Positions 1 to 64,000 of a DNA stretch of 64,000 nucleotides are shown piece after piece. Origin of the DNA: Desulfamplus sp. (lineage in GTDB: Bacteria; Desulfobacterota; Desulfobacteria; Desulfobacterales; Desulfobacteraceae); the NCBI GenBank assembly GCA_015232555.1, contig JADFZJ010000016.1:1-64000 (forward strand), given 5' to 3'. Positions within the stretch are counted from its first letter, which is position 1, and each line of letters starts with the position of its first letter. A program made the position numbers and the translations under genes. Under the pieces are notes generated by a model. That model was given only the letters and a program-made list of their open reading frames with translations, did no database searches and was not told where the DNA came from.

Positions 1-2
1 CA

Positions 3-743
3 GTTACAGCAGGCAATGGTTGTCTCCTTGGAACAGAGGTGGCAGACAGTGCATCTCAGGAGAACCTGACAGCAGCGTATGGTGTCTTCAAAAAAGAGAT
101 AGAAGATGTCAAACCCGGATATAAACCTGCTACAGTCAATACTGACGGATGGGATGCAACACAAAATAGCTGGAAAGCTCTGTTTCCTTCAATCGCTGTT
201 ATTGCCTGTTTTCTTCACGTTTTTATTGCCATTCGCGACCGCGCAAAAAAGAAATTCAAAGAGCTTTTTTTTTCCATTTCAACTATGCTCTGGCATTGCT
301 ATAAAGCTGAATCAAAGTCCGCTTTTTCTCAAAGAGTCAGAAGGCTTGACGAATGGTCTCTTAAGAATAAAGTCCCTCCTGTAATAATGGACAAAATAGG
401 CGGACTCAGGAGCAATCTGCCAAAATTCTCCAGAGCATATGATTTTCCTGGCTCACATCGTACAAGCAATATGATTGATCGACTTATGCAACGGATGGAT
501 CGACATCTTTTCTCGACTCAGTATTTTCATGGAAACAGATATTCTGCAAACCTTAGTATTCGTGCATGGGCTCTCATACAGAATTTTGCTCCGTTCAATC
601 CGATAACGATAAAACAACATAAGGATTATATGTGTCCTGCGGAAAAAATGAATGGATTCAGATATCATGACAATTGGTTACATAATCTTTTAATTTCGGC
701 ATCTTTGGGAGGGTGTCGTTCTCATCCCCCAAATCCGTTATAA
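3..743 (+). CDS. Transposase, C-terminal part (cut by window start)
   Basis: The reading frame is open to the left edge, so the start lies outside the window. About 246 residues are visible. They include a DGWDATQNSWKALFP block, a basic stretch, FPGSHRTSNMIDRLMQRMD, and the ending SLGGCRSHPPNPL. I associate this ending with a group of insertion-sequence transposases common in Desulfobacterota; that is recollection, not a search result. Stop TAA is at 741-743. The sequence running into the next gene (about 705-743) contains a G-rich/C-rich inverted repeat that could belong to the element's right end. The element abuts a propeller gene that lacks its start, so it probably inserted there. The catalytic acidic residues cannot be assigned from this fragment. 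Confidence 0.65.
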   Translation, partial: VTAGNGCLLGTEVADSASQENLTAAYGVFKKEIEDVKPGYKPATVNTDGWDATQNSWKALFPSIAVIACFLHVFIAIRDRAKKKFKELFFSISTMLWHCYKAESKSAFSQRVRRLDEWSLKNKVPPVIMDKIGGLRSNLPKFSRAYDFPGSHRTSNMIDRLMQRMDRHLFSTQYFHGNRYSANLSIRAWALIQNFAPFNPITIKQHKDYMCPAEKMNGFRYHDNWLHNLLISASLGGCRSHPPNPL

Positions 744-3700
744 CCAGCTTTTTTCAAAAGAGAACGCAAACTGGGAGATATTTACTGATCGTAGTGTTGT
801 TCTGGCTTTACTGTTATCAGATGACGGTTCAACTTTATGGGTTGGAACAACAGGAGGGCTTGAAAAACGTGATGCAGTTACAGGAGAACTCATTCAGGTA
901 TTGAACAATAAAGACGGATTACCTGAAAACTGGATTCACTCTCTATTATCTGATGGAAAAGGAGGGATATGGGTTGGAACAACAGGAGGGCTTGTTAATA
1001 TAAAGTCTGATGGAAAATGGGAAATATTAACAACAAAAAACTCAAAATTACCTGATAACAATATTTATGCACTCCTGTCTGACGGAAACGGAGGATTATG
1101 GATTGGAACACGCTTTGATGGACTTGCACATTTTAAATCAAATCGGACTTGGGAAATATTCAATAAAGATAATTCCAAATTACCTGATAACTGGATAAGA
1201 TCCCTTTTATCTGATGGAGAAAGAGGATTATGGATCGGAACAAATCAAGGCGGTCTTGCCCGCTTGAAATTAGATAAAACATGGGAATTCTTTAATAAAG
1301 ATAACTCTGAATTGCCGGACAATTATATCAATGCTTTCTTATCTGATGGCAGCGGTGGAATTTGGGCTGGAACAGGAGGTGGTCTTGCCCATGTTAAATC
1401 AGACGGGCAACTTGAGATATTTAAAACAGATAATTCAGGATTACCGGGTAACAAAGTTAGCTCCATTTTGTCTGATGGCAAGCACGGGCTTTGGATTGGA
1501 ACTTATTATGGAGGGCTTGCCAATTTAAAATCAGATCGAACATGGGAGATATTTAAAACTGACAACTCGGGATTACCAGAAAATACAATTGAGTCCCTGC
1601 TGTCAGACTCAAGCGGTGGGCTTTGGATCGGAACAAATGACAAAGGGCTTGTCCGTTTTAAATCTGATGGAACATGGAATACATTTCAAGCAGATAACTC
1701 TGGAGTATCAAATAACTGGATAACATCTCTCTTGTCTGACGGCAGTGGAGGAATATGGATCGGAACACAGGAAAGGGGAATTTCCCATTTTAAATCTGAT
1801 GGACAATGGGAGATTTTCACAAGTAGTAATTCAAAATTGCCTCACAATAAAGTCAACACTATGGTGTCCGACGATAACGGAGGATTGTGGATTGGAACAG
1901 ATAAAGGCGGTATAGCCCATTTGAAGACTGACGGCTTATGGGAGATATTTAATAAAGACAATTCTGACTTACCAGAGAACCCTGTTGACTCTCTCCTATT
2001 AGACGGACAGAACGGGCTATGGGTTGGAACTGATGGTGGCGGTCTTGCCCATTTAAAGTCTGATGGCTCTTGGGAGGTTTTCAATAAAGACAATTCAGGA
2101 TTGCCTTCCAACTATGTTTACTCCATCTTGTCAGACCAAAGCGAAGGATTATGGATTGGAACTTATAACGGTCTTGCCCATCTAAAGGCTAATGCGTCAT
2201 GGGAGGTGTTCAATAAAAAAAATTCTGATTTGCCTGATAATGATGTAAACTCTCTTCTGTTAGATGGCAGCGGAGGATTATGGATTGGAACTTCGAGTGG
2301 CGGTCTTGCCCATTTAAAAACTGACGGCTCTTGGGAAGTGTTAAATAAAGACGATTCTGGGCTGCCATCTAACAATGTCCAATATCTCCTATCAAACGGA
2401 AGCGACAGATTATGGGTCGGAACTTGGGGCGGAGGTCTTGCCCATTTTAAGACAGACGGCTCTTGGGAAGTGCTCAATGAAGAAAATTCTGATTTGCCGG
2501 ATAATAATGTCAATTCTCTTCTCTCAGACAGCAGCGGTGGATTATGGGTCGGAACTTATAGCGACGGTCTCGCTCATCTTACCTTCTCCACTTCACAGAT
2601 TCAGGAAGAGCAATATCTCACCGGTGGGCGTGCTGCAATAATCATTGCAGGAGGCGGAAACACTAAAGATAATATTTTATGGGACAGCACAGCAGCTATA
2701 TGTAATTACACCTATAAAATGTTGAACAGACGCGGTTTTTTAAATACAGATATTCATTACATCTCTCCCCAGCCTTTTGCAGATTTCAATGGCGATGGTC
2801 TTGACGATAAAATCGTTGATGCCCCAATTCCAGCGTGCCAGATTCAACTATCAGACATTCAGGCAGCTTTTGACTGGGCAAAAACCAAAGGAGAACTGAA
2901 CCAGCCTCTTTACATCTTTTTTACAGATCACGGCGGAAAGAATCGTCTCCAGCTTGCTCAAGGTGTTTACATTGAGGGTTCAGAACTTAAAACAATGCTT
3001 GACGACTATCAGCAAAGCACAGGAAACAAAGTTGTAGTTGTGATTGATGCCTCGCATTCAGGAACATTACTCCCTTCTCTTGCAGGTAGCGACAGAGCAG
3101 TCATTACAAGTGCCGACGATGGTCTTGCCTATTTTGACCGAACTGAAGACCAGAGTTTCAACTATTTTTTTGCAAAAGGGCTGTTCAAAGGCATGAATTT
3201 CTTTGAAGCGTTTCACGATGCCGTAGGCAAACAAAAAAAACTGCTTGGTAAATTATCAGACTACATAATGGTAACAGAAGAGGATGCTGTCAATTTATCA
3301 CAAGAACCTAAATTTGACGACACAGGAGACGGGTTATACACTATTTGTGATGAAGGCAAATGGCTCAAACAAGTTTCAATTAATGGGAATTTCACAAATG
3401 CGGATATACCCTTGATGGTTGAGCCAGTTACGCAATCTGGCACAATTTCAGCTTCAAACAATTCCGCATCAGAAGCTCAAGTCCCAACCATATTAAAAGC
3501 CAAAGCCACACTTGCAGCAGGCAGAGTAAACAGGGTTTGGGCTGTAATTCGTCCGCCACAGATGGATATTCTTCTTGATAATACAGGCGTTCCGATCATG
3601 GCTTTTCCAAAAGCTGATTTAAGTTTATCCAAAACAGAGGCTGATATTTACGAAGGAAGCTGGAACGGCTTTGTTTACAACGGCGAATTCGAAATAACCT

Positions 3701-4227
3701 TTTACGCAGAAGATAACGAAGGGAACATTGAGGGGAGCGAATCAATAAAACTAACTGTGCCTGATGGTTTGGCTTGTCCGGAAAGAGGAGCGTTGAAGGT
3801 AAATTCAACCAAATCCTCCTATAAGTCTGGTGAAAAATTGAGCGTTTCTGTAACCGAAAATCTTGCTTACGGCTATGACCTTTACGTTGCCCTGTTCATG
3901 CCTGATGGAAACTTTGTTGCACTCAAAAATCCGCTTACATACTTGAATCAGTTGCAAAAAGAGAATTTTAATAGGCTCTATTGGGGCGACAGATGGATAG
4001 AGACAAACAGAAATACGAATATGGGCAGAGCGGTTGATGTTGTTGATATTGTGTTGTCAGAAGAAATTTTATCACAGAACACGGGATATCAGGAGAAATT
4101 GCCTCAAGGTCAGTATTGTGTTTACGCAGCTTTGATTCCAGAGGGTCAAGATTTGATGGTTTCTGCTGAAAAAGGTTTTATTGTGCCTGAAAGATTTGAC
4201 GGGGTTTGTTTTGAGGTTGTGAAGTAA
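694..4227 (+). pseudogene. Two-component-regulator-type beta-propeller plus caspase-like protein, start lost
   Basis: The longest conventional start is TTG at 901 (1108 residues). However, the same frame is open from 694 and encodes another propeller repeat (LWVGTTGGLEKRD) before it, so 901 is not the true start. I count 14 LW(I/V)GT-type repeats, enough for two seven-bladed Reg_prop-like propellers. Then follows a caspase/peptidase-C13-like domain (about residues 580-790 from 901) with a DHGG histidine motif near 676 and DASHSG near 717, where the usual cysteine is serine. Two Ig/beta-sandwich-like C-terminal regions follow. No start codon or signal peptide is seen, because the frame meets the transposase tail. 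It is therefore probably a gene truncated at its 5' end, though expression from TTG 901 is possible. Such proteins are usually exported or surface exposed. Confidence 0.7.
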
Positions 4228-4248
4228 TTGAGGCAAATCACAAATACT

Positions 4249-4333
4249 CAGAATTAGGATAGTTAAGATAAAAAGGATAAAGCAGGATAATCTTATCTTG
4301 AGATATCTGTTTATCTTGACTATCATAATTCAG
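4249..4333. repeat. Long imperfect inverted repeat (hairpin element)
   Basis: Arms at 4249-4272 and 4310-4333 are complementary at about 21 of 24 positions around a 37-nt centre. The centre is itself rich in GATAA/TTATC. The element lies between the propeller gene and the polyamine operon. It could fold as an RNA hairpin and end transcription, or be a MITE-like dispersed element. No T-run follows directly. Confidence 0.65.
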
Positions 4334-4396
4334 ACAGCAAATAATAGAGAATTAACATAAAAAATAATAAAAATAACAAACGGAGGCTAATGAAAA

Positions 4397-5590
4397 ATGG
4401 TTAAAATTCTGATTATTGGAGCAGGAGGCGTGGGAAGTGTTACAACACATAAGTGTGCACAAATTCCCGAGGTTTTTTCAGAAATAGTTTTGGCAAGCAG
4501 GACAAAATCAAAATGTGATGCAATTGCACAAGATGTTTTGAAAAGAACAGGCAGAACTGTAATAACTGCAAGTGTTGATGCAGATAATGTAGATGAAACT
4601 GTTGCATTTATTCAAAAAGTTAAACCTGATATTGTGGTCAATCTTGCTCTGCCTTATCAAGATATTCCGCTTATGGAGGCGTGCCTTGCAACTGGTGTTG
4701 ATTATTTAGATACAGCAAATTACGAACCTCCTGATGTTGCAAAATTTGAATATAAGTGGCAGTGGGCATATCAAGATAAATTTAGACAAAAAGGTATTAT
4801 GGCTCTTTTAGGTTCTGGCTTTGACCCGGGAGTTACCAATGTTTTTTGTGCTTATGCACAGAAGCACCATTTTGATGAGATACATGAGCTTGACATTATT
4901 GACTGCAATGCTGGAAATCATGGTCAGCACTTTGCCACAAATTTTAATCCAGAGATAAATATCCGTGAGATTACACAAAGGGGAAGATTTTGGGATCATG
5001 GTGATTGGGTAGAAACTGATCCACTATCATGGTCAATGAACTATGATTTTCCTGAAGGTATTGGTCAGAAAAAATGTTATCTCTTATACCATGAAGAGCT
5101 TGAATCATTAGTTATGAATCTTAAAGGATTAAAACGTGCAAGATTCTGGATGACATTTTCTGAACAGTATCTTACACATCTAAGAGTTTTAGAAAATGTC
5201 GGCATGACCCGTATTGATTCTGTTGATTATGACGGAAACAAAATTGTTCCTCTTAAGTTTCTAAAAGCAGTACTCCCAGAGCCAGCATCTCTTGGACCTT
5301 TGACACAAGGACGCACCTGTATTGGTTGCTTGATGAAAGGGGTTAAAGATGGAAAGAAAAAAGAGATTTTTATCTATAATATATGCAGCCATGAAGAGTC
5401 ATATAAAGAGGTTGGCTCTCAAGCAATATCCTATACAACAGGCGTGCCAGCAATGATAGGGGCAATGATGATGCTTGAAAAAAAATGGCACAAGGCTGGT
5501 GTCTGGAATATGGAGCAGTTTGATCCTGATCCGTTCATGGATGCTTTGAATAAATATGGGCTTCCGTGGAATGTTATGGCAATTGGTTAA
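4397..5590 (+). CDS. Carboxyspermidine/carboxynorspermidine dehydrogenase
   Basis: This is a 397-residue saccharopine-dehydrogenase-family protein. It has an N-terminal Rossmann motif (IGAGGVGSV, residues about 6-15) and the family block GSGFDPGVTNVFCAYA near 138-153. It should reductively condense putrescine (or diaminopropane) with aspartate semialdehyde, using NADPH, to form carboxyspermidine in the cytoplasm. The length is typical. A GGAGG Shine-Dalgarno lies at 4381-4385, before ATG 4397. The following genes encode the matching decarboxylase and agmatinase. This distinguishes it from lysine-pathway saccharopine dehydrogenase and points to the carboxyspermidine route rather than the SpeE/SpeD route. 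Whether spermidine or norspermidine is the product cannot be read from the sequence. Confidence 0.88.
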   Translation: MVKILIIGAGGVGSVTTHKCAQIPEVFSEIVLASRTKSKCDAIAQDVLKRTGRTVITASVDADNVDETVAFIQKVKPDIVVNLALPYQDIPLMEACLATGVDYLDTANYEPPDVAKFEYKWQWAYQDKFRQKGIMALLGSGFDPGVTNVFCAYAQKHHFDEIHELDIIDCNAGNHGQHFATNFNPEINIREITQRGRFWDHGDWVETDPLSWSMNYDFPEGIGQKKCYLLYHEELESLVMNLKGLKRARFWMTFSEQYLTHLRVLENVGMTRIDSVDYDGNKIVPLKFLKAVLPEPASLGPLTQGRTCIGCLMKGVKDGKKKEIFIYNICSHEESYKEVGSQAISYTTGVPAMIGAMMMLEKKWHKAGVWNMEQFDPDPFMDALNKYGLPWNVMAIG

Positions 5591-5636
5591 ACTATCATTT
5601 TTAAATTAAACTGCATTAAAACAAGGTTATAAGATT

Positions 5637-7028
5637 ATGGAATACAGCACCCTGAATTTTAATCCTGACCAGATAAAGACTCCCTGTTTTGTTGTTGATG
5701 AATCTCTACTTGAGAAAAATCTTGATACGCTTGCATCAGTAAAAGAGCATACTGGTTGCAAGATTCTGCTTGCATTAAAATGTTTTTCTATGTTCAGGGT
5801 GTTTCCTCTTATCCGTCAATATTTAGATGGCGTCTGTGCAAGCTCTCCGCATGAGGCAAGGCTTGGGCGTGAGGCGTTTCAAAAAGAGGTTCACACCTTT
5901 GCTGCTGCTTACTCTGAGAGTGATATTCTTGATCTGTGTGCGACTACTGACCATTTGGTGTTTAACTCTTTTGGTCAGCTTGAGCGGTTCAAACCATTGG
6001 TTAAGAAAAAGGCAGAAGAGCTTGGAAGGAAAATAGAGCTTGGCATTAGGATAAATCCTGAGCATTCAGAAGGAGCAGTTCCGATTTATGATCCATGTGC
6101 CCCGGGTTCAAGGCTTGGGGTGAAATATGACAATTTTATTAATGCTCTGAACTTTGGAGCGAATGACAAAAATTTGCTTAGCAGAAATTTGCCTAATAGA
6201 GAAGATAAACGCCAAAACCCTCTTGACGATATTGCTGGGCTTCACTGGCACAACCTGTGCGAGCAAGATGCAGACTGTTTGGAGAGAACTGTTAAGGCTG
6301 TTGAATCACGATTTGGTCAATTTATTCCAAAGATGCAATATATCAATTTCGGTGGGGGGCATCACATAACTCGACCCGGATATAATATTAAACTGCTTGA
6401 AAAAATAATAAACGATTTTCAGCAGAGATGGGCGGTTCAGGTATATCTTGAACCAGGTGAGGCAGTTGCTTTAAATGCAGGTTTTTTTGTGGCAACAGTG
6501 CTGGATATAATAAATGATTCATCTGCTGTCAGCAGAGGCTCTATTTCTCTAAAAAATTTAGATGATTCTAACAAATTAGATGATTCTAACAAATTTGATA
6601 AAGTTGATAATATCAATAGAGTCAATATGGATATCGCTATAATGGACGGCTGCGTGCCTGCTCATACGCCTGATGTTATTGAGATGCCCTATCGCCCAAA
6701 TATCATAAATTCTGAAAAACCTAATGATATTTTAGAAGAACACGAAAGATTATCAAAAGATATTGAGTTTAAAGAGAGAAAATATATTTACAGAGTAGGC
6801 GGGTTATCGTGCCTTGCTGGAGATGTTGCTGGAGAGTATGCTTTTGAGGAGCCGCTTAAGATTGGTGACAAACTTGTATTTACCGATATGGCAATCTATT
6901 CAATGGTAAAGACAAATACCTTTAATGGAGTTCAGCTTCCATCTATTGCTTTGGTCAAAAAAGATGATGGTAAAGTTGAGGTGGTTAAAAAATTTGGCTA
7001 TTCTGATTTTAAAAACAGGTTGTCATAA
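5637..7028 (+). CDS. nspC: Carboxynorspermidine/carboxyspermidine decarboxylase
   Basis: A PLP-dependent, alanine-racemase-fold decarboxylase that removes CO2 from carboxy(nor)spermidine, the last step of this polyamine route. Visible landmarks are the N-terminal TPCFVVDESLLEKNL, the PLP-lysine segment ILLALKCFSMF (Lys about 49), an HWHNLCE block, the glycine-rich INFGGGHHITRPGY, EPGEAV and GGLSCLAGDV. At 463 residues it is clearly longer than the roughly 370-400 usual for the family. The excess is polar low-complexity inserts near residues 172-198 and 300-332, plus a charged stretch near 360-380. The second insert contains an exact 18-bp tandem duplication. The gene lies 46 nt after the dehydrogenase and is followed at once by agmatinase. 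Confidence 0.9.
   Translation: MEYSTLNFNPDQIKTPCFVVDESLLEKNLDTLASVKEHTGCKILLALKCFSMFRVFPLIRQYLDGVCASSPHEARLGREAFQKEVHTFAAAYSESDILDLCATTDHLVFNSFGQLERFKPLVKKKAEELGRKIELGIRINPEHSEGAVPIYDPCAPGSRLGVKYDNFINALNFGANDKNLLSRNLPNREDKRQNPLDDIAGLHWHNLCEQDADCLERTVKAVESRFGQFIPKMQYINFGGGHHITRPGYNIKLLEKIINDFQQRWAVQVYLEPGEAVALNAGFFVATVLDIINDSSAVSRGSISLKNLDDSNKLDDSNKFDKVDNINRVNMDIAIMDGCVPAHTPDVIEMPYRPNIINSEKPNDILEEHERLSKDIEFKERKYIYRVGGLSCLAGDVAGEYAFEEPLKIGDKLVFTDMAIYSMVKTNTFNGVQLPSIALVKKDDGKVEVVKKFGYSDFKNRLS
6558..6593 (+). repeat. 18-bp exact tandem duplication inside nspC
   Basis: The unit ttagatgattctaacaaa occurs twice back to back, encoding LDDSNK twice. It continues into degenerate D/N/K codons (FDKVDNINRVN). 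The 18-bp period preserves frame. It looks like a recent slippage product in a low-complexity insert. Confidence 0.9.
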
Positions 7029-7041
7029 GGAGGAAAAAAAA

Positions 7042-8124
7042 TTGAAATTTTTAGAATCATGGATATTTAAAGACAGGGAAAAAGAAGAAAACTCTCTTTT
7101 TCATGTAATTCCAGCACCTATGGAGTTATCAGTATCTTATGGAAGTGGCACAGCAGCAGGACCTCAGGCAATTATTGAGGCATCAGATCAGCTTGAGGTG
7201 TGGGACAATTTTCAAGCATCAAGAGACACAGAATCCTATCTAAAACAGTATGATTCTGTTTTACGTTCAGGTATTTATACAGTTCCACCAGTTGACTGCA
7301 AAGGCGAGCCTGAAACTGTTCTTGGGCGTATTGAAGAGGCTGTCGCAAGAGCACTATCATTTAATCAGGTTGCTTCTGAGAATCGGGTTATCTCTGATAA
7401 TAAAGTTACTTCTGATAATACCCCACTCAACGCAATTCCGGTTCTGCTTGGTGGAGAGCACACTGTCACACTTGGAGCATTACGGGCATTAAAAAAATAT
7501 TTTATTAAATCATCAGCAAATTGTGATTCTAAAGATTCTACAACAAATCTTGATTCTGCAAGTTATAATAGTAACCAGAGTGCTGCATTGGGTAATATTC
7601 GAGCACCATTTGGTATTATTCAAATTGATGCGCACGCTGATCTTAGAGACAGCTATCAGGGAAGCGGTTTAAGTCATGCCTGTGTAATGCGGCGCACTGT
7701 TGATGATCTTAATATTCCTCTGTTTCAGATTGGTGTTCGTGCAATCTCTTACGAAGAGGTGATATTTAGAAGTCAGAAAAATATCCCATTTATTGATGCT
7801 AAAGATATTTACTCGTACGGGGTTAAAGCTATCTGTGATTCTGATAAGCTCCTTCCGGTTGATTTTCCTAAAAAGATTTATATAACTTTAGATGTTGACG
7901 GGCTTGATCCCTCTGTAATTCGTGCAACTGGCACACCAGTTCCGGGTGGTATTAGTTGGTATGACACTTTAACACTGCTCGAGAAAATTATTAAAATAAG
8001 AGAGGTGATAGGGTTTGACGTGGTTGAACTTGCTCCAGTTGAGAGAGATCATGCGTCAGATTTTGCGGCTGCACAACTTACATATTCAGTTATGGGAATG
8101 ATTCAAAAATACAACATAAAATAA
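7042..8124 (+). CDS. speB: Agmatinase (ureohydrolase family)
   Basis: Hydrolyses agmatine to putrescine and urea, feeding the two upstream enzymes. All manganese-ligand motifs of the arginase/agmatinase family are present: GGEHTVT, QIDAHADLRD and DVDGLDPSVIRATGTPVPGG. I place the start at TTG 7042 because TAAGGAGG at 7026-7033 precedes it by 8 nt. The longer ATG at 6925 would overlap nspC by about 100 nt and add an unrelated leader. This gives 360 residues, longer than the usual 290-310. The excess lies in low-complexity inserts near residues 108-128 (repeated SDN/SEN triplets) and 155-186. It is the third gene of the operon. Arginase is a less likely alternative given the neighbours. Confidence 0.9.
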   Translation: MKFLESWIFKDREKEENSLFHVIPAPMELSVSYGSGTAAGPQAIIEASDQLEVWDNFQASRDTESYLKQYDSVLRSGIYTVPPVDCKGEPETVLGRIEEAVARALSFNQVASENRVISDNKVTSDNTPLNAIPVLLGGEHTVTLGALRALKKYFIKSSANCDSKDSTTNLDSASYNSNQSAALGNIRAPFGIIQIDAHADLRDSYQGSGLSHACVMRRTVDDLNIPLFQIGVRAISYEEVIFRSQKNIPFIDAKDIYSYGVKAICDSDKLLPVDFPKKIYITLDVDGLDPSVIRATGTPVPGGISWYDTLTLLEKIIKIREVIGFDVVELAPVERDHASDFAAAQLTYSVMGMIQKYNIK

Positions 8125-8129
8125 GATTT

Positions 8130-11100
8130 TCATGTTTGCAATAGTCTAATCAACTGGTCATATTCATAGTTGTCTGCTAACTCCTCTAACCTGTTGGCAA
8201 GTTGCACATCTATTGTTGATACTATTTTTATAGTAGATTTCAGCTTATCAATATAACCGCCTTCAACAGCACTTAACATCTCATTCAAGAGTGGCTCTGG
8301 GATATCTTTAAATGCAGCAGCCGTTAATATTCCAGCCACTCCTGATCCCAAGTTTTCTGGTGAACCGCTTTTATTTGCTGCGGATCTGTTTTCTGATAGC
8401 AATACTTCTGATGGATCAGCCTCATAAATAAATTCAACTCCAAGGTAAGTTGAAATGGCTTCAAAAATTTCAGATTCCTGAAAAGGTTTTCGGATAAACG
8501 CATCAGCACCGCTCGCCATAACCTCAATACGCTGCTCTTCCATAGCACTTGCACTGACAACAATAATAAATGTTTTAGCACCTCTTTCAGAACTCTTAAT
8601 TTTTTTTGTTGCTTCAACTCCATCCATTACAGGCATACGGATATCCATAAAAACCATCTGAGGCAGCCATGTATCAAAAACATCAAGAGCCTTTTGACCA
8701 TCAGCAGCCTCTTTCACTTCTATACCAACTTGTTCAAGCAGGCGGGTCAAGACATCTCTGTTTGTCTCTTTGTCATCTACAACAAGAATACGGCATTTTG
8801 TTATATTTTTTCCACGCTCGCTATTGTCGATAATATTTTGTTTAATCCCCAAAACCTTCCTTTTTTGGGGTTTTACAGGTACATCTTTCTCTTCAACTTG
8901 AACTGCTGGTAGCACTAATGTAAAAGTACTGCCTTTGCCCTGTGCACTCTCAACAGAGAGTATGCCACCCATAAGTTCAACATACTTACGGCATATCGCA
9001 AGCCCAAGACCTGTTCCCTCTTTTGATCTGCCCATGTCTGTCTGCTCAAAGCTCTGGAATATTGTTTCATGGTCATCTTTAGCAATACCTACTCCGCTAT
9101 CTCTAATCTTGAAAACAAGCGAATATTCTCTATTTTGCATAGGATTAGATTGAGCGTCTTGTATAGCAGTTGATTGAGCTTCTGCAAGAGGCTCGGTGAC
9201 ACTGTTAGTTTTTTCATCAGTTATTACAGTTAAACCCACATATCCCTTTTCTGTAAATTTTACAGCATTGCCGAGCAGGTTTATGAGAATCTGTCTCAAC
9301 TTGGCTTCATCTGCCATAATATAGCGGGGTATAGTCGGCGGATGAGAAATTTTCAGTTCAAGCCCTTTAGAGCTTGTTCTCTCTTTAAATAAAAGCCGCA
9401 TATCTTCAACCAGTGCAAATAGATCAAAGGCGTTTTTATTTATCTTAATTCGTCCTGCTTCAATCTTAGACATCTCTAAAATATCATTGATAAGATTAAG
9501 TAGATGTTCACCACTGCTGTTTATTGTCATAAGACTTTTTCGCTGTTCAGCCGAAAGAGTATCATCTGACTGCATCAGTCGAGAGTAGCCAAGTATTGCA
9601 TTCATAGGAGTCCTTATCTCATGGCTCATGTTTGCAAGAAAAATGCTCTTTGCCTGATTAGCTTTCTGTGCATCATCTCTGGCTCGTTCTGCTTCTTCTC
9701 GTGATTTATCAGCATCTTCCTTAGATTTTTCAGCATCTTCCTTAGATTTTTCAGCATAACTACGTGCCTTGTCAGCCTCTTCTCTGGATTGCTCAGCATC
9801 ATTTTTTGCTCGAATCAGCTCTTCTTCCATTCTTATGCGGGCTGATATCTCCATAGCAAGTTTTCTGTTCCAGAACAAAATCAGGCTGATTATTATAAAC
9901 GCTATTGAGGCAACTACGACACCAATTTTTATCACCTTTGTCCAGTCAATGGCATGTTCAAATCTGACAGAAATCCATCTGTTTGCAATCTCATTTTTCT
10001 CTATCTGAGTGATTGATTTAAGGGCTTTATCAAGAATAGATACCATTTCAGGCCAGTCATTTCTCACTCCCATAGCAAGTTCATTGTTAGCTGGAACGTC
10101 AGCAGGTGCAGATATTTTTAAATTTGTAATATTATATTGCTGCATCAGGTAACTTGCTACTGCTAAATTTTCAATATAGGCATCTGTACGTCCAGACGAG
10201 AGATCATGAAGACATTCAAGAACTGTTGACGTCTCTTTAAGAGCGATAGCAGGATATTTATCCCTCAGCAACTCATGGTAAGCGTAACCAGTTACGACGC
10301 CTATCTTTTTACCTGCAAGATTTGCCAGATCACCTACCAAAGGGGTATCCTGCCTCGTAATAATCACAACAGGATATGAGAGATATGGGTGGGTAAAGTT
10401 AAGATATTTTTTACGTGAAGGTGACTCAAGCATACATGGAACAATATCAATGTTTTTTTTTGCAACTCTCTGCTCAATATCTTTCCATGTAAGTCCCTGA
10501 ATTACCTCCATTGAAACGCCTAATCGCCTTTCAATCAGCTTCACATAATCAGAACTGATACCCTGATATCTGCCCTGCTCATCTATCCACTCAAAAGGGG
10601 GTAAAGAGGGATCAACTCCGAGCCTTATGACTGGATGATTTTTTAAAAACTCCTTCTCCTTCAAACTTAACGCCAAAACAGATTGAACATCAGAAGTCAT
10701 TTTTTCTAAGATTGCACCCGGTGCCCATTTTTTAGCAATCTGATTTTTTTGAGTTTCAGGTATGTTAGCCAGAATCCGATTGATAAGCTCTACAAGAATA
10801 GACCAATCTTTACGCACAGCAAATGCAAGGGGATTTGGTTTCTCAGATGTATGGGCTGCAATTTTGAGATTTGCAAGATTCATAGTCTGGATAGTATAGG
10901 CAGCAACTCCAAGATTCCCGATTACAGCATCGACACCTTTTACAGCATCACCTCCACTTACAGTACCAGCACTGCTATTATTTGAGCGTGAAAGTGCAAC
11001 CATGGCATCTTGAAATGTGCCATACAAAGCAGGCTCAAGCGTTGTCTTCTCTTTTATAAATTCATGGTGAGAACTGTTTGCCTGAACAGCTACAGTTTTA

Positions 11101-12374
11101 TCTGTCAAATCTTCTATTGAATCAATAAGAGAATCTTTACGCGTTATGATGACTCTTGGAAATGAGAGGTAAGGCTCAGAATAGGTGAAATACTTTTTTC
11201 TCTCTTCAGTTATGCCTACACAGGACAAAAGATCAATTTTACCCTGTTTTGCCTGTTCAACGGTCTCGTTCCATGATAGACCTTTTACATGCCTCATCTG
11301 TATGCCCAGAGTATCGTTAATAATCGCCACATAGTCTGCTGCCATGCCAATGTAATTACCACCTTCTGATATGAACTCAAATGGTGCAAAACCAGGGTCA
11401 ACACCAATTTTTATAACACGGTGAGCTTGAATCCACTTCCGCTCCTCTTCGCTCAATGCAATTCTAATCCTCTTATCAGCAGTGCTTATATCAAACCCTC
11501 CCGGCAAGCCCGCAAGGTAATGAGCAATTACCTTATGGTAGATACTGTCAGGATCATTTTTCAAAGCTGTCAGATTGATATCGAGCCGTTCTTTTAAAAA
11601 AGGTGTCAATTCTGACTCTTTAGGAAATGCAAATTTTAGATGTGTAGAGTTAAATACAACAGGAGATGTATTAAAATTATATCCGTCTTCGTTTAAAGTG
11701 CCGAAGATACGGTTCACCACACCAACATCAGCCTCTCCTTTGGCAAGTAGATCAAAAACAGCCTCATAATTATCAACTTCAATGTATTGACATACAATAT
11801 CAAACTGCTTGAGAATATTTTTAATTCCTTGTTCTCCATCAGTATGAATACTGCCCTTCATAACAGCTATTTTTCGCCCGCTTAAATCAAGAAAAGAGTT
11901 GGCTTTAAACTCTTTTACAGTATAAAGAGTCCCCCAGTTGAGAAAAACCGTTTCATTATTAAAATCATATTTTGAGGCTCTCTCTTTGGAAAAACCGACA
12001 TCAACCATTATATCAATTGATTTGTCTTCTAACCTCTGAAGGCACTCCTGCCATGTGCCGTGAACAAATTCAAGCTGCCACCCCTCTTTAAGTGCAATAT
12101 AATTTAAGATATCGGGAAATATCCCAAATACTCTGCCACTCTCATCTGTAAAAATTTTAGGATGATTCTGGTATGCACCTACGCGGATTTTTTCCACTCC
12201 TCGCAATAAACTGTTCAACCTGTTTAACTCTACAGAAGAGTTCACTGGATTTACAGTTGTGCCGTCAGTCTCAGCTTCTACAGTAGTTGTCTGGTTACAT
12301 AAAAGAACGAGAGCGATTATTGATATAACAGCTATTACGGCAATAGATTTTATAACAGCAGAGCTATCTTTCAT
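8130..12374 (-). CDS. Hybrid sensor histidine kinase with three periplasmic solute-binding domains
   Basis: A 1414-residue BvgS/EvgS-like kinase. The order is a membrane segment near residues 10-28, then three tandem SBP_bac_3 (PBPb) receptor domains starting near 65, 320 and 580. Next come a second membrane segment (about 812-834), a heptad-repeat coiled coil (about 840-905), HisKA with SHEIRTP (His about 918), HATPase ([22 protein letters not shown]), a receiver with MVFMDIRMP (Asp about 1244), and a helical tail without an obvious HPt histidine. It probably senses small solutes such as amino acids in the periplasm and relays phosphate to an unknown partner. It begins 3 nt after the upstream EAL gene stops. 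Three receptor domains is more than the two of BvgS. Confidence 0.92.
9710..9751 (-). repeat. 21-bp tandem repeat in kinase signalling coiled coil
   Basis: Two identical 21-bp units (9710-9730 and 9731-9751) plus the first 6 bases of a third encode one heptad each of the coiled coil (EKSKEDA-type). Gain or loss of a unit would change the helix by exactly one heptad and keep register. Confidence 0.9.
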
Positions 12375-12377
12375 TGA

Positions 12378-13670
12378 TTAAATTAAACTCCTATCTGTCA
12401 GCAAATTGTAATCCTCTCTATCAGCATCCAGATCACAGCAAATTACCTTGCTTCCTGAGTCAGTTGTGAACATGAAAGATAAAGTAATGCAGATATGGGC
12501 ACCTGTTATTGAGAAGTATGGTTGGGAAATTTGCAACTGATCTGGTTGCGATACTGCTTTTCTTAAATATTCTCTTCTGCACCAGTCAGCATTTTCAGCG
12601 TTCTCTAATGGTTTAAACCTGACATCGCTTGTACGGTTATTATCTGCAAAAATTGTTGATTCAATTTGAATGCCATTTTCCATAAGCAGATAGCATCTAA
12701 GGACAGAAGGTGTGTTCATAATATCCTGACATGCACTTTTGAGATTTACACCCTGAACTAACAGCTCAATTGTTCTATGAAATAAGTTTGTATATACAGC
12801 CCGTATTTTGTCATTATTTTTCTTATCACTAAGAGCATTTATTCGATATTTTTCAAAAAGCTGTTTAAACGGCGGAGAGGGCAGAACACCCATTTCAATA
12901 AATCTTAATGGTTTAGCAAAAAAATATCCTTGAACAAAATCCGCATCACTTTCCATTGCAATAATTGCCTGCTCTTCTGTTTCAATACCTTCGATAAGAA
13001 CTAATGAACCTGTCTGATGGATCAAAGATACAATTGACGGGAACAACCTACGAACTCTCTTCTGTTCAGATGCCTTTACAATCATGGAGCGGTCAAGTTT
13101 GACAATCTGAGGCTGGAAATCCCATACACGTTCAAAGTTTGATTCTCCTCTTCCAAAATCGTCAATAGCAACAAGGCATCCAAGGTTTTTGTAATACATT
13201 ACCGTCTCTACTATTAAACTCTGATCTACTACGGGATCCTCAACTATCTCAATCACTACTTGATGGGGAGCAATAGAAAAATATCTCAGCAAGTCATTAA
13301 AAAAAGAGCCGTAATTCTTTCCATGAAGCATTACATAAGGTGAAACATTCAAAAATAACCAGTTTGAAGAGGCATTTAAACGGACGAAATTACCTGTATG
13401 GATATATCTGCATAAACGATCTAACAAAATTATATCATCTTGATTTTTTAACGACATAAACAGATCAGCAGGGTTAAGCCAATTATTATCTGCGTCTTTG
13501 ACTCTCATTAATGCTTCATATCCTACAACACGTTTGTGTGACAGGCTGAATATAGGCTGCATAGCAGTATAAATGTCATATTTTTGATATTTTCCTGACC
13601 ATTCTCTATCGTCTTCTGAAGCCAGAAGTGAAATCTGTTTTATATCAAAGCAAGGTTTGTTTTCACTCAA
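12378..13670 (-). CDS. EAL-domain cyclic-di-GMP phosphodiesterase
   Basis: 430 residues. The EAL domain has its catalytic motifs intact: YEALMRV, LFLNVSP, IEIVED, AIDDFGRGESNF, VKLDRSM, LIEGIETEEQA and FVQGYFFAKPL. It should therefore hydrolyse c-di-GMP rather than only bind it. A C-terminal region of about 150 residues resembles a small sensory (PAS/cache-like) domain, but I cannot name it. The start is TTG 13670 with AGAGG about 9 nt upstream; no better ATG is seen. The stop lies 3 nt before the hybrid kinase start, so the two are almost certainly cotranscribed and may couple solute sensing to c-di-GMP level. Confidence 0.9.
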   Translation of the reverse strand: MSENKPCFDIKQISLLASEDDREWSGKYQKYDIYTAMQPIFSLSHKRVVGYEALMRVKDADNNWLNPADLFMSLKNQDDIILLDRLCRYIHTGNFVRLNASSNWLFLNVSPYVMLHGKNYGSFFNDLLRYFSIAPHQVVIEIVEDPVVDQSLIVETVMYYKNLGCLVAIDDFGRGESNFERVWDFQPQIVKLDRSMIVKASEQKRVRRLFPSIVSLIHQTGSLVLIEGIETEEQAIIAMESDADFVQGYFFAKPLRFIEMGVLPSPPFKQLFEKYRINALSDKKNNDKIRAVYTNLFHRTIELLVQGVNLKSACQDIMNTPSVLRCYLLMENGIQIESTIFADNNRTSDVRFKPLENAENADWCRREYLRKAVSQPDQLQISQPYFSITGAHICITLSFMFTTDSGSKVICCDLDADREDYNLLTDRSLI

Positions 13671-13688
13671 TCTTTTTTACCTCTTTTT

Positions 13689-13790
13689 GAACATAAGCAG
13701 CTTTGCTGCAATTATTGTTGTATTGAAATTCCTTAATGAGAACATAGGCAGCTTCGATTCAATTATTGTTGAATTGAAATTCCTGAACAA
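13689..13790. repeat. Two tandem copies of a 51-bp dispersed intergenic repeat
   Basis: Copies at 13689-13739 and 13740-13790 share the pattern gaacata(a/g)gcagctt, then caattattgttg(t/a)attg, then aaattcct. Related single copies lie at about 15881-15925 and 49013-49062 in the opposite orientation. Each unit contains short palindromes (GCAGC...GCTGC and CAATT...AATTG). The repeats fill the gap between the EamA and EAL genes. Confidence 0.8.
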
Positions 13791-13807
13791 TAAGATAGTT
13801 TTAATCA

Positions 13808-14710
13808 TTAAACAGGATTCCTTACAAATATTTTGTAAAAAAGAGTTGAGCCATTTGTCAAAAAGACCCCCGAAATGACCAATACAGCACCAACTAATAA
13901 TGATTTTCCCACAGGTTCATTGAGCATAAAATATGAGAAGATAATAGCACTGATAGGTACAAAGTTGATAAATACACTGGATTTCATGGCACCAATACTT
14001 TTTATACCTTCATAATACCACAAAAATCCTACTACTGTTCCAAAAAATGCAAGATAAAATAGATTAAACCAAGTAATTCCGCTGTATGAAAAAATCTCAT
14101 TGAAATTTCCGCTCATAACAGCAGGGAACAATAGCATAACAGCCCCTGCCGCTGAGGAGTAGCATACAGAAATCAGAGGAGACAGATCACCCATGACCTG
14201 TTTACCAATAAGAGAGTATGCAACCCAGCTTATAACACAGCCGAATGTGAGTATTTCACCTTTTCCAAGACCTATATTAAATAACTCAACAATATTACCA
14301 TCTGATATGACCACGACTGCACCAATAACAGAGAGCAAAATACCCGCACACTTTACAGCATCAAGTTTTTCTTTAAAAATTAGTGCGGATAAAAGACTTA
14401 TTAAAATCGGGTTATTGGCAATAATCAGAGATGCTTTACCAGCCTGAATATAGCTCAGTGCGTAAAAAAATAAGATGTTGTAGAAAAATACTCCGGTTGC
14501 TCCAAGCAGCAGCAAAGGAAGAATCTGACATCTCTTTACAGGCGGAAGAGAGCCTTCAATCTGCCTTGTTATAATCAGCAGAAAAATAGAGGCAATCGCA
14601 AAACGGGCAAATGAGAGCGTAAGTGGACTGCCTTCATTGGCAATGGCTTTACCCGCTATAAAAGTTCCGCCCCACAAAAGAGCGGTAAGAAAAAGTTTAA
14701 CATAAATCAT
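13808..14710 (-). CDS. EamA/DMT-family transporter
   Basis: A 300-residue, strongly hydrophobic protein with about ten predicted membrane helices arranged as two EamA repeats. The first starts at LFLTALLWGGTFIAGKAI and the second near GEILTFGCVISWVAYSLIGK. Members of this inner-membrane family export metabolites or amino acids, but the substrate cannot be predicted. It follows the CbiR-like gene by 40 nt on the same strand, suggesting cotranscription. The link to cobamide metabolism is only positional. The length is normal. Confidence 0.85.
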   Translation of the reverse strand: MIYVKLFLTALLWGGTFIAGKAIANEGSPLTLSFARFAIASIFLLIITRQIEGSLPPVKRCQILPLLLLGATGVFFYNILFFYALSYIQAGKASLIIANNPILISLLSALIFKEKLDAVKCAGILLSVIGAVVVISDGNIVELFNIGLGKGEILTFGCVISWVAYSLIGKQVMGDLSPLISVCYSSAAGAVMLLFPAVMSGNFNEIFSYSGITWFNLFYLAFFGTVVGFLWYYEGIKSIGAMKSSVFINFVPISAIIFSYFMLNEPVGKSLLVGAVLVISGVFLTNGSTLFYKIFVRNPV

Positions 14711-14750
14711 TTTTAATTATTCCTCTGGTATTACGCCTTTAAATATTAAG

Positions 14751-15773
14751 TTAAGAATGCTGGGTGTTCATAAAAAAATTATTCAGAAATGTCAATGAAG
14801 CAAAAAGATGATCAGAATTAAAAACCTCCAAAGATACGACTCCTGTAAACTCTCTGAGCAGATTCATGGTTGGTGCTAACATTGAAGGAGGCGTGTTATC
14901 AAGAGATTGATGGTCTTTTGGAATAAATTGTGAAATGTCTGATGAAAAATCCACTCCATGAAGATGAATTAGGGGAATTCGTTTTCTGTATCGTTCAAAC
15001 AGAGACTTAATATCAAACGAAGCCTCAATCTGGCTGCCATTCTTGTAACCATACCTGATTAAGTGACCTGCATCAATACAGACTGAAAAACTATATTCAT
15101 CAACAATATCAGATATATATTCAAAAGGATAATCCAATGTCTCAATTGATATAATCGAAGGGTCAGAAATAGACGATGCAATAATTTTAAGACTCTGAGC
15201 CGCACGCTCCCGCCAATGATTAATCTGCTCCTGATAGTGGGCATTATTGTTATCATTATTATGGACATGAGCATGATAACTTTTGTTATCACTCTTTTGG
15301 AAGTTATCACTGAGTTTTTGTAAATTGCAATCAATATGCAAAGTGTGTGTTGTAGGGTTTAAAGGTTCGCACAGTTCCAATACCCTTTTGACTGTATCAA
15401 TGGCATTAATCCGTTCTGCCTTTGAAATATCTGTAAGCGAAATATCGACGGGAAGATGGACATTATAGGTTAAATCAAGACTTTGCGAAAGCTCGACAAG
15501 TTCTTTTATCTCTTCTGATGATGGCAGCACTTCAATAGTCTCAATTTTGACTTTCTGTTTTTTGGGAATAAAAGGTCTGCTTTCAAAAATCAAAAGCTCA
15601 ATCTCGTCAAAAAAAGAGCCAAGTCTTTTCACATTGGGGACAACGCGGTCTGGAAATATAAAAGATGTAGTTGCAAGTTTAAACGGAAGATTTTTTGGTA
15701 TGTTAATAATATTCGTTGTTTTAATGATATTTGCACTATTAATTTGTGCTGTAAGATTGTCTCTGTTTTTCAA
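14751..15773 (-). CDS. cbiR: CbiR-like cobamide-remodelling phosphodiesterase
   Basis: A TIM-barrel protein of the AP-endonuclease-2/xylose-isomerase superfamily, 340 residues. The N-terminal block FKLATTSFIFPDRVVPNVKR and the following DEIELLIFESRPF resemble CbiR, which hydrolyses the nucleotide loop of cobamides so they can be rebuilt with another lower ligand. Likely metal-site segments are YNVHLPVD, SIETLDYPFE, CIDAGHLIRYG and LIHLHGVD. I chose TTG 15773 because AAGGAG at 15781-15786 precedes it by 7 nt; ATG 15830 lacks such a site. A His/Asn-rich low-complexity insert sits near residues 157-184. No cobalamin riboswitch is seen upstream. A generic sugar-phosphate isomerase/epimerase is the alternative. 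Confidence 0.7.
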   Translation of the reverse strand: MKNRDNLTAQINSANIIKTTNIINIPKNLPFKLATTSFIFPDRVVPNVKRLGSFFDEIELLIFESRPFIPKKQKVKIETIEVLPSSEEIKELVELSQSLDLTYNVHLPVDISLTDISKAERINAIDTVKRVLELCEPLNPTTHTLHIDCNLQKLSDNFQKSDNKSYHAHVHNNDNNNAHYQEQINHWRERAAQSLKIIASSISDPSIISIETLDYPFEYISDIVDEYSFSVCIDAGHLIRYGYKNGSQIEASFDIKSLFERYRKRIPLIHLHGVDFSSDISQFIPKDHQSLDNTPPSMLAPTMNLLREFTGVVSLEVFNSDHLFASLTFLNNFFMNTQHS

Positions 15774-15880
15774 ACTTTTCTCCTTTTTATAAATTATCAC
15801 AACACTATTTTTGTCTTTATGAACATGCAATCTGCAACAAACTGGGTGAATAATCTGAATAAATATGCTATTTTATTTTA

Positions 15881-15925
15881 TTGCTTAGGAATTTCAATCT
15901 AAAAATAATTACATTGAAAGCTGAC
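15881..15925 (-). repeat. Single partial copy of the 51-bp dispersed repeat
   Basis: Read on the minus strand, it matches the 13689-13790 units from CAGCTTT through ATTATTTTTAGATTGAAATTCCT. It lies between the divergent cbiR-like and HAD genes. Confidence 0.65.
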
Positions 15926-15933
15926 AGAGAAAT

Positions 15934-16929
15934 ATGAAAATCCAAAACAACTATAAAAAAATGTTCATCACAGACCTTGATGGAACACTGTTCACCGATG
16001 ATAAGAAAATCAACCATAGAGACTTCCAATCTCTTGAGCGGTTGGGCGAAATGGGAGTAAAAAGAGTGTTTGCAACGGGACGTTCCCTCTATTCGTTTCA
16101 GCAAGCCGTTCAAAAAATGGGATTTACCCCTTACTGTGAAGATTTGCCTGTTGATTATCTGATATTTTCCACAGGAGCTGGCATAATACAATTTCAGAAA
16201 AATAAGATGGAAATCATGGATGAAAGAAAGGGGGAAAGCACAGATGAAAGTAAAATGGAAATTATAGATGAAAACAAGATTGAATCTGCAGATTCAAAGA
16301 TTTTAAGAAAACATTCACTCGAATCAGATGATGTAAGATATATTTCAGATTACTTTGATTCGCTTAAATTGGATTACATGATTCATAGACCCATACCCGA
16401 TACCCCCTACTGCATCTACAGACAACAAAGTAAATGGATAAACTTTGATTTTAGTTCCAGAATTAAACTTTACAGTGATTTTTGCACGCAAATAAATTAT
16501 ACAGGCTCGGTAAGAGATTTTGGTCAGGCAACAGAGCTTTTAACTATTGTACCTGCTGAACAGGGACATGACATAGCAGATATGATACATGAGGCTCTTC
16601 CTCAATTTAGTGTGATAAGGGCGACATCTCCTTTAGATGGTGAATCTATCTGGATTGAGGTTTTTAACAAGACTGTTTCCAAAAGTCAGGCTGTATCATG
16701 GCTTGCAAATCAGCTTGATATCAGACAGCAAGATGTTGCAGCAATTGGCAATGATTATAACGATATTGATATGTTAAACTGGGCAGGTCATGGTTTTGTT
16801 ATGAAAAATACACCCAAAAAACTAAAAGAACGGCTTAGAGACAAACAAAAATTTACAGAAGTTGCATCAAATAATGATTGTGGTGTTTCAGAGGCAATCA
16901 GCTTTTTGGGGTATTACTCATTTTTTTAG
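15934..16929 (+). CDS. Cof-type HAD-IIB hydrolase
   Basis: 331 residues. The HAD nucleophile motif is FITDLDGTLFTDDKK (Asp about 13 and 15), and the metal-binding motif near the C-terminus is GNDYNDIDML. A type IIB cap domain lies between. These enzymes dephosphorylate sugar phosphates or related small molecules in the cytoplasm, but the substrate cannot be inferred. An Asp/Glu/Lys/Ser-rich insert at about residues 90-128 repeats MEI(M/I)DE-type units and makes the protein longer than the usual 260-290. It is transcribed divergently from the cbiR-like gene. Confidence 0.88.
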   Translation: MKIQNNYKKMFITDLDGTLFTDDKKINHRDFQSLERLGEMGVKRVFATGRSLYSFQQAVQKMGFTPYCEDLPVDYLIFSTGAGIIQFQKNKMEIMDERKGESTDESKMEIIDENKIESADSKILRKHSLESDDVRYISDYFDSLKLDYMIHRPIPDTPYCIYRQQSKWINFDFSSRIKLYSDFCTQINYTGSVRDFGQATELLTIVPAEQGHDIADMIHEALPQFSVIRATSPLDGESIWIEVFNKTVSKSQAVSWLANQLDIRQQDVAAIGNDYNDIDMLNWAGHGFVMKNTPKKLKERLRDKQKFTEVASNNDCGVSEAISFLGYYSFF

Positions 16930-16939
16930 TACGGTGAAT

Positions 16940-16983
16940 TTCCATTGATAAGATAGTGCCATTGTCAATGGAATCAAATTAAA
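16940..16983. other. Intergenic hairpin after the HAD gene
   Basis: Perfect 9-bp arms TTCCATTGA (16940-16948) and TCAATGGAA (16975-16983) enclose a 26-nt loop between the HAD gene and the ACT-domain gene. No T-run follows, so a terminator role is unproven. Confidence 0.4.
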
Positions 16984-17009
16984 TACATCAGGAGAAAATT
17001 TTAAATTTT

Positions 17010-17630
17010 ATGGATAAAATCATAATAACAGTACTTGGAAAGGACCGTCCGGGGATTATTGCATCTGTCTCAAAGAGTCTTTACAAAATGGACTGCAATC
17101 TTCAAAATGTAAACCAGATGATCCTGCAGAATCAGTTTGCAGGATTTTTTGTTGTTGAGCATCCTTCTCATCTTACACTTGACGCTATACTCAAACAGCT
17201 TGAAGTTGAGCTTGTCGGGCAAAGTCTCAAGATTCATGCTGATATACTTGACACTCAGGTAAATAGCTCAAAAAATGGCAGTAACAACGCAAATTCCAAT
17301 ATAAAAGCTGTTAATAAATCGAGCGTTAAAGGAAATGATAAATCAGAAGAAGAGATATTTTTTATCACAACAATAGGACCTGACCAGAAGGGGCTTGTTG
17401 CACGTTTTACTGAAATCATTGCATCTTACAATGTTAATGTCGTAAATCTTACCGCAATTTTTAAAGGTGGAGATGAGCCTACAGCAAATATTATGTCATA
17501 TCAGGTTGCAATAACTCCTGATACAGATCAGGCTGGGCTTTTTAGAAGCATTCGACAAAAAGAGGCAGAACTCGGACTTGACATAAGTATCCAGCATAAG
17601 AATATATTTGAAACCATTAATAAAATATAA
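17010..17630 (+). CDS. GcvR-like double ACT-domain regulator
   Basis: 206 residues with two ACT domains. The first starts IIITVLGKDRPGIIASVSK at the N-terminus; the second starts EIFFITTIGPDQKGLVARF near residue 117. This layout matches GcvR-type proteins, amino-acid-binding regulators of glycine cleavage in enterobacteria. No glycine-cleavage genes are nearby, so the target is unknown. The linker at about 82-115 is an Asn/Ser/Lys-rich insert. An ACT protein immediately before a PFL/UPF0210 protein is a familiar pairing in other bacteria. The best Shine-Dalgarno (AGGAG) is about 15 nt from the ATG, which is long. Confidence 0.85.
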   Translation: MDKIIITVLGKDRPGIIASVSKSLYKMDCNLQNVNQMILQNQFAGFFVVEHPSHLTLDAILKQLEVELVGQSLKIHADILDTQVNSSKNGSNNANSNIKAVNKSSVKGNDKSEEEIFFITTIGPDQKGLVARFTEIIASYNVNVVNLTAIFKGGDEPTANIMSYQVAITPDTDQAGLFRSIRQKEAELGLDISIQHKNIFETINKI

Positions 17631-17670
17631 ACAACTATAAAACAACAAATAACCGATATAAAAACAAGGA

Positions 17671-17699
17671 GTTAGGAAATAAAATATCTATTTGCTAAC
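17671..17699 (+). other. Hairpin in the leader of the PFL-family gene
   Basis: Arms 17671-17681 and 17689-17699 (GTTAG-AAATA and TATTT-CTAAC, one mismatch) directly follow an AAGGA sequence and end 23 nt before ATG 17723. It could influence translation or RNA stability. Confidence 0.4.
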
Positions 17700-17722
17700 T
17701 TAAGAATACAGGAAAATACAAA

Positions 17723-19096
17723 ATGTTGAACTCTCAGGAGATCATCTCAACCATAGAGATGGTAAAAAATGAACACCTTGATGTGCGTGCAGTAACCCTT
17801 GGAATTAACCTTTTTGACTGCGTCAGCCATGATCTTAATGTTTTTAAAAAAAATATTCGCTCAAAAATAGTTAAAAATGCCTCCAACCTTGTAAGTATTT
17901 GTAATGCTGTGGGTGAAAAATATGGCATTGCTGTTGTGAATAAAAGAATCTCAATCAGTCCAATTGCCTTGGTGGGTGCCCCTTTCTCTGCTCCTCAGAT
18001 GGTAGAGATTGCCCACACTCTCAATGATATTGCAAGAGAGGTAAATATTGACTTTTTAGGCGGATTCTCTGCTCTTGTAGAAAAGGGGATTGCTGCGGGA
18101 GATAGAGCTTTGATTGAAGCACTTCCAGAAGCTCTTGCCCAAACTCAGAGGCTTTGTGCATCTGTCAATGTTGCAACTACACGTTCTGGTATTAACATGG
18201 ACGCTGTTCTTGCAATGGCTCGTGCAATTAAAAAAGCTGCTGAACTCTCTAAGTCGGACGATGGGCTTGCATGTGCAAAACTTTGTGTTTTTGCTAATAT
18301 TCCGCAAGATATGCCGTTTATGGCAGGTGCGTATCTTGGGGTTGGAGAGGCTGATGCTGTTATAAATGTTGGCGTAAGCGGTCCTGGAGTTGTGAAAAAA
18401 GCAGTTGAAAGGGCAATTGAACAATCTCCTGAAATTGATCTTGGAAAAATTGCTGAGATTATAAAAAATACAGCGTGTAAAGTTACAAGAGTAGGTGAGC
18501 TTATCGGACGCGAAGTTGCTGAAAATCTTAACATAAAGTTTGGCGTTGTTGATCTCTCATTAGCACCTACGCCGACTGTTGGGGACAGCATTGGAGAGAT
18601 ATTTCAAACTTTAGGTTTAACAAGCATTGGTGTTCCGGGTTCAACAGCAGCTTTGGCAATGTTAAACGATGCTGTTAAAAAAGGTGGGGCTTTTGCAAGC
18701 TCTCATGTTGGAGGATTAAGCGGGGCATTCATACCAGTCAGCGAAGACTTAAACATTGCAGAGGCAGCAGCAAATGGCTATCTCTCAATTGAGAAACTTG
18801 AAGCCATGACATGCGTATGTTCTGTAGGGCTTGATATGGTGCCAGTGCCAGGCGATATCTCTGAAGAGACTTTGGCTGGTATTATTGCAGATGAGATGGC
18901 AATCGGTATGATCAACAATAAAACAACAGCTACAAGAATTATTCCAGTTCCGGGGAAAAAAGCTGGAGACAAGGTAAGTTTTGGAGGACTTCTTGGAGAG
19001 GCAACAATAATGAATGTGCCCCATGCTACAAATAAAGATTGCTTTGTAACCCGTGGAGGAAGGATTCCCGCACCAATTCATAGTCTGAAAAACTGA
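17723..19096 (+). CDS. PFL-family protein (UPF0210/DUF711)
   Basis: 457 residues, colinear with the UPF0210 family from MLNSQEIISTIEMVKNEHLD through GGRIPAPIHSLKN at the end. The family has a pyruvate-formate-lyase-like fold. Its biochemical role is unproven, and no radical-glycine motif should be assumed. It is often encoded just after a small ACT-domain protein, as here. The protein is soluble and cytoplasmic by composition, with Ala/Gly-rich helices and no membrane segment. Length is normal, and it carries none of the low-complexity inserts seen in neighbours. Confidence 0.9.
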   Translation: MLNSQEIISTIEMVKNEHLDVRAVTLGINLFDCVSHDLNVFKKNIRSKIVKNASNLVSICNAVGEKYGIAVVNKRISISPIALVGAPFSAPQMVEIAHTLNDIAREVNIDFLGGFSALVEKGIAAGDRALIEALPEALAQTQRLCASVNVATTRSGINMDAVLAMARAIKKAAELSKSDDGLACAKLCVFANIPQDMPFMAGAYLGVGEADAVINVGVSGPGVVKKAVERAIEQSPEIDLGKIAEIIKNTACKVTRVGELIGREVAENLNIKFGVVDLSLAPTPTVGDSIGEIFQTLGLTSIGVPGSTAALAMLNDAVKKGGAFASSHVGGLSGAFIPVSEDLNIAEAAANGYLSIEKLEAMTCVCSVGLDMVPVPGDISEETLAGIIADEMAIGMINNKTTATRIIPVPGKKAGDKVSFGGLLGEATIMNVPHATNKDCFVTRGGRIPAPIHSLKN

Positions 19097-19157
19097 GTAG
19101 TGTTTTTTAAAAAAGCATAACAAAAAAACAGACAATATTTGATATGAGCAATAACTT

Positions 19158-20399
19158 ATGCAAACAATAGCAGCAGATAAATCAGACGATTGCACCATAG
19201 ATTTAGAAAAGAACAGAGATAATTTTTCCACATTACAAAACGAGAACAAGGTTAATATGAAGATCATCTTTGCTCTCACTCTTGTTCATTTTACAGGAGA
19301 TTTCTACAGCTCCTTTTCAAGTCCTCTTATGCCTGTATTTGTGAATAAACTCTCGCTTTCTCTTGCACAGGTGGGATTTATAACTGGTCTTGTTCGTATT
19401 CTATCTTTTGTTATTCAGCCTTGTGTTGGCTATCTTGCAGATAGGTATCAGACTCGGGCATTTATCTTCTGTGGTCTGCTGTTTACTATCGTCTTTATTC
19501 CGTTATCAGGTATTGCAAACAATTACTACGTTCTTATGCTTGTGATGGCAATTGGTTCAGTTGGCTCTTCAATGTTTCATCCATCGGTTACAGGCATGGT
19601 TCCCCTTTACAGCGGCTCAAAAAAAGGTTTTGCTCTCTCTATTTTTAATACAGGCGGAACTTTTGCATTTGGAGTGGGACCCATCTTCATATCATGGTAT
19701 GTCGCCTCTTTTGGTTTAGAAAATATGCCTTTCACAATGGCAATAGGTTTTGTATTTTTCCTGATATGTGTTGCCTATATACCTATGCCTGTGAGCGAAG
19801 GATTTAAAAACACAGGTTTTATAGGCTCTTTAAAGGAGAGCATTGGTGATGTTTGGAAACCAATTGCCCTGATTTGGATGGTGATGGTATTGCGTTCTGT
19901 CGTGGCTCAGTCTTATATGACCTTTATGCCTGTTTATCTGTCCAAGCGTGGTCACGATCTGGTCTCTGTGGGAACTATTGTTGCCATTTTTATAATTGCA
20001 GGCACAATAAGCGGGCTTATTTCAGGGTATCTATCAGATAAAATAGGATACAAGAAGATATTTGCAGTTTCCAATATTATTATGATACCCGCAACTTTGA
20101 TATATCTCTATGTTCCTGGAAATTGGGTCTATTTAGGGGCTTTTATATCTGGCTTTTTTGTGTTTGCCTCCCTTCCTTTAGCAGTTGCAATGGCTCAGAC
20201 CCTTGCCCCAAAAGGGAGATCCATGGTCTCAAGTCTTATGATGGGGCTTGCTTATGGTCTTGGCGGTGTTGCATCGCCAATAGTAGGAAAACTTGCAGAT
20301 GTGTACTCAATAGAGTCAGTTCTATTTTATATTGCTTTTTTACCGTTAGTAAGCATTGTTCTTATTGCAAAATTTCCTGATGTTAGACCAGAAGAGTGA
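19158..20399 (+). CDS. MFS transporter, fosmidomycin-resistance (Fsr)-like
   Basis: 413 residues with about 12 membrane helices. The core starts MKIIFALTLVHFTGDFYSSF (Met at 19257) and contains FVIQPCVGYLADRYQTR, the family loop after helix 2. Fsr-type proteins are drug/proton antiporters of the inner membrane. A polar leader of 33 residues precedes the first helix if ATG 19158 is used. ATG 19257 has AAGG 5 nt upstream and is an attractive alternative start. It sits 61 nt after the PFL gene, probably in the same transcript. Confidence 0.82.
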   Translation: MQTIAADKSDDCTIDLEKNRDNFSTLQNENKVNMKIIFALTLVHFTGDFYSSFSSPLMPVFVNKLSLSLAQVGFITGLVRILSFVIQPCVGYLADRYQTRAFIFCGLLFTIVFIPLSGIANNYYVLMLVMAIGSVGSSMFHPSVTGMVPLYSGSKKGFALSIFNTGGTFAFGVGPIFISWYVASFGLENMPFTMAIGFVFFLICVAYIPMPVSEGFKNTGFIGSLKESIGDVWKPIALIWMVMVLRSVVAQSYMTFMPVYLSKRGHDLVSVGTIVAIFIIAGTISGLISGYLSDKIGYKKIFAVSNIIMIPATLIYLYVPGNWVYLGAFISGFFVFASLPLAVAMAQTLAPKGRSMVSSLMMGLAYGLGGVASPIVGKLADVYSIESVLFYIAFLPLVSIVLIAKFPDVRPEE

Positions 20400-20414
20400 T
20401 ATTAAAATTAGTTC

Positions 20415-21638
20415 TTAAGGTCGTACAATCAATCTCTGCCCGGGGTGTATTACACTTTTACTGGTAAAGTTGTTCAAACGAAGAAGAGCATCAAATGAAA
20501 GACCATAACTTTGGGCAATCCCTGTAAGGCTCTCTCCATTTTTGACAATATGGTATCGGTTGTTATTAGACTGCTGAACCAAATTTCTATTTTGACCAGA
20601 ACTTATAGAACTTTCCTTTTGAGATGGTGATGTCTGATATTGAGACGCAGCACTCTGATATCTTGAAAGCTCCTTTGAAAACTCCTGATAAAAAATTTTA
20701 TCCATGCCCTGAGGAATTAAAATCGAATATCTTCCGGGATCAAGATAATATCCTTTGATCTCTGGATTTAGGTCTTTAATCTCCTTAAAATAGCTTTTTG
20801 CTGCTTTAGCAATCAACGTAATAGGTATTCTTGTGGGACAATGGACCGTAACTTGTGCAAAATTAAGAACTGGATAATAGTCTTCGCGTGAGAAGTTAAA
20901 TCCATATTTTGCAGGATGTTCCATGATTTCCCGTGCCACAATTACCCTTAAAACATACCGTTGAGTCTCCAGCGGTAGATAGAGTTTGTAATAATCATAG
21001 ACCTCCTGCAAAGCCATCTCCCGTGCAAGACCGTTTTCACCCATATTGTAGGCTGCCAAAGCAAGAGGCCACGAGTTAAAGCGTATATAAAGTTTTCTAA
21101 AATAGTCACATGCTGCCCTTGTAGATTCAATCAGATTTTTTCTTGCATCAATATTGTCATCAAGTCGCAATCCATAATCCTTGCCTGTTCCGGGCATAAA
21201 CTGCCATGTTCCCACAGCACCTTTGTTTGAACCAGCATGTGCTCTCAAACCGCTTTCAATTACTGCAACATATTTTAAATCCAATGGCAGCCCGTACTCT
21301 TTAAGGATTTTATCAATATGGGGAAAGTATTGAGATGCCCGTTTTATCCACAATATAACCTGTGCCCTGTCCCAGAGAATAAGAAGCAGCTCCCTTTCAA
21401 GACGCTCTCTTACATCATGAATCTCAATTGGTATTCTGCTGCCGCAAAAATCTAATGAACCTGAATATTTTGCACTTTTTACAAGAGATGGGATCATCTC
21501 ACTATTTAAATTTGAGTAAGTTGTATTTAATTGATTTGGTCTGGTTGTAGTGTTTTTAGCAAAAGTTGATTCCTCTGCTAAAAGAGTTGATGTTGATAGA
21601 ATAATTATTTGTAGAGTAATATTCATTATAAATCGCAT
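20415..21638 (-). CDS. MltD-like lytic transglycosylase with LysM domain
   Basis: 407 residues. An N-terminal signal peptide (about residues 1-20) is followed by an SLT domain. Its motifs are YVAVIESGLRAHAGSNKGA (catalytic Glu about 119), GTWQFMPGTGKDYGL and ALAAYNMGENGL. A C-terminal LysM repeat begins YHIVKNGESLTGIAQSYGLS and ends at LIVRP. It should cleave peptidoglycan glycan strands in the periplasm. A Ser/Gln-rich linker precedes the LysM domain. MltD proteins often have two or more LysM repeats; only one is seen here. The gene faces away from the next gene across about 190 nt. Confidence 0.92.
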   Translation of the reverse strand: MRFIMNITLQIIILSTSTLLAEESTFAKNTTTRPNQLNTTYSNLNSEMIPSLVKSAKYSGSLDFCGSRIPIEIHDVRERLERELLLILWDRAQVILWIKRASQYFPHIDKILKEYGLPLDLKYVAVIESGLRAHAGSNKGAVGTWQFMPGTGKDYGLRLDDNIDARKNLIESTRAACDYFRKLYIRFNSWPLALAAYNMGENGLAREMALQEVYDYYKLYLPLETQRYVLRVIVAREIMEHPAKYGFNFSREDYYPVLNFAQVTVHCPTRIPITLIAKAAKSYFKEIKDLNPEIKGYYLDPGRYSILIPQGMDKIFYQEFSKELSRYQSAASQYQTSPSQKESSISSGQNRNLVQQSNNNRYHIVKNGESLTGIAQSYGLSFDALLRLNNFTSKSVIHPGQRLIVRP

Positions 21639-21830
21639 ACTAAAACTCCTTAAGATAAAAAGTTTATATTTTAACTTGAGATTTGATTATGTTAAAACAG
21701 CTTTAATTCAATTGATTTTTATTTGTGTTATATAATCAGCAAATTTTGAGTGCAAGAAAAATTAGTAATAGGTTTTCTTAGAGCCTGTTTAAATATTCAG
21801 GCTCTTAACGTATAGAGGATTTTAAAGCTC

Positions 21831-22622
21831 ATGTTTGGAAAAAAGAAAAAAAATGAACAGCCGCCACCGCCCCCTGAAATACCTCCTGTTGAAGAGAACA
21901 CTAAAGGTAAAAAAGGAAAAGGTGTAAATAAAAAAGGCGAAACTAAAGATTTAGTTCCAGTTATAGAAGTGCTACCACAGACGGTTGAGAAAAAAAAATT
22001 TAAATTTCTTCCTAAAAAACTACTCTCTAAGAAAGTCCTGTTTTTGCTGCTTACACTTATATCAGTTGGTATTGCAGCTTTTGTTGTCTATAAAATATAT
22101 TTTACTAAAAAAGATGCAGGTGTAGTTGAGAGGATTTATGTTCAACAAGAGCTTTCTAATGTTATCCTTGCCGAAGAGGTGATAAGATTCTCATTCGATT
22201 TTCTTCCCGAATTTTATGAGGCGACCGTTCTTTTTAACAGCGAAATCATTCTACTTGAAAATGAGGTAAAACGCCTTACTGCCCTTGGTGAAAAATTCCC
22301 AGATCAGATAAAAATTGCTGAAAAAGAGATAAAATTGATTGAAAAAGAGAAGAGTAAACTAAAGCAGACATACGACAAGTTAGAAAAAAGGGTTGAGGCT
22401 CTTTATGTCTCATATCAGGTTAATCAAGAGAGTGGATTTCAGCAGATTAAGGAGCAGAAAAATGATATTTCAACGGGAGCAAAAGAGGCTTTGTCTCCTG
22501 TATTAGAGCTGACAAAGAGAATACGAATGATAGCGGAAGCTGCACCAAAAGCACCTGAAGGTTTTATAAAAGGGAATATATATAAAATCAGAAAGCAGAT
22601 AGAGAAATTAATAGGCAGGTGA
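21831..22622 (+). CDS. Membrane-anchored coiled-coil protein, unknown function
   Basis: I do not recognise this 263-residue protein. The first 60 residues are Lys-rich with a run of prolines (PPPPPEIPP), suggesting a cytoplasmic tail. One membrane segment lies at about 69-90 (VLFLLLTLISVGIAAFVVY). The rest is charged and helical, with a predicted coiled coil at about 135-190 (repeated E/K heptads). One membrane pass with a long helical domain suggests a structural or envelope-associated role, but nothing specific can be claimed. It is a single-gene unit preceded by a TATAAT sequence at 21731 and followed by a C-rich intergenic stretch. Confidence 0.75.
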   Translation: MFGKKKKNEQPPPPPEIPPVEENTKGKKGKGVNKKGETKDLVPVIEVLPQTVEKKKFKFLPKKLLSKKVLFLLLTLISVGIAAFVVYKIYFTKKDAGVVERIYVQQELSNVILAEEVIRFSFDFLPEFYEATVLFNSEIILLENEVKRLTALGEKFPDQIKIAEKEIKLIEKEKSKLKQTYDKLEKRVEALYVSYQVNQESGFQQIKEQKNDISTGAKEALSPVLELTKRIRMIAEAAPKAPEGFIKGNIYKIRKQIEKLIGR

Positions 22623-22718
22623 TGTGTTACGCAAAGCCCCTCCCCAGCCCTCCCCCCTACTTATGGGGTGGGGGCGTGTAAGATGACTAAATAATTTTGG
22701 ATCGGTATTATAATAAAA
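22623..22718. other. C-rich/G-rich intergenic element
   Basis: At 22635-22675 a run of C-rich blocks (cccctccccagccctcc) is followed by ggggtggggg. It can partly pair as a hairpin and stands out from the AT-rich surroundings. It could terminate the preceding gene or be a dispersed element. No coding signal is visible. Confidence 0.4.
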
Positions 22719-22805
22719 ATTGAAAATCTTGGGACTGTAAATATCGGCAGTGGTATTCCTTCAACACTTATCGGCGATCCTCTGCGGCTTGGGCAGGTTT
22801 TATAA
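22719..22805 (+). pseudogene. Histidine-kinase HATPase fragment
   Basis: A short open stretch ending at TAA 22803-22805 reads IGSGIPSTLIGDPLRLGQVL. This is a classic N-box-proximal segment of hybrid histidine kinases (IP-x-L-GD-x-LRL-Q-x-L). Nothing upstream or downstream continues the domain, and there is no start codon in context. It is therefore a relic of a deleted or transferred kinase gene, next to tRNA-Gly. Confidence 0.7.
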
Positions 22806-22936
22806 ACAAGATTCAACCACAACCAAGGAAAAGCTCTGAAGAAACCAAAATTCTCTCTTGACAAGAATTGAGCTTCAATGTAAAAAGTCCACGTCTTTTT
22901 TAAAAGAGGTTCTTTTAGAAAAAGACTCTTTTGAGA

Positions 22937-23011
22937 GCGGGAATAACTCAGTGGTAGAGTGCGACCTTGCCAAGGTCGAAGTCGCGGGTTCAAATCCCGT
23001 TTCCCGCTCCA
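22937..23011 (+). tRNA. tRNA-Gly (anticodon GCC), CCA encoded
   Basis: A complete cloverleaf is readable. The acceptor arms are GCGGGAA and TTCCCGC, with a U discriminator and CCA encoded at 23009-23011. The D arm is CTC-AGTGGTA-GAG, the anticodon arm is CGACC-TTGCCAA-GGTCG and the T arm is GCGGG-TTCAAAT-CCCGT. The anticodon in the loop is GCC. Length is 75 nt including CCA. Confidence 0.96.
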
Positions 23012-23208
23012 TATTTCATAAATCTTCAAATTTTCTTATTTCAGTCTCCTCAAATGTTCTACCATCCTGCAGCATAAATCTTAATTTCCATGCTTTATTG
23101 ACACCCTCATTTATATCATGCAATAACCTTCAAATAAAAAATGCCATTATTATAATGCAGTTAATGGCGTACTACGCCCATTTAATCAGACGTAAAAGGA
23201 GTAAAAAA

Positions 23209-24834
23209 ATGCTGTCTGTTTCTACCTTCTCTGTCTATGACATGATCAAAAGGAATGCTCTACTTTTTCCAGACAAAACTGCTATTGTTGATGGTGAGAA
23301 ATCTTTCACTTTCAGTCAGTTTTTTGTTCAGGTGAACTCACTTGCCTCCACGCTTGCAGGATATGGAGTTAAGCCACGCCAGAGCGTTGCAGTTCTCTCT
23401 ATGAACAGAACCGAATATCTTGTTCTGTACGGTGCAACATCAGCGATTGGTGCTATTCTTGTGCCTCTGAATTGGCGTTTGTCAAACGATGAGCTTGCAT
23501 ATATTCTCAAAAATTCAGGCTCAAAAATTCTCTTTTGTGATTCAGTACAAAGCGAAAAGGCTTACGCGATAAAAGCATCATCAGAAAAAGAAACATCTGG
23601 ATTTGATGGTATTATAGTCAATTTTGATGATAAAAATTTAGATATAAAAAGCTCTGATATATCTGATTTTAAACCATTTTTTCACAATTCTGATGATATT
23701 TTTACCCTTATCTACACAGCCGCTGTTGCTGGAAAACCGAGAGGAGCAGCACTTTCTCATAACAACATCATTGCAGCCAACCTTCAAACCAGTCTTACCA
23801 TGAAAATCGATCAGTCAGATATCTATCTGAACATGCTGCCACTTTTCCACATCACAGGCATGAATCTGTCTCTTGCAGTGATGCAGATGGGAGGCAAAAA
23901 TGTGCTCATGGAGAAATTCAATGCACAAGAGGCACTTTCCACGATTGACCGAGAGAAAGTTACTGTAATGGGGAGTTTTCCCCCTATTCTTGTAAATCTT
24001 ATGGATGAGCTGGATAGGTTTAATACCAAAGAGCCTGATAAAACTAATTCAAATAATAAAGCAGAGATTCGGAAAGATAGTGCTGTTTATGACATCTCGT
24101 CGCTTAAAAACATAGTTGGGATAGATTCACCCGCAACTATCTGTAAATTCACGGAAAAAATATCCAGCAAATTCTGGATACTCTATGGACAGTGTGAGAC
24201 ATCAGGATTTGTAACGCTATCTGACGCATCAGAATGCCCTGGTTCAGCGGGTCGTCAATGCGGTATCTCAAATATGGCGATTGTTGATGCAAGCGATGTT
24301 GTTTTACCTTGCGGTCAAAGCGGTGAGATTGCTGTGCGTGGACCTCTTGTGTTTCAGGGATTTTGGAGAGGCAGCACTAATGACGCAGAGATTTTAAATT
24401 GCTGCAACATGACTAAGGAGGAGCTATATGACACTTCAACCATCAGAAATGGCTGGCATCACACAGGAGATGTTGGACATGTTGACTCTAAGGGATATCT
24501 CTGGTTTGAGGGGAGAAAACCAGAAAAGGAGCTAATTAAACCGGGTGGAGAGAATGTATATCCTGCTGAGGTTGAAAGTGTTATTTTAGAACACCCTGAT
24601 ATTGAAGAGACAAGTGTAATTGGAGTGCCTGACCCAAAGTTTGGCGAAGGTGTCAAGGCTGTCTGCAAGAAAAAATCTGATTCTGATTTGACTGCAAAAG
24701 AGCTGATTGAGTTTGTAGGTTCTCGTATTGCCCGATATAAAAAGCCCGGTTATGTTCAGTTTGTTGAGAGTCTGCCGAAAAACAGCGATGGTTCTATTGA
24801 TCGTAATAAAGTTAAAGAGCTTTATGGAAATTAA
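23209..24834 (+). CDS. AMP-dependent ligase (acyl-CoA synthetase family) with degenerate core motifs
   Basis: 541 residues with the ANL fold from FPDKTAIVDGEKSFTFSQF to a C-terminal domain containing WHHTGDVGHVDSKGYLWFEGR and GGENVYPAEVE. The start is ATG 23209 with AGGAG 6 nt upstream; the longer frame would run through tRNA-Gly. Two hallmark sites deviate. The phosphate loop normally TSGTTGxPKG reads TAAVAGKPRG, and the C-terminal catalytic lysine motif (PRT..GK) reads PKNSDGS. It may activate an unusual acid, or act through only the thioesterification half, or be inactive. An Asn/Lys-rich insert lies at about 269-298. It overlaps uvrC by 11 nt. Confidence 0.82.
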   Translation: MLSVSTFSVYDMIKRNALLFPDKTAIVDGEKSFTFSQFFVQVNSLASTLAGYGVKPRQSVAVLSMNRTEYLVLYGATSAIGAILVPLNWRLSNDELAYILKNSGSKILFCDSVQSEKAYAIKASSEKETSGFDGIIVNFDDKNLDIKSSDISDFKPFFHNSDDIFTLIYTAAVAGKPRGAALSHNNIIAANLQTSLTMKIDQSDIYLNMLPLFHITGMNLSLAVMQMGGKNVLMEKFNAQEALSTIDREKVTVMGSFPPILVNLMDELDRFNTKEPDKTNSNNKAEIRKDSAVYDISSLKNIVGIDSPATICKFTEKISSKFWILYGQCETSGFVTLSDASECPGSAGRQCGISNMAIVDASDVVLPCGQSGEIAVRGPLVFQGFWRGSTNDAEILNCCNMTKEELYDTSTIRNGWHHTGDVGHVDSKGYLWFEGRKPEKELIKPGGENVYPAEVESVILEHPDIEETSVIGVPDPKFGEGVKAVCKKKSDSDLTAKELIEFVGSRIARYKKPGYVQFVESLPKNSDGSIDRNKVKELYGN

Positions 24835-26866
24835 AGAAAAATATTATCTTGCACCTTCTGACCCCGGAGTTTATCTGATGAAAGATATTCGGGGGCGAAT
24901 TATTTATGTAGGAAAGGCAAGAAATCTTAAAAAGAGGCTTGCATCATACTTTATTAAAGAGTCTGGGCATGACCCAAAGACAACTCTGCTTATAAAAAAT
25001 ATTGTTGATTTTGATATTATTATAACTTCAACGGAAAACGAAGCACTTATCCTTGAATCAACTCTAATAAAAAAACATAAGCCTAAATATAATATCTTTC
25101 TAAAAGATGGGAAAAATTATCCTTGCTTTAGGATTGATTTGATGCAGAATTATCCTGTGTTGCAGGTTGTCAGAAAGATTAAAAATGATGGTGCTGTTTA
25201 TTTCGGTCCATATTCGTCAGGAAATAACATCAAAACAGTGCTAAGACAGGTGAACAAAATATTTAAACTTAGAAAATGCCGCGACAACACTTTCAACAAT
25301 AGGTCAAGACCCTGCATGCAGTTTCAGATTAAGGCGTGTTTAGGTCCTTGCTGCAACAATGTTCCAGTTATAGTTTATAAAAAGATAGTTGATGATGTAA
25401 CTCTGTTTCTCAAAGGGAGAGCTCCAAATTTAATAAAAAATCTTAGGCAAGAGATGGCACAAGAGGCAGAGAATGAGCAGTTTGAAAAGGCAGCTCAAAT
25501 AAGAGACACCATATTTGCAATTGAAAGAAGCCTTGAACAGCAGATTGCGGTTTCAGCAGACATGATGGACAGAGATGTTGTAGCATGTGCAAAATCAGAT
25601 CAGGGTAGGGCAGTGGTTACTCTTCTGTTTGTGCGGTCAGGCTATGTTGTAGGAACAGAGCACCACTCGTTTGATGTTGAATTAAATTTAAATGTTTTTA
25701 ATAGTGAGAATAGTGGGAGTGATACTGCCCGAATAATCGAGGCATTTTTAAAGCAGTACTATCAGGTCAGCGAAAGTCAAACACATCATAAACTTACAGA
25801 ACAAAATTGCCAGACCAGTAAGAATCAAAATTATCAGACAACCAGATTTATTCCATCTCAAATACTTGTGGCAGAAGACTTTGAAGACAGAAACCTGCTT
25901 GAAGATACGCTCAGTTCTGCAAAGGATAGAAAAGTCAATATTTTAGTGCCTGAAAAAGGTGAAAAGAGGCGTATTGTTGAGATGGCAATTAACAACGCTG
26001 AAAGAGAACTTCAATCTGTAATATCAAGAAACAGTGAAAGCAGGGAGACTCTGTCAACTCTTCAAAAACTCCTCGACATGGAAAATTATCCTGAAAGAAT
26101 TGAGTGTTTTGACAACTCTAACATTGCTGGAACCGATCCTGTCTCTTCAATGGTGGTTTTTATAAACGGAGAGCCTGCAAAGTCACTTTATCGCAAGTTT
26201 ATCATAAGAGACGTACAGGGGCATGATGACTATGCCTATATGACAGAGGTGCTTACGAGACGGTTTAAGAGATATAATAAGCAATCTAACAGCAGCTCTA
26301 ATAAACAATATAAAAGTAACTCTAACAAAAAAAGTGATACTGATAAAATTGATAAGGTGGATAAAAGCCTTGTTAGTTTCCCTGACCTTTTAATTGTTGA
26401 TGGCGGTAAAGGTCAGCTTGCAATGGCAACCGCGGTTTTGGCAGAGTTGGAATTGACAAGTTCAGGATTAAAAGAGCGGATCAAGGTGATTGGGCTTGCA
26501 AAAAAAGATTCTGAAAAGGGTGAACTTTATGACAAGGTTTATGTTCAAGGCAGAAGTAATCCATTGAATATGACTCAATCTTCTCAGTCAATTAAGGCTT
26601 TGTATATTCTTCAGCGGCTGAGAGATGAAGCTCACCGTTTTGCCATCACCTTTCAGAGACAAAGGCGGGCAAAACGGGCTGAAACTTCGTTTTTAGAAGG
26701 CATTACTGGTATTGGAAAGAAGAGAAAGGCTATGCTGCTTGCCCATTTTAAAGGTTTAACTGCTATGAAAAAAGCAACGGTGGAAGAGATTGCAGCTCTT
26801 CCAAGTATGTCTTATGGTTCGGCAGATGCGTTGGTTAAGGCAATTCTTGCCAGGTCAACCACATGA
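24824..26866 (+). CDS. uvrC: UvrABC excinuclease subunit C
   Basis: 680 residues. The order is an N-terminal GIY-YIG nuclease domain (PGVYLMKDIRGRIIYVGKARN) and a Cys-containing middle region (CMQFQIKACLGPC). A UVR helix pair (NEQFEKAAQIRDTIFAIE), the RNase-H-like nuclease (IECFDNSNIAGTDPVSSMVVF; LLIVDGGKGQL) and C-terminal helix-hairpin-helix motifs follow. It makes the dual incisions in nucleotide excision repair. ATG 24824 gives the normal N-terminus and overlaps the ligase gene by 11 nt. Two polar inserts (about 311-341, Gln/Asn/Thr; about 483-515, Ser/Asn/Lys) lengthen it beyond the usual 600-620. Confidence 0.95.
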   Translation: MEIKEKYYLAPSDPGVYLMKDIRGRIIYVGKARNLKKRLASYFIKESGHDPKTTLLIKNIVDFDIIITSTENEALILESTLIKKHKPKYNIFLKDGKNYPCFRIDLMQNYPVLQVVRKIKNDGAVYFGPYSSGNNIKTVLRQVNKIFKLRKCRDNTFNNRSRPCMQFQIKACLGPCCNNVPVIVYKKIVDDVTLFLKGRAPNLIKNLRQEMAQEAENEQFEKAAQIRDTIFAIERSLEQQIAVSADMMDRDVVACAKSDQGRAVVTLLFVRSGYVVGTEHHSFDVELNLNVFNSENSGSDTARIIEAFLKQYYQVSESQTHHKLTEQNCQTSKNQNYQTTRFIPSQILVAEDFEDRNLLEDTLSSAKDRKVNILVPEKGEKRRIVEMAINNAERELQSVISRNSESRETLSTLQKLLDMENYPERIECFDNSNIAGTDPVSSMVVFINGEPAKSLYRKFIIRDVQGHDDYAYMTEVLTRRFKRYNKQSNSSSNKQYKSNSNKKSDTDKIDKVDKSLVSFPDLLIVDGGKGQLAMATAVLAELELTSSGLKERIKVIGLAKKDSEKGELYDKVYVQGRSNPLNMTQSSQSIKALYILQRLRDEAHRFAITFQRQRRAKRAETSFLEGITGIGKKRKAMLLAHFKGLTAMKKATVEEIAALPSMSYGSADALVKAILARSTT

Positions 26867-26907
26867 AAGAAACAAAATGTTGACACTTCACAAGAAAATG
26901 GAGTAAC

Positions 26908-26936
26908 TATACAGTTTTTTCAATGTCTGTTATAAT
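26908..26936 (+). promoter_or_regulatory. Candidate sigma-70 promoter for lysS
   Basis: The -35-like TATACA (26908-26913) and a perfect -10 TATAAT (26931-26936) are 17 nt apart, about 50 nt before ATG 26989. Confidence 0.5.
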
Positions 26937-26988
26937 TAGAAATTTACTATTAAATTAATTTAAAGAGATTTTAAGAAAGATATATAAA

Positions 26989-28536
26989 ATGGAAGAATCA
27001 AGTACACTTCTCAAAGCAAGAAAAGACAAGATGAACGAACTCAAAGAGAGTGGAGTTAATCTCTATCCCAATGATTTTAAAGTATCCAACACCATTGGAG
27101 AGCTTCATCAATTTACGCAGATTTCATCCGAAACATTGGGAGAAAAAGAGATTATCCTTGGAGAGCACGGAACACCCTTCTCTGTGGCAGGCAGAATGAT
27201 GGCTGTCAATAATTTTGGCAAGTCATCTTTTATCAGGTTTAAAGACAGAACCGGTCAGATACAGGCATACGTTCAAAAGAATTTTGTTGGAGCTGATGGT
27301 TATGCTGTTTTCAAAAAACTTGATATCGGTGATTTTATCGGAATCGAGGGACCTCTTTTCCAGACAAAAACAGGTGAGTGGACTCTGCTTGCAAAGAATC
27401 TTAGGCTTCTGTCCAAATCGGTAAGACCTCTGCCTGAAAAATATCATGGAATCAAAGACCCTGAAAAGCGATACCGTCAAAGATATCTTGACCTTATTAT
27501 GAACGAGCAGGCAAGAGATATCTTTATAAAGCGCAGCAAAATTGTCAGCACAATGAGGAAATTTTTTGAAGAAAGAGATTTTATGGAAGTTGAAACTCCC
27601 ATGATGCAGCCACTTCCGGGGGGAGCTGAAGCCACACCTTTCAAGACATGGCACAATGCTTTGGGTATGGAGCTTTTTTTGAGGATTGCACCAGAGCTTT
27701 ATCTTAAACGCCTTGTGGTTGGCGGATTTGAGAAGGTTTTTGAGATTAACAGAAATTTTAGAAATGAGGGTGTCTCAACTCGGCACAATCCTGAATTTAC
27801 AATGGTCGAGTTTTATCAGGCATACTCAACTTACGAAGATTTGATGGATATGACAGAAGAGATGTTCAGAACCATTGCAATGGAAGTGAATGGAACTTTT
27901 CAGGTTGAATATCAAGGAGAGGTCATTGACTTTAGAGGTATTGACAATCAGGGCAATATTGTGAAAGAACCTGATGCTCAAAATGGCGGTAAATGGCGGC
28001 GTATCTCAATGATTGAATCGTTGACCACAATCGGCGGTATTGACAGTGCAATTATTGGTGATTCTGAAAAGCTGCTTGAAGTTGCTGATCAAAAGGGCAT
28101 CAAGATTACCAAAAAAGAGCGTTATGGAAAAATTCTTACAAAACTCTTTGATGCACTTGTTGAGCCAAAGCTGATTCAGCCGACATTTATAACTGGATAT
28201 CCTGTCGAAGTGTCGCCTTTATCAAGAAAGAGCGATACAAATCCAGAACTGACTGATAGATTTGAGCTTTTTATTGCGGGCAGAGAGATTGCAAACGGAT
28301 TTTCTGAAATAAATGACCCTGCTGATCAATATGAAAGGTTTTTGCAGCAGGTATCTCAAAGAACCGAAGGTGATACAGAGGCTCATATTATGGATTCTGA
28401 CTATGTTGAGGCTCTTGAGTATGGTATGCCGCCGACTGCTGGCGAGGGTATCGGCATAGACCGTCTTGTAATGCTTCTTACAGATTCCCCTTCTATCAGA
28501 GAGGTTATTTTGTTTCCTCACATGAAAAATGTTTAA
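26989..28536 (+). CDS. lysS: Lysyl-tRNA synthetase, class II
   Basis: 515 residues. It has an N-terminal OB-fold anticodon domain (about 55-160), a class II catalytic core with motif 2 FRNEGVSTRHNPEFTMVEFY near 257-276, and motif 3 GEGIGIDRLVMLLTDSPSIREV near the C-terminus. It charges tRNA-Lys. The length is normal and I see no low-complexity insert, although there is a modest expansion near 310-325 (DNQGNIVKEPDAQNGG). It is likely transcribed from its own promoter. The following lolC gene starts 96 nt downstream. Confidence 0.97.
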   Translation: MEESSTLLKARKDKMNELKESGVNLYPNDFKVSNTIGELHQFTQISSETLGEKEIILGEHGTPFSVAGRMMAVNNFGKSSFIRFKDRTGQIQAYVQKNFVGADGYAVFKKLDIGDFIGIEGPLFQTKTGEWTLLAKNLRLLSKSVRPLPEKYHGIKDPEKRYRQRYLDLIMNEQARDIFIKRSKIVSTMRKFFEERDFMEVETPMMQPLPGGAEATPFKTWHNALGMELFLRIAPELYLKRLVVGGFEKVFEINRNFRNEGVSTRHNPEFTMVEFYQAYSTYEDLMDMTEEMFRTIAMEVNGTFQVEYQGEVIDFRGIDNQGNIVKEPDAQNGGKWRRISMIESLTTIGGIDSAIIGDSEKLLEVADQKGIKITKKERYGKILTKLFDALVEPKLIQPTFITGYPVEVSPLSRKSDTNPELTDRFELFIAGREIANGFSEINDPADQYERFLQQVSQRTEGDTEAHIMDSDYVEALEYGMPPTAGEGIGIDRLVMLLTDSPSIREVILFPHMKNV

Positions 28537-28631
28537 TATTTTATATGTAAGTCTTTTAACTGACTTTCATCTCTCGTTGTGTAAGTTATTGCATGGGTGT
28601 TATAGTAATTCACCATAGGAAATAAAAATCA

Positions 28632-29963
28632 ATGTCTCTTGAATTTTTCATAGCAGGCAAATATCTAAAAGCCAAACGAAAAGAGGGGTTTATCTCTCTT
28701 ATCACGCTTTTGTCAGTTGCTGGTGTTACTGTTGGAGTTATGGCTTTAGTGATTGTAATTGCTGTTATGAGCGGTGCTGAAATCGAATTCAGAAAAAGAA
28801 TTCTTGGAGTTGAGCCTCATATTCTTATTATGGAGTATGCTGGTAAATTTAGTGACTACAAGGCAGTTGCAGAAAAGATAAAACCCAGCGGTTCTAAAGA
28901 GAATCAAAGCAGCAAAGATGGAAATTATAACAATATAGTAAAAGGCAGTGAGGATACTCAAAAAGAAAGTGTCGGTATAAAAGAGAATATTGAGATAAAA
29001 GGGATAGATGCTATATCTCCGTTAGTGTTTGGTCAAACTATGATACGCTCTGCATCAGGGCTGTCTGGAGCAGTTGTAAGAGGAGTTGAGCCGGCTTCAG
29101 GTGTCTCAATCATAAAAGGGTTTACAGCACAAGAACTTGAAGAGAAACTTGGAGAAAATAGAGATGACAGCCATTTCCCAGGAATTATAATGGGGCGTCA
29201 ACTTGCAAACCATATTGGAGTAAAGACTGGCGATAAAGTTGTTTTGATGGCTCCGGGTGGTATGATTTCTCCTGTTGGGCACATGCCCTCAATGACCCGC
29301 TTTATAGTTACAGGCGTGTTTGATTCTGGCATGTATGAGTATGACAGTTCGCTTGCATATATCAACCTTAAAGATGCTCAAAGACTAATGGGCATGAGAG
29401 ATCGCATCTCTGCTCTTGGCGTATGGGTTGATGAGCTGTTTCAATCCGCTCATATTAAAGATGCTATTCTTGACGCTCTTGGTTCTAATTTTTATGGAAA
29501 AGATTGGATGGAGATAAACCAGAGTCTTTTTGCTGCTCTTAAACTTGAAAAAACAGCGATGTTTGTCATTTTAACTCTTATTATACTTGTTGCAGCCTTT
29601 AATATTGCAAGTGCCCTGATTATGATGGTTATGGAGAAAACAAGAGATATTGCTGTATTTAAAGCTATGGGTGCAACTGATATGCTCATCAGAAAAATAT
29701 TTGTGATTCAGGGCATGATTGTGGGGCTAACTGGCACAATTCTTGGAACTTCGGCTGGCGTTGTTGTCTGTATCTTGCTTAAAAGATACAAGTTTATTGA
29801 GCTGCCTGCTGCATATCCATTTTCAACCCTGCCAGTTCAGCTTGAATATTTTGACGTGGTTGTAATTGCTTTAGCATCAATCGTGATATGTTTTTTGTCA
29901 ACTATTTACCCCTCCTATAAGGCGTCAAAAATGGATCCAGTCGAGGCTCTTCGTTATGGATAA
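28632..29963 (+). CDS. lolC: Lipoprotein-releasing ABC transporter permease LolC/LolE
   Basis: 443 residues with the MacB/FtsX layout. One N-terminal membrane helix (about 21-45; VAGVTVGVMALVIVIAVMSG) precedes a large periplasmic domain (about 48-300). Three C-terminal helices follow, including FVILTLIILVAAFNIASALIMMV, and the coupling segment KAMGATDMLIRKIF. With LolD it extracts lipoproteins from the inner membrane for delivery to LolA. A single permease gene suggests a LolFD-like homodimer rather than LolC plus LolE. A Lys/Asn/Glu-rich insert sits at about 86-125. It overlaps lolD by 8 nt. Confidence 0.93.
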   Translation: MSLEFFIAGKYLKAKRKEGFISLITLLSVAGVTVGVMALVIVIAVMSGAEIEFRKRILGVEPHILIMEYAGKFSDYKAVAEKIKPSGSKENQSSKDGNYNNIVKGSEDTQKESVGIKENIEIKGIDAISPLVFGQTMIRSASGLSGAVVRGVEPASGVSIIKGFTAQELEEKLGENRDDSHFPGIIMGRQLANHIGVKTGDKVVLMAPGGMISPVGHMPSMTRFIVTGVFDSGMYEYDSSLAYINLKDAQRLMGMRDRISALGVWVDELFQSAHIKDAILDALGSNFYGKDWMEINQSLFAALKLEKTAMFVILTLIILVAAFNIASALIMMVMEKTRDIAVFKAMGATDMLIRKIFVIQGMIVGLTGTILGTSAGVVVCILLKRYKFIELPAAYPFSTLPVQLEYFDVVVIALASIVICFLSTIYPSYKASKMDPVEALRYG

Positions 29964-30705
29964 TTACAATCAAACGGACGATCAAAATCAAATTAATTGT
30001 GATGAGCACATCTCCCCGTTAATCTCCCTTAGAGGTATTTCAAGAGTATTTAAAAGCAGTGCTACAGACAGTTCCGCAGATATAGAGATTCTTAAAAATG
30101 TGGATTTTGACATTTACAAGGGTGAAACAATAGCTGTTGTTGGTGCTTCTGGAACAGGAAAATCAACATTTTTGCATATTGTAGGAACTCTTGACCGCCC
30201 AAATCAAGGCTCTCTTTTGTTTAAAAACAAAAATCTATTTGAGTTGGGACAAGAGGGGCTTGCACGTTTTAGAAATCAGAAAATCGGATTTGTATTTCAG
30301 TTTCACCATCTGCTTCAGGGATTTTCTGCTGTTGAAAATATTATGATTCCTGGGTTGATTAGCAATTTATCCAGAAAACAAATTACGATTGATGCCGAGT
30401 CAATTTTAGAAAGAGTTGGTTTAAAGCACCGTATTCACCATCGTGCAGAAGACCTTTCAGGTGGTGAACAGCAAAGAGTTGCACTTGCAAGGGCGTTGGT
30501 TATGAAACCAGATATTTTGCTTGCTGATGAGCCGACTGGTAATCTTGATAAACTAAACAGCGTTCAAGTTCATAACCTTTTGGTTGAGCTTAATAAAGAG
30601 CTTGGAATGACTTTAATGGTTGTAACACATAACAACGAACTTGCCTCATTGATGAATAAAAGGGTTACTATTCAAGATTGTAAGATAGTTGATGATGCGA
30701 AATAA
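29956..30705 (+). CDS. lolD: Lipoprotein-releasing ABC transporter ATPase LolD
   Basis: 249 residues with Walker A GASGTGKSTF, Q-loop FVFQFHHLLQGFSAVEN, signature LSGGEQQRVALARAL, Walker B ILLADEPTGNLD and the switch His in VVTHN. It powers lipoprotein release with the upstream permease, and translation is coupled through an 8-nt overlap. An N-terminal polar leader of about 25 residues precedes the ABC domain. In many relatives bamA follows directly; here a restriction-modification pair intervenes. Confidence 0.95.
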   Translation: MDNYNQTDDQNQINCDEHISPLISLRGISRVFKSSATDSSADIEILKNVDFDIYKGETIAVVGASGTGKSTFLHIVGTLDRPNQGSLLFKNKNLFELGQEGLARFRNQKIGFVFQFHHLLQGFSAVENIMIPGLISNLSRKQITIDAESILERVGLKHRIHHRAEDLSGGEQQRVALARALVMKPDILLADEPTGNLDKLNSVQVHNLLVELNKELGMTLMVVTHNNELASLMNKRVTIQDCKIVDDAK

Positions 30706-30747
30706 TTTGGTTATTCTACATCTTGAAAACAACCGAATGGAAAATTG

Positions 30748-31575
30748 ATGAATAAAAGAGAAATAGGCTCTATGACAGCAAAAGGAGGATTTATAAATGA
30801 ATCTGATATTTGCAAAAAATTTCTAAACTACAAAAAGGATAATGAAGCTCAAGTTTGGTTGGAAATTATGGGATATATTCCACAAAAAATACAAAGAATA
30901 TTTGCTATTCAAATTCCTGTAAGAATAAATATTCAAAAAGCAATTGAGCTTGGCATTTCACAAGATAAATATGAAGAAACAATCAAATATAAAAAAGCAG
31001 ATATACAAGTCAGGGTAGAGATTATTATTGACAATGTTTTACACATTGAAAATATTTCTTTGAAAAAAGCAAATAGATCAGCGGGCTTTAATCAGGTTGA
31101 TAAACGACCTGTTAAAACATATCAGGATATATGGAACTTTGATGATAATACTGCAAAATGGTTAAGACTATTTACAGGCGACATTCTGCCAAATAATGTT
31201 TTATCTATTGCAGAATTAAGTAAAATTAAGGACAACAGAAGACTTTTTCTTAATGAAATTCCTCAAAAAGCACGAGATAACATAATTTTCTTTTTTTCAA
31301 AAAATAAGCTTTTGGTGGTTACTGATATATTAAGAGGTAGAGGCGGACTAAGTGCCGAATGGTTTTTAGTTACTCAAAAAGAAACTGATAATTCATTGAG
31401 TTGGATTCTAAAGGATATAAACACTGTCTGTAATTTTTATGCACAAGGCGATGTTGTTGTCTCTCCAAGAGGTAGTCTTAAAATAGGAAGATTAACAATG
31501 CAAAGAAAAGGGGGGACTCCTGACCCAACAAGCCTTCAGTTTAAAATAAACCCGTTGGAGCTATTTAGTGAATAA
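30748..31575 (+). CDS. HinP1I-like type II restriction endonuclease (predicted GCGC)
   Basis: 275 residues from ATG 30748 (TTG 30745 is also possible). From memory of R.HinP1I, it is colinear along most of its length: an N-terminal IGSMTAKGGFINESDI, GFNQVDKR, TDILRGRGGLSAEW and SPRGSLKIGRLTMQRKGG. This predicts cleavage at GCGC. In the catalytic segment the Asp (KADIQV) and Lys (ISLKKAN) align, but the glutamine of the HinP1I QxK motif is Ser here, so activity is uncertain. The next gene, overlapping by 8 nt, is an HhaI-like methyltransferase with the same predicted target. The pair interrupts the lolD-bamA neighbourhood, suggesting insertion. Confidence 0.82.
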   Translation: MNKREIGSMTAKGGFINESDICKKFLNYKKDNEAQVWLEIMGYIPQKIQRIFAIQIPVRINIQKAIELGISQDKYEETIKYKKADIQVRVEIIIDNVLHIENISLKKANRSAGFNQVDKRPVKTYQDIWNFDDNTAKWLRLFTGDILPNNVLSIAELSKIKDNRRLFLNEIPQKARDNIIFFFSKNKLLVVTDILRGRGGLSAEWFLVTQKETDNSLSWILKDINTVCNFYAQGDVVVSPRGSLKIGRLTMQRKGGTPDPTSLQFKINPLELFSE

Positions 31576-32620
31576 TAATTTTAACAAAGTGAAATATATT
31601 GATTTGTTTGCTGGTATAGGCGGTTTTCATCAGGCAATGAAGGGTTTTGATGCAGAATGCGTTTTTGCTTCAGAATGGGATAAATCAGCAGCAGAAACTT
31701 ATTATTCAAACTATAAAATAACTCCCAAAGGAGATATTACTAAGATTAAAGAAAAAGAGATTCCCAATCATGATATGCTTTGTGCTGGTTTTCCGTGTCA
31801 GTCATTTTCCATTTCAGGTAAGCAAAGGGGGTTTGAAGATACAAGAGGAACACTTTTTTTTGATGTCGCTCGTATTGTAAAGCATCATAAACCTAAAGTT
31901 GTGCTTCTTGAAAATGTTAGTAATTTTGAGAAGCATGATAATGGAAAAACTCTTGAAACAGTAATTTGGGCTTTAAAAGAAATAGGTTATGTAGTTTTTT
32001 ATAAAGTTTTAAATGCAAGTGATTATGGGTTACCTCAAAATAGAGAACGGATATTTATTGTTTGCCTCAGAAATGATTTAAAAATAGATAATTTTGAATT
32101 CCCAAAACCTTATGAAACAAAAACAAGTTTATTCGATATTCTTGAAAAGAAACCATTAAAAGCAAAAATAATAAATAGAACAGATATCGTATTTACAAAA
32201 TCATTTGAACCTCAAATGAACCTGTTTGGTCGAATTGAACTTCCAAACAAACCGATTCAAATCGGTTATGTTAACAAAGGTGGACAAGGAGAGCGTATTT
32301 ATAGCCCATTTGGTCATGCAATAACACTATCTGCTTATGGTGGTGGAGTTGGTGCAAAAACTGGACTATATTTAATTGATGGAGTGATCAGAAAATTAAG
32401 CCCTCGTGAATGTGCAAGATTACAAGGATTTCCAGATAGTTTTAAAATAGATTCATCACTTACACAATCATACAAACAATTTGGTAATAGTGTTGCTGTT
32501 AATGTTGTGAAAGCGATAATAAAAGAAATACATAATACCAATTGCTTTTTAGAAAAAAAAACAGATAAGAAATTTTCCAATATGGCTATGATTTCTGCTC
32601 CGCTCCAAGCAGCTATCTAA
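31568..32620 (+). CDS. HhaI-like C5-cytosine DNA methyltransferase (predicted GCGC)
   Basis: 350 residues, start GTG 31568 inside the endonuclease gene. Motif I is YIDLFAGIGGFHQAM, motif IV is LCAGFPCQSFSISGKQRGF with the catalytic Cys, motif VI is VVLLENV, motif VIII is YGLPQNRERIFIV, and motif X is SYKQFGNSVAVNVV. The recognition region GGQGERIYSPFGHAITLSAY is nearly that of M.HhaI as I recall it, so the target is very likely GCGC with the inner cytosine methylated. It protects host DNA from the adjacent nuclease. About 25 residues after motif X (ending MAMISAPLQAAI) look extra and may come from read-through into flanking DNA. Confidence 0.93.
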   Translation: MNNNFNKVKYIDLFAGIGGFHQAMKGFDAECVFASEWDKSAAETYYSNYKITPKGDITKIKEKEIPNHDMLCAGFPCQSFSISGKQRGFEDTRGTLFFDVARIVKHHKPKVVLLENVSNFEKHDNGKTLETVIWALKEIGYVVFYKVLNASDYGLPQNRERIFIVCLRNDLKIDNFEFPKPYETKTSLFDILEKKPLKAKIINRTDIVFTKSFEPQMNLFGRIELPNKPIQIGYVNKGGQGERIYSPFGHAITLSAYGGGVGAKTGLYLIDGVIRKLSPRECARLQGFPDSFKIDSSLTQSYKQFGNSVAVNVVKAIIKEIHNTNCFLEKKTDKKFSNMAMISAPLQAAI

Positions 32621-32789
32621 CCAATCAATGAAAGTTGTCAACGACCATGAATCAGCAAAATAGAGTTGGTCATCCAGCTGTTTCAGAATCGAATAAAAGG
32701 TTAATAATAGATGAATTTGATCGGAATTATAAAAACTAAAACCGTATGACTTTATTTTAATATGTTTTTTAACATGGTGGACTAATTAA

Positions 32790-35444
32790 ATGAGTAAAAC
32801 AGATAAAAAGCAATTAACTATCGTGTTCAATATAATCATTGTGTTTGTATTATTGACTTTTATATCAATATCTACAGCAATAGCCAAAGAGAAAGTAAAA
32901 GTCGGGATATTTCCCTTTGAAATCAATGCTCCGTCAAACATGGATTATCTTAAAAAGAATCTTCCCGAAATGATTTCCGAGAATTTGAAGACTCAGGGAG
33001 CTGAAACTATTATTATAAGCCAGGATAAACAAACTGTGCCGATTAACTCTTTAGATTACGAAATGGTTAAAAAGTTAGGATTGGAGCAGGGGCTTGATTA
33101 TCTTATCTGGGGAAATCTTTTTATAGCCGGCGGGCAGATAAGTATTGATGCAAAATTGTTTAATGTTATTAAAGCAAATACTCCAATTTCATTCTCCGCA
33201 AGAGCAGGGGCAATTGAAAATCTCTTTGCGGCAGTAAATACTTTAAGCAAGCAGATGGGCAGCGATATATTTAACAGGCTGCTGGTGTCAGATGTGATTA
33301 TACAGGGTAATAAAAGAATTGAGTCTGATGCAGTATTAAAGGTTGTTGCTATTAGAAAAGGTGATATTTTTAATGTAAGTGAGCTGTCCAAAGAACTTAA
33401 AAATGTCTTTGCAATGGGATATTTTGAAGATGTCCGTGTTGAAGGTAAAGAAGTTGATAATGGTATTGCTGTAATTTTTAATGTTACAGAAAAACCAAGT
33501 GTCAGGAAAATAAAATATAAGGGTAACAATGTATATGAAGATCAGGAGATACAGGAAGTTGTAAGAACTGGAACCGGCTCTATTCTCAATGCTTTTAAAA
33601 TCAACGAAGATATCGAAAGAATCAAAGCTCTATATACTGATAAAAATTACCATAACTGTGAAATATCCTATACTGCTGATATGCTTGAAAATAATCAGGC
33701 TGATATCACTTTTGACATTAAAGAGGGTAAAAAACTTAAAATTGAAAAGATTGAGTTTGACGGCAATAAATTTTTTAAACATAAAGCACTCCAAAAAGTT
33801 ATGAAGACCAATGAAAAAGGCTTTTTTTCATGGATAACATCATCTGGAGAACTCAAACGCAATGAACTTGAACAAGATGTTTACAGACTTGAATCTTTAT
33901 ATAAAGATAACGGCTTCATTGATGCAAAAATATCTGACCCTGAGGTTAAATTTGAAAAAGAGAGCATTTTAGTTAAATTTAAAATTCAGGAGGGAGAGCA
34001 GTTTAAATTTGGTACAATTGGTTTTGCGGGAGATTTAATTGTCCCTGAAGAGGAGTTAAATAAAAAAATCACTATAAAAGAGGGTGATCTCTACAGCCGT
34101 GAAAAACTTAGAACTAATGTTTTTGCAGTTACAGACGTATATTCAGATAAAGGTTTTGCTAATGCAGATATATCGCCTGGTATTGCGAAAAATGATCAGA
34201 CAAAGATTGTAGATGTTAAATTCAATATACAAAAGGGTTCTCCAGTATATCTTGAAAGAATATTGATAAGCGGGAACACAAAAACACGGGATAAGGTTAT
34301 TAGAAGGCAGCTTGAAGTGTATGAGCAGGATTTATATTCTATGACCAAACTCCAGAAAAGCGTAAAAAACTTAAGACGAATTGATTATTTTGAAAATGTA
34401 GATATCAAGACATCTAAAGGCAGCAGTGATGATAGACTCAATATTGATGTTCAGATTACAGAAAAAGCAACTGGTGCTTTTAGCTTTGGAGGCGGTTACA
34501 GCAGTGAAGATCAACTTTTTGGCATGATCTCAATTACAGAGAGAAATCTTTTCGGTCGTGGTCAGATTATTGGAACAAAGGCTGAAATCTCTGCTACATC
34601 TACACGTTTTACGGTAAGTTTTACAGAGCCTTGGCTTTTTGACATACCTCTTTCTGCGGGTGTTGATGGATATAACTGGGATAAGGAGTATGACTATTAT
34701 GATAAGGACAGTAAGGGTGGTGCAGTCCGATTTGGCTACAAAATTTTAGACGATACATCACTTGGTTTTAAATATGGATATGAAGATTTTACAATTGATA
34801 ATGTTCAAGAAAAATATACAGATGTAGATGAAGGACATTATGTTACAAGCAGTCTTACCACATCATTACGGTATGATTCGACAAACTCACCTTTTAACCC
34901 TACAGAGGGTTCTGATCACACTATTTCAGTTGAGTATGCTGGTGACTGGCTTGGAGGAGAGATTGAATTTACCAAATATATTGCTGAAACTGGCTGGTAT
35001 TATCCGCTTTTTTGGAAATTAACGGGTGTGCTACACGGAAAAACAGGATATTTAGATGACAGAACCAAAGATATTGAGATTGACTATGAACGATTTTATC
35101 TTGGCGGTATGAATTCTGTAAGGGGCTATGACTGGCAGGATATAAATGCAACACCAGAAGGAGAAATTGAACAGAGAGGAGGAGAAAAATTTATTCAGTT
35201 TAATGCTGAGGTGGTATTTCCTATTGTTCAAGATGTCAATTTGGCAGGAGTTGTATTTTTTGATGCGGGTGACTCTTATCTTAAAGATGAGGATATCACT
35301 TTAGATGAACTTTATACAAGTTATGGTGGAGGATTCAGGTGGTTTTCTCCTATGGGACCAATAAGAATAGAGTATGGCAAGATTTTAGAAGGTAAGCAAT
35401 ATAGCGGTGGAAGATGGGAGTTTTCTATGGGAGGTGTATTTTAA
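32790..35444 (+). CDS. bamA: Outer-membrane protein assembly factor BamA
   Basis: 884 residues. A signal/anchor segment lies at about 11-32. A non-POTRA domain at about 34-165 (VKVGIFPFEIN... YLIWGNLF) resembles TolB/FlgO-type N-terminal domains. About five POTRA domains follow (about 170-560). The Omp85 barrel (about 570-884) contains the lid-loop motif region NSVRGYDW and ends in a terminal Phe (SMGGVF). It folds and inserts outer-membrane beta-barrels. Its downstream neighbours, ompH/skp, lpxD and lpxA, are the usual ones. The extra N-terminal domain distinguishes it from the enterobacterial form. Confidence 0.96.
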   Translation: MSKTDKKQLTIVFNIIIVFVLLTFISISTAIAKEKVKVGIFPFEINAPSNMDYLKKNLPEMISENLKTQGAETIIISQDKQTVPINSLDYEMVKKLGLEQGLDYLIWGNLFIAGGQISIDAKLFNVIKANTPISFSARAGAIENLFAAVNTLSKQMGSDIFNRLLVSDVIIQGNKRIESDAVLKVVAIRKGDIFNVSELSKELKNVFAMGYFEDVRVEGKEVDNGIAVIFNVTEKPSVRKIKYKGNNVYEDQEIQEVVRTGTGSILNAFKINEDIERIKALYTDKNYHNCEISYTADMLENNQADITFDIKEGKKLKIEKIEFDGNKFFKHKALQKVMKTNEKGFFSWITSSGELKRNELEQDVYRLESLYKDNGFIDAKISDPEVKFEKESILVKFKIQEGEQFKFGTIGFAGDLIVPEEELNKKITIKEGDLYSREKLRTNVFAVTDVYSDKGFANADISPGIAKNDQTKIVDVKFNIQKGSPVYLERILISGNTKTRDKVIRRQLEVYEQDLYSMTKLQKSVKNLRRIDYFENVDIKTSKGSSDDRLNIDVQITEKATGAFSFGGGYSSEDQLFGMISITERNLFGRGQIIGTKAEISATSTRFTVSFTEPWLFDIPLSAGVDGYNWDKEYDYYDKDSKGGAVRFGYKILDDTSLGFKYGYEDFTIDNVQEKYTDVDEGHYVTSSLTTSLRYDSTNSPFNPTEGSDHTISVEYAGDWLGGEIEFTKYIAETGWYYPLFWKLTGVLHGKTGYLDDRTKDIEIDYERFYLGGMNSVRGYDWQDINATPEGEIEQRGGEKFIQFNAEVVFPIVQDVNLAGVVFFDAGDSYLKDEDITLDELYTSYGGGFRWFSPMGPIRIEYGKILEGKQYSGGRWEFSMGGVF

Positions 35445-35540
35445 AAACCCTTTATGTTAGTTGGGGTCAAATAACAAGATATTATAACTTTTAAATATAT
35501 AAAAATTAAGTAAGCTGTAAAAACTAAGTTTAACCATTTT

Positions 35541-35582
35541 TAGGGTCTAAATTCCCGCTGATTGCTGTGGGGGTTAATTTGA
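35541..35582. repeat. REP-like palindromic element
   Basis: The core TTCCCGCTGATTGCTGTGGGGG lies within a block flanked by GGTCTAA and TTAATT. The reverse complement of 49201-49245 has the same layout. It lies in the 177-nt bamA-ompH gap. Confidence 0.65.
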
Positions 35583-35621
35583 AAATAATACTAAATATAG
35601 TAACAGGAGAATTTAAGTGCT

Positions 35622-36170
35622 ATGAAAAAATCAGTAGTGTTTTTTGCTGCTTCAGTTGTCTGTTTTATAAGTTTTATGACGGTTCATGGTTTGGTTGCTA
35701 ATGCTAATGCAGCCTCTATTAAAATTGGAGTTGTGGATTTTCAGAAGATTCTTACTACATCAACTTATGGAAAACGTGCCACTGAGGAGTTGAACAGAAA
35801 AGGCAAAGGAATGGAAGATGATATAAAGTCCAAAGAGAATGAACTGCTTAATCTTCAGAAGCAATTTGAGAAAGATTCTGTTGTGATGAGCAAGGATAAA
35901 AAAGAGGCAAAGCAGAAAGAACTGAGAACCAAATTCAATGATTTTAAAACATTAAGAGCAAAGTATATGGATGAGTTCAAGGGTATGCAGGCTACCCATT
36001 TCAATAAAATCCGTAATGATGTCCTAAATATAACTAATGAGATAGGTAAAAAAGAGGGCTTTACAATTATTATTGAAAAAAATGAGGGTGGTATGATGTA
36101 TTCAGACCCTTCACTTGATGTTACGGACAAAGTTATAAGCGAGTTCAACAGAAGACCTGCGAACAAATAA
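35622..36170 (+). CDS. Periplasmic chaperone OmpH/Skp
   Basis: 182 residues. A cleavable signal peptide (about 1-30, ending near ANANAAS) precedes IKIGVVDFQKILTTSTYGK. A long coiled-coil helical hairpin (about 50-135) and a C-terminal strand region (GFTIIIEKNEGGMMYSDPSLDVTDKVISEFN) follow. It holds unfolded outer-membrane proteins on their way to BamA. The position between bamA and lpxD is the conserved one. Length is normal. Confidence 0.93.
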   Translation: MKKSVVFFAASVVCFISFMTVHGLVANANAASIKIGVVDFQKILTTSTYGKRATEELNRKGKGMEDDIKSKENELLNLQKQFEKDSVVMSKDKKEAKQKELRTKFNDFKTLRAKYMDEFKGMQATHFNKIRNDVLNITNEIGKKEGFTIIIEKNEGGMMYSDPSLDVTDKVISEFNRRPANK

Positions 36171-36209
36171 CCCATACTAACAGATTGATAAGACCTAAAT
36201 AAAACCGTT

Positions 36210-37325
36210 ATGAAAATCACTCTTAAAGAGATTGCCTTAAAGATTGATGGAGAGGTTATAGGAGATGAGACTCTTGAAATTTACGGAGTCTCATCTTTTT
36301 ATGATGCACAACCATCTGATATAACATTTGCTTCTGATGCAAAGTTTCTTAAGGTATTGGACCAGACTCGTGCAGGTGCGGTCATTGTGCCTGAAAATTT
36401 TATTTCTGATGATAGAGTATCAGAAAATGGTGTTTTATCAGAGTATAACGTGTCGGGTTCAGCCTCCAAAAGCTGTGCATGCAAAGTGGCTCTGATAAAG
36501 GCCAAAAATCCTAAACGTAAATTTTTTAGAATTTTATCTCTTTTTCACCCCCCAAAACAGCCCATTAAAATAATTGATAAGAGAAGTGTTATTGGTAAGA
36601 GTTTTATTAATGGAGATGATATCTCAATTGGTAGCCATGTTACCATAGAGAATAATGTCACAATAGGGAACAGAGTTCAGATAATGCACGGTGTATATAT
36701 CGGTGATGGAGTGACTATTGGTGACGACACTATCATAAAGCCGAATGTTACCATACTGGAGCATACAAAAATAGGTTCACGGGTAATTATTCACTCTGGA
36801 ACTGTTATTGGCAGTGATGGTTTTGGTTTTACTCAAGATACAGTAGAAGGCAATAACGAAAAGATTCCTCATGCAGGTTTTGTTCAGATTGATGATGATG
36901 TTGAGATCGGAGCCTGCAACACCATTGACCGAGGAACATTTGGACGTACATGGATTCAAAAAGGTGTCAAAATAGACAATCTTGTCCATATTGCTCATAA
37001 TGTGAGAATCGGTGAACACTCTCTCATTGTTGCTCAAGTTGGTATTGCTGGAAGCAGCGTTATTGGAAAACGGGTTATAATTGCTGGAAAAGCTGGAGTA
37101 TCAGGACATCTTACAGTTGGAGACGGTGCTATTGTAGGACCCGGGGCAGGTGTTTTAAGTGATGTTAAACCGGGAGATATTGTCTCTGGTATTCCCGGAA
37201 TGCCCCATAAACTGTGGCTTAAAGTAGCATCAATCTTGCCAAAACTTCCTGAAATCCGTAAAAAAATAATAGCATTAGAAAGAAGCCTCGCTTTACAAAA
37301 TCTCTCAAAAAATTCAAAAATCTAA
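36210..37325 (+). CDS. lpxD: UDP-3-O-acylglucosamine N-acyltransferase
   Basis: 371 residues. An N-terminal uridine-binding domain (about 1-105) is followed by a left-handed beta-helix of hexapeptide repeats (about 115-320). It contains HSGTVIGSDGFGF and the catalytic-His block VHIAHNVRIGE. It adds the N-linked hydroxyacyl chain in lipid A synthesis. A Ser-rich insert at about 67-90 (SDDRVSENGVLSEYNVSG) breaks the N-terminal domain. It starts 39 nt after ompH and lies 23 nt before lpxA. FabZ, often between them, is absent. Confidence 0.95.
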   Translation: MKITLKEIALKIDGEVIGDETLEIYGVSSFYDAQPSDITFASDAKFLKVLDQTRAGAVIVPENFISDDRVSENGVLSEYNVSGSASKSCACKVALIKAKNPKRKFFRILSLFHPPKQPIKIIDKRSVIGKSFINGDDISIGSHVTIENNVTIGNRVQIMHGVYIGDGVTIGDDTIIKPNVTILEHTKIGSRVIIHSGTVIGSDGFGFTQDTVEGNNEKIPHAGFVQIDDDVEIGACNTIDRGTFGRTWIQKGVKIDNLVHIAHNVRIGEHSLIVAQVGIAGSSVIGKRVIIAGKAGVSGHLTVGDGAIVGPGAGVLSDVKPGDIVSGIPGMPHKLWLKVASILPKLPEIRKKIIALERSLALQNLSKNSKI

Positions 37326-37348
37326 ATAAATCAAGGAAGTAAAAATTT

Positions 37349-38119
37349 ATGATTCATCCTACAGCAATTATTGATCCGGGTGCTGAAATAGAATCCAATG
37401 TCTCCATAGGTCCCTATGCTATCATTAAAAGTGATGTCCATATAGGCTCAGGCACTGAAATAGGACCATATACCACCATTGACCAGTATGTTACAGTGGG
37501 TCAGAATTGCAAAATCTTTCAATACGCATCAATTGGAGCTTCACCTCAAGACCTTAAATTTCATGGAGAGAAGACTTTTCTTACAATTGGAAAAGGAACT
37601 ATAATACGTGAATTTGTAACTATAAATCGAGGAACTGAATTTGGAGGCGGTCATACTGAAGTTGGAGAGGAGAACTATTTAATGGCATACACCCACATAG
37701 CCCATGACTGCAAAACAGGCAAAGGGGTAATTCTTGCAAATAACGCAACTCTTGGTGGACATATTGAGCTTGGAGACTATGTGACAGTAGGCGGGCTTGT
37801 AGCAATTCATCAGTTTGTCAAGATTGGAGATTATGCCTATATTGGGGGTAAATCGGCAATTGTAAAAGATATTCCTCCCTATGTTATTGCTGCTGGCGAC
37901 AGAGCAACCCTTCATGGACTCAATAATGTAGGACTTGGCAGGCACAATTTTTCCAAATCCACAATCTCAAGTCTTAAAAAAGCGTATCGGATTATTTTTA
38001 GAATAGGGCTTACAGTAAAACAGGCATCTGAAAGGGTTAGAGCAGAGGTAGATCAGATAGCAGAGGTTGTCAAATTTATGAATTTCATTGAAAATTCAGC
38101 CAGAGGTATCACAAGATAA
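37349..38119 (+). CDS. lpxA: UDP-N-acetylglucosamine O-acyltransferase
   Basis: 256 residues of hexapeptide-repeat beta-helix, then a helical C-terminus (from about 190). Key features are IHPTAIIDPGAEI at the start and the catalytic block MAYTHIAHDCKTG (His about 125). GGLVAIHQFVKIGDYAYIGG is also present. It carries out the first acylation of lipid A synthesis. Length and motifs are typical with no insert. It is the last gene of the envelope block. Confidence 0.97.
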   Translation: MIHPTAIIDPGAEIESNVSIGPYAIIKSDVHIGSGTEIGPYTTIDQYVTVGQNCKIFQYASIGASPQDLKFHGEKTFLTIGKGTIIREFVTINRGTEFGGGHTEVGEENYLMAYTHIAHDCKTGKGVILANNATLGGHIELGDYVTVGGLVAIHQFVKIGDYAYIGGKSAIVKDIPPYVIAAGDRATLHGLNNVGLGRHNFSKSTISSLKKAYRIIFRIGLTVKQASERVRAEVDQIAEVVKFMNFIENSARGITR

Positions 38120-38170
38120 AGAGTCTTTCTTAGTGTATCTCTCTGTTTCTATGTAGAGAAACAAAAAATA

Positions 38171-38197
38171 TTGACAAAATATAAATCTAATTGTAAT
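38171..38197 (+). promoter_or_regulatory. Candidate promoter for trpE
   Basis: A perfect TTGACA (38171-38176) is followed by TGTAAT (38192-38197). The spacing of 15 nt is short. It lies in the 118-nt gap before trpE. No Trp-rich leader peptide is seen. Confidence 0.4.
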
Positions 38198-38237
38198 CAG
38201 TAGGCAAGTTATTAACATTTAATCTGGAATAGAAAAT

Positions 38238-39899
38238 ATGATTTTAAAACAGTATCCATCTAAGGAAGATTTCAAGGAGCTTGCCCTGAAATACAATGTA
38301 ATACCTGTATGTGCGGAGATTTTAGCAGATACTGAAACACCAGTCTCAATTTTACAAAAATTCTACAGCTCTGATAAAGCAGAAGATTTATCTTCTAAGG
38401 TTGCTGTTAGGTCAACTTCTGAAAATGGTATGTTTTTGTTAGAGAGCGTTGAAGGTGGAGAGCACTGGGCAAGATACAGTTTTATGGGACTTTCTGCAAA
38501 AAGCCATGTAAAGGTATTTAAAGATAATATTGTTATTCAAGAGAGATATGATATCAAAAATATCCCTCACAAAGGTGATCCCATAGCGTCACTTAAAGAA
38601 ATAACATCGCTATATAAGCCTGCTGATATAAAAGCACTGCCTCGATTTTGGAGCGGTTTGACAGGTTATTTTACTTATGAGATGGTATCTTTTTTTGAAG
38701 ATATCCCCTCAATGCTGTCAGACGACAAACCGTATGCCCATTTTATTATTCCTGATGCAATGATTATTTTCGATAATATGAACCATACTCTCACCTGCAT
38801 GAGCATCTGTTATATTAACGATAAGGATGATAATATAGAGGCTGATAGCGATACTCTTAGCAGTAAAGATATTGATAGCTATTATCAGGAGTCATGCACT
38901 CATCTTGAACAGATAATAGATAGAATAAGCAGACCAATTGAAAATAAGATTAGCAGACCCGTTTCCAGCAAACCTGAATCAGACACTTTTTTACTTACAC
39001 CAGAAACCGAGCACGATACCTATACAAAAGGAGTAGAAAGAATAAAAGAGCATATTGTTGCAGGTGATATTATTCAGGCAGTCTATTCCCAGCCCTTTTC
39101 ATCAGACAAGCCTGTCGATCCTGTGATGTTATACAGAGCACAAAGATACATTAATCCATCACCATATATGTTTTTTATGAATTTAGGAGATATTGCAATT
39201 GCAGGCTCGTCTCCTGAAACGATGGTTCGTTTGGAAAACAGGACGGCAACTCTTCGCCCCATTGCAGGTACACGCCCAAGAGGAAAGAACGAACAAGAGG
39301 ATAGAGAACTTGCAGACGAGCTTCTAAATGATGAAAAAGAGCGTGCAGAGCATCTTATGCTTGTTGATCTTGGAAGAAATGATCTTGGAAGAGTGGCTGA
39401 AGTTGGAACCGTTCAGGTAACAGATTTGATGTTTGTTGAACGATATTCTCATGTAATGCACTTAGTTTCCAATATCAACTGTGAAGTCAAAAGAGAGTTT
39501 GATGCGTGGGATTTGTTACGTGCAACCTTTCCAGCAGGTACTCTTTCGGGTGCTCCAAAGATAAGAGCAATGGAGATAATTTCAGATATGGAGAGGCGGC
39601 CTCGCAAGATTTACGGAGGTGCTGCTGGTTATATCTCATTTTCAGGAAATATGGATTTAGCAATAACAATAAGAACAGCAACTGTAGAAAATGGCAGAAT
39701 GACTGTTCAGGCTGGTGCTGGAATTGTGGCTGATTCGGATCCTGAGAGAGAGTATCAAGAGTGTGTCAACAAAGCTCGCAGCGTAGAGAGAGCACTCAAA
39801 CTTGCCCTGATGAACAGCAACAATAGCAGTAATCGGCAAAACAACATAGGGATATCTTGCAATAATTCTCTAAATGTTATTGGAGGTGAACAATGTTGA
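38238..39899 (+). CDS. trpE: Anthranilate synthase component I
   Basis: 553 residues. The N-terminal half carries the tryptophan-site motif LLES (FLLESVEGGEHWARYSF, about 75-90). The chorismate-utilising half includes PSPYMFFMNLGD, GSSPETMVR, IAGTRPRG, DLGRNDLGRVA and GTLSGAPKIRAME. It converts chorismate and ammonia to anthranilate and should be feedback inhibited by Trp. A D/S/N-rich insert occupies about 193-252, and an Asn/Ser tail of about 25 residues ends the protein. It overlaps trpG by 7 nt. Confidence 0.97.
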   Translation: MILKQYPSKEDFKELALKYNVIPVCAEILADTETPVSILQKFYSSDKAEDLSSKVAVRSTSENGMFLLESVEGGEHWARYSFMGLSAKSHVKVFKDNIVIQERYDIKNIPHKGDPIASLKEITSLYKPADIKALPRFWSGLTGYFTYEMVSFFEDIPSMLSDDKPYAHFIIPDAMIIFDNMNHTLTCMSICYINDKDDNIEADSDTLSSKDIDSYYQESCTHLEQIIDRISRPIENKISRPVSSKPESDTFLLTPETEHDTYTKGVERIKEHIVAGDIIQAVYSQPFSSDKPVDPVMLYRAQRYINPSPYMFFMNLGDIAIAGSSPETMVRLENRTATLRPIAGTRPRGKNEQEDRELADELLNDEKERAEHLMLVDLGRNDLGRVAEVGTVQVTDLMFVERYSHVMHLVSNINCEVKREFDAWDLLRATFPAGTLSGAPKIRAMEIISDMERRPRKIYGGAAGYISFSGNMDLAITIRTATVENGRMTVQAGAGIVADSDPEREYQECVNKARSVERALKLALMNSNNSSNRQNNIGISCNNSLNVIGGEQC

Positions 39900-40522
39900 T
39901 AACAGTAATTGATAATTATGACTCATTCACCTTTAATCTTGTTCACTATATAATGCAGTCAGGTTCAGAGGTTAATGTTTTCAGAAACAACAAGATCACT
40001 GTTGAGGAGATTGAAGCCTTAAATCCTGACGGAATTGTGATCTCACCTGGTCCCGGGCGACCAGAAGATGCAGGCATATCAGTTGATGTGATAAAAAACT
40101 TTTCAGGCAGATTGCCTATACTTGGAGTATGCCTTGGTCATCAGGCAATAGGCTACACTTTTGGCGGAGCCATAATTCATGCAAAAAAAATTATGCACGG
40201 TAAAACTTCAATGGTTACAGGCGATCAAAAGTTTATATTCAGCGGCATAACCAAACCTTTTGCAGCAATGCGTTACCACTCGCTTGGGATTGACGAAAAG
40301 ACATTGCCAGCATGTTTGACTGTAACTGCAAAGTCAGATGATGGAGAGATTATGGGAATACGCCATTTAGAGCATCCAACCTATGGAGTTCAGTTTCATC
40401 CTGAATCCATTATGACTGCTGTTGGGAAAAGGCTTATCAGGAATTTTGTTAATATATCAAAATATGAAATGAATAAAAAAACCGTTTCATTTTGTATTAC
40501 GCATCAGAAAAGGAATATATGA
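39893..40522 (+). CDS. trpG: Anthranilate synthase component II (glutamine amidotransferase)
   Basis: 209 residues, class I amidotransferase. The oxyanion segment is SPGPGRPEDAG, the nucleophile motif is GVCLGHQAIGY (Cys about 79) and the catalytic His-Glu is in VQFHPESIMT. It supplies ammonia to TrpE. The stop overlaps the next gene's start as ATGA (40519-40522), so the downstream cyclase is translationally coupled. The last 18 or so residues go beyond the usual end of the family. trpDCF do not follow. Confidence 0.95.
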   Translation: MLITVIDNYDSFTFNLVHYIMQSGSEVNVFRNNKITVEEIEALNPDGIVISPGPGRPEDAGISVDVIKNFSGRLPILGVCLGHQAIGYTFGGAIIHAKKIMHGKTSMVTGDQKFIFSGITKPFAAMRYHSLGIDEKTLPACLTVTAKSDDGEIMGIRHLEHPTYGVQFHPESIMTAVGKRLIRNFVNISKYEMNKKTVSFCITHQKRNI

Positions 40523-42639
40523 AACGATTAAAGACTATAATTATTCCATTATCGTTTCCCGTTATTATTTTTATTTTCTGGGCGAACTCATCTTTTATGG
40601 AGCTTGCTGATTTTGCATGGCGTGATGTACTCTATATATTAAGGTCATCCACAACAACATCTCCACAAAATAGCGTTAATGATGTTATAATTGTGGCTAT
40701 TGACGAGCCCTCTTTCAAGCAGATGAAATTAAGATGGCCTTGGTCCAGAACTCTTCACGCATCTCTTGTAGAAAAATTAAGCAGTGCGGGTGCTGCTGCT
40801 ATTGTCTTTGATATTCTCTTTCCTGAAAAATCCTCTGACGAATCTGAAGATGCCATTTTTGCAGAAGCTATCAAAAAAGCTGGAAATGTAGTGCTTGCAG
40901 CAAATCTTACTATAACTTGGCGTCAAGGATATGAAACATACTTCATAGAGGAACCTTTGCCATTGCTTGCATCTGTTGCTGCGTCCGTAGGGATGGTCAA
41001 CTTTTATCCTGATGGTGACGGCAGCATACGTATGGCGTCAAACCTTGTTGATACCCGTCCATCAATAGCCCTTGCTGCAGTAACTACAGCTTTAAAACAA
41101 AAAAATATCAAGACTGAAATTTCCACTTTAAATCTTACAAATTCATCCGTCTCCTCTAACTATCTAAATGACATAAATGAAGGAGAACGATTTTTTATAG
41201 ATTATGCAGGCAAAGCGGGAACAGTTCAGGCAGTTTCATATTATCAGGTGATCAACAATATGGTTGATCCAAGTCTTTTTAAAGACAAAGTTGTATTTGT
41301 TGGATTTATTGCTGATTCTGCCGTTGAGGTTGAAAGCGGTGCAGATGCCTATCCATATCCGTTTATGCGTTTTACAAAAAAAATGATTTTTGGAGTTGAG
41401 ATTCAGTCTAATGTGGTAAGAACAATGTTTAGAGATTATCCAATAAGGGAATTTCCTATTCCAGAGGTAAAATGGGTTTTATTTTATATTCTTACCTCTA
41501 TTCTTATTCCTGTCAGAAAAAACCCTTTTTATTTAAGCCTCTCAACAATAATAATATTAATTCTGACTTTCACTTCATCCATTCTTATTTTCAAGTATAA
41601 GGGTATTATACTTGATGTTATGCCTGCTGTTGCAGGTATTGCGTTAAATGGGATATTTATCGGGCTTAAAGAGTTTATCCAGAGTTATAAGGAAAAATCA
41701 GTTCTTAGAAAAGCTTTTGACAGCTATGTGTCACCAGATGTTGTTGCAAGCATCATTGCAAACCATGAGAATCTTAAACTTGGCGGTGAAAAAAAACGTC
41801 TGTCAGTTCTTTTTTCTGATATAAGAGGATTTACGACTCTTTCTGAAAAATTGACACCTGAAGAGCTTGTAAGCCTTTTAAACGACTATTTTACCCGTAT
41901 GACGGACACAATTTTCAGACATAATGGCACTCTTGATAAATATATAGGCGATTCAATTATGGTGATATTTGGTGCACCTGTCTGGAGTGATAATCATGCG
42001 GAAAATAGCTGTTACACTGCCCTTGAGATGAAAGAGCGTTTAGCAGAGATGAATCAGAAAAATTACACTTCGGATCAAGAAAAAAATTTAGTTCTCAATC
42101 AAGGGAGAGCTATTAATAATACCACGATTGCCATTGGTATTGGAATTAATACTGGTGAAATGATTGTAGGTAATATGGGTTCACTACGCCGATTTGACTA
42201 TACAGTCATGGGCGATGAGGTTAATCTTGCATCAAGACTTGAAGGAGTTACAAAGGTTTATGGTGTTCAGATTATTATAAGCGAAGAGACCAAAAATGAC
42301 CTGAACCTTGATAAATTTTTATGTAGAGAGCTTGATTTAATAAGGGTAAAAGGCAAGCACAATGCAATCAAGATATACGAATTAGTCTCAATCCGTCCAG
42401 CATCAGAGTCAGATGAAAAGTGTGCCAGTCTGTTTCTTGATGCTCTTGAAACATACAGAGAGGCTTATAAAGAGGGAAGATGGGATGATGCCATAGCTTT
42501 TTTCCAAAAAGTATTAGAGTACAAACATGATGATGCCCCCTCAGATTTATTTATAGAAAGATGTAAAATGTTCAAAAAAATACCTCCTGTTGAAACTGGT
42601 CAAGAGTGGGATGGTGTTTGGGTGATGTCAAGCAAATAG
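40519..42639 (+). CDS. CHASE2-domain adenylate/guanylate cyclase
   Basis: 706 residues from ATG 40519, which has AAAGG 5 nt upstream. An N-terminal membrane helix (about 7-20) and an extracytoplasmic CHASE2 domain (about 35-310) come first. Two or three membrane helices (about 318-385) and a class III cyclase domain (about 430-615) follow. The cyclase has metal motif LFSDIRGFTTL, the lysine in DKYIGDSIMVIFG, and DYTVMGDEVNLASRLEG. These residues favour ATP, so cAMP is the likely product. A polar insert lies at about 511-533. A C-terminal TPR-like tail follows. The ATGA overlap with trpG is unusual company for a signalling enzyme. Confidence 0.9.
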   Translation: MKRLKTIIIPLSFPVIIFIFWANSSFMELADFAWRDVLYILRSSTTTSPQNSVNDVIIVAIDEPSFKQMKLRWPWSRTLHASLVEKLSSAGAAAIVFDILFPEKSSDESEDAIFAEAIKKAGNVVLAANLTITWRQGYETYFIEEPLPLLASVAASVGMVNFYPDGDGSIRMASNLVDTRPSIALAAVTTALKQKNIKTEISTLNLTNSSVSSNYLNDINEGERFFIDYAGKAGTVQAVSYYQVINNMVDPSLFKDKVVFVGFIADSAVEVESGADAYPYPFMRFTKKMIFGVEIQSNVVRTMFRDYPIREFPIPEVKWVLFYILTSILIPVRKNPFYLSLSTIIILILTFTSSILIFKYKGIILDVMPAVAGIALNGIFIGLKEFIQSYKEKSVLRKAFDSYVSPDVVASIIANHENLKLGGEKKRLSVLFSDIRGFTTLSEKLTPEELVSLLNDYFTRMTDTIFRHNGTLDKYIGDSIMVIFGAPVWSDNHAENSCYTALEMKERLAEMNQKNYTSDQEKNLVLNQGRAINNTTIAIGIGINTGEMIVGNMGSLRRFDYTVMGDEVNLASRLEGVTKVYGVQIIISEETKNDLNLDKFLCRELDLIRVKGKHNAIKIYELVSIRPASESDEKCASLFLDALETYREAYKEGRWDDAIAFFQKVLEYKHDDAPSDLFIERCKMFKKIPPVETGQEWDGVWVMSSK

Positions 42640-42759
42640 TGCTTAATTGTAAAAGATAGATACTTTAAATAACTTTGGCATAACATCAAATGTAGAAAAT
42701 TACCAAAATATTAATAATAAATATTACAATCAACTATCAGAGTGCATAATTAACAGATA

Positions 42760-43920
42760 ATGTATTTACTTTCAGATTACAGATATATTCTTCCTGACGA
42801 GCTTATTGCCCAGCATCCGGCATATAATAGAGAAGAGTCAAGGCTTTTAAGACTTCACAGAATCAATGGGAAAACATCGCATCACCGCTTTAAAGATATT
42901 GAGAATATTCTGAGACCAGATGACCTTGTAGTTATCAACAATACCCGTGTAATACCTGCAAGGCTTAAAGGATTCAAGGAGAGCGGAGGCAAAGTTGAAG
43001 TTCTAATTCTTGATTATATCGGTGGTATAGCTGCCCAGCAAGAGAAAGGCTGTTTTGAGTGCGAGTGTATGATACGTGCATCTAAAAGCCCGAAACCTGG
43101 TACTATCCTGCGACTCGGAGATGATAATAACCTTAAAGCCAGGGTAGAGAGTGTAAAGAACGCAATTTTTAATGTCAGTTTTTTTTATACAGATAGCCAG
43201 AAGAGCTTTGACACTATACTCGAAAATTTAGGTGAAATACCTCTACCTCCATATATCCGCCGTAATGAACATTCAGGACATAACAATAAAAGTGTTCAAC
43301 ACAAGTTGGAAGAATCTAAAATATCTATATCTTTTAAACAGTTAGAAGATTTGAGAAAGCAACGAACTGCCGATAGAAAAAATTACCAGACAGTCTATGC
43401 AACAGAAAAAGGTGCAGTTGCGGCCCCTACAGCAGGACTCCATTTTACAGAATCTCTTATCCAGAGGCTTACGACAAAGGGAATTGAATTTGTGAACATT
43501 ACGCTTCATGTTGGATATGGGACATTTATTCCCGTACGAGTTGACGACATTCGTGAGCATCAAATCCATTCAGAATTTTTTTCCATTTCACAAGCGTCAG
43601 CAGATGCTGTAAATAAAGCAAAATCAGAGGGTAGAAGAGTAATTGCTGTAGGAACTACATCTGTAAGAACACTTGAATATGCATCTGATGCAAAAGGCAG
43701 GCTTAATTCAGGCAGTGGAAAGTGTGATCTTTTTATCTATCCAGGCTATAAATTTAAAATGATAGATGCAGTAATTACCAATTTTCATCTGCCTGAATCA
43801 ACCCTGCTTATGCTGGTATCTGCCTTTGCAGGACGAGAGCTTATTTTGGAAACATACAAAGAGGCGGTTGATAGCAAATACCGTTTTTTTAGTTATGGGG
43901 ATGCAATGTTTATAGAGTGA
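42760..43920 (+). CDS. queA: S-adenosylmethionine:tRNA ribosyltransferase-isomerase
   Basis: 386 residues. Family motifs are DYRYILPDELIAQHP, NNTRVIPARLKG, GEIPLPPYIRR, YQTVYATEKGAVAAPTAGLH, HVGYGTFIPVR and ITNFHLPESTLLMLV. It transfers the ribosyl group of SAM to preQ1 at tRNA position 34 in queuosine synthesis. It is longer than the usual 340-350 because of a His/Asn/Lys-rich insert at about 168-206, directly after the IPLPPYIRR motif. The gene stands alone with about 120 nt upstream. Confidence 0.96.
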   Translation: MYLLSDYRYILPDELIAQHPAYNREESRLLRLHRINGKTSHHRFKDIENILRPDDLVVINNTRVIPARLKGFKESGGKVEVLILDYIGGIAAQQEKGCFECECMIRASKSPKPGTILRLGDDNNLKARVESVKNAIFNVSFFYTDSQKSFDTILENLGEIPLPPYIRRNEHSGHNNKSVQHKLEESKISISFKQLEDLRKQRTADRKNYQTVYATEKGAVAAPTAGLHFTESLIQRLTTKGIEFVNITLHVGYGTFIPVRVDDIREHQIHSEFFSISQASADAVNKAKSEGRRVIAVGTTSVRTLEYASDAKGRLNSGSGKCDLFIYPGYKFKMIDAVITNFHLPESTLLMLVSAFAGRELILETYKEAVDSKYRFFSYGDAMFIE

Positions 43921-43987
43921 AAACAATCTCTTTAAACTTTAATACTATTATCTAATGATACGTCACATGCCTTATTGGTCATAAATA

Positions 43988-44218
43988 ATGATTAAAATAG
44001 AACTCAAACTTTTTGCCACTATTGCTAAATATCTGCCAGACTCTGCCAACAACTTTGTTGTAGAAGATGGTTCAACTATCCGTGCAATTGTCGCTAAACT
44101 TGGTATACCAGACTCTGAAGTTAAACTCACCTTTGTAAATGGAATACAGCAAGGTCTTGATCATGTTCTTAATGATGGAGACAGGCTTGGGATTTTTCCA
44201 CCAGTCGGGGGAGGATGA
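43988..44218 (+). CDS. ThiS/MoaD-family small sulfur carrier
   Basis: 76 residues with a ubiquitin-like fold: LKLFATIAKYLPD at the start, LTFVNGIQQGLDHVLNDGDRLGIFPPVGGG at the end. The terminal Gly-Gly is where such proteins are adenylated and thiocarboxylated. No E1-like enzyme, molybdopterin or thiazole gene is adjacent. It is followed 6 nt later by a glycosyltransferase. Archaeal-type MoaD for tungsten or molybdenum cofactor is a reasonable guess, but the partner is unknown. Confidence 0.85.
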   Translation: MIKIELKLFATIAKYLPDSANNFVVEDGSTIRAIVAKLGIPDSEVKLTFVNGIQQGLDHVLNDGDRLGIFPPVGGG

Positions 44219-44224
44219 TTTTAT

Positions 44225-45457
44225 ATGAAAATACTTATCATTCATCAAAATTTTCCGGGGCAGTTTAAACATCTTGCCCCTGCATTGGTATCACAAGGTG
44301 ATGATGTGCTTGCCTTTACCATGCAGAAAAATGCCCCTTCCCAATGGCAGGGGGTAAAACTTATCGGATATAATCCATCACGAGGCACTACTCCAAATGT
44401 TCATCCATGGGTAAGTGATTTTGAGACAAAGACCATTCGGGGGGAGGCAGTTTTTCGGGCTGCTTTACAATTAAAAGATCAGGGATATACTCCTGACATT
44501 ATAGTTGCACACCCCGGCTGGGGTGAAAGTGTATTTTTAAAAAATGTCTGGACTCAGGCAAGGCTGCTTATCTATTGTGAGTTTTTTTACCATGCTCATG
44601 GAGCTGATGTAGGTTTTGATCCTGAGTTTCCTGCATCTTACCCTGATGAGCTTTGCCGTCTGCGGCTCAAGAATCTCAACAACATGCTCCATTGTGAAGA
44701 GGCTGATGCAGCTATCTCTCCTACGCATTGGCAGGCAAGCACCTTTCCAGAGCCGTTTCGTAGCAAAATCACAGTAATTCATGATGGAATTGATACTGCT
44801 ATTATAGCTCCAAATCCTGATGCAACGCTTACTATTAACAACACAATAAATTTGACTGTAAAAGATGAAATAATAACCTTTGTAAATAGAAATCTTGAAC
44901 CATATCGAGGTTATCATATTTTTATGCGCTCCTTGCCTAAAATCCTCAAACAGAGACCATTGGCAAGAGTTCTAATTGTTGGTGGCAGTGATGTAAGCTA
45001 TGGTGCACGACCGCCTGAAGGGAAGACATGGAAGGATATTTTTCTGAATGAAGTTAAAGATAGGTTAGATTTAAATCGGGTGCATTTTCTGGGTAATATT
45101 CCTTATAATTATTTTATTACGCTGCTTCAGCTCTCAACAGTTCATGTTTATCTGACATATCCATTTGTGCTTTCATGGAGTCTTTTAGAGGCTATGAGTG
45201 CAGGATGTACAATTGTAGCCAGCGATACAAAACCGTTGCATGAGGCTATTTTTGATGGAGAGACGGGTTGTCTTGTAGATTTTTTTGATTTTAAAGCTCT
45301 TGCTGACAAGGTATGCACTCTTCTTGATAATCGTGATGAACGGACAAGATTAGGAGCTAATGCTGTAGAGTTTGCCAAAGCTCACTACGATCTAAAAAGA
45401 GTCTGTCTGCCAAAGCAGTTAGAGTGGGTGCACACCTTTAATCATTTGGGGTTGTAA
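44225..45457 (+). CDS. Glycosyltransferase family 4
   Basis: 410 residues. The N-terminal domain starts MKILIIHQNFPGQFKHLAP. The C-terminal GT-B nucleotide-sugar site includes FVNRNLEPYRGYHIFMRSLP, ARVLIVGGSDVSYG, VHFLGNIPYNYF and SWSLLEAMSAGCTIVASD (EX7E-like region). It is probably cytoplasmic and transfers a sugar to a lipid or polysaccharide; donor and acceptor are unknown. It sits 6 nt after the ThiS-like gene, and no other polysaccharide genes adjoin. Confidence 0.88.
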   Translation: MKILIIHQNFPGQFKHLAPALVSQGDDVLAFTMQKNAPSQWQGVKLIGYNPSRGTTPNVHPWVSDFETKTIRGEAVFRAALQLKDQGYTPDIIVAHPGWGESVFLKNVWTQARLLIYCEFFYHAHGADVGFDPEFPASYPDELCRLRLKNLNNMLHCEEADAAISPTHWQASTFPEPFRSKITVIHDGIDTAIIAPNPDATLTINNTINLTVKDEIITFVNRNLEPYRGYHIFMRSLPKILKQRPLARVLIVGGSDVSYGARPPEGKTWKDIFLNEVKDRLDLNRVHFLGNIPYNYFITLLQLSTVHVYLTYPFVLSWSLLEAMSAGCTIVASDTKPLHEAIFDGETGCLVDFFDFKALADKVCTLLDNRDERTRLGANAVEFAKAHYDLKRVCLPKQLEWVHTFNHLGL

Positions 45458-45483
45458 ATTTACAGCTCCAACTTGTTTATTTT

Positions 45484-47112
45484 CTAACTTGCAATTTCTT
45501 TATCGGAAATTACTGATTTTTTGTAGAAGGATGCCGATAATTTTAACATCAGATGTATTGTCTCAGGAATAATTCGGATAATGTCAGAGGCTACAAATCC
45601 AAATGCTCCCCGCCTCTGTGCAAGCGTATCTCCACACAGTCCATGTGTATAAACCCCTGCAATTACAGCTTCAGATGGTTCAAATCCCTGTGCAACAAAC
45701 CCTGCAATCATGCCAGTCAGAACATCTCCCATACCGCCTGATGCCATTCCTGGATTTCCCGTAGGACAAATATGGACTGTGCCGTTTGGTAAGGCAATTA
45801 TGGTTGAAGCACCTTTGAGCACCACTATTACATTAAACTCCATTGCAAAAATAGTGGCTGTCTCAACTCTGTTTTCCTGGATTTGTGCAGTTGATTTTCC
45901 AGTCAACCTTGCCATCTCTCCAGGGTGAGGCGTTAAAATGGTCGGAGATTTTCTGCTTTTTAATATATATGGGTTAACTGCAATTGCATTCAAGCCATCT
46001 GCATCTATAACCATTGGAAGAGAAATCTCTTCAACCATGCCATGCACAACCCTTATGGTGCTGTCATCGATACCAAGTCCTGGTCCCACTGCAACCACCC
46101 GTTTATCCTTGACAAGATTTTTGATAATAAGATTGAGTGCTGTGTGGGATATCTGACCCCGCTGATTTTCGGGCAGAGGGAAGGTCATGGTTTCAGTAAC
46201 TTGAGGTTCCATAGTGCTGTTGATGCTCTCTGGAACGGCAAGCGTAACAAGTCCTGCACCTGATGCCATAGCTGAATTTGCAGCAAGAGCAGCAGCACCA
46301 GTCTTGCCAGTTGAGCCTGCAACCAACAAAAGATGTCCGTAATTTCCCTTATGAGAGTTAGCCTCCCTTGGTTTGAGCCTAAATATAGCTTGAACGCTTT
46401 TCTCTTCAATAAGATTTACAGATGGTTTTTCTCTATCTGCAATAAATTTTGGAATACCGATATCTATAATTTCAAGTTTTCCACTAAGTTCTTTTCCGGG
46501 GTGTAGTATCTGTCCTGTTTTTGCAAATCCAAATGTGGCTGTGGCAGCAGCTCTTATTGACACTCCCATTGGTTGACCTGTATCTGAATTTAATCCTGAA
46601 GCAATATCAATGCTGAAAACAGGTTTTGAAAGGCTATTTACGGTTTCAATTACATCCTTGAACAAACCTCTAACATCGCTGTTAAGTCCTGTTCCAAGTA
46701 TTCCGTCTATAAAAATATCGCAGCTAATAATTCTATCTTTCAGACGTTCAAAACTATTTTTGTCAGGAATCTCTATAACCCCCTCTTTTGAGTTGGAAGC
46801 AGCCAACTTTTCAAAGAGATTAAGATTTGCCTTCGCATCTCCAGTTACTTTATCTATGGTTGAGAGTAGAAATGTCTGAATTGAAATATCTTTTTCCATC
46901 AGATAGCGAGCCATTACAAAGGCATCTCCGCCGTTATTTCCACGTCCTGCCAAAATAGAGACCCTCTTTGATTTTAAATCTGGAAAAATTTTAAAAAATA
47001 TATCAATCGCACCTCTTCCAGCATTCTCCATAAGAACTTGACCCGGAATACCAAAAGATTCAATGGTTGTTCTGTCAATATTTTGCATCTGTTTTGCTGT
47101 TACAAGATACAT
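45484..47112 (-). CDS. nnr: Bifunctional NAD(P)H-hydrate repair enzyme (epimerase/dehydratase)
   Basis: 542 residues from ATG 47112, which AGGAAG precedes. The longer start at 47157 would overlap prmA and add a 15-residue leader. The N-terminal epimerase has GIPGQVLMENAGRGA and GRGNNGGDAFVMAR. The C-terminal ADP/ATP-dependent dehydratase has KGNYGHLLLVAGSTGKTGAA, GPGLG, LTPHPGEMARL and GNPGMASGGMGDVLTGMIA. Together they repair hydrated NADH and NADPH. It lies 14 nt after prmA. Confidence 0.95.
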   Translation of the reverse strand: MYLVTAKQMQNIDRTTIESFGIPGQVLMENAGRGAIDIFFKIFPDLKSKRVSILAGRGNNGGDAFVMARYLMEKDISIQTFLLSTIDKVTGDAKANLNLFEKLAASNSKEGVIEIPDKNSFERLKDRIISCDIFIDGILGTGLNSDVRGLFKDVIETVNSLSKPVFSIDIASGLNSDTGQPMGVSIRAAATATFGFAKTGQILHPGKELSGKLEIIDIGIPKFIADREKPSVNLIEEKSVQAIFRLKPREANSHKGNYGHLLLVAGSTGKTGAAALAANSAMASGAGLVTLAVPESINSTMEPQVTETMTFPLPENQRGQISHTALNLIIKNLVKDKRVVAVGPGLGIDDSTIRVVHGMVEEISLPMVIDADGLNAIAVNPYILKSRKSPTILTPHPGEMARLTGKSTAQIQENRVETATIFAMEFNVIVVLKGASTIIALPNGTVHICPTGNPGMASGGMGDVLTGMIAGFVAQGFEPSEAVIAGVYTHGLCGDTLAQRRGAFGFVASDIIRIIPETIHLMLKLSASFYKKSVISDKEIAS

Positions 47113-47126
47113 ATCGTGTTGCTTCC

Positions 47127-48128
47127 TTATTTCCCTTTGGCTAAAATTGTATTCCACACCCCGTCAGGAGAGAGCGTTTCAATTACAGTGGCACTCTTTC
47201 GTTTGAGCGTATCAAGAACCATGTTCACCTCACTTCTTAAAAGTCCCGAGAGAATCAGCCACTTATGCTCATAAAACTCAGGTATTTCAAGAAGATGCCT
47301 CATAACATCATAATGGATATTGGCAACAACTAAATCAGCAGGCAGTGCCACAAAATCCTCTGCTCTGCCTTGAACTGCTAAAATCTTATCTTCAAGAGAG
47401 TTTAGCCTGATATTGTTATGTGCGGTTTTGACTGCAAGCAGATTAAAATCAACTGCAAGAATTTTTTTGCAGCCAAGCACCGCTGCTGCAATAGCAAGAA
47501 GACCTGTTCCAGTTCCGATATCAAGCATTGTGGAGATTGTCTCTTTATCGGTTTGTGTCGCTTTTTTTTGATTGAGTTGAATAGTATTCTGAGCGTCACA
47601 GGTTGGTTTGTCTCGGTTTTGAATTGGTTTATTGCTATTTAGATTAGATTTATTGGAACAAATATACTCGATATATCCAAGACAATCTTCTGTGGTTGGA
47701 TGGCGTCCTGTTCCAAATACAACACCAGGGTCAAGAAGAATATGCTTCATTTCGGGCTGATTAACAAACGGAATTTTCCATGGCGGCGATATGCAAAGAT
47801 TTCCTGATATGTATGATTCAATTTTCTCTCCATGCCACGCTTCACCCGTCATTTCGTATCTGTCAATCAAGGTGAGTTGTTTATCCTGTTCCACTATTGC
47901 ATCTACAAGCTTATCACACTGATCAGAAAAGAATAAAAATGAGAAACCATCTTCCTCCCAGTTGCCTATAAAATTGCTATTTTTCATAAAGCTGCTATTT
48001 AAAATAGCCTTTTCAGGGCTACCCTCTATATAATATATCCATAAATTTTCGTAAGGGCTTGCAAAATGTTCGTAAGGATTAAGGATATGTTCATATATCT
48101 TTGACGCTTGTTCATAATTGTTTGCCAC
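47127..48128 (-). CDS. prmA: Ribosomal protein L11 methyltransferase
   Basis: 333 residues. An N-terminal L11-binding region is followed by the SAM domain: DPGVVFGTGRHPTTE, LDIGTGTGLLAIAAAVLG, VDFNLLAVKTA and VVANIHYDVM (NxxY-like catalytic motif as NIHY). It trimethylates ribosomal protein L11. A 36-residue Asn/Lys/Gln/Thr-rich insert (about 157-192) separates GTGRHPTTE from the glycine-rich motif. It lies in a minus-strand cluster with nnr downstream and UPF0280 upstream. It could act on another protein, but the family assignment is clear. Confidence 0.9.
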   Translation of the reverse strand: MANNYEQASKIYEHILNPYEHFASPYENLWIYYIEGSPEKAILNSSFMKNSNFIGNWEEDGFSFLFFSDQCDKLVDAIVEQDKQLTLIDRYEMTGEAWHGEKIESYISGNLCISPPWKIPFVNQPEMKHILLDPGVVFGTGRHPTTEDCLGYIEYICSNKSNLNSNKPIQNRDKPTCDAQNTIQLNQKKATQTDKETISTMLDIGTGTGLLAIAAAVLGCKKILAVDFNLLAVKTAHNNIRLNSLEDKILAVQGRAEDFVALPADLVVANIHYDVMRHLLEIPEFYEHKWLILSGLLRSEVNMVLDTLKRKSATVIETLSPDGVWNTILAKGK

Positions 48129-48184
48129 GGATGCCCTCTTGTAAAATGTTGTTTTAACGATGAATAATAGCCAATTGAAAAATT

Positions 48185-48985
48185 TTATGAGACCCTAACA
48201 AGCTCAAGGTCTCCCCATGCCCCAAGTCGTTTTCCCTTGATAATGATGATTCCTTCAACGCCTTCAATACATTTTCCTGCTTCAATTGCCTTTTCTATAT
48301 CAGAATCTTGTTTAACCATATTCCCAATAGCTGTAGCTGCCGCATCAGCAACAGCACATGACTGTGAGATAACTGTAGCTGCATCTGCCTTGCCAAAACT
48401 TATTGAATGTCCAACGGTTCCAGATGATGTACAAAGAGCCATACCGCTATATGTTATGAGTCTATTAATTGTAGCGTTTTTTTCCGAGATTATTTTTTTT
48501 ATACTTGAATCAGCATCAGATTTACGGGGGCTAATACGTGCTCCAATCTTCATGCTTAAAGGCGATTTACCAGCAAATATTGTAAAAACCATAGGAGAGT
48601 TTATTTTAAAAAAAATATCCCCGCCATTTTCAACAATAACTTCTGATGAATACTTCAGAAGCTCTTCTCCTGTACGTTCTGCAATAGCTCCTGCTACTGC
48701 TGCCATTGGACCTACACCTGCTTTTTTACCCGCTTCAATCATGTCTCTAACAATTTGAGGTATTATTGGAATTACTGGTTCTAATGGAGTAAAAGATGTT
48801 ACAAATTCAGGATGAATCGTTGTATAATTTTCCACAAAACCACGTAGTTCCAGAACCTTGTTTTGAGCGATACGGGATAGATCAGACGATGCCTGTATGT
48901 GAAGGTCAGTCTCTTTAACAGTTATTTTAAAGGATACAAGACCTTCTCTATTAGATTTTGATCTGTAATTTCTATTTTCAAACAT
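48185..48985 (-). CDS. UPF0280-family protein (ApbE-like)
   Basis: 266 residues. The conserved core is AGVGPMAAVAGAIAERTGEELL, VIVENGGDIFFK, YSGMALCTSSGTVGHSISFGKADAATVIS and a C-terminal IKGKRLGAWGDLELV. The family resembles ApbE/FMN transferase in fold and is common in methanogens and Desulfobacterota. The function is not established. It starts the minus-strand cluster UPF0280-prmA-nnr, with 56 nt before prmA. Length is normal. Confidence 0.88.
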   Translation of the reverse strand: MFENRNYRSKSNREGLVSFKITVKETDLHIQASSDLSRIAQNKVLELRGFVENYTTIHPEFVTSFTPLEPVIPIIPQIVRDMIEAGKKAGVGPMAAVAGAIAERTGEELLKYSSEVIVENGGDIFFKINSPMVFTIFAGKSPLSMKIGARISPRKSDADSSIKKIISEKNATINRLITYSGMALCTSSGTVGHSISFGKADAATVISQSCAVADAAATAIGNMVKQDSDIEKAIEAGKCIEGVEGIIIIKGKRLGAWGDLELVRVS

Positions 48986-49012
48986 TGGTGTTTTATTTTG
49001 TTTTGGTGAAAA

Positions 49013-49062
49013 ATTTCAATCTAAAAATAATTGGAGCGAAGCTGCTTATGTTCTCATTAAGT
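49013..49062 (-). repeat. Single copy of the 51-bp dispersed repeat
   Basis: On the minus strand it reads TTAATGAGAACATAAGCAGC, then TTCGCTCCAATTATTTTT and AGATTGAAATTT. It closely matches the tandem copies at 13689-13790, including the TTAATGA join between those units. Confidence 0.8.
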
Positions 49063-49200
49063 TGACTGATAAGTGCGTTTTCCCTGCTATATTACTTGAC
49101 TTGAGTTTCAAAATCAACTATTCATGCACGGCATAAAGTAGAATGAGGTTATATTTAATGAATTGCATTCAATTATACATCAGGCTACAAGTAGAGATAA

Positions 49201-49245
49201 TGAATTAATCCATTCCCCGCAGCAATCAGAGGGGAATTAGACACT
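49201..49245. repeat. REP-like palindromic element
   Basis: ATTCCCCGCAGCAATCAGAG followed by GGGAATTAGAC forms a CCCC/GGGG-anchored palindrome. Its reverse complement matches 35541-35582 in the core TGATTGCTG and in both flanks. Confidence 0.65.
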
Positions 49246-49290
49246 AAAAACCACTAAAAAACGATTAAACAAACTAACTAAACGACTAAA

Positions 49291-49317
49291 CCTACCACGG
49301 GAGGCGTGGATTGAAAC
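49291..49317 (+). other. CRISPR-repeat-like hairpin at the kor operon start
   Basis: The last 15 bases before the ATG, GGCGTGGATTGAAAC (49303-49317), match the 3' end typical of type I-C CRISPR repeats. CCACG (49295-49299) and CGTGG (49305-49309) form a stem whose 5-nt loop GGAGG is also the best Shine-Dalgarno. No second repeat or cas gene is nearby. Confidence 0.5.
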
Positions 49318-49584
49318 ATGGCAAGGCTTAAACTTAAGGAACATCTAATCAACAGGGACTGGTGCAAAGGATGCAATATATGTGTCCATTTCTGCCCCAA
49401 GCACGTCCTTGAGCTGGATTCCGAAGAAAAAGTTGTTGCAGTAAGGCCCGAAGATTGCATATGTTGCAGACTTTGTGAACTGAGGTGTCCTGATCTTGCA
49501 ATTGAGGTAATAACAGAGCAATCAGACCACGATGCAACAAGCACGAGTGAAGATGCAGTCAACACAAGTGAACAGGATGATTGA
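49318..49584 (+). CDS. korD: 4Fe-4S ferredoxin subunit of 2-oxoacid oxidoreductase
   Basis: 88 residues with two ferredoxin clusters' worth of cysteines: CKGCNICVHFCPKHVLELD and CICCRLCELRCPDLAIEV. It should pass electrons between the TPP enzyme and free ferredoxin. The C-terminal tail is Ser/Thr/Asp-rich low complexity. It is the first gene of a four-gene operon with the order delta, alpha, beta, gamma. The next start (ATG 49587) is 2 nt past its stop. The Shine-Dalgarno lies in the hairpin described at 49291-49317. Confidence 0.88.
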   Translation: MARLKLKEHLINRDWCKGCNICVHFCPKHVLELDSEEKVVAVRPEDCICCRLCELRCPDLAIEVITEQSDHDATSTSEDAVNTSEQDD

Positions 49585-49586
49585 AA

Positions 49587-50771
49587 ATGACCGATAATAT
49601 CAAGACTGATGAAAATGTTATTAAGACTAATAATATTAAATTTGTTCAGGGAAACGAGGCATGCGTTGAGGGTGCTCTCTATGCAGGTATTAATTTTTTT
49701 GCAGGTTATCCGATTACCCCTTCTACTGAGATTGCAGAGCTTTTATCTAAACGACTCCCAGAAAAAGGGGGCAAATTCATACAAATGGAGGATGAAATTG
49801 CCTCCATGTGTGCTATTATTGGGGCATCGCTAACGGGTCATAAGGTTATGACTGCCACAAGTGGTCCCGGATTTTCTCTAAAACAAGAGGCTCTTGGGTA
49901 TGCTTGTATGGCAGAGATTCCCTGTGTTGTTGTTGATGTTCAACGAGGCGGTCCGTCGACAGGAAACCCAACTCATGTAAGCCAGGGCGATATATATCAG
50001 GCAAGATGGGGAACGCATGGAGATCACGCAATTATTGCACTAACAGCATCCAACCATCAGGATGTTTTTGAAATAACTGTTGATGCCTTTAACCTTGCAG
50101 AAACTTACCGAACTCCTGTTATTCTTCTATTTGATGAGGTAATAGGTCACATGAGGGAAAAACTTGTAATTCCAGAGCAGGGTAAACTTCCTATTGTTGA
50201 TCGTTTAAGAACTTCAGTAAAAAAGGGGGTTGACTACCATCCATATCTGCCAAGAGAAGATGGACGTCTTCCAATGTCAGACTTTGGCGGGGAACACCGT
50301 TACAATGTAACTGGACTTTTCCATGACATGTGGGGTTTTCCATCAAACAATCCAAAGGTTGTGCGTGAACTTCTACACCATCTTATTGATAAGATTGACA
50401 ATAATGCTCACGCAATCACAAGATATAAAGAGCACTATTTAGAAGGTGCGGAATACGTATTGATCTCCTATGGATCATCTGCTCGCTCTGCTATTCACCT
50501 TGCAAAAAACAGGCGTGAACGTGGAGAAAAAGTTGGAGTGCTTGAGTTGCAGTCAATATGGCCATTTCCAGAGGCTCTGGTCAGAGAAAAGTGTGCAAAC
50601 GCAAAGGCTGTGATTGTAGTTGAGATGAATATGGGACAGGTTATGAAAGAGGTAAAAGCGTGTGTGGATAATCCATCTAAGGTATTCCTTGCCAACAGGA
50701 TTGACAACAAGCTGATTACACCAACTAACATTAAGACACTTCTGCGAATGATTCAGGGACGGGGGGTATAA
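49587..50771 (+). CDS. korA: 2-oxoacid (2-oxoglutarate):ferredoxin oxidoreductase, alpha subunit
   Basis: 394 residues from ATG 49587 (an in-frame TTG at 49581 is also possible). Motifs are GYPITPSTEIAELLSKRLPE, QMEDEIASMCAIIGASLTG, TSGPGFSLKQEALGYA and QRGGPSTGNPTHVSQGDI. The C-terminal half holds the transketolase-like domain (YVLISYGSSARSA). With KorB it oxidatively decarboxylates a 2-oxoacid to acyl-CoA or runs in reverse. 2-Oxoglutarate is the best guess from the PSTGxPT motif and gene order. Branched-chain oxoacids cannot be excluded. Confidence 0.9.
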   Translation: MTDNIKTDENVIKTNNIKFVQGNEACVEGALYAGINFFAGYPITPSTEIAELLSKRLPEKGGKFIQMEDEIASMCAIIGASLTGHKVMTATSGPGFSLKQEALGYACMAEIPCVVVDVQRGGPSTGNPTHVSQGDIYQARWGTHGDHAIIALTASNHQDVFEITVDAFNLAETYRTPVILLFDEVIGHMREKLVIPEQGKLPIVDRLRTSVKKGVDYHPYLPREDGRLPMSDFGGEHRYNVTGLFHDMWGFPSNNPKVVRELLHHLIDKIDNNAHAITRYKEHYLEGAEYVLISYGSSARSAIHLAKNRRERGEKVGVLELQSIWPFPEALVREKCANAKAVIVVEMNMGQVMKEVKACVDNPSKVFLANRIDNKLITPTNIKTLLRMIQGRGV

Positions 50772-50774
50772 AAC

Positions 50775-50843
50775 ATGATGAGTCATAGTCATTATTCTAT
50801 AAGGCAGTATAGAGCTTATACAGGGCAGGAGACGGGAGTATAA
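50775..50843 (+). CDS. Possible 22-residue small ORF between korA and korB
   Basis: ATG 50775 opens a 22-codon frame ending at TAA 50841-50843, one base before the korB ATG at 50845. GGGGGG lies about 11 nt upstream. The peptide is His/Tyr/Arg-rich (starts MMSHSHYSIRQYRAY). It could be a coupling leader or chance. I do not recognise it. Confidence 0.3.
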   Translation: MMSHSHYSIRQYRAYTGQETGV

Positions 50844-50844
50844 T

Positions 50845-51708
50845 ATGGCAATAAAAGATTATATAAGACAGCGATATTTTCCCCAGATGTGGTGTCCAGG
50901 ATGCGGACACGGAACTATCCTTAACGCTCTTTTAAGAGCTGTAGATGAGTTAGGACTTGATAAAAATAGTATTGTTATGACCTCTGGTATTGGCTGTTCT
51001 GCTCGTATTTCAGGTTATGTTGATTTTCACTCTCTGCATACACTTCATGGACGGGCATTAGCATTTGCAACTGGTGTAAAGTTAAGCAAGCCAGAACTTA
51101 AACTACTGGTACCTATGGGAGATGGAGATGCCTTAGCAATCGGCGGCAACCATTTTATTCATGCTGCAAGAAGAAACATAGATATTACCGCAATTATTAT
51201 GAATAATAGGATTTATGGTATGACAGGGGGACAATACTCTCCACTTTCAGGACCCGGTAAAAAGGCATCAACAGCACCTTACACAACCATTGACAATCAG
51301 TTTGATGTTGTAAATCTTTCAATTGCCGCTGGAGCATCATTTGTGGCAAGAAGTACAACATATCACGTTTTAGAATGCGTTGATATTCTTAAACGGGCAA
51401 TTCAGCATAAGGGTTTTTCTGTTGTTGAGATTCTTTCCCAGTGTCCCACCCACTATGGCAGAAAGAATAAAGAGGGTGACGCTGTTCAGATGTTAGAGTT
51501 TCAGAAGAAAACAACAGCAAAACTTGGCTCAAAGGCTTTAGAAAACGATCCCACGCTCATTCCAAGAGGTGTTTTTGTAGATATTGATGCACCAGAATAT
51601 TGCGAAGAGTATGATAAGATTATGAAAAGAGCCATGAAGGAGACTTTGCAAAAAGAGCCTCTCAAGAATTTCGGCAATCAAGCCAACCAGACCTGTGACA
51701 TGGCATGA
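50845..51708 (+). CDS. korB: 2-oxoacid (2-oxoglutarate):ferredoxin oxidoreductase, beta subunit
   Basis: 287 residues, the TPP-binding subunit. Visible are MWCPGCGHGTILNALLRAVD, GIGCSARISGYVDFHSLHTLHGR and the TPP/Mg motif GDGDALAIGGNHFIHAARRN. NNRIYGMTGGQYSPLSGPGKK follows. With the alpha subunit it forms the catalytic core. It is preceded by GGGAG 6-7 nt before ATG 50845 and by the small ORF described above. Gamma follows 16 nt later. Confidence 0.92.
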   Translation: MAIKDYIRQRYFPQMWCPGCGHGTILNALLRAVDELGLDKNSIVMTSGIGCSARISGYVDFHSLHTLHGRALAFATGVKLSKPELKLLVPMGDGDALAIGGNHFIHAARRNIDITAIIMNNRIYGMTGGQYSPLSGPGKKASTAPYTTIDNQFDVVNLSIAAGASFVARSTTYHVLECVDILKRAIQHKGFSVVEILSQCPTHYGRKNKEGDAVQMLEFQKKTTAKLGSKALENDPTLIPRGVFVDIDAPEYCEEYDKIMKRAMKETLQKEPLKNFGNQANQTCDMA

Positions 51709-51724
51709 TGAAGAGGGATAAAAA

Positions 51725-52270
51725 ATGAAGAGAACCAGATTTGTTTTTTCAGGCTCAGGAGGTCAGGGGGTTATTACGGCTGCCATAATCCTTGCTGAAG
51801 CTGCTGTAATCTATGAGGGTATGAATGCAACTCAGACCCAAAGCTATGGTGCTGCTGCAAGGGGCGGTGCTACTAAAAGCGATGTTATAATATCAGATCA
51901 GCCAATCTACTATCCTGAAGTAAATCAGGCAAATATTCTTGTATGCCTGACTCAGGAGGCTTATATTAACTACTCCTCAATTATCAGACCCGGCGGACTT
52001 GTTCTTACTGACTCTAAATTTGTAATAACTACTAAAAAAGTTGATGCAAAACAGATTGAAGTGCCAATGTATGATAGTGTGATGGAAAAGATCAAAAAGC
52101 CGATTGTGTTCAATATATGTATGCTTGGTGCACTTCTTGGCATTACCGAGTTTGTAAAGCCAACCTCTGTTATGGAGGTTATAAAATCAAATGTTCCCAA
52201 AGATTTTATTGAGATGAATCAAAATGCGTTTGAACTCGGGATGGAACTTGGTGCTCAATATAACCATTAA
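51725..52270 (+). CDS. korC: 2-oxoacid (2-oxoglutarate):ferredoxin oxidoreductase, gamma subunit
   Basis: 181 residues of the POR/KOR gamma fold: FVFSGSGGQGVITAAIILAEAA at the start, QTQSYGAAARGGATKSDVIISD in the CoA-side segment, and a C-terminal helix. It completes the KorDABC-like complex. Twelve nt later an MFS transporter starts on the same strand, possibly cotranscribed. Length is normal. Confidence 0.92.
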   Translation: MKRTRFVFSGSGGQGVITAAIILAEAAVIYEGMNATQTQSYGAAARGGATKSDVIISDQPIYYPEVNQANILVCLTQEAYINYSSIIRPGGLVLTDSKFVITTKKVDAKQIEVPMYDSVMEKIKKPIVFNICMLGALLGITEFVKPTSVMEVIKSNVPKDFIEMNQNAFELGMELGAQYNH

Positions 52271-52282
52271 GTGTAATTTAAT

Positions 52283-53503
52283 ATGAAATTTTTACTGGGC
52301 ACTCAATACTTTGTCTATTTTGCTGTTCGCGGTATTGTGCTGCCCTTTTTTAATCTCTTCTGCCGCCATCTTGGTTTTTCAGGTTTTCAAATAGGCATTC
52401 TCTCATCTGTTCAAACAGCAGCAGTAGTTATTTTTCCTGTGCTCTGGGCAATGGCGGCAGACAGATTTAATGCTCGTAAATCCATATTTGTGCTATGCAC
52501 CGTCATGGCTTCTGTTTTATGGTCACTTCTTTTTTTCACCGAAAAATTTCTTCCCGTACTATTTATCCTCGCACTTTACTCTGTTTTTTATGCTCCGATT
52601 ATAGCCTTTCTTGAAGCCTTTGCTATGGATATTCTTGGCAGGGAAAAGAAGAAATATGGCAAATCCAGAGTCTGGGGTACTATCTCTTTTATTGTTGTTT
52701 CTCTCATACTCGGAAAGGTGCTATCCTTTTACTCTACATCTATTGTCATCCCCTTGATTTTAGCTGGCATGATAGTTCAGTCTGTTTTTGCCTTCAAAAT
52801 GCCCGATGGAAAACAACAACAGCCTGACCATGAAGTTTTAGTTGCCAAATCATCAAAAGAAAAGACCACAGCACAGTCATGGTCAGATTTTAAGGCATTT
52901 TTTTCACTTCAAACATCTCTTTTTCTTTTTGCTGCCTTTCTTATGTTGGTAAGTCATGGAGCATATTATGGCTTTTTCTCAATTTATCTTGAATCCCTTG
53001 GGTTTGGCACAAGTTTCATTGGGTTTGCATGGGCAGTCGCTTCACTTGGTGAGATTGTTATTATGGTGGGGTCAAATTGGATATTTTCAAAATTTGATCT
53101 CAAAAAGGTACTTGCTCTTTCATGTGGTGCCGCATCGTTACGGTGGCTTCTGCTCTTTACAACTTCGGATTCTGCACCGCTGGATATTTTCGGGTTGGGA
53201 ATCACAGCATCCTCTATGATTCTGTTTTCACAGCTTCTTCATGCTTTTACCTACGGCTCTTTTCATATTGCAAGTATTCTTGCAATTGATAAACTCTCCT
53301 TAAAAGGTACAACCTTTGGTCAGGCTGTAAATAATGCAGTAACTTACGGTGCTGGAATAATGACAGGCTTTTTCTTAAGTGGCATATTTTACGATGATTT
53401 TCAGGAATATATCTTTCTTGCAAGTTCGGTTGTCGCCCTTGTAGGCGGAGTAATTATCATGTATGTCAGGTTTGATAGTAAAGATATTCAGTCTATATTT
53501 TAG
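52283..53503 (+). CDS. MFS transporter (MFS_1-like)
   Basis: 406 residues with about 12 membrane helices. The N-terminus is FLLGTQYFVYFAVRGIVLPFFN, and the helix 2-3 loop is WAMAADRFNARKS. A polar central loop of about 30 residues separates the halves. It resembles the nucleoside/sugar-type MFS_1_like group. The substrate cannot be told. It begins 12 nt after korC, so it may import or export a related organic acid, but that is only positional. Confidence 0.82.
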   Translation: MKFLLGTQYFVYFAVRGIVLPFFNLFCRHLGFSGFQIGILSSVQTAAVVIFPVLWAMAADRFNARKSIFVLCTVMASVLWSLLFFTEKFLPVLFILALYSVFYAPIIAFLEAFAMDILGREKKKYGKSRVWGTISFIVVSLILGKVLSFYSTSIVIPLILAGMIVQSVFAFKMPDGKQQQPDHEVLVAKSSKEKTTAQSWSDFKAFFSLQTSLFLFAAFLMLVSHGAYYGFFSIYLESLGFGTSFIGFAWAVASLGEIVIMVGSNWIFSKFDLKKVLALSCGAASLRWLLLFTTSDSAPLDIFGLGITASSMILFSQLLHAFTYGSFHIASILAIDKLSLKGTTFGQAVNNAVTYGAGIMTGFFLSGIFYDDFQEYIFLASSVVALVGGVIIMYVRFDSKDIQSIF

Positions 53504-53606
53504 TTGAAAAAAAATTTTTAAAGTGTAAAGGTAATTCTAAGCAAAATAATAAAATATAAGCAATTAAAATTAATTTATAAACTTTAGGAGGAAAAGGAGA
53601 AAAATT

Positions 53607-55982
53607 ATGTTCAAAAACATGAAACTCGGCACGAAAATCGCGTTGGGGTTTGGAAGTTTAATTATTATTGCCTTGCTACTCGGAGGAATGGCTGTTGTCA
53701 ACATGAGAACGGTCTCTGTTGAATCCACAAAGCTCGCCAATGAGTATGTTCCAGAAGTTACGATTGCGTCAGAGATAGATAATGCAGCAAGCAGGCTCAT
53801 GTATGCCATGAGAGGCTATGGTTTTAGTGAAGAAGATCATTTTTATAAAGACGCTTTGTCAGAGATAAAAATATTAGACTCTGCCATTGCTAAAGGAGAT
53901 GAGCTTGAGAAAAATGCTGTTCATTTAGAGAAGTTAGATGACCAACTTACTGTTATTAAAACTGCTCGGGATCAATACAAAGAGGCTATGGATTCAACCA
54001 AAGAGTTCATAACCGCCCTGCAATTAGTCAGAACTGCATTAGAGAGCAATGCTGCAACATACATGGAGAATAGCTACAAATTTCTTGAAGCCCAGAATGT
54101 TGCTTTTAAGTTAGATTTAAAAGATAGACAGGAAAAGATAGAGTCTGTAACGCATCTTGTTGAAATTGGCTCTGAAGTTAGAGTAGCAAATTTTAAGGCA
54201 CAGGCACAAAATGATCTTCAGTTGATGCAAAAAGCCATTGATAAACTTGATAGCGTAAAACCTATTATCGAATCACTTAGAAAAATTGTTAAAGGTGAAG
54301 ATGACATTAAACGTATGGATAATACTGTTAATGCTGCGTCAGCATATCAAGATGCCATGAAATCATTTTTGCGTGAATTTAAGAAAGGTGGCTCTGCGGA
54401 CTCTTCTATTCTTGAACAGACAAAAGCTGATATGGATAAAAATGCTGCAATTTATGTAGAGAACTGCAAAGATTTCTTTGATGGGCAGCAGGCAAAATTG
54501 ACCAAAGATATGATAGAACGTAACTTAAAGATTGGTCTAACAAATGATGTAGTTGATTTAGGAAACGATACCCGTATTAAAGCCAACCAGTCTCAGGTTA
54601 AACGCGATCCAAAGATAATGATGGAGGGCGAAAAGAATTTTGCCAAGATTTATGAGAAACTAAAATCACTTCGTGAAATAACACGTAATCAGGTAAACAT
54701 CGATCAGATAACTGCTGTAGAGCAGGCTGGAAAATCTTATCAGCAGGCAATGTTAAAGTTGCTTGATGATTGGACAAAACTTCAAGACATAGGCGTTAAA
54801 CGCACAGCATTTGGCAATGAGCTACTAAAAGCGTGTGCAGAGCTTGCTGAAGCTGGAATGGATCAGACAACAGTTATTGCTAAAGGAGCTATGGAGTCAC
54901 TGAACCGTTCATCAAATATTATGATAATCGGTCTTGTGATTGCTTTAGTGTTTGGCATTTTCCTTGCGTTTTACATTACAGTTAGCATTACCCGCCCAAT
55001 CAGACGGGTTATTGAAGGGTTGACACTTGGAAGTCAGCAGGTTGCCTCTGCTTCTGGTCAAGTATCATCTGCAAGTCAGTCATTGGCAGAAGGTTCATCA
55101 GAGCAGGCAGCATCAATTGAGGAGACATCATCTTCATTAGAGGAGATGTCATCTATGACTAAACAGAACTCTGACAATGCTGCTCAGGCTGATCTTTTGA
55201 TGAAAGATGCAAATTCAGTGGTGGCAAAGGCAAATGAGTCCATGAATCAGTTGACAGCCTCAATGGATGATATTTCCAAAGCAAGCGATGAAACTTCAAA
55301 GATAATCAAAACCATTGATGAGATTGCATTTCAGACAAATCTTCTTGCACTTAATGCTGCTGTTGAGGCTGCAAGGGCTGGGGAGGCAGGTGCAGGATTT
55401 GCAGTTGTCGCAGAAGAGGTGAGAAACCTTGCAATGCGTTCTGCTGAGGCTGCAAAAAATACGGCAAATCTTATTGAAGGCACTGTAACCAAAGTAAGGG
55501 ACGGCTCTGCTCTTGTGAAAAAGACAAGCGAAGCATTTACTCAGGTTGCTGCAAGTTCAAATAAAGTCGGAGAGCTTGTAGGAGAGATTGCTGCTGCATC
55601 AAGAGAGCAGTCAACAGGCATTGAGCAAGTAAATATTGCAGTTTCTGAAATGGATAAAGTTATTCAGCAGAACGCTGCAAATGCAGAAGAGTCAGCAAGT
55701 GCATCAGAAGAGATGAATGCTCAGGCTGAAACCATGAATGACTTTGTAAATGAGCTGGTTGGACTTGTTGAGGGTAATATGGCATCAGCAGGCGGACATA
55801 GGACGAGGAGCATAGCTTCTTATAAAACAAAATCTAAATCTGTGAAGGCACTTGGTCATGCTACTTTATCTCGTTCTAATGCAGGAAAAGCTAAACAACT
55901 TGGAGCACATCCCAAAAAAGGTGAGGTAAGAGCGGATCAAGTTATTCCATTTGATGATGACGATGAGTTTACAAATTTCTAA
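53607..55982 (+). CDS. Methyl-accepting chemotaxis protein with duplicated HBM-type sensor
   Basis: 791 residues. Two membrane helices (about 10-31 and 434-456) enclose a long helical periplasmic sensor of HBM type (about 35-430). Two stretches of the sensor, starting [14 protein letters not shown] (about 150) and [14 protein letters not shown] (about 289), appear homologous, suggesting an internal duplication. The cytoplasmic hairpin tip is [21 protein letters not shown] and [17 protein letters not shown]. Only a partial HAMP is evident after [11 protein letters not shown]. The C-terminus ends DDDDEFTNF, perhaps a CheR/CheB docking tail. It signals to CheA/CheW, which are not in the window. 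GGAGG lies upstream. Confidence 0.93.
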
Positions 55983-56067
55983 TAACTTTAGCTAATTTCT
56001 CCCTCTATTTGTTGTAATAAGAGGGATAACCTGCCTTAATATTAGTTGCAATGTTAATGGTTCTTAA

Positions 56068-56268
56068 ATGCCCAAAAAAATAAAAGATTTAATAAAAGAA
56101 CTTGAAAATGCTGGATTTATTAATCGTGGTGGAAAGGGAAGTCATAGAAATTTTGTTCATCCATCTGTGATAAAACCAGTAGTTATTTCTGGTCATACTG
56201 GTGATGATGCACATCGTTATCAGGAAAAAGCAGTAAAAATAGCTATAGAGGAGTCCAGCAATGAATGA
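56068..56268 (+). CDS. hicA: HicA-family toxin (mRNA interferase)
   Basis: 66 residues with the dsRBD-like HicA/YcfA core: IKDLIKELENAGFINRGGKGSHRNFVHP, including the catalytic His in GSHRNF. The toxin cleaves mRNA unless bound by HicB. It overlaps the antitoxin gene by 8 nt. A Lys-rich start and small size are typical. It sits between a chemoreceptor and trpB, an accessory insertion in a housekeeping stretch. Confidence 0.88.
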   Translation: MPKKIKDLIKELENAGFINRGGKGSHRNFVHPSVIKPVVISGHTGDDAHRYQEKAVKIAIEESSNE

Positions 56269-56500
56269 AATAGGCTGTTACGTTAAAATAGTAGAGTGGT
56301 CTGAAGAAGATCAATGTTTTGTTGGAAGCTGTCCAGGGCTATTCTATGGTGGGTGTCATGGAAATAATGAAATAGATGTTTTTTCTGAATTGTGCGAGAT
56401 AGTCCGAGAGACCATAGCGTTATATAAACAAGATGGTAAAGCATTACCGCCCAAAACATCTGGTAAAGACTATGCAAATTTAATGCTTAATGTCGCATGA
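56261..56500 (+). CDS. hicB: HicB-family antitoxin
   Basis: 79 residues with the partial RNase-H-like HicB fold: VKIVEWSEEDQCFVGSCPGL, GGCHGNNEIDVFSELCEIVRETIALYKQDGK and PPKTSGKDY. No C-terminal DNA-binding helix-turn-helix or ribbon-helix-helix is visible, so autoregulation may need another factor. It is translationally coupled to hicA. A terminator follows at 56560. Confidence 0.86.
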   Translation: MNEIGCYVKIVEWSEEDQCFVGSCPGLFYGGCHGNNEIDVFSELCEIVRETIALYKQDGKALPPKTSGKDYANLMLNVA

Positions 56501-56559
56501 TGCAGTTTGAGGTTATTGCAATAATTTTTAATACAGATTAAAAGAAGAGTAAAAAGAGA

Positions 56560-56595
56560 GGGGTTCAGAAAGTTTGGACCCCCTTTGTTTTTTTT
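56560..56595 (+). terminator. Rho-independent terminator between hicB and trpB
   Basis: GGGGTTC (56560-56566) pairs with GGACCCC (56576-56582), including one G-U pair, around a 9-nt loop. It is followed by CTTTG and eight T residues. It ends hicAB and separates it from trpBA. No Trp-rich leader peptide is seen that would make it an attenuator. Confidence 0.85.
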
Positions 56596-56632
56596 AGTGT
56601 TTTCTGACGTTTAAACTGGAGGAGAAAGGCGT

Positions 56633-57874
56633 ATGAGTCAGGATAAAGAATGTAATGACAGAGGCTATTATGGGGAGTTTGGCGGGTCGTTTATACCCGA
56701 AATTCTTGTAGCGACATTTGATGAATTGAAACGGCATTTTCGTGAAATTAAAGATGATCCTGCATTCTGGCAGACCTATTCAGACCTTATGTCAAATTAT
56801 TCGTGCAGACCAACCCCTCTGACCTTTGCCGAAAATCTGACACGCCATTTTGGAGGGGCAAAGATATATATCAAGAGGGAAGACCTTAACCACACAGGTG
56901 CTCACAAATTAAATAATGTTATGGGTCAGGGACTTTTGGTAAAAAGAATGGGGAAAACCCGTGTAATTGCAGAGACAGGGGCTGGTCAGCATGGAGTTGC
57001 AACTGCAACAATGGCTGCAAAATTTGGTTTTGAGTGCACCATTTATATGGGAGAGGTAGATGTAAAACGCCAGCGTCCTAATGTTTTCTGGATGGAGCAG
57101 ATGGGGGCAACTGTTGTATCTGTTACTGATGGCACTCGAATTTTAAAAGATGCTATAAACGAGGCTTTTCGAGATTGGGTAACCAATATGGATAATACCC
57201 ACTATGTTTTAGGAACTGCTTGCGGACCGCATCCATTTCCTGAAATGGTCTCCTTTTTTCAATCTATTATTGGAAAAGAGGCACGGCAGCAGATATTAAA
57301 ATTGGAAGGAAAACTTCCGACCCGTGTTTTTGCCTGTGTTGGAGGAGGCTCAAATGCAATGGGACTTTTTCAAGGATTTCCTGACAAATCTGTTGAGTGT
57401 GTAGGAGTTGAAGCGGCAGGTCATGGACTTCATACAGGCCAACACGCTTCTCGACTCTGCTCGCCAGATGCCACAGTAGGCGTTGCTCAAGGATACAAAA
57501 CATATTTTCTTCAGAATGATGACGGTCAGATGAGAGAGACTCACTCCATTGCTGCGGGTCTTGATTATATTGGAGTTTCGCCGATTCTCTCTAAAATGCA
57601 CCAAAAGGGTGAGGCAAGATTTGAATCAGCGACTGATCAGGAGGTTATTGATGCTGTAAAACTCACCATGAGACAGGAGGGAATAATACCAGCATTAGAA
57701 TCTGCTCATGCCTTTGCAGGAGCTTTCAGAGAGGCTGCGGAACTATCATCAGATGATATAATTATTATCAACCAGTCAGGCAGGGGAGACAAAGATATTT
57801 TTACAGTTGCAGATGCGTTTGGTGATCCAAAATGGAGAGATTTTATAAAAGAGAAAGCTTTAGATTATAAGTAA
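56633..57874 (+). CDS. trpB: Tryptophan synthase beta chain
   Basis: 413 residues. Motifs are GYYGEFGGSFIPEIL at the start, the PLP lysine in LNHTGAHKLNNVMGQ (Lys about 92), AETGAGQHGVATAT, the phosphate-binding GGGSNAMG and the C-terminal SGRGDKD. It joins indole and serine to make tryptophan. GGAGG lies before ATG 56633, soon after the hicB terminator. trpA follows after 95 nt. Length is typical for the TrpB1 type. Confidence 0.97.
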   Translation: MSQDKECNDRGYYGEFGGSFIPEILVATFDELKRHFREIKDDPAFWQTYSDLMSNYSCRPTPLTFAENLTRHFGGAKIYIKREDLNHTGAHKLNNVMGQGLLVKRMGKTRVIAETGAGQHGVATATMAAKFGFECTIYMGEVDVKRQRPNVFWMEQMGATVVSVTDGTRILKDAINEAFRDWVTNMDNTHYVLGTACGPHPFPEMVSFFQSIIGKEARQQILKLEGKLPTRVFACVGGGSNAMGLFQGFPDKSVECVGVEAAGHGLHTGQHASRLCSPDATVGVAQGYKTYFLQNDDGQMRETHSIAAGLDYIGVSPILSKMHQKGEARFESATDQEVIDAVKLTMRQEGIIPALESAHAFAGAFREAAELSSDDIIIINQSGRGDKDIFTVADAFGDPKWRDFIKEKALDYK

Positions 57875-57969
57875 TTTAATATATGAGCAGTGCGTCAAAA
57901 AATTCCAAACATCTAAAAGCTGAAAATCTATATCCGAAAACCAATTAAAAAATAATAAATGGTGAATCA

Positions 57970-58728
57970 ATGCTTGAAAAATATATACGAGAGCGTCTTA
58001 AAACAAAAGATATCCTTTTGATGACCCACATTGTTGTGGGATATCCATCACTTGATGCGTCTATGGAAATTGTGGAGCAGATGGTTGAAGCAGGAGTTGA
58101 TCTGATGGAGCTTCAAATCCCTTTTTCCGAACCTATGGCTGACGGTCCTGTGATTTTAAAGGCAAACCAGAAATCTCTTGAAGCTGGTATAACAGTGAAA
58201 CAATGTCTTGAGTTTGCTCATAAAGCTGCAAGCCGTTTTGACATCCCCTTTCTGTTTATGACCTACTACAATATCTTTTATAAATATGGTGTTCAAAGTT
58301 TTATAGAAGATATAGCAAAAATCGGTATAAAAGGTGCAATTATTCCTGATCTGCCACCTGAAGAGGGTGCTGACTATGCAGAGCTGATGAAAAATAACGA
58401 TCTTTGTCCAATATATATTTTCTCTCCAACCACAACTGATGCACGTATGAAATATCTCTCATCCTGGGGTCAAGGTTTTATCTACTGCATGGCACGAAAA
58501 GGTGTAACAGGAAAGGAGACCCAATTTTCTGATGACCTGAATGAGTATATTGGAAGATGCAGAACAAATACTGATCTGCCAATAGCAGTAGGATTTGGTG
58601 TAAAAGATAAAGCAGATATGGATTATCTCAGGGGCAAGGCTGATATTGCTGTAATTGGCTCTCAGACAATAAGAATTGTTGATGAGAAAGGAGTTGCGGC
58701 AGTAGGCGATTTTATCAGAGGGTTGTAG
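57970..58728 (+). CDS. trpA: Tryptophan synthase alpha chain
   Basis: 252 residues of TIM barrel. The catalytic Glu is in LMELQIPFSEPMADGPVI, with Asp in the same segment. Later come GAIIPDLPPEEGADY, FIYCMARKGVTGKE and PIAVGFGVKDKADMDYL. It cleaves indole-glycerol phosphate to indole for TrpB. Position 53 or so is Gln where many relatives have Gly (ELGIPFS). A strong hairpin follows the gene. Confidence 0.96.
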   Translation: MLEKYIRERLKTKDILLMTHIVVGYPSLDASMEIVEQMVEAGVDLMELQIPFSEPMADGPVILKANQKSLEAGITVKQCLEFAHKAASRFDIPFLFMTYYNIFYKYGVQSFIEDIAKIGIKGAIIPDLPPEEGADYAELMKNNDLCPIYIFSPTTTDARMKYLSSWGQGFIYCMARKGVTGKETQFSDDLNEYIGRCRTNTDLPIAVGFGVKDKADMDYLRGKADIAVIGSQTIRIVDEKGVAAVGDFIRGL

Positions 58729-58754
58729 GATTTTAATGAAAAGTGTCAACTACT

Positions 58755-58791
58755 TTTGGGGGCACATGGAAGATTGAAGGATGCCCCCAAA
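58755..58791. terminator. Strong GC-rich hairpin after trpA
   Basis: A perfect 10-bp stem, TTTGGGGGCA (58755-58764) and TGCCCCCAAA (58782-58791), has a 17-nt loop. It sits between the convergent trpA and gspE-like genes. The T-run is on the reverse-strand side, so it may serve both directions. Confidence 0.7.
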
Positions 58792-58847
58792 GGCTTATCT
58801 ATATTCAATTTTTATCCCTTTCCCTGACAAGGAGGTGGGGGTAATCG

Positions 58848-60542
58848 TTAATCCTCAACTGTTACTCTTTCAATCTCATCTATCGTGGTAAGTCCCATAA
58901 GAACTTTTTTCATTCCATCATAACGCATTGTTTTGAAACCTGATTTTTTCGCAATAGCATCAATGTCAAGAATTGATGCTTCTCTTGCGATCATAGCCCT
59001 TATCTCTTCTGTTAGTAAAAAAATTTCGTGAATAGCTAATCGTCCTGAATATCCAGTATTATTACATTCAGAGCAGCCTCGTCCCTTATAGAAAGAAACC
59101 TCTGTCTTTTGATCCCAGATAAAATATTTTTCAATCTCTTCGCTGCTAACTCGATATTTTTCTTTGCAAAAATTGCAAATTCTGCGGACTAAACGCTGTC
59201 CCATAACGCCAATAATTGATGGTGCAACTAAAAATGGTTCAACTCCGATCTCAACAAGACGGGTAACAGCTTGAAGAGCACTGTTTGTGTGCATTGTTGT
59301 TACAACTAAATGACCTGTCAAAGCTGCTTGAGATGCTATCTTTGCTGTCTCTAAATCACGAATTTCTCCAATTAGAATAACATCGGGGTCCTGCCTTAAA
59401 AACGAACGCAGTGCATTTGCAAAGTCAAAACCAATAGCTGGATTTACCTGTACCTGATTGATTCTTGGGAGTCTGTACTCTACAGGGTCTTCAGCAGTCA
59501 TAATGTTTATATCGGGCTTATTTAATGACTGCAAAACAGAAAAAAGGGTGGTTGATTTACCAGAACCAGTGGGGCCTGTCACAAAAAACACCCCGTTTGG
59601 TGCGTTGATGATTCGCTGAATTTTATCGTAATTTGATTTTAACAGATCAAGTTCTGATAAATCAGGCACATTGTCTTTAAGTATCTGCCCCAATGCTCTT
59701 AGAACCATCTTTTCGCCATAAATGGTTGGAATTGTAGATACTCTAAAATCAATTGATTTGTTGGTAAGATTAACAGCAATACGTCCATCTTGAGGTTTTC
59801 GCCGTTCGGTGATATCTAAGTTTGCCATCACTTTTAGTCTTGAAGATAGAGGCTTGAATAGAGTCATATCCAATTTTAACCTGTCATGGAGAACACCATC
59901 AATCCTGAAACGGATAAAAGCGATATCCTCCTGTGGATCAATGTGGATATCACTTGCACGCTCTTTTACTGCAAGCAGCAAAATACTTCGACTAAAATCA
60001 ATGATTGATTTATCCCCTGCAAGTTTCTCCAACTGTTCAGGTGTTATTTTACTCGTTCCTTTAAACATCTCATTATCGGCGATTGTATTGAGAAGTCCTG
60101 AAATGCTGTCTCCTGATTGATACTGAATATCAATAGCATCAATAATCTCATCAGGAAACGCAAAGACAGGACTTACCTGATATTGCAGCAGATGTTCTGC
60201 CTGCTCTAAAACATCAGCTTTTTTGGGGTATGCTGTTGCAACTGTTACAACATCTTCAATTTTGTATATTGGAATAATAAGGTGTTTTCTTGCAAAATTC
60301 TCTTTAAGTGCAATAACTACCTGTGATTGAAAAAGAGTCTTTTCAAGATCAACGTATGAGACACCTATCGAATCTCCCCAAAGCTTTCCAAAAACAAACT
60401 TTTTGGCAACACCGCTTCTATAAAGGTGCAGTAAAATCTCAAATGCATCTCCCTGATATTTTTCGCTTAAGTTAAGTGAGTCTTGAGTTGTAAGGATAGA
60501 TTGCTCTATAAGCATGTTAATAAATTTAGGATTGCGTATCAC
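58848..60542 (-). CDS. GspE/PilB-type secretion or pilus-assembly ATPase
   Basis: 564 residues. An N-terminal MshEN-like domain (about 1-150; these often bind c-di-GMP) is followed by a RecA-like ATPase. Its Walker A is FVTGPTGSGKSTTLFSVL, the Asp box is MTAEDPVEYRL, Walker B is DPDVILIGEIRDLETA and the His box is GHLVVTTMHTNSA. A zinc-binding four-Cys element (CNFC...CSEC) follows. It powers type II secretion or type IV pilus assembly. GTG 60542 has GGAG 7 nt upstream and overlaps the small upstream gene by 17 nt. No other secretion genes are present. Confidence 0.93.
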   Translation of the reverse strand: MIRNPKFINMLIEQSILTTQDSLNLSEKYQGDAFEILLHLYRSGVAKKFVFGKLWGDSIGVSYVDLEKTLFQSQVVIALKENFARKHLIIPIYKIEDVVTVATAYPKKADVLEQAEHLLQYQVSPVFAFPDEIIDAIDIQYQSGDSISGLLNTIADNEMFKGTSKITPEQLEKLAGDKSIIDFSRSILLLAVKERASDIHIDPQEDIAFIRFRIDGVLHDRLKLDMTLFKPLSSRLKVMANLDITERRKPQDGRIAVNLTNKSIDFRVSTIPTIYGEKMVLRALGQILKDNVPDLSELDLLKSNYDKIQRIINAPNGVFFVTGPTGSGKSTTLFSVLQSLNKPDINIMTAEDPVEYRLPRINQVQVNPAIGFDFANALRSFLRQDPDVILIGEIRDLETAKIASQAALTGHLVVTTMHTNSALQAVTRLVEIGVEPFLVAPSIIGVMGQRLVRRICNFCKEKYRVSSEEIEKYFIWDQKTEVSFYKGRGCSECNNTGYSGRLAIHEIFLLTEEIRAMIAREASILDIDAIAKKSGFKTMRYDGMKKVLMGLTTIDEIERVTVED

Positions 60543-60684
60543 TTTTGCTCTCCTTTCTCTTTTTTAATAGCAGCTTTCTAATATCATCCTGAGACATTTT
60601 AACATTCTTTTTTTTCACAATTTGAATGTTAGACTCCTCCTCAATTTCCTTGAGCATCTGATTGAGATCAAATTTTTCACGCAT
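60526..60684 (-). CDS. Small charged protein upstream of the GspE-like gene
   Basis: I do not recognise this 52-residue protein. ATG 60684 is chosen because AAGGAG lies about 7 nt upstream; a longer frame to 60720 lacks this. It is Lys/Glu-rich and helical (MREKFDLNQMLKEIEEES; QDDIRKLLLKKRKE), with no membrane segment. Its 17-nt overlap with the GspE-like gene indicates coupled translation, so it may be a partner or regulator of the ATPase. Confidence 0.65.
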   Translation of the reverse strand: MREKFDLNQMLKEIEEESNIQIVKKKNVKMSQDDIRKLLLKKRKESKSDTQS

Positions 60685-60774
60685 CAATTTTCTCCTTCTC
60701 TTTATAGCCTGTCTAAACATTGAGGCTATAAGTGTCTATATTATGGAATAATTTATGGAGTTTATCGTTTGATA

Positions 60775-61176
60775 TTAGCCGTTGCTTCTGCTGCTTTTAT
60801 ATTCCTTCCAAGCCTCTTTTATCATTGCCTTCATCTCTGTAATAGGTGTGTCTTTCAGAATATAGCCAGATGCTCCACATTCAATACATTTTTCTACAGT
60901 TTCAGCGTTTGCAATAGATGTCATCATAATAACAAAAGCATCTGGATAATCCTTTATTATCTCCTGTAGAGCATCCAAGCCAGTCTGTATAGGCATATTA
61001 ATATCAAACAGAGAGATATCAGGTTTTTCATTTTTGAAAAGCTCTACAGCTTCACTTCCGTTTTTTGCCTCTCCAACAACATCTGTATTCATGGACTTCA
61101 TTACAGTTTTCAACATCAATCTGATGTGTGGCTCATCATCAGCAATGAGAACAGTCAATTTCTTTTTGTCATTCAT
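60775..61176 (-). CDS. CheY-like single-domain response regulator
   Basis: 133 residues forming one receiver domain. The acidic pair is in VLIADDEPHIRLML, the phospho-acceptor Asp in ISLFDINMPIQTG (about 57), Thr/Ser in IMMTSIA and Lys in YILKDTPI. No output domain is present. AAGGAG precedes ATG 61176. It is 90 nt upstream of the 52-residue gene and the GspE-like ATPase on the same strand, which suggests a role in controlling the machine. Its kinase is not identified. Confidence 0.9.
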   Translation of the reverse strand: MNDKKKLTVLIADDEPHIRLMLKTVMKSMNTDVVGEAKNGSEAVELFKNEKPDISLFDINMPIQTGLDALQEIIKDYPDAFVIMMTSIANAETVEKCIECGASGYILKDTPITEMKAMIKEAWKEYKSSRSNG

Positions 61177-61245
61177 TATCTTTCTCCTTAAATTCTATAT
61201 TCCAAGCGGTCATCAATTGAGCTTTTATATCTATTATTTATCCAA

Positions 61246-61273
61246 GTAGAGACGCATGTCCGTGCGTCTCTAC
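61246..61273. repeat. Perfect palindrome of REP type
   Basis: GTAGAGACGCA (61246-61256) and TGCGTCTCTAC (61263-61273) form an 11-bp perfect stem with a 6-nt loop. It lies in the 200-nt gap between the glycosyltransferase and the response regulator. As far as I recall, this type of GTAGAGACGCA palindrome recurs across cyanobacteria and some other phyla. Confidence 0.75.
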
Positions 61274-61378
61274 TGCCTATATCGAGAACCTAAATTTATG
61301 ACCTTTAACAGTATAAGTATATATAAGTGTATGAATTCTCATTTTTTGATCATAAACTGCTTATAAGCAGATGTTGCA

Positions 61379-62689
61379 TTAAAATCGTCTATTGTAAATA
61401 CTTAAGATGCTATTTACCATTGACTCAATCGTATAGTTCTCTTTTACAATGTCAAATGCCTGCCTTATTCTTTTTTCTGTGGCAGATTTATCACTCAATA
61501 TTTGTAAAATAGCCTTTGCCATCTCTTCAATCTGACCTTGTTTGAAAAGCAACCCAGTTTTACCATCTTTGATAATGTCACACGTTCCACCAATTTCAGA
61601 GCCAGCTACTGGACAGCAAGCATACATAGCTTCAAGCAGAGATTGTGAGATACCTTCCACCTCTCTACTTGCAAGAATATGGCAGTCAAAGGCTCTGTAG
61701 TATGTCCATGTATCTTCTCTAAATCCTATGAAGTGGATATTATCTTTATGCACTGTCTTATTTACTTTTTTTTTCATTTTATCAATAAAATCGTTATCAC
61801 CGTGTCCAACAATAACTAAATGATATTTTAAAGGCACTTCACTATTGAATAGATTCTCTCTATTGAATGGTTCTTTAAATGAAGAATCTGCTAACATTAA
61901 AAAAGCCTCTATTATATCACCTACCCCTTTATCCTCAGATACTCGCCCCACAAATCCGATAAATCTTGAGTCTGAAGATATACTAATATTTTTATAGCAA
62001 CCTGTTTTTGCTTCTCTCTCTTTGCTCAAAACAATATTAGAATTATTACTATAAAAAGCAATCAGTTCTCTTGCAAGGTTAGCTCTTGCAACATCTCGAA
62101 CAGGAAGCTCTGCTGGTGGCAGGATTCCGCTTGGCAGAGTAAAAATTCTGTCTGGATTGATATCAAGAGTCGATATCAGATGTTTTGTTGTGTAATCTGC
62201 TGTCGTAAAAACATAGTTACACAATCTGTTATACAGAAATTTATTATAAAATGAAGGCTTTACATCTGCACTGATATGGCGGGATAGAATTGTACAGGGG
62301 ATAATGTACTTGTTTTTTTTCGTATTTGATTTTTTATCTGTTATTATTTGATTTTTTATCTGCTGTTTAAGATTTGCTTTTAAAGTTATATCTGCTGCTG
62401 CTAAAAGTGCAATTTTAGAATCTGTGTTGCCGTGAGTATTCAGCACATCTGGTTTCAACTCCTGATATAGCTGTTTAAGCACGAAATAGTCTTTTATGGA
62501 ACTTTTTGCTGTAAACTCAATTGGGACACACCTAAAACCTCTATCTTGGCATTTTATTAATAAAGGGCTCTTATCAGGAGCTGCAATAACTATTTTGTGT
62601 CCTTTTTCTGCCATCTTGCACGATTCGTTATAGACTCTTTTTTCAAGCCCTCCAAATTCACGATGGCTGGTTGTATGTATGATTATCAT
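61379..62689 (-). CDS. Glycosyltransferase family 4
   Basis: 436 residues, GT-B fold. The N-terminal domain has HREFGGLEKRVYNESCKMAEKG. The C-terminal domain has RFIGFVGRVSEDKGVGDIIEAF, HLVIVGHGDND, IHFIGFREDTWTYYRAFDCHILAS and EGISQSLLEAMYACCPVAGSE. It probably builds a lipopolysaccharide-core or exopolysaccharide linkage; donor and acceptor are unknown. Two Lys/Asn/Ser-rich inserts are seen at about 100-132 and 210-238. It begins 10 nt after murJ stops, suggesting cotranscription. Confidence 0.88.
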   Translation of the reverse strand: MIIIHTTSHREFGGLEKRVYNESCKMAEKGHKIVIAAPDKSPLLIKCQDRGFRCVPIEFTAKSSIKDYFVLKQLYQELKPDVLNTHGNTDSKIALLAAADITLKANLKQQIKNQIITDKKSNTKKNKYIIPCTILSRHISADVKPSFYNKFLYNRLCNYVFTTADYTTKHLISTLDINPDRIFTLPSGILPPAELPVRDVARANLARELIAFYSNNSNIVLSKEREAKTGCYKNISISSDSRFIGFVGRVSEDKGVGDIIEAFLMLADSSFKEPFNRENLFNSEVPLKYHLVIVGHGDNDFIDKMKKKVNKTVHKDNIHFIGFREDTWTYYRAFDCHILASREVEGISQSLLEAMYACCPVAGSEIGGTCDIIKDGKTGLLFKQGQIEEMAKAILQILSDKSATEKRIRQAFDIVKENYTIESMVNSILSIYNRRF

Positions 62690-62699
62690 AACTTAAAAT

Positions 62700-64000
62700 T
62701 TAAACTCTCTTAATAAATCTTCTTCTCAATTTTGATGTAAAGATAGTTATCTCTTCGATTTTAAAAACTACACCTGACAAAACAAAAAGCAGGGCAAACA
62801 GAATAGCTATTGCCGCAGATATTGTCAAAGCTCCTAAAATTGTTAAATTTTCTATTGCTGAATCAGTAATATCTAAACCATCTGAAAAGCCTAAAACAAT
62901 TGACTGCAAAAATGGTATAAACATTATCCTGATTTTCCATAATATCAAACCTATACCACAACTTAGAACAATAATTTTTAATGTAAAAATATAAACAGCT
63001 CCAGCTCCTCGATTGCCTGAGCGTCTGTTCCACAATACAAACAGAAAACCGCTGTTAATAAATGCAGACAAAGAGAGGGCAAGACCGACACCAGGGGCAC
63101 CTAACCATCGCATAAAAATAAAAAATAAGGGGAGAGAACCAACGACAGCAATAGTCCCGAAGATAGCAGGAAACCAGGTGTTTTGCATTGCATAATATCC
63201 TCTGACCACAACTGTCTGGGCAGCAAATGCAAAAGTGCCTGCCATGATAAAGGGGAGAATCTCAGCGGTTATCCGCGTGGCATCAATATTAAACCTCCCT
63301 CGCTGAAACAGCAGAAAAACTATCTCATATCTTAACACCATAAAAAGAACAGATATTGGTATCACAAGGAGAAGATATTTGAGTGTAGTGTTAAGAAGAG
63401 CGTTCAGTTCTCCTATCTTCCCAAGAGATGCAAGATTTGCCATAAATGGATAAGATGCAACTCCGACAGCCTGCCCAAAAATCCCAACAAGAATAAACAT
63501 GATTCTAAGGGAATAATTTAAGGCTGCAATACTTCCTTCAGAGAGAAACGAGCCAAAATATTTAAGAAGTATCTCGGTAGAAAATGTCATACTAAGCCCA
63601 ACTATCAACGGTATTGTCAACCAGACATATTTTATAAACTCTGGGTGTTTAAGGTTAAAAAGAGGATAAATCTTCATTCCAGTTTGTTTAGCTCCAATAT
63701 ACTGCAAAGCAAAATTGCCGAGAAATGCCCCTACAAGAACTCCCCATGCAAAACCCTCCATTCCAAAACTCAAAGATGTTCCAATCCTTGATTCTAAGAA
63801 AAAACCTGTCAACCCGCCTGCAATAATACCAATATTGTATAAAAGAGGGGCAAGGGCTGGAATAAAAAATTTCTCTTTTGTAAACTGAACTGCCATGAAC
63901 ATCCCCCCTGCAAAAAAGAAAAACTGGGCTGGCATTATAATTCTGGTCATTTTTACAGCACTGTTGAAAAGTTGCGGGTCTTTAAAGCCAGGTGCAAAGA
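62700..64000 (-). CDS. murJ: Lipid II flippase MurJ (N-terminus beyond window end)
   Basis: The frame is open to position 64000, so the N-terminal part (roughly 115-130 residues) lies outside. The visible 433 residues contain about ten or eleven membrane helices. The family block from FAPGF through LFNSAVKMTRIIMPAQFFF is followed by IPALAPLLYNIGIIAGG. Later blocks are GSIAALNYSLRIMFILVGIFGQAVGVA and LFQRGRFNIDATRITAEILP. It flips lipid II across the inner membrane for peptidoglycan synthesis. It heads the run murJ-glycosyltransferase on the minus strand. Confidence 0.93.
   Translation of the reverse strand, partial: FAPGFKDPQLFNSAVKMTRIIMPAQFFFFAGGMFMAVQFTKEKFFIPALAPLLYNIGIIAGGLTGFFLESRIGTSLSFGMEGFAWGVLVGAFLGNFALQYIGAKQTGMKIYPLFNLKHPEFIKYVWLTIPLIVGLSMTFSTEILLKYFGSFLSEGSIAALNYSLRIMFILVGIFGQAVGVASYPFMANLASLGKIGELNALLNTTLKYLLLVIPISVLFMVLRYEIVFLLFQRGRFNIDATRITAEILPFIMAGTFAFAAQTVVVRGYYAMQNTWFPAIFGTIAVVGSLPLFFIFMRWLGAPGVGLALSLSAFINSGFLFVLWNRRSGNRGAGAVYIFTLKIIVLSCGIGLILWKIRIMFIPFLQSIVLGFSDGLDITDSAIENLTILGALTISAAIAILFALLFVLSGVVFKIEEITIFTSKLRRRFIKRV

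Follow-up and report, generated by a model that had tools for sequence, protein, structure and literature searches.

A 51-bp dispersed repeat of Desulfamplus as a probable miniature derivative of an IS91-type element

Elements of the IS91 family move without duplicating their target site. MITEs of DDE-type IS are small, non-autonomous intergenic elements made up of the termini of a parent IS. For IS91 and IS801, one account describes a left end that begins with GAAC and carries a stem-loop, GAAC-type targets (for IS801, those named are GAAC, GGAC, CAAG and CGAC), the absence of proper inverted repeats, and action in trans (PMC3189936). The same account reports small one-ended derivatives of IS801, and these are described as having no stem-loop (PMC3189936). 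The related element ISCR1 is described with an oriIS of roughly 100 bp and imperfect 8-bp terminal inverted repeats (PMC13023784). As for bacterial high-copy palindromic repeats, it has been proposed that RAYT enzymes mobilise them as non-autonomous elements (PMC8266576).

We suggest that a 51-bp repeat found in Desulfamplus sp. is very probably a miniature, non-autonomous IS91-family derivative, in which a 32-33-nt ter-like left end (GAAC plus a hairpin) is fused to an 18-nt ori-like right end and the transposase gene has been lost. Like members of the family (IS91, IS801, IS1294 and their ISCR relatives), the unit has a candidate parent that encodes a zinc-ribbon and Y2/HUH transposase, begins with GAAC followed by a stem-loop, has no proper terminal inverted repeats, shows no duplication at the one clean site available (L133/L153), and abuts, at its right end, sequence resembling the first bases of its left end. 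Unlike them, it has mostly TAAAATA-like targets rather than GAAC, GGAC, CAAG or CGAC, and its abundant form here is 51 bp long and carries no gene. It differs from ISCR1 in that its ends are not inverted repeats and in that it keeps 18 nt of the right end, where an oriIS of roughly 100 bp is described (PMC13023784). The miniature IS801 fragments of Pseudomonas syringae (229, 360 and 679 nt) are likewise short mobile IS91-family derivatives with a GAAC-like start, but as described they are continuous right-end pieces that arose through one-ended transposition and were recovered in an assay (PMC3189936), whereas the 51-bp unit keeps both ends, has its middle deleted and exceeds 150 copies per genome. 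With the MITEs of DDE-type IS it shares small size, lack of autonomy, intergenic position and construction from parent ends; it nevertheless has a rolling-circle-type parent, and a MITE in the strict sense is ruled out, the ends (GAACATAAGC / ...CCTGAGTAA) not being inverted repeats and the clean site showing no duplication. With REP/BIME sequences and their RAYTs it shares a link to the HUH superfamily, a hairpin and high intergenic copy number, but it has neither the GTAG-plus-hairpin layout described for them (PMC8266576) nor any linked Y1 gene that we could find. The parts of this picture are already known; in the open-licence literature searched on IS91-type, REP and Desulfamplus repeats, mostly judged from listings, we found no high-copy miniature IS91 element and no both-ended 51-bp IS91-type miniature at REP-like copy number.

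Copies in the window and across the genus

The window is the whole stretch of 64,000 nucleotides analysed (G000:C14:1-64000), taken from a genome of 3.82 Mb in 106 contigs, referred to below as the own genome. An earlier note, made from the letters of the window, had described a 51-bp repeat at three intergenic loci. The repeat is real, and comprises two tandem units, one solo copy and one decayed copy (Table 1). The copy that the note placed at 49013-49062 is present, although at the different, minus-strand position given in the table, and the partial copy placed at about 15881-15925 was also matched on the minus strand; we call the latter decayed, rather than a copy with the full layout, because its GCAGCTT part is lost.

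Table 1. Positions of the repeat copies in the window and of the sequences that accompany them.
Feature	Position	Strand	Remarks
Tandem unit 1, putative 51-bp miniature element	13689..13739	+	13689-13720 identical to parent left end at 31/32 bases; 13722-13739 to right end at 15/18
Tandem unit 2	13740..13790	+	Against parent ends: left 29/32, right 16/18
Hairpin GCAGC-TTT-GCTGC in left (terIS-like) end	13697..13709	+
TAAGATA after last tandem unit	13791..13797	+	Target-like (consensus TAAAATA); read as target, not element
Solo copy	49003..49053	-	Profile match 48999-49053, E 8.1e-14
Decayed solo copy	15881..15931	-	Profile match 15874-15918, E 5.8e-10; left end extrapolated
TAAAATA target-like sequence adjoining right end of decayed copy	15874..15880	-

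The two tandem units (family D9) lie head to tail between an EAL-domain gene and an EamA transporter gene, are 51 bp long each and 84% identical, and meet in the join TTAATGAGAACATA at 13733-13746. Against a profile of 48 copies, which includes the second of these units but no other window copy, they score E-values of 7.6e-18 and 2.9e-18, respectively. The solo copy adjoins an ORF without a Pfam match and has a short ORF and a ferredoxin oxidoreductase gene downstream; the decayed copy falls between a TIM-barrel gene and a HAD hydrolase gene. Measured against predicted genes, the claim that all copies are intergenic holds, except that the decayed copy is overlapped by a 107-aa ORF running antisense to the HAD gene. 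Three further features of the window may be recorded here. A weak partial profile match inside the TIM-barrel gene (14778-14806, minus strand, E 0.0016) is probably chance or a remnant; the stretch 15809-15883, which adjoins the decayed copy, has one match of 84% similarity in each of two other genomes (G001 C29:27497 and G008 C260:45729) and is perhaps another small dispersed element; and the coding repeats in an ORF at 918-2557, at least 11 in number and 129-132 bp long (families D2 and D3), may belong to a beta-propeller sensor protein.

From three loci in the window the earlier note had expected many copies in the genome, and these were found. The own genome yields 29 exact pattern matches against none for a reversed control pattern, and the repeat is therefore not a product of chance; the profile, applied to 150 of 4907 candidates, gave at least 152 matches at E<=0.001. 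About 150 candidates were scored in each genome, so that the large counts for the rest of the genus are lower bounds (at least 151 in G006, 142 in G003 and 116 in G008), followed by 35 in G004, 25 in G007, 7 in G005, 2 in G009, 1 in G001 and 0 in G002, in genomes that are 52-98% complete. At E<=1e-6 and with stricter filters, the repeat is present in 7 of 10 genomes of the genus and in none of 76 other genomes of the family (7/86 in total), and a DNA search recovered it in 7 of 39 relatives, none of them outside the genus. The 95 near-complete units of the own genome have a median identity to the consensus of 90%; the loci analysed there are the best matches and not a random sample of copies. 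Of the 65 units not followed by another, 48 entered the profile alignment and 17, mostly incomplete or more divergent, were dropped; units inside arrays were left out.

A phage or viral origin is rejected: the exact pattern did not occur in viral contigs, none of three pattern matches from a protein search was confirmed, and phage records gave no match. A CRISPR array is likewise ruled out, the units abutting head to tail without spacers.

We also note that one copy occupies the same place in the own genome (L056:1485-1544, minus strand) and in G004 (L064, about 1506-1565, plus strand), in a region that is 93% identical between the two, where other orthologues are 68-82% identical. The best NCBIfam matches of a nearby gene are the magnetosome transporters MamM/MamB, below the cut-off, and G007 has the region without the unit; the region may be a horizontally shared magnetosome-type cluster carrying the repeat. 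Two other dispersed repeats came to light in G004 and G007: one of about 62 bp, at dozens of places in each genome and unrelated to the 51-bp unit (right flank of L109, query bases 2417-2479 of the G004/G007 flank search), and a short palindromic one, whose matches coincide in position on the two strands (query bases 4177-4213, from the right flank of L136).

Boundaries, target and tandem arrays

Across 109 units at 101 own-genome loci (77 solo, 16 first and 16 last units), conservation sets in sharply at base 1 and falls off beyond base 51. The seven positions that follow have the consensus TAAAATA (58-91% agreement at each), and the picture is unchanged when the profile is cut at base 51; more generally, copies sit in front of (T/G)AA(A/C)ATA-like sequence. 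This tail was at first modelled as part of the element, in a 58-nt profile. Because of the conservation drop and of the presence/absence site described below, that model was rejected and TAAAATA is read as target. The 3' flank agrees with GAACATAA, the start of the unit, at 4.82 of 8 positions, compared with 2.93 for the 5' flank and a local background of 2.24. The commonest 3' tetranucleotide is TAAA (27 of 84 solo or last units), which is not among the four named for IS801, and an IS801-type tetranucleotide follows nine of the 84 (seven GAAC, two CAAG); with the profile cut at base 51 the figures are 28/85 for TAAA and 5/85 for GAAC. The longer motif (T/G)AA(A/C)ATA resembles GAACATA.

The presence/absence site, L133/L153, reads TTCTAACAT-TAA-unit-AAATATAAATGG in G004 and TTCTAACAT-GAA-AAATATAAATGG in G007, two genomes that are 88-94% identical in the shared loci compared. 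The G004 unit, 49 bp long through the loss of two bases, is absent from G007, where the flanks join without duplication; on our reading of the alignment, one base substitution stands beside the site. Six orthologous comparisons were made, and this site, which by itself does not tell insertion from deletion, is the sole fully clean one: L113/L175 and L134/L174 show a recognisable tail side in the absence of the unit but differ on the other side, and L136, L131 and L071 are uninformative. The comparisons derive from 14 strong copies in G004 and G007, four of which form two shared pairs (L129/L130 and L135/L124); the flanks of the other ten were searched, six giving an orthologous side and L123, L109, L116 and L132 giving none. 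For the tandem pair of the window, the neighbouring genes are 68-82% identical in relatives, but the two sides were never found together, and so no empty site was recovered there.

The earlier note had taken the tandem state to suggest unit-wise expansion. In the own genome this is not supported: among the 11 of 16 pairs complete enough for comparison, adjacent units have a mean identity of 79.3%, against 78.9% for first and last units of different arrays, and that identity was reached by 70 of 200 permutations (random units of all kinds are 83.3% identical). Because neighbours are no more alike than shuffled partners, the own-genome arrays look like independent side-by-side landings, which a target role of the left end would predict; they may also be old duplications that have since diverged. 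Expansion does seem to occur in a relative, since the array L068 in G006 consists of four nearly identical units, two of them identical, and local amplification therefore also happens. Slippage or unequal recombination of a single unit, a proposal that bears on the arrays alone and is compatible with the unit being an IS91-type miniature, thus has L068 in its favour and the 11 own-genome pairs against it, and we consider it a rather unlikely account of the arrays as a whole.

An IS91-type element bounded by the two halves of the unit

Half-unit matches in G004, a genome of the same genus, led to L250, where an element of 1,572 bp (L250:1076-2647, on G004:C33) opens with the left half of the unit (1076-1107, 32/32 identical to the consensus) and closes, after 1.5 kb, with the right half (2630-2647, 17/18). 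In its interior, three pieces of broken reading frame carry the zinc-binding and Y2 domains of IS91-family transposases (Zn_Tnp_IS91, 3.9e-9; Y2_Tnp, 6.1e-18 and 3.1e-20), one of which, of 153 aa, scores above the curated cut-off of NF033538 'IS91 family transposase' (127.7 vs 125 bits), the other two falling below it. Readable in these pieces are HIH, in NAHIHVIITAGG, and YVGRY, which we take to be the HUH and two-tyrosine motifs. A second transposase-bearing copy in G004 (L304), whose left part is cut by a contig end, has the same right end; its identity is 90% over 1.2 kb and 88% over the searched piece. Five left ends that share at least 57 bp (92-100% identical), one of them in G007, are identical over 33/33 bases behind five different left flanks, and three right ends that share about 80 bp or more precede three different flanks, CAAAATAG, AAACATAG and TACCATAT. 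Since shared ends stand beside different flanks, we regard the repeat halves in L250 as true element ends, and the 51-bp unit, therefore, as 32-33 nt of left end followed by 18 nt of right end; because both of its halves equal the ends of the L250 element, the unit is best read as an internally deleted IS91-type element. As a separate observation, the left ends of the IS91-type element at L251 and L254 follow GACGCACG-type sequence, perhaps a REP-like landing site.

We found no intact element that runs from GAACATAAGCAGC... to ...ATTGAAATTCCTGARTAA; the two G004 copies with a transposase are both broken, and no close relative of the parent transposase was found in the genomes where the repeat is most abundant (G000, G003, G006 and G008). 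In G006 a related right end is present (L300), and no more of the parent was found there. The only Y2 match of the own genome, L261, is about 31% identical and has no unit end. The IS91-type genes of the genus at L256, L257, L259-L262, L264 and L266, several of them at loci cut by contig ends, have no unit-like end at E <0.05; a match at L264 (E 0.05) was judged not to be an end. Plasmid records contain many IS91-type relatives, all of them less than 60% identical to the searched piece, with the best rows at about 40%.

Two unit halves would also bracket the gene if the unit were older and independent and had been split, in one or more copies, by an IS91-type gene landing at base 33. We think this improbable. 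The five left halves are identical, yet all seven ordinary G004 units compared differ from the consensus by at least one base or gap; the hairpin and GAAC would have to coincide by chance with the left-end layout described for the IS91 family (PMC3189936); and the flanks of the three gene-side right ends resemble the target of the small units.

The earlier note had proposed looking for a linked transposase, for example of RAYT type; a transposase bounded by the repeat halves does exist in a relative, but it is an IS91-type Y2 enzyme and not a RAYT. An origin of REP/RAYT or IS200/IS605 type, in which a Y1 (TnpA-REP) transposase moves a hairpin-bearing repeat, would agree with the unit's intergenic position, hairpin and high copy number, and with Y1 matches in 8 of the 10 genus genomes, two of them in the own genome. 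However, profile searches of 20 of the 25 Y1 places in the genus gave one convincing match, L093 (E 3.2e-4), which is a fragment of an IS91-type right end, all others scoring E 0.46 or worse, and seven Y1 loci inspected by eye have other ends that are not repeat-like. With no Y1 gene flanked by the repeat in the places searched or inspected, the RAYT/IS200 link is rejected. Nor do the counts agree: Y1 matches number 4 in G001 and 3 in G002, where the repeat profile matches once and not at all, respectively, and G003 (63% complete) has at least 142 profile matches but no Y1 match. Both halves of the unit being accounted for by the IS91-type element, mobilisation by a Y1 enzyme seems very improbable. 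In the own genome, the Y1 transposase at L084 has different palindromes beside it, adjoining repeats of its own at L084:1150-1430 (GGGCTAAAGCCC / AAGCCCTCTTAAGAGGGCTT), possibly a separate REP system.

The internal palindromes seen in the earlier note correspond to a 13-nt hairpin, GCAGC-TTY-GCTGC, and a weaker second stem that uses tail bases. The consensus folds better than shuffles (z -2.7 to -3.6), but there is little covariation over 47 distinct copies, the score being reached by 188 of 500 shuffles and the most favourable measure by 39 of 500, and no Rfam family matches the unit; a conserved RNA structure is accordingly rejected. An immobile host element under selection (a protein-binding site, promoter part, terminator or RNA hairpin) could explain that folding, the position of 93 of 102 own-genome units with enough flank outside ORFs of at least 100 aa (15% for random positions in the same loci) and the excess of units in gene direction between co-directional genes (40 vs 20 against, p 0.013), but it is hard to credit given the meagre covariation, the lack of an Rfam match, the absence of enrichment between convergent genes (8/91 units vs 17/157 adjacent ORF pairs of the same loci), a copy number that ranges from 0 to more than 150 within one genus (genomes 52-98% complete), and the presence/absence site L133/L153.

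Proposed mobilisation and its significance

For the unit as an IS91-type miniature, we posit the following pathway. An IS91-type Y2 transposase supplied in trans would nick the right end beside its target-like sequence; one strand would be replicated in rolling-circle fashion from the right end to the left end; and replication would end at the left end, which would be joined to a new target. Since the start of the unit, GAACATAA, itself resembles the target, new units could land directly upstream of old ones, which would explain the tandem units and build arrays with a 51-bp period. Three points speak against this account: no intact parent was found, none was detected in the own genome, and the right end of the unit is short. 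We see about even chances that 32 nt of left end and 18 nt of right end suffice for IS91-type rolling-circle transposition and that the left end is a preferred landing site, through which the family builds its own head-to-tail arrays; no IS91-type mobile unit so far described would then be smaller or more abundant. The hairpin, for its part, may not be needed for transposition, by analogy with the small IS801 derivatives, described as lacking the stem-loop (PMC3189936).

In this way, a repeat of REP-like appearance would owe both its halves to the termini of an IS91-type element, and elements of this class also mobilise the genes next to them. The IS91-type machinery may need no more than very short ends, and the likeness of the element's start to its target would offer a simple reason for the tandem units.
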